A stretch of 24,721 nucleotides of DNA from the NCBI GenBank assembly GCA_016839245.1, contig JAEOUN010000069.1, positions 1 through 24,721 of the forward strand. Direction: 5' to 3'. A model generated the notes under the pieces. It did no database searches, was not told the DNA's origin, and was given only the letters and a program-made list of their open reading frames with translations. This document shows, in pieces, positions 1 to 24,721 of this stretch. Position 1 is the first letter of the stretch. Each line of letters starts with the position of its first letter. A program made the translations under genes and the position numbers. This DNA is from Candidatus Thorarchaeota archaeon. Its GTDB lineage: Archaea; Asgardarchaeota; Thorarchaeia; Thorarchaeales; Thorarchaeaceae.

Positions 1-117
1 ATATTGTGAGTGAACCCAAACCTTCGACTTCTGTGTTCCATCCTTCCCCTGACCGATGTCACCATCATCATAGACCGCAAGAGTCGGTGATCTGACAGGG
101 ATATTGCCTACCATCAT
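1..117 (-). CDS. Partial unknown protein, N-terminus only, runs off the left edge
   Basis: Thirty-nine codons run open from a double ATG at 117 to the left edge. A Shine-Dalgarno-like GGAGGG lies at about 129-134, nine to eleven bases before the start. The start overlaps the TGA of the preceding small ORF (ATGA arrangement), which suggests translational coupling. The visible residues begin MMVGNIPVRSPTLAVYDDGD and contain no motif I can assign. The frame also stays open about 20 codons upstream of the ATG, without a usual start codon, so a frameshift joining it to the upstream ORF is possible. Confidence 0.5.
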   Translation of the reverse strand, partial: MMVGNIPVRSPTLAVYDDGDIGQGKDGTQKSKVWVHSQY

Positions 118-269
118 CGAGATGCATTCCCTCCAATAGGCCTGACATCTCTCTCCTGCGTTAGTACTGATGTATCACTTTCAGTCGCAGAGAGGTCTTC
201 CACAGTTTTTGCCACGGCGTGGTCATCATCACCCTTCGCAGATCCATCACTGAGGCTGAGGAGGTTCAT
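114..269 (-). CDS. Small acidic hypothetical protein (51 aa from ATG 269)
   Basis: This short frame lies between the membrane protein at 286-792 and the partial gene at 117. It is rich in Asp, Glu, Ser and Thr with no predicted fold. An in-frame ATG at 344 would overlap the preceding gene by 59 bases. The ATG at 269 lies 16 bases after that gene's stop and fits a compact operon better. Its TGA overlaps the next ATG, the main argument that it is translated. It could instead be the leading part of the downstream gene separated by a frameshift. No function is recognised. Confidence 0.3.
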   Translation of the reverse strand: MNLLSLSDGSAKGDDDHAVAKTVEDLSATESDTSVLTQERDVRPIGGNASR

Positions 270-285
270 CCGAGAGGACTCGAGT

Positions 286-792
286 TCACCATAATCCCTC
301 TTCTTTATCAATCCACATCGGTTCTGATTCAGGTTGTCGTACAAGTATCATCAAAATACATGCTATGACTAGGGCGATAGGAATTGGAATATACCATGTA
401 AAAGCAGTCCAAGTATACATCCCTTGCATTATTTGGATAATATTTAAGCCATCAAGAACAATGAATAATTGCATTTCACTTAATATCCCGACAAGGAATA
501 CTCGTCTTTTTGTTGTCAATCGTCTATAGTATCTATAGAATTGATAGATAAACAGATACTTGAGCCCAAAATATTGTAGAGTGAATAGGTGAAGGTCCGG
601 TCTAAGAACAATGGTTCCGTCTCTATAGAATATAGTTCTCCACATCAACGAGGATATTATAAGATTAATTGACTCTTCTGAGTTCCGAAGACTGGCAAAT
701 GACGGTATGAATATGACAACGAAAAGCAGTAAAAGAGTTACTTCGTATAGCTGCATTTGATGGTGCCCAGTGAGGTATTTCTTTGAATCCAT
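286..792 (-). CDS. Hypothetical multi-pass membrane protein
   Basis: 168 residues. Hydrophobic segments lie at roughly residues 15-33, 97-120 and 132-152, with basic stretches such as YRYYRRLTTKRR between them, so it should sit in the cytoplasmic membrane. The C-terminal tail is short and acidic. GGTGA lies about seven bases before the ATG and is an acceptable ribosome binding site. It reads in the same direction as the two small frames that follow. I recognise no family and no catalytic motif. Confidence 0.6.
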   Translation of the reverse strand: MDSKKYLTGHHQMQLYEVTLLLLFVVIFIPSFASLRNSEESINLIISSLMWRTIFYRDGTIVLRPDLHLFTLQYFGLKYLFIYQFYRYYRRLTTKRRVFLVGILSEMQLFIVLDGLNIIQIMQGMYTWTAFTWYIPIPIALVIACILMILVRQPESEPMWIDKEEGLW

Positions 793-882
793 CTATATAT
801 CACCGAAATCGAGTCTTAGTAGATGAAGTACATACTACCTGGAGGAACTATCAATACCTTTGACATCTTAATCTCTCTTTTT

Positions 883-1383
883 CTAATACCAGTATAGCCA
901 TAACTCAGGTTCTCTTCCGAAATCCCATTGGTCTCTATAACTATCAAGTGAATGGCAATTATCTACTATGCGTATATACAGGGTTGTGTCTGATGCGTCA
1001 GTAATTGTGCAATAGAAATCCTGTGCTGATGGTCCAAACTCCCCAATGTATTCGCTGGCATCTGGATCTCCCCAACCATAATAGAGTTTTAGTTTCTCTA
1101 CTGGATCTCCATCTCCACCATCAAAGTCTATATGAACTTTATACACATCTGCAGTCAAATCAATACTATTTATTTCAAAAACAATCTCTAATTGGTAGGA
1201 CATAATGAAAACATATTCCTCCAAAGCTGTGTTATCATTCTCCGACCATTCTCCAGTTATTGCATGAATATCATCATAGTATTCAACACCAATGTCACTC
1301 CATGCTTGAACAGGAATTACCATACTTAAAAGAAAAAGAGTGAGTAATAGTATAAGGGATTTACCTTGGTTAGTTCTTTTCAT
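883..1383 (-). CDS. Secreted hypothetical protein with signal peptide
   Basis: 166 residues. The N-terminus is a textbook Sec signal: basic MKRTNQGK, a hydrophobic core to about residue 24, and a likely cut after the alanine of PVQA. The mature part is acidic and aromatic-rich with alternating strand-like segments, which suggests a small beta-rich exported domain. It has no C-terminal membrane anchor. GGAGGT sits seven bases before the ATG. It is the gene nearest the tRNA-Gly fragment at 1529-1570 and may lie on the inner side of an integrated element. The family is not recognised. Confidence 0.75.
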   Translation of the reverse strand: MKRTNQGKSLILLLTLFLLSMVIPVQAWSDIGVEYYDDIHAITGEWSENDNTALEEYVFIMSYQLEIVFEINSIDLTADVYKVHIDFDGGDGDPVEKLKLYYGWGDPDASEYIGEFGPSAQDFYCTITDASDTTLYIRIVDNCHSLDSYRDQWDFGREPELWLYWY

Positions 1384-1528
1384 TATTCAACCTCCTATCT
1401 AAAAAATTGTTTAATCGAAACAGCCCTATTGATATTCTTATTGTGGAAATTACATAAATATATTTCCAATCGAATTTGATGCAAAAATTTCATACAAACT
1501 GAAAATTTATTTGATGTAATTCCTCTAA

Positions 1529-1570
1529 TCCAAGCTTCTGAGCCGGGTTCAAATCCCGGTGGCCGCACCA
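1529..1570 (+). pseudogene. Isolated 3' half of a tRNA-Gly(TCC) gene
   Basis: The 42 bases read as anticodon TCC, two loop bases AA, 3' anticodon stem GCTTC, a 4-nt variable loop, T stem CCGGG/CCCGG around TTCAAAT, acceptor strand TGGCCGC, discriminator A and CCA. The required 5' half (GCGGCC-type acceptor strand, D arm, GAAGC stem) is absent from the AT-rich 145 bases upstream. A copy running from the anticodon loop to the 3' end is what archaeal tyrosine integrases use as an attachment core. This is therefore best read as the displaced half left at one end of an integrated element whose intact tRNA lies left of the window. Confidence 0.7.
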
Positions 1571-1585
1571 CTCTTCATTTGAAAC

Positions 1586-2320
1586 TTATCTACCAAAGCG
1601 TGCATTCATGTAGTCAAGAAACCAAGCTATCACAAGAAATACCATTGCTAGGACAACAAGGTACAGCACCTTTCCAACATCAGGTAACACCCTTGGTCTG
1701 TGTTTTTTAGATCTGATTTTTACATCTGCCTCTGGATTTTGCGCCAGTAACGCGTCTGCAAATTTCTTATTTGTTAGAAGGACACGCCCCTTGCTTGTGA
1801 TATCGATATAGGCTCGATATGGCGTGTTATCAGCATACTCGATAAGCGTTTTTCGTGAAGAATTAATATTGAGAGCAGTTACAACAAAGACAAGTATTAG
1901 GCATATGGCGCTGATCCAATAGAACATTGAATAAAACAGAACCCTCATCATCCTGTCATCATCACTAAGTTCAGGAAAACTTAGGTCAAGCATTGAATAC
2001 AACCAAATGGCGATGATTGAGGCAAAGAAGACTCCGAAAAGGGCGAGCATGAGATATAGAACGTAATTCTTTCTTTGTTCATGGAAATGAGTAACTGCAT
2101 CATCCTTGCATTTTTGACACAAGTAAAACTTTCCATAAGCCTTGCCTACGTGTTCTGTCGCATTCGTTGGCCATATCGGTGCTGTATGTTTTTCAATAAG
2201 GTCCTAGTATGTTTCTGGCAACTCCTCTTCCGTACCACATCCTGCACACGTGAGTGGCCATTCACATTGGATATTAGTCGCTTTGTAACCAAAACTAACA
2301 CTTACGCGTATGACTGGCAT
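1586..2320 (-). CDS. Zinc-ribbon membrane protein interrupted by an in-frame TAG
   Basis: The well-supported start is ATG 2320, preceded by GAGGTGG eight bases upstream. Codon 39 (2206-2204) is TAG, after which the same frame continues to 1586, making 244 residues if read through. The first CxxC pair (C25, C28) lies before the TAG and the second (C68, C71) after it; together they form a classic four-cysteine zinc ribbon, so both parts belong to one protein. Two membrane segments follow (about residues 87-109 and 128-150), then a basic cytoplasmic region and a C-terminal membrane helix. A fallback start at TTG 2122 would give a 178-residue protein lacking a complete ribbon. It is a nonsense mutation, a sequencing error or, less likely, a recoded stop. 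Confidence 0.65.
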
Positions 2321-2385
2321 CTCAAAATCCACCTCTTTTTTGAGAGAGGTGAAAAGCCCCTTTAATACTTTTCAAATTTAAATAT

Positions 2386-2877
2386 TCAATTAATATTTCT
2401 TAAGATTCGGGATTGCATTTCTAATGCCTTGCTGTCTTCTGGTTTCTCTTGCAAGTATCTTGAGATATGACCATTAGCTCTCTCAAAATAACTCAGATTT
2501 TCTTCACATAGTGCAGCATTGTACAAGGCCCTTTGATGATCTGGCATAGCATGAAGTACGATTTCGAGATAGTGGAGTGCATCTTGCCACCGTTCCTGTT
2601 CAATGTATTCGAGAGAGAGTTCTAGATATCTTTCAGATACCGCATAACTGGAATATCTGCGTGGATACTCATACCATCCCATTAACTCCTTGAAACTGTA
2701 GGTCACGATGGGCACAAAGAATCCGAGCAAGAGGGCTGTCACATCATCCCAAGGCAAGAATCCTGTTCTTGAGAGGGCTAAACATGTCAGTGCGCAGAGA
2801 GACCCGGTCATAAGATACCAGACCACTGCCCATTTTCGTTCTCTAGAGAACTTGTATCCCCACTTTCTAAGACTCAT
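2386..2877 (-). CDS. TPR protein anchored by two N-terminal membrane helices
   Basis: 163 residues. Two hydrophobic helices (about 15-36 and 46-62) are followed by a soluble region (84-160) with the small/large residue spacing of tetratricopeptide repeats, for example the stretch around WQDALHYLEIVL and the next helix pair around RALYNAALCEEN. The TPRs would face the cytoplasm and bind a protein partner. The ATG is preceded immediately by AAAAGG with no real spacing, so translation may be leaderless. It follows the interrupted zinc-ribbon gene on the same strand. The partner is unknown. Confidence 0.65.
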   Translation of the reverse strand: MSLRKWGYKFSRERKWAVVWYLMTGSLCALTCLALSRTGFLPWDDVTALLLGFFVPIVTYSFKELMGWYEYPRRYSSYAVSERYLELSLEYIEQERWQDALHYLEIVLHAMPDHQRALYNAALCEENLSYFERANGHISRYLQEKPEDSKALEMQSRILRNIN

Positions 2878-2999
2878 CCTTTTCTCGACATAGATGTTTT
2901 AATCCGCTGTAAAAAGGGATACTTTTAACGCAGCGCTTAGTTCAACAACACAATCCTTTTGTTAGCACCTATGGACCAAACAGCCTACGAGGTAAAACC

Positions 3000-5012
3000 A
3001 TGAAATCGCTTGCACATAATGGCATTCTTGTCTTAGAACCACAACCTGCTCAAGGTCTCAAAATAATTGCTAGAGGGCAGGAGATTGTCTTTTCACAGTT
3101 GCAAGAAGAGATGGCTATTGCTTGGGTTCGAAAACTGGGTACACCTTATGTAGAAGATCCCGTTTTTGCAGCGAATTTCATGATGGACTTTAGTAAGGCA
3201 TTGGGTATTGATCCTGTACTGCAAGTGGATGAAATTGATTTTTCTGAAGTAATTCAAGTTGTAGAAGAAGAACGTGCAACAAAAGAGGACATGACCCCTG
3301 AAGAAAAGAAGGTTCAGCGGGAACAGAGGAAGCTCCTTCGTGACAGCCTCAAAGAAAAATATGGCTATGCCTTAGTTGATGGTGAGCGGATGGAGCTAGG
3401 AAATTATCAGACAGAGCCTTCTGGAATATTCATGGGGCGAGGGCAGCATCCCCTGAGAGGCAAATGGAAACAAGGTGCAACAAAGAAAGACATCACTTTG
3501 AACATCGACCCTGAGGCTGCTAGACAGCTAGAGGGCGAGTGGAAGGAATTAATTTGGGCTCCTGAAACCATGTGGATTGCAAAGTGGACTGATGAGCTCA
3601 CTGGGAAGGTCAAATACATCTGGCTCCATGATAGCACACCAATTAAACAAGAACGTGAGGCCGCGAAATTCGATAAAGCTCTGAAAGTCGAAAAGAGAAT
3701 AGATGATATTCGAGCTCACATCATGGAAGGTCTGAACTCAGAAAAACCACAGATTCGAATGGTAGCAGCTGCATGCTATCTCATAGACAATCTAAGCTTA
3801 CGTGTCGGAGATGAAAAGGATCCTGACGAGGCTGACACGGTAGGCGCTACAACTCTTCGAGCTGAGCATCTCACATTCAAAAAAGACTCGATTGTATTTG
3901 ATTTTCTTGGAAAAGATAGTGTCCCCTGGCATAAGGAAATTCAACCCGATCCCGATGTATACAGAGTTTTGAAAGAATTATATGAGAATGCCTTAGGACG
4001 AATTGCATCCTTTAAGGCAAGGACGGCTAAAAAGACAAAAGCTGATCCGAAGAAACTAGCTCAAATCTTTCCAAGTATCAATAGTACTCATGTGAACCGA
4101 TTTCTAAGTGAGGTGTACCCGGAGCTCACTGCAAAGGTGTTTAGAACTTATCATGCTACAACTATCATGCGTGATGAGCTAAAACAGAGTAGGGCAAAGA
4201 AGACTGATCCAGAGTTTATCAAGAAGGAGGCTTTTAAACGGGCCAATCTAGAAGTGGCTCGAGTAATGAATCATACAAAACAAGCTCCCAAAGGTTGGAG
4301 CAAGAGTGCGAATAGATATCAGGAACGCATTAAGAAGGCTGAGAAACGGGTGCAGAAGACTAAGGGACAGCTGAAAGAGAGTCAAGTACGTCTAAAGAAG
4401 ATCAAGAAGAAAGAGTCCGATACAAAACTCAAGAAACAAGAGTTGATAATGAAGCGAAAGGCGACAGTTGAAAGTTACAAGAACTCTGTCACGACTTGGC
4501 GAGAAAAACGTGACAGGGCTAAGGTTGCTTGGGATAATGCTCGAGATCAGAAGAGTCGGACAAGAGCTAGTAAACGAAAAGGAAAGACAACGAAAAAAGA
4601 GCGACTTGAGTCAGCTCAAGAACGTATTGACCGCACGTATAAGGCACTTGACAACGCTGAAGCAGGGCTATCAAATGCTAGAGACCGATATCAAAAGAGC
4701 AAAGAGTCCTTGGAAAAGATGCAAGAATCATTTAACAAGTGGAAAGAAATCTCTGCAAAACGGATGGCTATTGCAGAGAGAGCTGTTGCAACGCTAAAAG
4801 AACGGGTCAAGAAGGCTGAGGAAGCTAAACAAAAAATTGAGGTCGACTTTGCTCTTGCAAAAGATAGTCGTACATGGAATCTTGGAACTTCGCTCAAATC
4901 GTATATCCATCCAAAGGTTGTCTATAACTGGTCACAAAGAGTCGATTATGAGTGGCGGAATGTGTATAGTACGACTTTACAAAGGAAGTTTGAAGGCTGG
5001 ATTGACCATTAA
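3000..5012 (+). CDS. Eukaryotic-type DNA topoisomerase IB
   Basis: 670 residues. The enzyme nicks one DNA strand through a 3'-phosphotyrosine and relaxes supercoils. The catalytic set of human TOP1 is visible: R268 in LSLRVGDEK, K305 in FLGKDS, R382 in FRTYHATT, the NH pair at 424-425 in MNHTKQAP (His position), and the nucleophile Y635 in LGTSLKSYIHP. The N-terminal cap/DNA-binding region is about 1-230 and the core about 231-435. A very long basic, Lys/Glu/Arg-rich coiled-coil linker (about 436-615) separates the core from the tyrosine segment. GAGGT lies six bases before the ATG. In archaea this family is known mainly from the Thaumarchaeota/Aigarchaeota/Bathyarchaeota and some Asgard lineages. 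The gene ends directly against the convergent ArsC gene. Confidence 0.95.
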   Translation: MKSLAHNGILVLEPQPAQGLKIIARGQEIVFSQLQEEMAIAWVRKLGTPYVEDPVFAANFMMDFSKALGIDPVLQVDEIDFSEVIQVVEEERATKEDMTPEEKKVQREQRKLLRDSLKEKYGYALVDGERMELGNYQTEPSGIFMGRGQHPLRGKWKQGATKKDITLNIDPEAARQLEGEWKELIWAPETMWIAKWTDELTGKVKYIWLHDSTPIKQEREAAKFDKALKVEKRIDDIRAHIMEGLNSEKPQIRMVAAACYLIDNLSLRVGDEKDPDEADTVGATTLRAEHLTFKKDSIVFDFLGKDSVPWHKEIQPDPDVYRVLKELYENALGRIASFKARTAKKTKADPKKLAQIFPSINSTHVNRFLSEVYPELTAKVFRTYHATTIMRDELKQSRAKKTDPEFIKKEAFKRANLEVARVMNHTKQAPKGWSKSANRYQERIKKAEKRVQKTKGQLKESQVRLKKIKKKESDTKLKKQELIMKRKATVESYKNSVTTWREKRDRAKVAWDNARDQKSRTRASKRKGKTTKKERLESAQERIDRTYKALDNAEAGLSNARDRYQKSKESLEKMQESFNKWKEISAKRMAIAERAVATLKERVKKAEEAKQKIEVDFALAKDSRTWNLGTSLKSYIHPKVVYNWSQRVDYEWRNVYSTTLQRKFEGWIDH

Positions 5013-5426
5013 CTAGGGTCCAAGAATGTTTGTTCTGATTCTTCTCTCAATCTTATCTCGAGTTTCACGGAAGAATATTAGAATTTCCTCATATGACCCT
5101 TCAAATGCTGCTGGATCTTCGATAGACCAGTGTTCAATTTGCTTTGCTTCTGGAAAATGAGGACAGGTCTGCTTAGCATTATCACAGACCGTGATGACCA
5201 TGTCAATATCATAATTCACAAATTTATCGACAGGTTTTGGATAAAGTCCATTGGTTGGAATCCCCCTCTCTTTCAGAACTTCAATAGCAATTGGATTGAC
5301 TTCTGATTGTGGCTGTGTTCCTGCGCTCAACGCCTCGTAGTCTTCTTTGCCAAGGTGTCTAAGAAGTGCTTCCGCCATCTGACTTCGAGCTGAGTTGCCA
5401 GTGCAGAGAAAGAGAACACGTTTCAT
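5013..5426 (-). CDS. arsC: Arsenate reductase / low-molecular-weight phosphatase family (ArsC, thioredoxin type)
   Basis: 137 residues with the phosphatase loop CTGNSARS at 8-15 (nucleophile C8, R14), the further cysteines C81 and C88 in VCDNAKQTCPHFP that act as a redox relay in thioredoxin-linked ArsC, and the acid D104 in IEDPAA. It should reduce arsenate to arsenite through a C8-C81-C88 disulfide cascade. No arsenite pump or ArsR regulator is adjacent, so the physiological role is inferred. Its stop touches the topoisomerase stop in a tail-to-tail arrangement with zero spacing. The inverted repeat TTTCATATG/CATATGAAA (5421-5429 and 5463-5471) overlaps the start and promoter, but its core is self-palindromic so weight is low. 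Confidence 0.88.
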   Translation of the reverse strand: MKRVLFLCTGNSARSQMAEALLRHLGKEDYEALSAGTQPQSEVNPIAIEVLKERGIPTNGLYPKPVDKFVNYDIDMVITVCDNAKQTCPHFPEAKQIEHWSIEDPAAFEGSYEEILIFFRETRDKIERRIRTNILGP

Positions 5427-5585
5427 ATGATTTACTTACGAGTGTTATATTTCAACTATACGCATATGAAAAAAAAAAAAACAGATTCCAGTTTAGATGC
5501 TCCTTCTACTTCAAATTGATGTTTGTAATCATAGACAAATGCAAGCCTTTTTCTCAAACATTGACTAATCACTTACGGTGATATT

Positions 5586-5864
5586 TTGCCAACAAGATTC
5601 ATGGCACGGTTAGCAAAGATGGATGATACTCATCTGGGATTTTATGTTCCAAAATATGTAAAGGAGTTTTATCAAATAGAAGAAGGCAATTACAAGGGTG
5701 GAATTGCTCCTAAGGAAGGAGACCTTACAAGTTGTTCAATAAAATTGCGTCCATACAAACACACCTTGCGTGGTACACTTCCTAAGGACGTTGGAAGAAA
5801 AGGATCCGTTGTTGAAGTTTGGATTTATCGGCACTCACGAATTCCAGTAAAGAAACCGTCTTGA
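5586..5864 (+). CDS. Small hypothetical protein, beta-rich
   Basis: 92 residues from TTG 5586, which has GGTG five bases upstream; an in-frame ATG at 5601 would give 87. It is basic, with alternating strand-like segments (GFYVPKYVKEFY, GSVVEVWIYR) and no membrane helix. It superficially resembles small swapped-hairpin barrel proteins, but I see no decisive AbrB signature. It lies alone between divergent ArsC and a convergent membrane protein gene. Coding is supported by composition and an uninterrupted frame only. Confidence 0.5.
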   Translation: MPTRFMARLAKMDDTHLGFYVPKYVKEFYQIEEGNYKGGIAPKEGDLTSCSIKLRPYKHTLRGTLPKDVGRKGSVVEVWIYRHSRIPVKKPS

Positions 5865-5903
5865 AATGGACTTGACCTTTGATGATGAGATAATTATGTT
5901 GTT

Positions 5904-6281
5904 TTAACGAAGTCTAGCTCCACAATAGGGACAATTGACATCCATATCCTCTGAATCAATATTGAGTTCATCCAAGTCAATCTGTCCACCACAGTTGGGA
6001 CAGAATTTTGGAATGCTTCTATACTCTGCTTGTCTTGCCATTTGAGTAAAACCGGTATAGAATGATGCCTGTGAACGTTTCACGCAGAAAAGGAACAGGA
6101 CCGGTGTAGTCCCCATCAATAATAGAAATCCAATGAACATTGGCTGTAAGCCAAATGGCGAGTTAATGAGATCTATTATCATAAACCCAACGAATAACCA
6201 TACTATAATGATTACAGCAATGATTGCAGAATTGAATCCTTTTCTTTGTCCCTCAACCATATCGACAATTGGTGAACCCAC
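5904..6281 (-). CDS. Membrane protein with C-terminal zinc ribbon
   Basis: 125 residues from GTG 6281; ATG at residue 8 is an alternative start. Two membrane helices (about 18-40 and 45-66) form a hairpin, followed by a cytoplasmic tail ending in two cysteine pairs, CPNCGG and CPYCGA, separated by an acidic linker, a standard four-cysteine zinc ribbon. Such ribbons may bind a partner or have only a structural role. It lies 46 bases downstream of the DUF362 gene on the same strand. The substrate or partner is unknown. Confidence 0.7.
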   Translation of the reverse strand: MGSPIVDMVEGQRKGFNSAIIAVIIIVWLFVGFMIIDLINSPFGLQPMFIGFLLLMGTTPVLFLFCVKRSQASFYTGFTQMARQAEYRSIPKFCPNCGGQIDLDELNIDSEDMDVNCPYCGARLR

Positions 6282-6327
6282 AAAACTGCCTCAATAACAA
6301 AACATTCATGAAATCCTATAAATCCTT

Positions 6328-7161
6328 TCACTTTGATGGGCTGGAAAAGTCGGTTCTAACCATGTGAATCTTGCTTCCTAGAATTTCTGGATTAAGTTCT
6401 CCAAGATTATAGTTGCTTGACCTAACCAAGTGTTTAATATTCCGTGGGTCGAGATTCATCATTTGCGTCATTACAGAATCCACTGATACTGGTTGCTTTC
6501 CTAGTATAAAGACTCCAATCTCATGAGTCTTTGGACCATTCCAGTCCTCTACTCCCACACGAGCATCAATGATGTTAAGTTGCGGCTTGATGATTCTTGC
6601 TAAATCAGTGATTACATCATGGATTCTTGAGTGGTAGACTGACATATCCTTTCGAGGAAGTACACCAAAGAGATTCTTCATGACTCCAGTGATGTAGGAT
6701 AGATAGTGAGTCTTTGCTACAGCGACTGAGATGAAATAATGCGGTCTTGCAATGATTTTTGGCAGTTCTGGATTCTTGAAATATAAGCCATCGAATTGTA
6801 TTCTCTCAAGAGGTTCTTTACTTAGGTCTACAGTTGTAACATCAAGCCCTTCTTCTCTCATCTCATCACTGTACTCTATGTATCCAAACTTGACAAACGC
6901 ATCCTCAGCGTTTTTACTCTGGCTATCTGATTCAATAATATTAATGCTACTTTTATCATCCACATCTAAAATGAGATCTACGAGTGCTTTCACAACATCA
7001 ATATCCGTCACGGAATGTCCAGTTCCGTCTTTCATTGTACAGATATTTGGTTTGATCAATACTGGCGAATGTATTTCATTGAATCCACCGATATATGCCA
7101 GCCCAATTGAGAGGGTTCTATTGATACTCTGCTCGAATTTCACCAAAGCAACAGAATCCAA
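6328..7161 (-). CDS. DUF362 family protein
   Basis: 277 residues. Diagnostic stretches of DUF362 are present: IKPNIC near residue 37, VAVAKTHYLSYITGVMKNLF in the middle, the IIDARVGVEDWNGP segment and PVSVDSVMTQMMNLDP toward the end. The family is often found fused to ferredoxin domains, but this copy has no Cys-rich cluster, so it is the stand-alone form. No biochemical role is established for stand-alone members. The start is TTG 7161, supported by AGAGGAAG about seven bases upstream. It may be co-transcribed with its minus-strand neighbours. Confidence 0.85.
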   Translation of the reverse strand: MDSVALVKFEQSINRTLSIGLAYIGGFNEIHSPVLIKPNICTMKDGTGHSVTDIDVVKALVDLILDVDDKSSINIIESDSQSKNAEDAFVKFGYIEYSDEMREEGLDVTTVDLSKEPLERIQFDGLYFKNPELPKIIARPHYFISVAVAKTHYLSYITGVMKNLFGVLPRKDMSVYHSRIHDVITDLARIIKPQLNIIDARVGVEDWNGPKTHEIGVFILGKQPVSVDSVMTQMMNLDPRNIKHLVRSSNYNLGELNPEILGSKIHMVRTDFSSPSK

Positions 7162-7230
7162 GTCTAACTTCCTCTAGAGTATGAATCTGTTTCTCTCTAA
7201 AGAATTCTTGGAAATAGGGACTTTCTGAAA

Positions 7231-8286
7231 TCAATCACTAGCATCAAAACTTGGTCCAGATTCTTTTGGTAAAATTGTGAATTTTTCATACCTATTTATC
7301 TCATCAAGAAGTGCATGCATAAGATCGCATAGACTCTCTGGTGTTCCAAGATTCCATTTTGCTCTAACGATACCCATATCATAACGCAATCGAATGAACG
7401 TCTTCATGTCAACTTCATCTATGGTTAGAATGGATGCTTTTTGGTTCACCTCAATTGTTTCATTCTTTCTAGTTGCATCACTTGAACTGAGAAAGTAGGT
7501 GAACTCAGGTCCAATACTCTCCATCTTATCAATCGTAATCTCGACTTCAAGTGGAGGATCTGTAGTCATCTCAGCTAATACTTGAATGTCATCAATCACC
7601 TTGAGTGACTGTCCTTTTCCAACCTTGAATCTGACAATAATTGCCTTTACGACATCACATCTCTCAATACTATGGAGTACATCTAATTTTGACAAATATT
7701 TAGTAATTCGAAAATGTAATGGATCCTTCACCAGTTTTGTCGCAATTGGTGCACCTCTGAATGCAAAGATAAACCCTGCCATGTAGAAAGCCGCACCTAT
7801 AACAGTCATCAGATATCCTAATGCATCAACTAGGAGTGTATCTGTGGCAAATAGAAGCATAAATCCGATAATGGTAGACACCATTAGAAGAATTGCCCAT
7901 CCACATCCGTAAGCAGGATGGCCTCCTAATTCACCCGTTTCAAAATTCCCCTCATAGTATACTTTCCCAAAGTCATCAAGAGGTTTCACATCATCAGTGA
8001 ATTCAAGTCTGTCGAGATTTATCTTGGTTGCCCGTTTTCTCAAGAATCCAAATAAACTCCCAAAAAGCGTCGTTAGTAAGGGTGTGAATCCTATAATAAA
8101 GACCGTTTCTGGTGAGTCATTGAATGGAGGTTCTCCCAAAGACATGAAAATGAACCGCATAGCCACTAAGCCTATCGTGATAATGAATCCAACTATGGAA
8201 ATAAGAATCCATTTTTCTTGTCCGCTCTTGTCAATCTCCTCGTACAAACCACTCGCACACTCAATGTGGTCGAGGTCTGAAGACAA
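7231..8286 (-). CDS. Hypothetical membrane protein with C-terminal soluble domain
   Basis: 351 residues from TTG 8286. The first 25 residues are acidic. Membrane segments lie at about 27-49, 62-82, 126-147 and 152-176 as two hairpins, and the remaining 175 residues form a soluble alpha/beta region rich in Val, Ile and charged residues. No metal-binding or nucleotide motif is visible. The next Met is far downstream, so TTG is the most plausible start although no clear ribosome binding site precedes it. It lies 37 bases after the flavoprotein gene on the same strand. Confidence 0.65.
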   Translation of the reverse strand: MSSDLDHIECASGLYEEIDKSGQEKWILISIVGFIITIGLVAMRFIFMSLGEPPFNDSPETVFIIGFTPLLTTLFGSLFGFLRKRATKINLDRLEFTDDVKPLDDFGKVYYEGNFETGELGGHPAYGCGWAILLMVSTIIGFMLLFATDTLLVDALGYLMTVIGAAFYMAGFIFAFRGAPIATKLVKDPLHFRITKYLSKLDVLHSIERCDVVKAIIVRFKVGKGQSLKVIDDIQVLAEMTTDPPLEVEITIDKMESIGPEFTYFLSSSDATRKNETIEVNQKASILTIDEVDMKTFIRLRYDMGIVRAKWNLGTPESLCDLMHALLDEINRYEKFTILPKESGPSFDASD

Positions 8287-8323
8287 TTAAAATTTATGAC
8301 TCGTTTTGAAACTTGTAACAAAG

Positions 8324-8890
8324 TCATGAGATTGCTCTAAGACCAATTGTCAAACCAAGATTTCTTGCCTCTTCCAATTTCTCATCACATATAGATACAT
8401 GAACGTCCTCTGGACCTGACTCATTTTTCGAGCAATACAATATCGAGCTGAATTTGAATCTGAAATGAGTCTGTATTCGCTCAAAAAAACTAATGGTTGA
8501 TTGGTAATGATGCCGATAGGTGAGGATCGCCACGAACTCCTTATCAATCCAGTATTTCTGTTCATCCATCGCTAAGGCTTCCATTCTATCTAGAGCTGTC
8601 TTCATCTGAGCTGTCATATAGCCCCAGTACATTGGAGTTGCCCAGACAACAATATCTGCATCTGCAAAGACACTGTAGATCTGTTGCATATCATCATCAA
8701 TGACACATCTATGCTCCTCTGAGGTTGCGCAAGATTCGCATCCTTGGCATGGTCTGATTTTCATATCATTCAAAACAAAGTCGAAGACTTCAACATCGCT
8801 TGCAGTTTTCAGTCCTTGAAGAAACTCATCTGCCAGTGTATCTGAGTTGCCGCCTCTTCTTGGACTTCCGTGTAGTACAATAGCTCTCAA
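8324..8890 (-). CDS. NAD(P)H-dependent FMN reductase, iron-sulfur flavoprotein type
   Basis: 188 residues with a flavodoxin-like fold. The phosphate-binding loop GSPRRGGNSDTL is at 8-19 and TPMYWGYMTAQMKTALDR follows the third strand, both typical of the NADPH-dependent FMN reductase family. Four cysteines at 48, 51, 54 and 62 form the compact C-x2-C-x2-C-x7-C cluster of archaeal iron-sulfur flavoproteins, which bind a 4Fe-4S centre and FMN and shuttle electrons. The start is TTG 8890 with GAGGT six bases upstream. It is divergent from the amidohydrolase across a 129-bp gap. The electron donor and acceptor are not indicated by neighbours. Confidence 0.88.
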   Translation of the reverse strand: MRAIVLHGSPRRGGNSDTLADEFLQGLKTASDVEVFDFVLNDMKIRPCQGCESCATSEEHRCVIDDDMQQIYSVFADADIVVWATPMYWGYMTAQMKTALDRMEALAMDEQKYWIDKEFVAILTYRHHYQSTISFFERIQTHFRFKFSSILYCSKNESGPEDVHVSICDEKLEEARNLGLTIGLRAIS

Positions 8891-9019
8891 AGGAATACCT
8901 CTCTAAGGACTAATAGAAGTCAGTATCTTTGCATAAATAACGAACCCATCAACGCAACTTTTGATATTCTTTGTCAACAAGGAATACCTTTTCAATATGA
9001 ATTAAGCACAAAAAGATGA

Positions 9020-9967
9020 TTGAACTTGGTGGAAACTTGGAAATATCAAGGACCTATCTTTGATGCTCACACACACATTGGAGAGCCTAACAGTATTGAG
9101 AAGATGTTGCATATTGAGAAAGAGTTTGGAATATCAGCTCAATTAGGTATTGTCCATTCAAAAGAGGGCTTTGAATATGCAAAGGAACACTATCCGAAAC
9201 GTTTCGTGTTTGCAAAGTATCTATCGCTCTCGGATATAGCTCATTTCAATGTTGATCCCATTATTCATGATATCAATAGAACAAAGGACGAAGGGTACAC
9301 TCTTGCCAAAACGTGGTTTGGACCTCGGTGGAGAGACTATATTGAAGGCATTCCAAATGATTTCCGTATTGATGACGTTCGATTTGAACCCATTTTTCAA
9401 GCATTAGAAGATAACAGACTACCTCTCATAATTCATATTGCAGATCCTGATACATACTTCAGACTTCACTATCAAGATGTTTCAAAATATGGGACAAAGG
9501 AAGACAATTTGCTTCAACTAGAACAGGTGATGGAACAACATCCAAAGATTATATTTCAAATTCCTCATTTTGGTGCTCAACCTGAGATACATCGACTACC
9601 TGCCCTTTCACGTTGGCTAGATAGATTTCCCAATATAGTCATAGATACAGCATCCTCTCGTTGGATGGCTAGAGAACTCAGTAAAGATGCAGAGAAGGCT
9701 CGGGAATTCGTAATCAAGTATTCAGACAGAATCCTCTTTGGTACTGATTTATCAGAGCGTAAGGACGATTGGAACTATTTTGATGGTCGATATCGAGCGC
9801 AGCACATGTTGTGGCAGACCAATCTTCGTAATGAACCACTCCCGTTTGTGGATGATGATACAAAAGCCACTGGTGGTACCTTTGTCAATGGTCTGAATCT
9901 ACCTTTGTCAGTTCTTCGCAAACTCTACTGGAAGAATGCAATCAGGATGTATGGAGACCCTGATTGA
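9020..9967 (+). CDS. Amidohydrolase-family metal-dependent hydrolase
   Basis: 315 residues, a single TIM-barrel of the amidohydrolase-2 type. Metal and active-site residues are visible: HTH at 17-19 after the first strand, H139 in LIIHIADPD, H183 in IPHFGAQPE and D243 in FGTDLS. The family hydrolyses or decarboxylates small cyclic or carboxylated substrates; nothing nearby names the substrate. The start is uncertain: TTG 9020 gives the full barrel entry, GTG 9029 is possible, and neither has a convincing ribosome binding site. The tRNA-Gly gene follows 48 bases later on the other strand. Confidence 0.85.
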   Translation: MNLVETWKYQGPIFDAHTHIGEPNSIEKMLHIEKEFGISAQLGIVHSKEGFEYAKEHYPKRFVFAKYLSLSDIAHFNVDPIIHDINRTKDEGYTLAKTWFGPRWRDYIEGIPNDFRIDDVRFEPIFQALEDNRLPLIIHIADPDTYFRLHYQDVSKYGTKEDNLLQLEQVMEQHPKIIFQIPHFGAQPEIHRLPALSRWLDRFPNIVIDTASSRWMARELSKDAEKAREFVIKYSDRILFGTDLSERKDDWNYFDGRYRAQHMLWQTNLRNEPLPFVDDDTKATGGTFVNGLNLPLSVLRKLYWKNAIRMYGDPD

Positions 9968-10015
9968 AACATCATGATAAGTGAATGACAATCAAACTGA
10001 ATTTCTAATAAGAAG

Positions 10016-10152
10016 TGGTGCGCTCGCCGGGACTCGAATTCCCGACCACGTTCGAAACTTGAACGCAGTTCCCGGTTCCCGACCGCAACCGAATTGGATG
10101 CGATTGCCGGATCCGTGGCAGGGATCCATCATAGCCCCTAGACAACGAGCGC
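10016..10152 (-). tRNA. tRNA-Gly(GCC) with two non-canonical introns and a 5-nt middle exon
   Basis: Acceptor GCGCTCG/CGAGCGC, D arm starting GTCTAG, anticodon stem GATCC/GGATC around loop CTGCCAC, variable CGGC, T stem CCGGG/CCCGG around TTCGAGT, discriminator A and encoded CCA. Exons are 10106-10152, 10071-10075 and 10016-10038. Intron 1 (10076-10105, 30 nt) lies at 48/49; intron 2 (10039-10070, 32 nt) at 53/54. Intron 1 has a bulge-helix-bulge with central helix TCCG/CGGG and bulges GCA and AAC. Intron 2 has bulges GGA and AAT with central helix ACCG/CGGG, which becomes the fully paired CCCG/CGGG only after intron 1 is removed. The mature tRNA is 75 nt. There is no intron in the anticodon loop. 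Anticodon call certain; splice sites inferred from the mature fold. Confidence 0.92.
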
Positions 10153-10178
10153 TGCAGAACTCTCCGAATCAGTGGCCG

Positions 10179-10185
10179 TTAAAAA
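10179..10185 (-). promoter_or_regulatory. TATA-type box of tRNA-Gly(GCC)
   Basis: TTTTTAA on the minus strand lies 26 bases before the first tRNA base. The same box precedes tRNA-Val at nearly the same distance, which supports both. Confidence 0.6.
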
Positions 10186-10213
10186 GTTTGTCAAAAGCTC
10201 AGAGAAATCATAG

Positions 10214-10708
10214 TCACCTGGTTAATGCCTCTTCGATTGGCATTACCATTAAGATCTCATCGCTATATTTTCCATCATGCTTTATGCCATCTTTGAGTAT
10301 TCCAAACCTCTCAAATCCTATCTTCTCATAGGCAATGATTGCTGTCTTGTTTCCAGACTCTACGCTAATTTGAACCAACTCTACACCCTGCGGTGCAAAA
10401 TGCTCTGCAATTTTCTGCATCATTGATAGTGCAATACCTCTTCCTCTAAACTCCTCATGTACAACGACTTGAACCATCTCTATTCGATGCCTTGATCCAT
10501 ACCATCTTATCCGTACACCGGTACATACACCCACGACCAGAGTATCTGCAACTGCACACACACTGAATACCTCTTCTGGTCCAGGTCTAAGGAGTTCCTC
10601 TCTCTGACTACGTACAATCTCCTCTGGTACTCCCTCGAAGAGATGTTCTGCTATGGACTTTGCATGTTCTTTTTTATACTCTTGAATCTTGATAGTTTCT
10701 CGTGACAT
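10214..10708 (-). CDS. GNAT-family N-acetyltransferase
   Basis: 164 residues. The acetyl-CoA pyrophosphate loop appears as EFRGRGIALSMM (about residues 86-97), preceded by the beta-strand HRIEMVQVVVHEE. The C-terminal pair NKTAIIAYEKIGFERFG is the usual motif B of GNAT enzymes. It transfers an acetyl group from acetyl-CoA to an amine; whether the target is a protein or a small molecule cannot be told. The short N-terminus and single domain match RimI-size members. It lies 14 bases downstream of the unknown gene at 10723 on the same strand, so co-transcription is likely. Confidence 0.88.
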   Translation of the reverse strand: MSRETIKIQEYKKEHAKSIAEHLFEGVPEEIVRSQREELLRPGPEEVFSVCAVADTLVVGVCTGVRIRWYGSRHRIEMVQVVVHEEFRGRGIALSMMQKIAEHFAPQGVELVQISVESGNKTAIIAYEKIGFERFGILKDGIKHDGKYSDEILMVMPIEEALTR

Positions 10709-10722
10709 GCTTTATTTCATCC

Positions 10723-11787
10723 TTACTTCATGAACTGCTTTATTCGAAGCATCCGAAATGTTGACTCACACTCTATTGCCTTAGGATTTTTCTTTCTCTC
10801 GTCAAATGCCATCCGTACTCCACCGACCCAATATCCCTCTGGCTTTTCTGGCAGCCACGTTTTTGGAAACTCATAGGTCTCTGATGAAGTCCTGAATGTT
10901 TCAACATATTCCATCATCTCTTTGAACCACGGGCTTTTTCGAGCTGCTGGAAACCTGACCATGAAGTCTAGAGTGAGAAGCAATTCTGCAAAACTCCTCT
11001 CTTCGGGTCTGGAAGAATATCCCGGAAGGTGAACTGCCCAACCCAACACGTAGTATCCAGTTTCATATTTTGCCAGACCATAGCTCCAAGGAAGGCTCTG
11101 GTATTCAGGAGTCAGTATCATCTCGATTATTGCATCCATCTTAGATTGATTTACTTCGTTCTCAAATACAAAATCAGCATTAGCCAGTCCCCTGATGTCG
11201 TGCACCCATGGCAGTCTGAATTTTTGATGAGGATATAGCTCAGGATTCACAAGATCGTGAATATCACTACTCTTGGGGATTCCTGTGAATTTAGCCTTGT
11301 CAACAAAGATAGTTGAAAAATCGGGACTCTTTGCGAACTCGTAGAGCGTGTTCAATCTTTGTTTCATCTGGGCTACCACGGGGCTTGTCGTGCCATATCC
11401 AGCGTAGGCTAGAAATGATGCAACAATTGTCCTTAGGAAGATTGTATGTGGTGCGACTGGTATCTGCCCGACATTTTCAGTAAGCCAGACACGAAATGGC
11501 AGGGTAGTGTTATCGAATGGTTGGAGACCTGCTCTGAGTCCGAGTTGTACAAGTTTTCCCATGACATTCTCAAAGGCGTTCTCTCTACCTGAATGAAGAC
11601 TATTGATATCAAATACTGGAGTCAGACGTCCAATCCACTCTTTGACCTCTGTGTTCTTCAACATGGTATTAAGGGCGTTAGAGACCAGACCAACATCCTG
11701 CTCTTGAAGAATATCAACTAGAGTTCTGAATCGGATACATGGTCCCGCGTTTTGGAGTAGCCATTGAGCCAAGTCATAGTCATTCAT
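10723..11787 (-). CDS. Hypothetical protein, mostly alpha-helical
   Basis: 354 residues from ATG 11787. An in-frame TTG at 11826 would add 13 residues, but ATATAC about 23 bases before the ATG looks like a TATA box for a leaderless transcript, so the ATG is preferred. The sequence is helical with aromatic-rich stretches (LPWSYGLAKYETGYYVLGW, EGYWVGGVRMAFDER) and no membrane segment. The repeated helix pattern is loosely like alpha/alpha barrels of prenyl or terpene-cyclase type, but I see no catalytic acid motif to support that. It is divergent from the phosphoribosyltransferase gene. Confidence 0.65.
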   Translation of the reverse strand: MNDYDLAQWLLQNAGPCIRFRTLVDILQEQDVGLVSNALNTMLKNTEVKEWIGRLTPVFDINSLHSGRENAFENVMGKLVQLGLRAGLQPFDNTTLPFRVWLTENVGQIPVAPHTIFLRTIVASFLAYAGYGTTSPVVAQMKQRLNTLYEFAKSPDFSTIFVDKAKFTGIPKSSDIHDLVNPELYPHQKFRLPWVHDIRGLANADFVFENEVNQSKMDAIIEMILTPEYQSLPWSYGLAKYETGYYVLGWAVHLPGYSSRPEERSFAELLLTLDFMVRFPAARKSPWFKEMMEYVETFRTSSETYEFPKTWLPEKPEGYWVGGVRMAFDERKKNPKAIECESTFRMLRIKQFMK

Positions 11788-11890
11788 GGGTATATTACAG
11801 CGCAATACGCGTATATCTGTTCGCAATTCAATAGGGCATTGTCGATATAGAGTTAAGGAGGAACTGTTAGTATAGCGGTGAGTGATACTG

Positions 11891-12607
11891 ATGGCTATAG
11901 AACACCATGATCTAGAGTCACTGAAGATGGAGATAATTCGAGGAATTTATGAGCAGCGGATGATTCTTACTTCGGTACGAGACCGTCCTGAGGGTTGGAT
12001 ATTACATTCAGGTATATGGAGCCCGTTCTATATTCAACTACGTGAACTATGTTCGCATCCAGAGATTTTGGGAAAGGTTGGGAAGGCTCTCTCAATTCTA
12101 CTCAAAGAACAAGCACCTGATGTCAATAGACTTGTTGGGATTGCATTTGCTGGTGTACCTATTGCTACATCGGTATCTCTTGAGTCAGGTATTCCTGCAT
12201 GTCACACACGCAAAATCCTCGGAGTACGAACTGAGGCTGAAATGCATGAAGCAATTGGGAAATATGGTCAGCATTCATTCCTCGAAGGTATCATTGAGGA
12301 TGATGATGTTCTATGTCTTGTTGACGATTTGGTTACAGGTATGGAGAGTAAGGTGGTTGCACGAGAGCAGGTACTTGCAGAGATTGATAAACGTGGATTA
12401 TCCGGTGTAAGATGTGATGATATAGCTGTCATCATCGACCGAAACCAAGGCGCACAAAAACGTGCACGGGAGTTGAATCTTCAATTGCATTATCTGATCA
12501 ACATAGTTGATGATGGACTTAGAATGCTAAAGGGTGTAATGACGCGAGAAGAACATGCAATCGTATCTGACTATCTCAAGGATCCAGAAGGATTCAAGAA
12601 ACCCTAA
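11891..12607 (+). CDS. Orotate phosphoribosyltransferase-like protein
   Basis: 238 residues from ATG 11891 with GGTGA nine bases upstream; GTG 11882 would add three. HSGIWSPFYIQLREL matches the orotate phosphoribosyltransferase N-terminus, HTRK the basic substrate loop, and VLCLVDDLVTGMES occupies the PRPP-binding loop. The loop departs from the usual DD-x-x-T-T/A-G-x-S/T: the conserved glycine is replaced (TGMES), and the usual Asp of the IDLR segment is Gln. It may therefore be a divergent pyrimidine enzyme, a different base-salvage enzyme or a regulator. No other pyrimidine gene is adjacent. The ferritin-like pair follows 58 bases downstream on the same strand. Confidence 0.78.
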   Translation: MAIEHHDLESLKMEIIRGIYEQRMILTSVRDRPEGWILHSGIWSPFYIQLRELCSHPEILGKVGKALSILLKEQAPDVNRLVGIAFAGVPIATSVSLESGIPACHTRKILGVRTEAEMHEAIGKYGQHSFLEGIIEDDDVLCLVDDLVTGMESKVVAREQVLAEIDKRGLSGVRCDDIAVIIDRNQGAQKRARELNLQLHYLINIVDDGLRMLKGVMTREEHAIVSDYLKDPEGFKKP

Positions 12608-12665
12608 CTCTGTAATATTCATTACAGAAACTGATTTCTTTGGTAATGAATATCTTTTCAATCCT

Positions 12666-13118
12666 ATGACAGCTAAGAATCCTCTTGAGAATCTATTGAA
12701 CCTTGCCTTGAAGATGTCCCGCAAGAACTACGAGTATTATGAAACAACAGCTAATAGCGTAGAAACACCCAAGGTAAAAGCACTCCTCAGAGTCCTAGCT
12801 GATACTGAGCGTGATTTAATTATCGAGATACAGGATATGATCGTCACGGGAGTACTGAATGAAATTGAAGCAATGGGAAAAATTGAAGTTGGTGATGATC
12901 CTCCCGATGACACTCCTTTTGCTCCTGAACGAAATGATACAGACCCTCGTATTTTTGTATGTAATAAGGCATTAGAACAGGAGATGAAGGGATATACATT
13001 CTATCTCTCTATCGCTGCACGAGCAAAATCTGAACTGGTAAGTCGCGTGTTTGAATATCTTGCATTTATCAAATCGCAGCAAATTGAACATATTCGAAAG
13101 GTCTGCAGTACTTTTTAG
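12666..13118 (+). CDS. Ferritin-like (rubrerythrin-related) four-helix protein, copy 1
   Basis: 150 residues from ATG 12666; the frame is open upstream into the phosphoribosyltransferase gene, but the alignment with copy 2 begins near this Met. Four helices are apparent: YEYYETTANSVETPKVKALL, LADTERDLIIEIQDM, NKALEQEMKGYTFYLSI and FEYLAFIKSQQIEHIRKV. This is the rubrerythrin/ferritin pattern, in which Glu and ExxH residues bind a di-iron centre. Only part of that set is present: the second helix lacks the His of ExxH, while the fourth keeps IEHI. There is no rubredoxin domain. The iron-binding role is uncertain. Confidence 0.7.
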   Translation: MTAKNPLENLLNLALKMSRKNYEYYETTANSVETPKVKALLRVLADTERDLIIEIQDMIVTGVLNEIEAMGKIEVGDDPPDDTPFAPERNDTDPRIFVCNKALEQEMKGYTFYLSIAARAKSELVSRVFEYLAFIKSQQIEHIRKVCSTF

Positions 13119-13170
13119 TCAAATCCGCTATAGAAAGTGCTTTCTTGATAGATATACATAGTTCGTAATA

Positions 13171-13644
13171 ATGACAACGAAGAGTTCTCTCCAAAGAATG
13201 TTACAAGTTGCCCTCACTACCTCCGCAAATCATTATGATTTCTATCTCAAGGCAGCTAATGCAGTGGAGACGCCGGTAGTCAAGGCACTTCTTATGGTCT
13301 TAGCTGAAACTGAAGGTGAATTAATAGAGAGAATTCGTCTTATGATGTCCACTGGTGTCTTGGATGCAATCGAAGAGGTTGCCAAAGATACCTTTTCACT
13401 ACAAGAACCAAATCCTACTCCTTTCGGAATGGATCGAACTCCTTTCGCGAAAGCAAATCCTGATACAGACCCTAGACTCTTTATCTGCAACCGAGCTCTT
13501 GAGATGGAGTTCAAAGGTTTCACCTTCTACAGTTCAATCTCCTCACGAGCGAAGTCAGAGCTTATGAGGCGTCTATACGAGTACCTTGCCTTTATCAAAT
13601 CGAGACAAATAGAGAAGATTCGTAAAGTCTGTGAAACCTTCTAG
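13171..13644 (+). CDS. Ferritin-like (rubrerythrin-related) four-helix protein, copy 2
   Basis: 157 residues, a tandem paralog of the gene 52 bases upstream. The two share ANAVETP/ANSVETP, VKALL, the DTDPR-hydrophobic-C-N segment, KGFTFY/KGYTFY and YLAFIKS. It differs by an extra central loop of about 10 residues (around 80-95), and the last His (IEHI in copy 1) is Lys (IEKI), so a di-iron site is even less complete. A heterodimer of one more complete and one degenerate subunit is possible. No Shine-Dalgarno is evident before the ATG. Confidence 0.7.
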   Translation: MTTKSSLQRMLQVALTTSANHYDFYLKAANAVETPVVKALLMVLAETEGELIERIRLMMSTGVLDAIEEVAKDTFSLQEPNPTPFGMDRTPFAKANPDTDPRLFICNRALEMEFKGFTFYSSISSRAKSELMRRLYEYLAFIKSRQIEKIRKVCETF

Positions 13645-13689
13645 ATTTCTAGAGAATTTTGATTATGCCTTTATGGAAATGAATCATTA

Positions 13690-13701
13690 GAACACGTGTT
13701 C
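13690..13701. repeat. 12-bp perfect palindrome
   Basis: GAACACGTGTTC reads the same on both strands. It lies between the second ferritin-like gene and the AT-rich promoter region of the gene at 13802, a position suited to a dimeric regulator site. Nothing else supports a function. Confidence 0.35.
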
Positions 13702-13780
13702 CAACAATATATTTAGATGATAATCTATAAAATTAAAAAATTAGAAATATTTATATATATTTAAGTATATTATAGTATCA

Positions 13781-13796
13781 ACGACCGGGAGGTCGT
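13781..13796 (+). promoter_or_regulatory. Hairpin that sequesters the ribosome binding site of the gene at 13802
   Basis: ACGACC and GGTCGT pair around the loop GGGA, so the GGGAGGT Shine-Dalgarno sequence is half in the loop and half in the stem. GTG 13802 lies about nine bases after GGAGG. This could limit translation, but a 6-bp stem may also be incidental. Confidence 0.4.
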
Positions 13797-13801
13797 ATAC
13801 A

Positions 13802-14212
13802 GTGGAATCTCCAAAACTCTCCATCGGAAACGAAGGGGGTAGGGGGTTTCATAACAGCGAGATGGAAATGATGAGTAACGAACAAAATGTGTTTATCCCC
13901 CCTGTAGTCCTTGAAACCTATTCTGACTTTCAGGGCGTTGTTGATGAGGCTGCTTTAATCGTCTACAGCCCCGAGTTCTATCAGGGACCTTTTTTAGATG
14001 AACCCAAGCGGCTACGTCGAGTGACATTTACCGCTCTTGGTGTTCAGCGAAAGGGTATTTCATTGACCTTCAAATATGTCTTGGATGATGTGCGTGATAT
14101 TGATAGTGTTGCTTCGAAGATTATTGAAGAACTTGATATCCGTGGTACACTTGTTAAGGGGTCTGTTGAAACCTCACGTCCTATGAGTGAACTACTAGCA
14201 ACATGGCCATGA
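13802..14212 (+). CDS. Hypothetical protein
   Basis: 136 residues from GTG 13802, which has a strong GGAGGT at suitable spacing; ATG 13862 is a weaker alternative. After a Gly-rich, unconserved-looking leader (to about 22), an alternating alpha/beta pattern follows (VFIPPVVLETY, RRVTFTALGVQ, ISLTFKYVLDD, DSVASKIIEELDIRG). No cysteine cluster or membrane helix is present. A TATA-rich tract (13740-13775) supplies its promoter. I do not recognise the family. Confidence 0.6.
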   Translation: MESPKLSIGNEGGRGFHNSEMEMMSNEQNVFIPPVVLETYSDFQGVVDEAALIVYSPEFYQGPFLDEPKRLRRVTFTALGVQRKGISLTFKYVLDDVRDIDSVASKIIEELDIRGTLVKGSVETSRPMSELLATWP

Positions 14213-14314
14213 TGCATAAGAGGTTGTCAATTTCTTAGATCTGCGCATTTTATGCCATCTCGTATCTACCGATATTGCTTTTTATGGAAATAGTCTATAA
14301 TATAATGAAGAGCT

Positions 14315-14836
14315 GTGAACGAACCTGAACCTGCTGAGGAGATAGTCCCACGTATTCTCAAACGATACTCAGAACACCCTCGTGGATGGCGCATCATGAA
14401 CACTCCTAAAGGAGAGGTTCTTGTCCTCAGTTCTGACTCTGCTTTTCAATTGAAATTGATTCCACTCAATCCTGTGGAGTTCACTGGCGCTGGGATTGAA
14501 CTACCAGAGTCAAATGATGCAGTTGAACAAATTCGCTCCTCACCTGAGTTTGGACTACGTCCAGTAAATGAGAATGATCTTCAGAATATCGTAAATGCTA
14601 TGAGTGGCTCTGAAGATGCACAGCAGGAGCTAAGAGAAGTATTGGAACGAACTCCGATGTCTCTTGAGGATCTCTCGGCGAGTAAGAGTTCTCATATTCT
14701 ACAAGGACCCGTCCTCACACGACCCGACCTAGGATCTCTCAGTCCTGATATCTTGAAGATGCAAAATACTCTCGATAGGCAGGCTCAGAAGATATTCAGA
14801 GATCGGCATCCAATGCGTGCGGGAATGTACATCTAG
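14315..14836 (+). CDS. Hypothetical soluble protein
   Basis: 173 residues from GTG 14315. The N-terminal half (about 15-60) is strand-rich, with WRIMNTPKGEVLVLSS followed by FQLKLIPLNPVEFTG; the C-terminal half is acidic and helical. No signal peptide, membrane helix or catalytic motif is visible. It stands 102 bases after the preceding unknown gene on the same strand and could be its operon partner. Composition and an uninterrupted frame are the only coding evidence. Confidence 0.6.
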   Translation: MNEPEPAEEIVPRILKRYSEHPRGWRIMNTPKGEVLVLSSDSAFQLKLIPLNPVEFTGAGIELPESNDAVEQIRSSPEFGLRPVNENDLQNIVNAMSGSEDAQQELREVLERTPMSLEDLSASKSSHILQGPVLTRPDLGSLSPDILKMQNTLDRQAQKIFRDRHPMRAGMYI

Positions 14837-14979
14837 GAATTTTCTATCTCGATTTGCTATGATACAATATCTTTCACTAGTCTAATCTAATCCTCTTCCC
14901 CCTTTCATCATTTGTTTTGATTCTTCAGAAAGTCTTTGACTGCATCCCAAGCTGCAGATGTTTGTTTTTTGTCAGCTGC

Positions 14980-14986
14980 TTTTTAA
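14980..14986 (+). promoter_or_regulatory. TATA-type box like those of the two tRNAs
   Basis: CTTTTTAACG matches the tRNA-Gly box and its flanks base for base over 10 nt. With the 26-base spacing seen at the tRNAs, transcription would begin near 15013, about 100 bases before the next ATG. Confidence 0.45.
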
Positions 14987-15012
14987 CGAGTTAATGACCA
15001 AGACATCCGAGA

Positions 15013-15070
15013 TTAAAGAAGGGCATGGTAAGCCAGATTTGAAATCCTGCAGCGATGCCCAACACTTAAA
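15013..15070 (+). ncRNA. Candidate structured RNA or leader, possibly H/ACA-like
   Basis: GGGCAT (15021-15026) pairs with ATGCCC (15055-15060), enclosing an internal loop and a small inner stem GATT/AATC. ACA at 15062-15064 lies one base after the outer stem, as in H/ACA guide RNAs, but the inner stem is short and no kink-turn is clear. The segment is more GC-rich than its surroundings. The alternative is a long 5' leader for the secreted protein at 15116, ending in a GGGGGGTC ribosome binding site. Confidence 0.3.
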
Positions 15071-15115
15071 GGGAGGTCAGAAAGTAACTGAGTTTACCTG
15101 TTCGGGGGGTCACAT

Positions 15116-15985
15116 ATGAATAATTATAGTGTAATTCTCAAGGAAAAACTAGCAATTGGCTGTCTTCTTTTGTTACTCTCGATATTCATTTTTGGTGGTA
15201 TTACAGGCTCGCCAATAATTGAGGAAACGTGTATAGAAGGCAATTCTTGTACATTTATTGAATCTACCTCGAGTTCAATGTCAAAGAGTGTAGCTGCCTA
15301 TGACTGGGAATCTCAATACATCTTCTTGCATTCAAATGATGTCCTAATTTTTGATTACACTGTTTCTGGTGGTAGCATTAATCTCCATCTTCTATCATCG
15401 GGTCAGTACAGTACATGGTTAAGCGCTGGCCCCTATCAGATGGTTCCAACACTGAAATCTATCACAAGCACATCTAGTGGTCAACTTACATACAGAGCTA
15501 GTTCAACTAGTGAGTACTATCTTCTCTTTGACAATCAAGCTAGCAGTTCCTCCAAAACTATTTCGGGTACAATCACAAAAGATACTCGTGCTCCCTCCAT
15601 CTATTGCAATCTAACAAACGGACAAAACTATACTAGTCCAGTCACTATACAGATCAATGCAACTGATGACGAATCTAGTGTAGAACAAATTACGTTGAGA
15701 ATTGATGGTGAAGAGGTGACATCGGTAGATGACGCCAATACACTTCTCTATGAGTGGGATGTAAAATGGGCTGACTCAGGGAATTTCACTCTAGAAATTT
15801 CTGCATCTGATGGTTGGGGTAAGACAAGCACCGTTGAGTTGAATGTGTCAATCAGCGGAACACCTACTGAAACACTATCCTTAGGAGGGCTAATGGAATT
15901 CCTTCCTAGTGCTGTACTGATTCTAGGCGTTGTGGCATTGTGCTATATGAAGACGAAGAGTCGTCCAGCAAAATCGAACTGGTAG
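15116..15985 (+). CDS. Secreted, membrane-anchored protein with Ig-like domain
   Basis: 289 residues. An N-terminal hydrophobic helix (about 12-32) serves as signal or anchor. A Ser/Thr-rich beta domain (about 40-155) contains YDWESQYIFLHSNDVLIFDY and SEYYLLFDN. An Ig-like domain (about 158-248) begins with APSIYCNLTNGQNY, and a C-terminal membrane helix (about 260-279) is followed by a basic tail. It should display its domains outside the cell. NxS/T sites occur in the second domain. GGGGGG lies six to eight bases before the ATG. The layout resembles the smaller protein at 24075 (signal, beta domain, C-terminal helix). The ligand is unknown. Confidence 0.75.
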   Translation: MNNYSVILKEKLAIGCLLLLLSIFIFGGITGSPIIEETCIEGNSCTFIESTSSSMSKSVAAYDWESQYIFLHSNDVLIFDYTVSGGSINLHLLSSGQYSTWLSAGPYQMVPTLKSITSTSSGQLTYRASSTSEYYLLFDNQASSSSKTISGTITKDTRAPSIYCNLTNGQNYTSPVTIQINATDDESSVEQITLRIDGEEVTSVDDANTLLYEWDVKWADSGNFTLEISASDGWGKTSTVELNVSISGTPTETLSLGGLMEFLPSAVLILGVVALCYMKTKSRPAKSNW

Positions 15986-16006
15986 TAAATGTGAATACAA
16001 AAGGTG

Positions 16007-16034
16007 AATGGTGGGCCCGACGTGATTTGAACAC
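16007..16034 (-). repeat. Direct repeat: detached tRNA-Val 3' end
   Basis: 28 bases match 19899-19926 with one substitution (at 16018). Read on the minus strand it contains T-loop TTCAAAT, the CACGT stem strand, the acceptor strand and CCA of tRNA-Val. The rest of a tRNA is missing: the bases further 5' on the minus strand form an unrelated nested hairpin (16041-16086). It is the expected displaced 3' fragment of an insertion into tRNA-Val. Confidence 0.7.
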
Positions 16035-16126
16035 CACGCTGCAAGTAGTGCTTTCTGTGAGCACATTCATCTTAGACTGTACTTGCTAAATTACTCACGC
16101 TTTTTAATTTCTAATAGATTTTCCAT

Positions 16127-16160
16127 ATGATGTCGCTAATCAACAGTCTAACGACATCAT
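16127..16160 (-). terminator. 9-bp hairpin at the 3' end of the STAND/TPR gene
   Basis: ATGATGTCG (16127-16135) pairs perfectly with CGACATCAT (16152-16160) around a 16-base loop. The stem includes the gene's stop codon. No T-run follows on the minus strand, so it may protect the mRNA end rather than terminate transcription. Confidence 0.3.
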
Positions 16161-19100
16161 CCTAGAAGGTTTATTCTCTCTCTAGCCTGGTCCTGAGTAA
16201 GCCCAACAAAGTCAATCAGAAACGATTCCGTTTCAATCCTAAGATGCTCAAGATCCTCGGTGTATGCGATGCTTGACATATGCGAGAGATTAGTGAGAAT
16301 AGAGAGTGCCTCTATGTATGTGGCTTCTGCTTCAGTAGTTCTTCCTGTTTCGCGAAACAGTCTAGCTACCCTGACTAGTGTGTGTACTTTTGCTGGCTTG
16401 AACAATTGAGAGCTCTTCATCTGTTTGTTATCATATAGTATTAGTGCTGAAGATAAGCATCGTTCTGCATCTTCTAATCTTCTCATTTGCAAGTACAGAT
16501 TACCCATATCACTCAATGTTTCTGCTAATTCATCATTGAACATACTAGGAGCTCCTTTAGTCAGTGTTTCCAAGTTTTCCAAAGACTCTGAAAACCTCTT
16601 CTCCGCATCTTCAAAACGACTCGTTTCTGAATATAGATTTCCAAGGTTGCTCAAAACTTTGGTGACTTTATCGAGAAAAGAATGAGGGGAGTATGAGGTC
16701 AACGCTTGGAATATTTCAAGTGCTTCCTCAAACTCCTTTTCAGACTCTTCAAATTTCTTCATCTTAATGTGCAGTTTCGCAATCCTGTTCTGGCAATCTG
16801 CAATATGATGACGATGTAACCATAGTGGTGTTGTTGTGGAATTTCTGTGAATATCAAGCGCTTTATCATATGTTTCTTCAGCTTTGTCCCATCTCTTAGT
16901 TTCCACATAAAGATCCGCGAAACTAGTGAGTGTAGTAGCAACTTGGGTTTCAAAACAGACGGGGGCAAGATTAGCGACTTTTTCATATATTTCCAGTGCG
17001 CGTTCAAGGGCTTTCTCTGCTTGCTCGAATCTATTTATTTCTGTATAGAGGTACGCTAAATCACACAGAACCATTGCAATATTTGGCTCATACTGTCTTG
17101 GAGCATCTTCTGCTAATCCTTCATAGATATGTAATGACTTTTGGTACGAAAGTTCTGCTTCGTCAGTCTTCCAGATGTTATGATACAGATTTCCCAAATT
17201 GTGTAGTACCAAGGCAATTTCATCCTTATACACCTCGCTCGCGGATTCAGCCAGTTCTTCATAGATGCACATGCTCTCTCTGTAGATTTGCTCAGCTTCG
17301 TCTGGCCTATGTGTCGCTTCGAAAATTTTTCCTTGGCATCTCAAAGCATCTGCGAAATTGCCTTGGTGCAGTTCAGGTGTTGTTTTCATTAATTCTCTAT
17401 ACATTAGCAAAGCTTTGTTGATGTGATCTTCAGCATTCTTTAAATCACATATACCCAAGAATAGTACACTTAGACTGTAATTCGCCATGGCAACATCGGA
17501 ACGATGCATCTCTGGATATTCTATGGCGAGTTTTTCATATATTCTTAATGATTCCTTAAGTGCGTTCTCAGCTTCATTCAGCCTACCAGTATCATTGTAC
17601 AGAAGACCGAGATTATTTAGAACCATTGCCACATCACAGAGATATAGTTTGGGTGAGGTACTTGCAAGTTCTTTATAGATTTCCAGTGCTTCTTCATAAG
17701 CTCTCTCTGCTTCATCTGGTTCACAGTTGTCCGAATAGAGGATGGCAAGATTGTTCAGAACTTTTCCAACATCAGTAAGATACTGACCTAAATCATTTTG
17801 TGCAAGTTTCTTATACAGTAACAGAGCCCCTTTATATGCTGATAGAGCCTGCGCTGGTTTGTTCATATCTGAAACAAGAATGGCAAGATGGTTGAGAGTC
17901 TTTGCTATTTCGAGGGAGTATGTTCCTGGCTCTTCCGTTTCTAGTTCTGTAAGGAGATTTAATGCTACGTGATAACTCTCTTCTGCTTGCTTTGGCCTGA
18001 ATGTGTCTGAATATAAGCAGCCAAAAGTATCATACATAAGTGCTATGTAAAGTCTTTTCCGACCCAGCTCTCGACCTGAACGACTATGGTGAAACGAGGA
18101 GGCGAATGTCAGAAACGCTTCTGCTTCACTTGGCTTTCCGAGACTGTAACTTACTAGACCCATGAATGTTTCACGAAGTGCTTTTCCTTCTATCGATTCG
18201 AACTCTACACCTTTGAGTAAATCCAAAACATCAGAATATTGATCGACAGTCACAGCTGCGTTTGTCAATTTGTACGCTGTATCATACAATTCTTGAATAG
18301 CATTTTCTTCATTCAGGATTGCAGAGGCTGAAATGGCCATACCTTGCAATATTGGTCTATTCTCTAACTCCGCGACTCTCAAGAGGTTGTTTCTCAGCTC
18401 TTCTATGATTGTGTTCTTCTTCCTGCCAAGCTCTGAGATAGCTAATGTTCTCGCCAAATCGTGCATTTCCCACCACTGTTCATCAAGTGGAGTTACAAAG
18501 CTAAGTCTTGTCAGTGCAAACCACTCAGGACCTTTGAGGTCAGGATAAAGGATTTGTAAAGTATCCTTGTTGAAGAATGGTAAAAGTGCGGCAAAATCAA
18601 TCACACGTGTAAGACTCCCAACTCGATCAAAGAGAATATTCCAAACTTTCACCCTTGTTTCTTCAAGAGAGTCTGCTTCCAAGCCCCTTACAGTTTCTAA
18701 TGTTAGTCCCTTCTTGGTCACAGCGCTACAAATAAGATCCAGCAGGAAAGGGTGTTTCTGACTGATATCTATGAGTAACTTCTGAAGATCTAAATCTCCG
18801 ACCTTGTTGTGTTCCAGAAGTTCTTTACAGCCATCATCATCAAATTCATTAATCCGCATCTGTTCCATCTTTATCAACGAGCACCACTCCTCGTCGAAAG
18901 ATTCTCTTCCGGCTGTGACTCCTACACAGTCAACAAGTTTTGACAGGAATATTTGCCACAACTCTGCTTCATTCACTTTTTTATCATCAATAGTCAATAG
19001 TGGAATATCCCTGTTCACAGTCTCGTAACGATCGAGCATCACAATGAGTGGGCGACATTTGTCCTTTGGACGACTGTTGAAGTCATCTTCTAGTGCTTTC

Positions 19101-19666
19101 AGGAAGAGATTCATTGCATTGGATATATCATCAAACAGATTCCGGACCATCTCCTCAGTGAAGTCATCACCAAGGTAGGTTTCCAGCCAGTTTCCAAGAC
19201 TACCTGTTCTCTGTTTCAGAATCTCCTTGAGATGTATTCCAAGTTTTCTCAGCCTATCCGCTTGGTCTACGAAAGATCCTATGACCGGGACCAGTGTGAC
19301 AGTTTGCAATACCCAATCCTTTCCGTCTTTCGCAGCTGGTTCATATCGATTAATGGATCGTACCTTTATCTCCCAGAGTGTATCAAAACGAGGCAATTTT
19401 ATGTCTAGTCGGTTGAACTCTGATGCTAAACGTTCTAGTCGTGCATAGAAATCACCATGGATCTTGCAGTCAATCAAGAGTGAGTTACTATATTCTTTTT
19501 TCCAGTGTTTTAGAAGAGTAGATTTACCAATTCCACCGACTCCATGGATGTGAATTAAGACATTAGAGTTCGAACACGAATTTAAAGCTTCAATCATCCA
19601 TTTCAGCCATTCGTTTCTGTCAACACATTTCTCTTCTAAAGCCCCTACTCCTTCCAACGCATACAC
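16157..19666 (-). CDS. STAND (NB-ARC type) ATPase with long TPR array
   Basis: 1169 residues. Walker A GVGGIGKST is at 42-50, Walker B LIVMLD at 207-212, a sensor-like TAGRE at 251-255, and a winged-helix region ends in WWEMHDLAR with MHD at 401-403. This is the NB-ARC order of signal-transduction ATPases, in which MHD reads the nucleotide. From about 490 to 1150 the protein is tetratricopeptide repeats of about 42 residues, with recurring NLG/LYSDTGR/DEAE and YEELA motifs as in kinesin-light-chain-type TPRs. These proteins typically switch from ADP-bound monomer to ATP-bound oligomer when the repeats sense a ligand. No effector domain is present at either end, so a partner may be needed. GGTG lies just before the ATG. 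It is the sole gene of a tRNA-bounded segment, which suggests a horizontally moved defence or signalling module. Confidence 0.9.
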   Translation of the reverse strand: MYALEGVGALEEKCVDRNEWLKWMIEALNSCSNSNVLIHIHGVGGIGKSTLLKHWKKEYSNSLLIDCKIHGDFYARLERLASEFNRLDIKLPRFDTLWEIKVRSINRYEPAAKDGKDWVLQTVTLVPVIGSFVDQADRLRKLGIHLKEILKQRTGSLGNWLETYLGDDFTEEMVRNLFDDISNAMNLFLKALEDDFNSRPKDKCRPLIVMLDRYETVNRDIPLLTIDDKKVNEAELWQIFLSKLVDCVGVTAGRESFDEEWCSLIKMEQMRINEFDDDGCKELLEHNKVGDLDLQKLLIDISQKHPFLLDLICSAVTKKGLTLETVRGLEADSLEETRVKVWNILFDRVGSLTRVIDFAALLPFFNKDTLQILYPDLKGPEWFALTRLSFVTPLDEQWWEMHDLARTLAISELGRKKNTIIEELRNNLLRVAELENRPILQGMAISASAILNEENAIQELYDTAYKLTNAAVTVDQYSDVLDLLKGVEFESIEGKALRETFMGLVSYSLGKPSEAEAFLTFASSFHHSRSGRELGRKRLYIALMYDTFGCLYSDTFRPKQAEESYHVALNLLTELETEEPGTYSLEIAKTLNHLAILVSDMNKPAQALSAYKGALLLYKKLAQNDLGQYLTDVGKVLNNLAILYSDNCEPDEAERAYEEALEIYKELASTSPKLYLCDVAMVLNNLGLLYNDTGRLNEAENALKESLRIYEKLAIEYPEMHRSDVAMANYSLSVLFLGICDLKNAEDHINKALLMYRELMKTTPELHQGNFADALRCQGKIFEATHRPDEAEQIYRESMCIYEELAESASEVYKDEIALVLHNLGNLYHNIWKTDEAELSYQKSLHIYEGLAEDAPRQYEPNIAMVLCDLAYLYTEINRFEQAEKALERALEIYEKVANLAPVCFETQVATTLTSFADLYVETKRWDKAEETYDKALDIHRNSTTTPLWLHRHHIADCQNRIAKLHIKMKKFEESEKEFEEALEIFQALTSYSPHSFLDKVTKVLSNLGNLYSETSRFEDAEKRFSESLENLETLTKGAPSMFNDELAETLSDMGNLYLQMRRLEDAERCLSSALILYDNKQMKSSQLFKPAKVHTLVRVARLFRETGRTTEAEATYIEALSILTNLSHMSSIAYTEDLEHLRIETESFLIDFVGLTQDQARERINLLG

Positions 19667-19898
19667 CTTACCCTATTCGTATAGCTATGCCACTATGCGA
19701 TAATCTCAAACATTAACTTGAATAAAAATCATTGCGTTCTTGTTCAGGAAACGTGATCCCAAGGAGCGCATAGCAATCTATACCAGTAACCTACAGAGTT
19801 CTCATGCGTATTGAGGTTGATACTAATGCCAACTAATACTTCCTAGATTGGGTAAGGATTGATTTCTCCGAACTAATTAAAAAACAGAGAGCGAAGCA

Positions 19899-19926
19899 AA
19901 TGGTGGGCCGGACGTGATTTGAACAC
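19899..19926 (-). repeat. Direct repeat: 3' end of intact tRNA-Val
   Basis: This is the intact copy of the 28-base repeat at 16007-16034. It lies wholly inside the last exon of the tRNA plus two downstream bases, so it avoids both introns. Confidence 0.7.
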
Positions 19927-20039
19927 GTGAATCGGTGTTAGATGGGAAGTCCATCTATCTCCACCGCACTGTCAATGCGGTATCAGTCGACTTTACCATT
20001 CCGAAGAATAGTAAAATAGCCGGGCTAGACCACCGGCCC
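19901..20039 (-). tRNA. tRNA-Val(GAC) with two non-canonical introns
   Basis: Acceptor GGGCCGG/CCGGCCC, D arm from GTCTAGCCCGG, anticodon stem CCGCA/TGCGG around TTGACAG, variable TGGTC, T stem ACGTG/CACGT around TTCAAAT, discriminator A and encoded CCA. Exons are 20017-20039, 19961-19985 and 19901-19930. Intron 1 (19986-20016, 31 nt, at 21/22 in the D loop) is a 10-bp stem closed by a TTCG tetraloop, with bulges TAT and ACT and central helix CGGC/GTCG. Intron 2 (19931-19960, 30 nt, at 46/47) has bulges GGA and ATT and central helix CGGT/ACCG. Removing both gives a standard 78-nt Val tRNA. The usual anticodon-loop position is uninterrupted. Confidence 0.92.
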
Positions 20040-20066
20040 AGTGGATTCTGTCACCATGCCCGTCAA

Positions 20067-20073
20067 TTAAAAA
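20067..20073 (-). promoter_or_regulatory. TATA-type box of tRNA-Val(GAC)
   Basis: TTTTTAA on the minus strand lies 27 bases before the tRNA start, matching the tRNA-Gly promoter. Confidence 0.6.
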
Positions 20074-20129
20074 CATTGCGACGAGGTCAATGGTTTCTCT
20101 ATGCTTTTAAAATCAGATTCTCTTCTATA

Positions 20130-20423
20130 TTATGGTCTTTCAACTGGTATTAAGTCATCTTGACCTGTTTCCTCATCGCGATGTTTGTAGAACCATGTGA
20201 AAACAATCAGCAATGCAGATAATGGTACTACTTGAAATAAAAACATCGAGAGTAAAGCTCCTTCTAGAGGAGCATACCTAATCCAGAATATAGTCGCTGG
20301 AAGTGATATGATGATGAAGAATACTATGACCATGATAAGAATCCCAATGCACGTTAGTCCATAATTCTTGACATAGTGTTTGTCACTAGTTGAGAAATCT
20401 CGATACAGTGGTGGTAATGTCAT
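20130..20423 (-). CDS. Small two-helix membrane protein, paralog 1
   Basis: 97 residues from ATG 20423, which has GGAG about ten bases upstream (GGAGAG with a 7-base gap); TTG 20429 would add two residues. Two membrane helices (about 25-48 and 55-79) follow a conserved soluble start, YRDFSTSDKHYVKNYG-x-TCIGI. The same motif opens the neighbouring gene, so the pair arose by tandem duplication. The C-terminal tail is short and acidic. No family or partner is recognised. Confidence 0.65.
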   Translation of the reverse strand: MTLPPLYRDFSTSDKHYVKNYGLTCIGILIMVIVFFIIISLPATIFWIRYAPLEGALLSMFLFQVVPLSALLIVFTWFYKHRDEETGQDDLIPVERP

Positions 20424-20522
20424 AATCAAACTCTCCTATTGCATTTTATTGAAATGAAATGTGATAATTGTTCCGATTAACATCTGTGGTTTACTCAGTG
20501 TGACGATGTAGAAATTTCCGCT

Positions 20523-20816
20523 CTATTCTTCAGAATCAGCCAGCATCTTTTCCTGCTCTTTTTTCTCGCGATATTGCGAGTACAGCTTTATCACAACACC
20601 AAGTGCCACAAAGGGTCCAAGCATCCAGATCCACATGAAGACGAAGGATATGGGATCACCAACAAACACCATATCGCCGCGAATTATCGATGGAATGGTG
20701 TACAAAAATCCAAAGAAAATCAACACCACAATTACACCAATACATGTGCATCCATAGTTCTTCACATATTGCTTATCAGATGCTGAGAAGTACCTGTAAT
20801 CTGGGGGATATGCCAT
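20523..20816 (-). CDS. Small two-helix membrane protein, paralog 2
   Basis: 97 residues from ATG 20816; ATG 20831 is also possible. The inner start is chosen because GGAGGA lies seven bases before it and because it aligns with the start of the paralog (MAYPPDYRYFSASDKQYVKNYG against MTLPPLYRDFSTSDKHYVKNYG, given here in part). Helices lie at about 25-46 and 57-79, followed by a charged tail, REKKEQEK. It is 93 bases upstream of paralog 1 on the same strand and downstream of dUTPase. Confidence 0.65.
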   Translation of the reverse strand: MAYPPDYRYFSASDKQYVKNYGCTCIGVIVVLIFFGFLYTIPSIIRGDMVFVGDPISFVFMWIWMLGPFVALGVVIKLYSQYREKKEQEKMLADSEE

Positions 20817-20867
20817 TATTCCATCCTCCATGATAAATTACTCCTGAACTTAGATAAAGTTGCGCGT

Positions 20868-21323
20868 CTAATAAGTTCCTGTACTTCCGAATCCACCATC
20901 GCCTCTCTCCGTATCAGAGAGCTCGTCCACTTCAATGAACTCAACGTCTGGTACAGGCCTGATTGCCAGTTGACTGATCCTCATGCCCTTTGTGATCCTG
21001 AATATGGTGTTACCATGATTCATGATAATAGTCTTGACTTCTCCCCTGTATCCACTGTCAATTGTTCCCGGGGTATTGAGAACAGTGATTCCCTCTTGCA
21101 TTGCTAGACCACTTCGAGGTCTCACCTGTCCCTCAAATCCTTGAGGGATCTCAATAGCAATTCCTGTGGGTATTGCATAGTGTTCCCCAGGTTTTAACTC
21201 GTAGTCAATCACCGCATAGAGGTCAAAGGCAACATCTCCTCTCTTTGCAGCTTTTGGAATCACAGCGTCAGGATGGAGACGCTTCACGTGGACGGTGACT
21301 GGCTTATCTCCTCTCAAGATCAT
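20868..21323 (-). CDS. dut: dUTP diphosphatase, trimeric dUTPase family
   Basis: 151 residues. It hydrolyses dUTP to dUMP and pyrophosphate, keeping uracil out of DNA and feeding dTMP synthesis. All five motifs are visible in order: AKRGDVAFDLYA, RPRSGLA, NTPGTIDSGYRGEV with the catalytic Asp and Tyr, GMRISQLAI, and the glycine-rich RGDGGFGSTG C-terminal lid. The Ile before DSGYRGE is usual for true dUTPases. The length fits the homotrimeric family. The related dCTP deaminases lack this exact lid. GAGG lies directly against the ATG. Confidence 0.95.
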   Translation of the reverse strand: MILRGDKPVTVHVKRLHPDAVIPKAAKRGDVAFDLYAVIDYELKPGEHYAIPTGIAIEIPQGFEGQVRPRSGLAMQEGITVLNTPGTIDSGYRGEVKTIIMNHGNTIFRITKGMRISQLAIRPVPDVEFIEVDELSDTERGDGGFGSTGTY

Positions 21324-21411
21324 TCCTCTATTCTTGCCGGGTTATTCATTCGGATATACTTGTAGGAGATGATATAGCATAGAGAATAAGATTTATATAT
21401 ATTTAATACAT

Positions 21412-21434
21412 TGTACTATATATTACACAGTACA
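21412..21434 (+). promoter_or_regulatory. Possible PadR operator
   Basis: TGTAC and GTACA form an inverted repeat with 13 bases between, just downstream of a TATA-like run ATTTATATATATTTAA (21391-21406) and about 37 bases before the PadR start. A further GTAC follows at 21442-21445. Autoregulation by the PadR protein is the natural guess. Confidence 0.4.
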
Positions 21435-21470
21435 TAGTTACGTACACTAACAATAATGAGGTGAACAAGT

Positions 21471-21833
21471 GTGTCAATGTCAAAAAAGACGCAAGAGGAA
21501 TTGGACCGCTGGTCTAAGGAAGTAAAGCGAGGAGCTGTGACTCTTGCAATCCTTGCTCTTCTTAGTAAGAGACGAGCATATGGATATGAAGCAGTAAAGC
21601 TTCTTGATGAGAAGATGTCTTTCTTGGCTCTCGAGCAAGGCACAGTCTACCCTCTACTACGACGATTAGAGAAGCGTGATCTCCTGAAGTCAGAGTGGGA
21701 CTATGAAGACCCAACAAAGCCAAAGAAATACTATACAGTCACTGAAGAAGGCATAGCAGCTTTGGGGGCAATGACGCAGACCTGGTCTACATTATCCCAT
21801 GAGATGCGGGAAATTCTATCGGAGGTTGAATAA
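21471..21833 (+). CDS. PadR-family transcriptional regulator
   Basis: 120 residues from GTG 21471, with GAGGTG six bases upstream; ATG 21477 is an alternative. The winged helix is clear: KRGAVTLAILALLSKRRAYGYEAVKLL, then LEQGTVYPLLRRLEKRDLLKSEW, then KKYYTVTEEG as the wing, and a short C-terminal dimerisation helix. This is the small PadR-s2 type. PadR proteins of this kind are commonly paired with HAAS-domain membrane proteins, as here, where the next ATG begins two bases after the stop. The inducing signal is unknown. Confidence 0.92.
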   Translation: MSMSKKTQEELDRWSKEVKRGAVTLAILALLSKRRAYGYEAVKLLDEKMSFLALEQGTVYPLLRRLEKRDLLKSEWDYEDPTKPKKYYTVTEEGIAALGAMTQTWSTLSHEMREILSEVE

Positions 21834-21835
21834 TA

Positions 21836-22951
21836 ATGAGTAGTAATGATCCATTGAAATTAATTGAACAATATCTAGATCGAGTAAGAGTATATCTTCC
21901 TCTAAACAGTGAAGATGCCATCGTTGAGCTGCAGACTCATCTGATTGAGGAAGCCGAGAGAATTGGTGGAGGTACCATGACTGCTGGCTCTACAATGATG
22001 GCCATTGAGAGAATGGGTGATCCCAAGAGTGTTGCCAATGAGTATGCAGGCTCAGGGAAGAGGATTGGTCCGGTGCCAGCAGAATACGTCAATCCAGTTA
22101 GTAGAATTCTGATAATCCTTGTAGCAGTTGCTGCAGCTTTTATAACAGGTGTTTCTCTACTCGGATTTGCGATAACAGATTTTGCTGGAATTCAGAACTG
22201 GCCTTTCAGTATTCCCATCATGATAATCCTGAATCTTATCATAATCGGTGGAATAATTGGCATTATCTCTCTACTAGATCGCGATAAACCTTTGACTGAG
22301 AAGACCAGCCTTGAGTCAATCTTTGGTCTGGGTGTTGATGGCTTTAAACCAAAAGGTCGCTGGGATGCTCTTGGAGATGTTGCCTTGGGTATCTTCTGGG
22401 GAATTATCCTAATGATCCCGGCTATTGTGGTCCTATATACTGAATCCTTTGCTTCGTTGTACCTATTAGTAGTAATCTACCTCTTTCTGGGTGCAGTCAA
22501 AGGCGCTTTCTTCTATATAGGTGGAGAGAATAATTTCAACTTGGCATTGGAGGCCTTTCTTGGTGTCGTCTGGATTGCATTTGCAATAGTCCTGATCAAT
22601 GTAGGATGGCCATTACAATATGTCTATGTCAATGATGGTTCTGGATGGGCTCTGTTTAATCTGGATGTCCTCTTCGCAGGCACTGACATTCCATTCATGC
22701 CTTTTGATTGGATCTGGATATTCATAATGTTCATTACAGTTGTGATTGCTGTCTGGAGGATTATCGTTTCAAGCATGAAGATCTCCACGTATGTCCGTTC
22801 CGGTAAGGATTTCTGGTGGCAGGGCAATTGGGGTGAACGTCGTAGTTTAAGAACTCCACTCTGGAAGCGGATTCTTGGTGAACATGACCAATTCCAGAAA
22901 AGAACCGCAGAACGTCATGATGGATATATGGAACCTGATGAGGAACAGTAG
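21836..22951 (+). CDS. HAAS-domain multi-pass membrane protein
   Basis: 371 residues. The N-terminal helical region (about 1-75) with LDRVRVYLPLNSEDAIVELQTHL and AIERMGDPKSVANEYAGSG is the HAAS signalling domain known from PadR-linked membrane proteins. About six membrane helices follow (roughly 88-112, 118-142, 178-200, 202-224, 234-254, 285-308), with a basic cytoplasmic C-terminus. It starts two bases after the PadR stop, so the two are co-transcribed and probably translationally coupled. The HAAS domain is thought to talk to the PadR partner; the cargo or signal handled by the membrane part is unknown. Confidence 0.85.
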   Translation: MSSNDPLKLIEQYLDRVRVYLPLNSEDAIVELQTHLIEEAERIGGGTMTAGSTMMAIERMGDPKSVANEYAGSGKRIGPVPAEYVNPVSRILIILVAVAAAFITGVSLLGFAITDFAGIQNWPFSIPIMIILNLIIIGGIIGIISLLDRDKPLTEKTSLESIFGLGVDGFKPKGRWDALGDVALGIFWGIILMIPAIVVLYTESFASLYLLVVIYLFLGAVKGAFFYIGGENNFNLALEAFLGVVWIAFAIVLINVGWPLQYVYVNDGSGWALFNLDVLFAGTDIPFMPFDWIWIFIMFITVVIAVWRIIVSSMKISTYVRSGKDFWWQGNWGERRSLRTPLWKRILGEHDQFQKRTAERHDGYMEPDEEQ

Positions 22952-22961
22952 TTGTCTTTCA

Positions 22962-22996
22962 TGTGGAGGAAATATTCCTCCACACTCCACTTTTTT
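22962..22996 (+). terminator. Strong hairpin followed by T-run after the PadR-HAAS operon
   Basis: TGTGGAGGAA and TTCCTCCACA pair over 10 bp around a 3-base loop (22962-22984), and TTTTTT follows at 22991-22996. It lies ten bases after the HAAS gene stop. Archaeal termination depends mainly on T-runs, so the hairpin is unusual but the placement is exact. Confidence 0.6.
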
Positions 22997-23062
22997 CATT
23001 CTTACGTTAACCTAAATCAGAATACTCACTCGTTCTCATAGGTGTGGTATTATAGAAAAATT

Positions 23063-23078
23063 ATTAACCATTGTTAAT
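23063..23078 (+). promoter_or_regulatory. Inverted repeat upstream of the iron permease
   Basis: ATTAAC and GTTAAT pair around CATT, ending 18 bases before the permease ATG in an AT-rich promoter. An iron-responsive repressor of the DtxR or Fur type is a reasonable guess from position only. Confidence 0.35.
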
Positions 23079-23096
23079 TTATTATATCTGATTGAA

Positions 23097-23981
23097 ATGA
23101 TTATCCCTTCAACCATAATTTCCCTTAGAGAAGGCATAGAGGCTGCTTTGATAATAGCAATTATGCTATCTTATATGAAGAGAACAAATCAAAATGATCT
23201 TAGAAAATATGTTATCATCGGTACGATTGTTGCTTTGATATCTAGCTTCGGTGTCGCTGTCATTGTTGGTCTACTCTGGGGTATTTTTGAAGGCCCTATG
23301 TTAAATATTTTCGAAGGTTCTGTTGTTCTTCTTGCTGCGATTCTTCTGACCACCATGATTCTATGGATGTGGAATATTGGACCTACCATATCGCAGGAAA
23401 TCGAGGGCTCGATGAAGAATAATGTTGTGAAACAGAGTGGTATTGGTTTAGCTCTTTTAAGTTTCTCATTGGTTATGAGAGAGGGCGTCGAGTTGGCTTT
23501 ATTCAGCATAGCGCTCGTCATTCAGGAGGGATATCAGACCTACATTGGAATCACCCTTGGTCTTACGTTAGCTGTCCTAATTGGCATTGGTATCTACAAA
23601 GGTTCTCTCAAGATTAGTATGAGGTCGTTATTCAAATGGACCTCTATCTTTCTGATTCTCTTTGCAGCTGGGATGACGGCTTATGGTATTCATGAATTAC
23701 AGGAGGCTGGTCTTCTTCTGATAGGTCCAGCTGAGATATGGAATATCAATCCACCTCAGTTGCCTGATGGTAGCTATCCTCTCCTCCACGAGAAAGGTGC
23801 AATAGGAGCTCTAGCAAAGGCATTGTTTGGATATAACGGTAATCCATCTGCGCTTGAAGTTGTTGCATATGTGGCATACTTGGCAATTGCCTTTGGATAC
23901 TACTGGAGAGTGCATATACAGAAGAAATCACGCTTTTTAAAAACTCAACATAGAGCAGCTCAGCAGGTCACTCCAGCTTAG
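23097..23981 (+). CDS. FTR1-family high-affinity iron permease
   Basis: 294 residues, about seven membrane helices. Two REGxE motifs, REGIEAALI at 11-19 and REGVELALF at 128-136, are the signature of FTR1/EfeU iron permeases, and their acidic residues carry iron through the membrane. There is no fused EfeO-type domain and no ferroxidase, peroxidase or periplasmic iron-binding gene adjacent, so this is a stand-alone permease. The ATG has no ribosome binding site, which suggests a leaderless message. The ferritin-like pair at 12666-13644 is the only other possible iron-related locus in the window. Confidence 0.9.
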   Translation: MIIPSTIISLREGIEAALIIAIMLSYMKRTNQNDLRKYVIIGTIVALISSFGVAVIVGLLWGIFEGPMLNIFEGSVVLLAAILLTTMILWMWNIGPTISQEIEGSMKNNVVKQSGIGLALLSFSLVMREGVELALFSIALVIQEGYQTYIGITLGLTLAVLIGIGIYKGSLKISMRSLFKWTSIFLILFAAGMTAYGIHELQEAGLLLIGPAEIWNINPPQLPDGSYPLLHEKGAIGALAKALFGYNGNPSALEVVAYVAYLAIAFGYYWRVHIQKKSRFLKTQHRAAQQVTPA

Positions 23982-24074
23982 TCTAATTGTAACCATTTTG
24001 AATGGTCTGCATATATTCCCACATGAGAAGTAAGTTTATCCGAGAACCATATACAACTTCATGATGAGTAGTTC

Positions 24075-24575
24075 ATGAAGATCTTTACTATCTTGGGATT
24101 TATTGGCATTACTATCCTACTTGTAATTCCTCAGGCTATTATTCTAACTCCAGCTGCTCGGACTCGAAGTGGTACTATTACTCTTTCAGCTTCTGGATTT
24201 ACTGTGAAGTCAATTGATTCAGTAGCTGATAGAGTTGTTGTTGTTCAGTTCTCAGCAGAAACCTCAGCCATTGAATTTTTTGTTATCCATAGTGATTACT
24301 ACAATCTTACAGGACTTCCCAATGTTGTTCTATGTCAATATCATACAATTGCCAAAAGTGGTTCGTGCCAATTCTCAGTGGATACAGCTGATACATGGTA
24401 CTTGGTCTTTGCTAATAGCGCTCAAAGTCAACAAATAAGCTACCAGTGGATTGAATATACCACAATTGAATGGGGTACGCGACAGGCTATTATTATGGCA
24501 GTCATTGTTGGTTGCATTGCAGTAGTATCTGTGATTGGAATCAAAGCAATCAGAGCTCGTCACTCAACACAGTAA
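24075..24575 (+). CDS. Secreted, C-terminally anchored beta-domain protein
   Basis: 166 residues. A signal peptide (about 1-28) is followed by a beta-rich domain (about 30-130) with GSCQFSVDTADTWYLVFANS, and a C-terminal membrane helix (about 137-158) with a basic tail IRARHSTQ. Topology should be domain outside, tail inside. The stretch TWYLVFANSAQSQQISY is like SEYYLLFDNQASSSSKTIS of the larger protein at 15116, so both may carry the same kind of small extracytoplasmic sandwich domain. It follows the iron permease by 93 bases. The function is unknown. Confidence 0.65.
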   Translation: MKIFTILGFIGITILLVIPQAIILTPAARTRSGTITLSASGFTVKSIDSVADRVVVVQFSAETSAIEFFVIHSDYYNLTGLPNVVLCQYHTIAKSGSCQFSVDTADTWYLVFANSAQSQQISYQWIEYTTIEWGTRQAIIMAVIVGCIAVVSVIGIKAIRARHSTQ

Positions 24576-24580
24576 TTCAA

Positions 24581-24721
24581 TTATTCATCCTTTACGCGGA
24601 CTATCAGTATATTCCTTTTGCCAAAGGAACTGCTAAAATTTTCACTTAGAGTATGAGGAATTTTGATGGACAGAAGAAAGGGTGCCAGGGGAATTATTCG
24701 ATTGAGTTCCTGCTGAAATGA
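24581..24721 (-). CDS. Partial gene, C-terminal 46 residues, enters from the right edge
   Basis: An open frame comes in from the right edge and ends in TAA at 24583-24581, five bases from the convergent stop of the gene at 24075. The visible tail includes IKIPHTLSENFSSSFGKRN followed by ILIVRVKDE, which reads like a real alpha/beta protein end. It is too short to assign. Convergent tight spacing as at 5012/5013 supports it. Confidence 0.45.
   Translation of the reverse strand, partial: SFQQELNRIIPLAPFLLSIKIPHTLSENFSSSFGKRNILIVRVKDE

Follow-up and report, generated by a model that had tools for sequence, protein, structure and literature searches.

A tRNA-Gly(GCC) gene of a Candidatus Thorarchaeota archaeon with two tightly coupled introns around a 5-nt exon

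A tRNA-Gly(GCC) gene with a micro-exon between two introns

The minus strand of the window (the whole 24,721-nt stretch of DNA analyzed here) encodes, from position 10152 to position 10016, a tRNA-Gly(GCC) gene of 137 nt that is interrupted by two introns and that, with its encoded CCA, gives a mature form of 75 nt. Exon 1 (10106 to 10152; 47 nt) supplies tRNA positions 1 to 48 and includes the anticodon loop CTGCCAC; since the variable loop, CGGC, has no position 47, the intron that follows is numbered 48/49. This intron 1 (10076 to 10105; 30 nt; AATCGC...GGTCGGGAA) is separated from intron 2 at 53/54 (10039 to 10070; 32 nt; AACTGC...GGTCGGGAA) by a micro-exon of 5 nt, CCGGG (10071 to 10075), which makes up positions 49 to 53, the 5' strand of the T stem. 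Exon 3 (10016 to 10038) then carries positions 54 to 76 (TTCGAGT CCCGG CGAGCGC ACCA). Upstream on the same strand we read a TATA-like element, CTTTTTAA (10179 to 10186), which we take to be a candidate promoter of the gene; its AAACTTTTTAAC also precedes several tRNA-Gly orthologues.

ARAGORN called no tRNA in the window and none in the unspliced precursor, and an Rfam scan of the window (E ≤ 1) returned no tRNA, its sole match being a sub-threshold snoRNA. The failure of a standard tRNA finder on this gene is a warning for annotation. Removal of both introns in silico gives a canonical tRNA, as judged from the sequence of orthologues and from ARAGORN, which calls the spliced 75-mer as tRNA-Gly(gcc); when CCGGG is skipped in the spliced form, the program calls nothing. 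The original prediction had placed introns of 30 and 32 nt at 48/49 and 53/54 around CCGGG, an arrangement borne out by the spliced call, the orthologues, and the relatives described below, and it had correctly noted that the two introns share their 3'-terminal sequence in the window gene. A split or permuted tRNA gene was considered for the window and rejected, the three exons being contiguous and in order from 10152 to 10016.

Elsewhere in the window, a topoisomerase IB gene (3000 to 5012) has 13 matching loci, all from Candidatus Thorarchaeota, with a best identity of 81%. An open reading frame (ORF) of 1,169 aa on the minus strand (16157 to 19666), whose translation was judged by eye, has an NTPase domain-like region followed by many TPR-like repeats. 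Two adjacent ORFs (12555 to 13118 and 13171 to 13644) have clearly similar translations, an apparent tandem duplication.

Intron states of orthologous genes in Thorarchaeia

The comparisons rest on genomes of relatives, the window gene itself being read from its stretch only. A search pattern spanning the D loop through the anticodon loop identified orthologues in 39 of 47 Thorarchaeia genomes, to which two from inspected loci (G022 and G038) were added for a total of 41. Seven of these genomes (G003, G013, G021, G034, G037, G045, and G046) have both T-arm introns at the same positions, 17 have an intact gene with a 37/38 intron, 14 have neither the T-arm pair nor a 37/38 intron (some of these with D-arm or T-loop introns), and 3 (G005, G010, and G035) have a broken or degenerate tRNA-Gly. 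Two tRNA-Gly genes (L092 in G014 and L093 in G015) carry an additional intron inside the T loop. Across the 41 genomes, the T-arm introns are either both present or both absent, never single, and no gene combines the pair with a 37/38 intron. We do not claim a mutual exclusion of the two states (simple test, P = 0.006 for 39 genes), because only five independent contrasts are available and their median P is 0.125.

Orthologues without T-arm introns (such as G012, G023, G024, and G026) read GGATCCGGC-CCGGG-TTCGAGT-CCCGG, which is the spliced sequence of the window gene, and match it exactly from position 39 to position 65. The comparison with relatives that had been proposed along with the prediction thus gave seven genomes that share both introns and intron-less orthologues that confirm the exon joints.

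The neighbor genes of the window locus recur beside genes with the T-arm pair (G013, G021, and G034) and beside genes with the 37/38 intron (G008, G030, and G031), so the states vary at one locus; at least one of four neighbors was present at 23 of 37 locus rows, many of the loci being short. On a topoisomerase IB tree of 37 rows, in which G021, G031, and G035 are without such a protein and G046 covers only 11% of the columns, the T-arm pair undergoes at least six state changes. Sister groups of unlike state are the window plus G013 versus G001 plus G002, G034 versus G036, G037 versus G038, and G045/G046 versus G043. The window's intron 2 aligns 31/31 with that of both G003 and G037, despite topoisomerase identities to the window of 76% and 64%, respectively. 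Repeated loss of the T-arm pair or its exchange between lineages may account for this pattern.

Intron 1 lies within the splice signal of intron 2

In the eight genes with both introns (the window gene plus seven), the proposed helices comprise 208 cells, of which 99.5% pair, compared with 24 to 47% if the alignment is slid by one to three columns. Changes on both sides are seen at 6 of the 26 helix pairs, compared with 0 to 1 if slid; they fall on five of the nine inner pairs of intron 1 and on one inner pair of intron 2.

A 4-bp central helix, 3-nt bulges, and an inner hairpin, the features of a bulge-helix-bulge (BHB) motif, are found in both introns, in the case of intron 2 only with intron 1 gone. 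The central helix of intron 1 pairs TCCG (10108 to 10111; positions 42 to 45), to which the anticodon stem lends its final two bases, with CGGG (10081 to 10078) through one U-G; in G045 the partner is CGGA, with a U-A pair. Its bulges are GC|A and AR|C, its inner hairpin has nine positions, of which one is a T-T mismatch in the gene of the window, and an outer helix is absent in all eight genes. The motif of intron 2 consists of CCCG/CGGG, the bulges GG|A and AA|T, nine inner pairs, and an outer helix that reaches 3 bp only after removal of intron 1, having one or two pairs before.

This dependence stems from the placement of intron 1, which stands outside intron 2 itself and separates C48 from C49, both of which belong to the 5' strand of the central helix of intron 2, C48-C49-C50-G51. 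In the manner of nested, twintron-like introns, the splice signal of one is thus interrupted by the other. In the precursor, the 5' strand of that helix is ACCG in the window (10073 to 10076; partner CGGG, 10044 to 10041), and it is ACCG in four of the eight genes and GCCG in the other four. Intron 1 ends with base 10076, which splicing replaces with C48 (10106). Consequently the outermost pair is A-G or G-G in 8/8 precursors and C-G in 8/8 intermediates, and the predicted change from a mismatched ACCG/CGGG to a complete CCCG/CGGG upon loss of intron 1 can be read directly from the sequence.

Folding favors removal of intron 1 first

We computed the probability of each motif (central helix plus three inner pairs) at 20, 37, and 50°C for unmodified RNA alone, without proteins, the D-arm intron of three of the eight genes having been taken out before folding. 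At 37°C, the probability of motif 2 rises from 0.0003 to 0.0058 in the precursor to 0.30 to 0.32 after removal of intron 1, a gain of 54- to 946-fold that is seen in 8/8 genes; the gain is 6- to 728-fold at 20°C and 155- to 831-fold at 50°C. Motif 1 has a probability of 0.008 to 0.059 in the precursor at 37°C and of 0.0003 to 0.041 if intron 2 is removed, so that taking out intron 2 first reduces it by 1.4- to 114-fold. In all eight precursors, motif 1 is more probable than motif 2 at 37 and 50°C; at 20°C this holds for only five, and the window, G045, and G046 show the reverse. The folding of precursor and intermediate that had been proposed as a check therefore upholds the gain of motif 2 in every gene, with a preference for intron 1 that at 20°C extends to only five of eight.

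Substitutions at the last base of intron 1, made in silico in three genes, gave a mixed picture. With C at this position, motif 2 of the precursor increased 39- to 76-fold. With U, it fell to about 1e-6 or less, far below the value with the natural base; this drop is contrary to a simple pairing argument and is not explained by pairing alone.

As controls we used 12 further Asgard genes that carry a 53/54 intron, their 5' ends guessed from the acceptor stem. The six that seemingly have a single intron gave motif probabilities of 0.0055, 0.20, 4.8e-7, 0.0021, 5.4e-7, and 0.0025 (five of six at 0.0055 or below, two near 5e-7), and the other six ranged from 0.00018 to 0.45. As the controls often fold as poorly, a low motif probability does not mean that a site cannot be cut; such values occur in natural genes, weight can be given only to relative changes inside one gene, and the thermodynamic case for a strict order is weakened.

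Removal of intron 1 first is nevertheless well supported as a preference in the computed fold, from which we infer that the same order probably holds in the cell. In the route that we propose, the motif of intron 1 (TCCG/CGGG plus the nine-position hairpin) would form without involving intron 2, the splicing endonuclease would excise intron 1, and ligation would join C48 to C49. With this joint made, intron 2 has its full CCCG/CGGG helix and its outer helix, and the endonuclease, which would thus remove both introns, would cut intron 2 after its completed motif forms. The position of intron 1 inside the splice signal of intron 2 favors this route; counting against it, the motif of intron 1 is itself without an outer helix in all eight genes and takes two anticodon-stem pairs.

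The statement that intron 1 "must" leave first goes further than these results allow. It stands insofar as the BHB of intron 2 is complete only after loss of intron 1 in 8/8 genes, and it is undercut by the 20°C reversal in three of the eight genes, including the window gene, by the poor controls, and by the probable type of the endonuclease. PF01974 is present in 47/47 Thorarchaeia genomes, with two copies in 41. The catalytic residues of splicing endonuclease are Y, H, and K, and in G013 one PF01974 protein has YEKGPGIDH...K and the other is without the His. Two such proteins, one lacking the His, suggest an (alpha-beta)2-type enzyme in Thorarchaeia. According to the available part of PMC6379350, this type accepts relaxed motifs, with one known exception, and by analogy the Thorarchaeia enzyme may do so too.

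Hence there might be no order at all, the endonuclease cutting both introns independently by accepting a 3-bp central helix with one mismatch, which would then be a by-product of the purine that usually closes archaeal introns. The two homologues in 41/47 genomes, the G013 pair with its one His-less member, the relaxed-motif cleavage described in the accessible text of PMC6379350, and the equally poor control motifs, which are presumably spliced, all agree with independent cutting. So does the predominance of A at the intron ends of the tRNA-Gly locus; a preference of bulges for purines may be the sole reason for the one that closes intron 1. Against it, motif 2 is stabilized by loss of intron 1 in 8/8 genes at three temperatures, and PMC8450103, in the part available, states that some close introns need one to be out before the second motif forms. 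We regard independent cutting as rather unlikely, though by a considerable way the most serious competitor.

An obligate order acting as quality control, in which prior removal of intron 1 prevents skipping of the micro-exon, is improbable. The shared intron ends, the similar stems, and the mismatch speak for it, and in G013 and G034 the stems of introns 1 and 2 are alike enough to pair at 9/9 positions. However, the mispaired motif needed for such skipping reaches a probability of only 1.6e-16 to 7.3e-11 in the eight precursors, which leaves little of the original suggestion that the shared ends invite skipping; moreover, the ends of introns 1 and 2 differ in the relatives, unlike in the window gene, three of eight genes reverse at 20°C, and single-intron controls have poor motifs. 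That the gene is decaying and nonfunctional, with the functional tRNA-Gly(GCC) located elsewhere, is very hard to credit: G006 does have a broken two-intron copy beside an intact gene of another type, and the rest of the window's own genome lies outside the comparison, but the mature sequence is intact, intron pairing is kept under substitution, and an anticodon-arm search of the seven two-intron genomes found no second GCC gene of the same sequence.

The window gene is thus a real, conserved, and functional-looking gene of a known kind, with two introns that are unusually tightly coupled. Taken as a whole, it is likely to be a single-copy functional tRNA-Gly(GCC) gene with BHB introns in which a copy-like intron 1 sits in the signal of an ordinary intron 2, with splicing of intron 1 first being favored.

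An opposite dependence in a relative

The tRNA-Gly(GCC) gene of G043 (L125/L199; contig C21, about 93822 to 93958) has introns at 37/38 and 40/41 that leave a 3-nt exon, CGG (positions 38 to 40), between them; the 40/41 boundary is the best BHB fit, and the sequence alone permits one base later, with an exon of 4 nt. The central helix of its second intron, GAAC/GTTT, takes GAA from the end of the first, and with the first intron gone, two of the four central pairs are left. At 37°C, removal of the first intron lowers the motif probability of the second from its precursor value of 0.0055 to 0.0004, and removal of the second raises that of the first from 1.7e-5 to 0.059. Because the second intron needs the end of the first, it should leave first, the reverse of the situation in the window; this case rests on one genome and one temperature.

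Origin of intron 1

A covariance model of the two-intron region, run with strict filters at E ≤ 0.01, matched 20 of 227 Asgard genomes: the 7 two-intron genomes, a broken copy in G006 (these all at 6e-17 or better), and 12 weaker matches. The latter are further tRNA genes carrying a 53/54 intron, preceded by an uninterrupted CCCG in 12/12 and with CGGG opposite in 11/12. A second model, which covers the 53/54 intron and is based in part on these weaker-match genes, hit 65 of the 227 genomes at E ≤ 0.001, and 18 of the 21 loci inspected have a T arm with intact CCCG, the other 3 being misplaced and left unjudged. These widespread matches with intact CCCG indicate that intron 2 is of a common Asgard type and that intron 1 is the addition. 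One locus elsewhere (L209; G036:C1:286573-286663) is a probable tRNA-Asp with three introns, including one at 53/54, and short exons between them.

Intron 1 aligns to intron 2 of its own gene with a mean score of 13.2 and to intron 2 of the other genes with 12.3, compared with a mean of 3.2 (best single score, 13.0) against 16 other Asgard 53/54 introns. Of 2,000 hairpin-preserving shuffles, 0 to 37 matched the real score between introns 1 and 2. The target of intron 1, TCCGGC|C, resembles the native CCCGGG|, which makes copying into a look-alike site a simple origin. From these resemblances we infer that intron 1 probably arose as a copy of intron 2. Introns near 48/49 may also occur alone elsewhere: a model of intron 1 only gave weak matches in other tRNAs, and four of the seven inspected look like tRNA-Glu with an intron that ends just before the T stem. 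Viral contigs scanned for the exact pattern of intron 1, micro-exon, and intron 2 contained 0 such stretches, and so nothing indicates that viruses carry the two-intron allele.

A wider scenario of a nested pre-tRNA, in which the 53/54 intron copied itself 5 bases upstream and, with G043 included, coupled pairs evolved twice with opposite orders, the intron sets being swapped as alleles, is conceivable, and we offer it tentatively, at somewhat less than even odds.

Broken copies and fragments near the locus

In G006 (contig C10; L127/L200), a broken tRNA-Gly with both T-arm introns has lost its 5' end and has an altered anticodon loop. It is adjoined by an intact gene that has introns in the D arm and at 37/38, and the contig also has three bare 3' fragments. 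A 484-aa ORF (L200, 6604 to 8058) that matched no Pfam family lies between the broken and intact genes, and no integrase family was found among three proteins of this cluster. Repeated tRNA-Gly 3' fragments, extending from the T arm to CCA (L014/L072, L080, L081, L088, L090, and L128 to L132), lie either close to the gene or on other contigs, as though the tRNA served as an integration site. Mobile DNA that swaps the 3' part of the gene was considered; the nearby fragments fit, but no integrase was identified, and we do not adopt it.

In G010 (L124) and G035 (L122), the tRNA-Gly stops inside intron 1 or directly after position 48, and unrelated DNA follows; these breaks may reflect a split gene, a rearrangement, or an assembly fault. 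As they fall at or just past position 48, split tRNA genes were considered and are rejected for now, because G010 has no matching 3' half and assembly faults are as likely.

Comparison with known systems

If our reading is correct, the gene is a minimal natural system in which the product of one splicing reaction serves as the substrate signal for the following one, in an archaeal lineage near the eukaryotes. Natural relatives would be at hand for comparison, without introns, with only other introns, or with the opposite dependence. It would also be a concrete case of tRNA intron multiplication by copying into a neighboring look-alike site.

Archaeal pre-tRNAs with several BHB introns are known, in the literature available to us, from Thermoproteales (Pyrobaculum and Thermofilum) and from Asgard archaea (Atabeyarchaeia and Freyarchaeia), and the accessible part of PMC11291895 describes Asgard genomes with several introns in over half of the tRNA genes. 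Like the window gene, these carry two or three BHB introns each, at noncanonical sites. The arrangement described here differs in that intron 1 interrupts the splice signal of intron 2, with a 5-nt exon left between the two, and in that eight genes share it. Among the openly available passages searched, we found no tRNA exon of ≤5 nt between BHB introns and no tRNA intron inserted into the splice signal of another.

The closest precedent is the description of tRNAscan-SE 2.0 (PMC8450103), whose available text says that close introns sometimes need one to be out before the second BHB forms and handles them by iterative splicing, a stepwise removal like that proposed here. It is a method statement that, in that text, names no gene, conservation, or measured dependence, whereas here the dependence is assigned to a single base pair together with the outer helix and traced over eight genes. 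The tRNA-Ile(UAU) of Cyanidioschyzon merolae, with introns at 12/13, 37/38, and 53/54, shares the 53/54 position, and RT-PCR experiments indicated that its D- and T-arm introns leave before the anticodon intron (PMC9602550, in the part accessible). Unlike in the window gene, these introns are far apart, one per arm, and no overlap of signals is described there. In Caldiarchaeum, tRNA-Thr(GGU) has gained introns at 24/25 and 45/46, and the available text of PMC3293823 proposes that a recombinase-bearing element was responsible. As here, the intron content of one locus varies among close relatives and tRNA fragments stand near mobile DNA; that account includes no micro-exon.

Transposition of tRNA introns in Thermoproteales (Fujishima 2010, as cited in the parts seen of PMC4090602 and PMC4033280) likewise yields very similar introns at different positions. 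There the copies are between different tRNAs, whereas in the window gene the movement was apparently from 53/54 to 48/49 in one gene. Related literature, drawn on in part, includes PMC4390854, PMC3218864, PMC3978253, PMC12397907, and PMC13149111.

Multi-intron archaeal tRNAs and the stepwise removal of close introns are therefore already known. What is added here is an intron 1 that resembles a copy of intron 2 placed in the splice signal of intron 2 itself, a 53/54 intron that is a common Asgard type, a T-arm pair that is present together or absent together, and, in G043, the opposite dependence.
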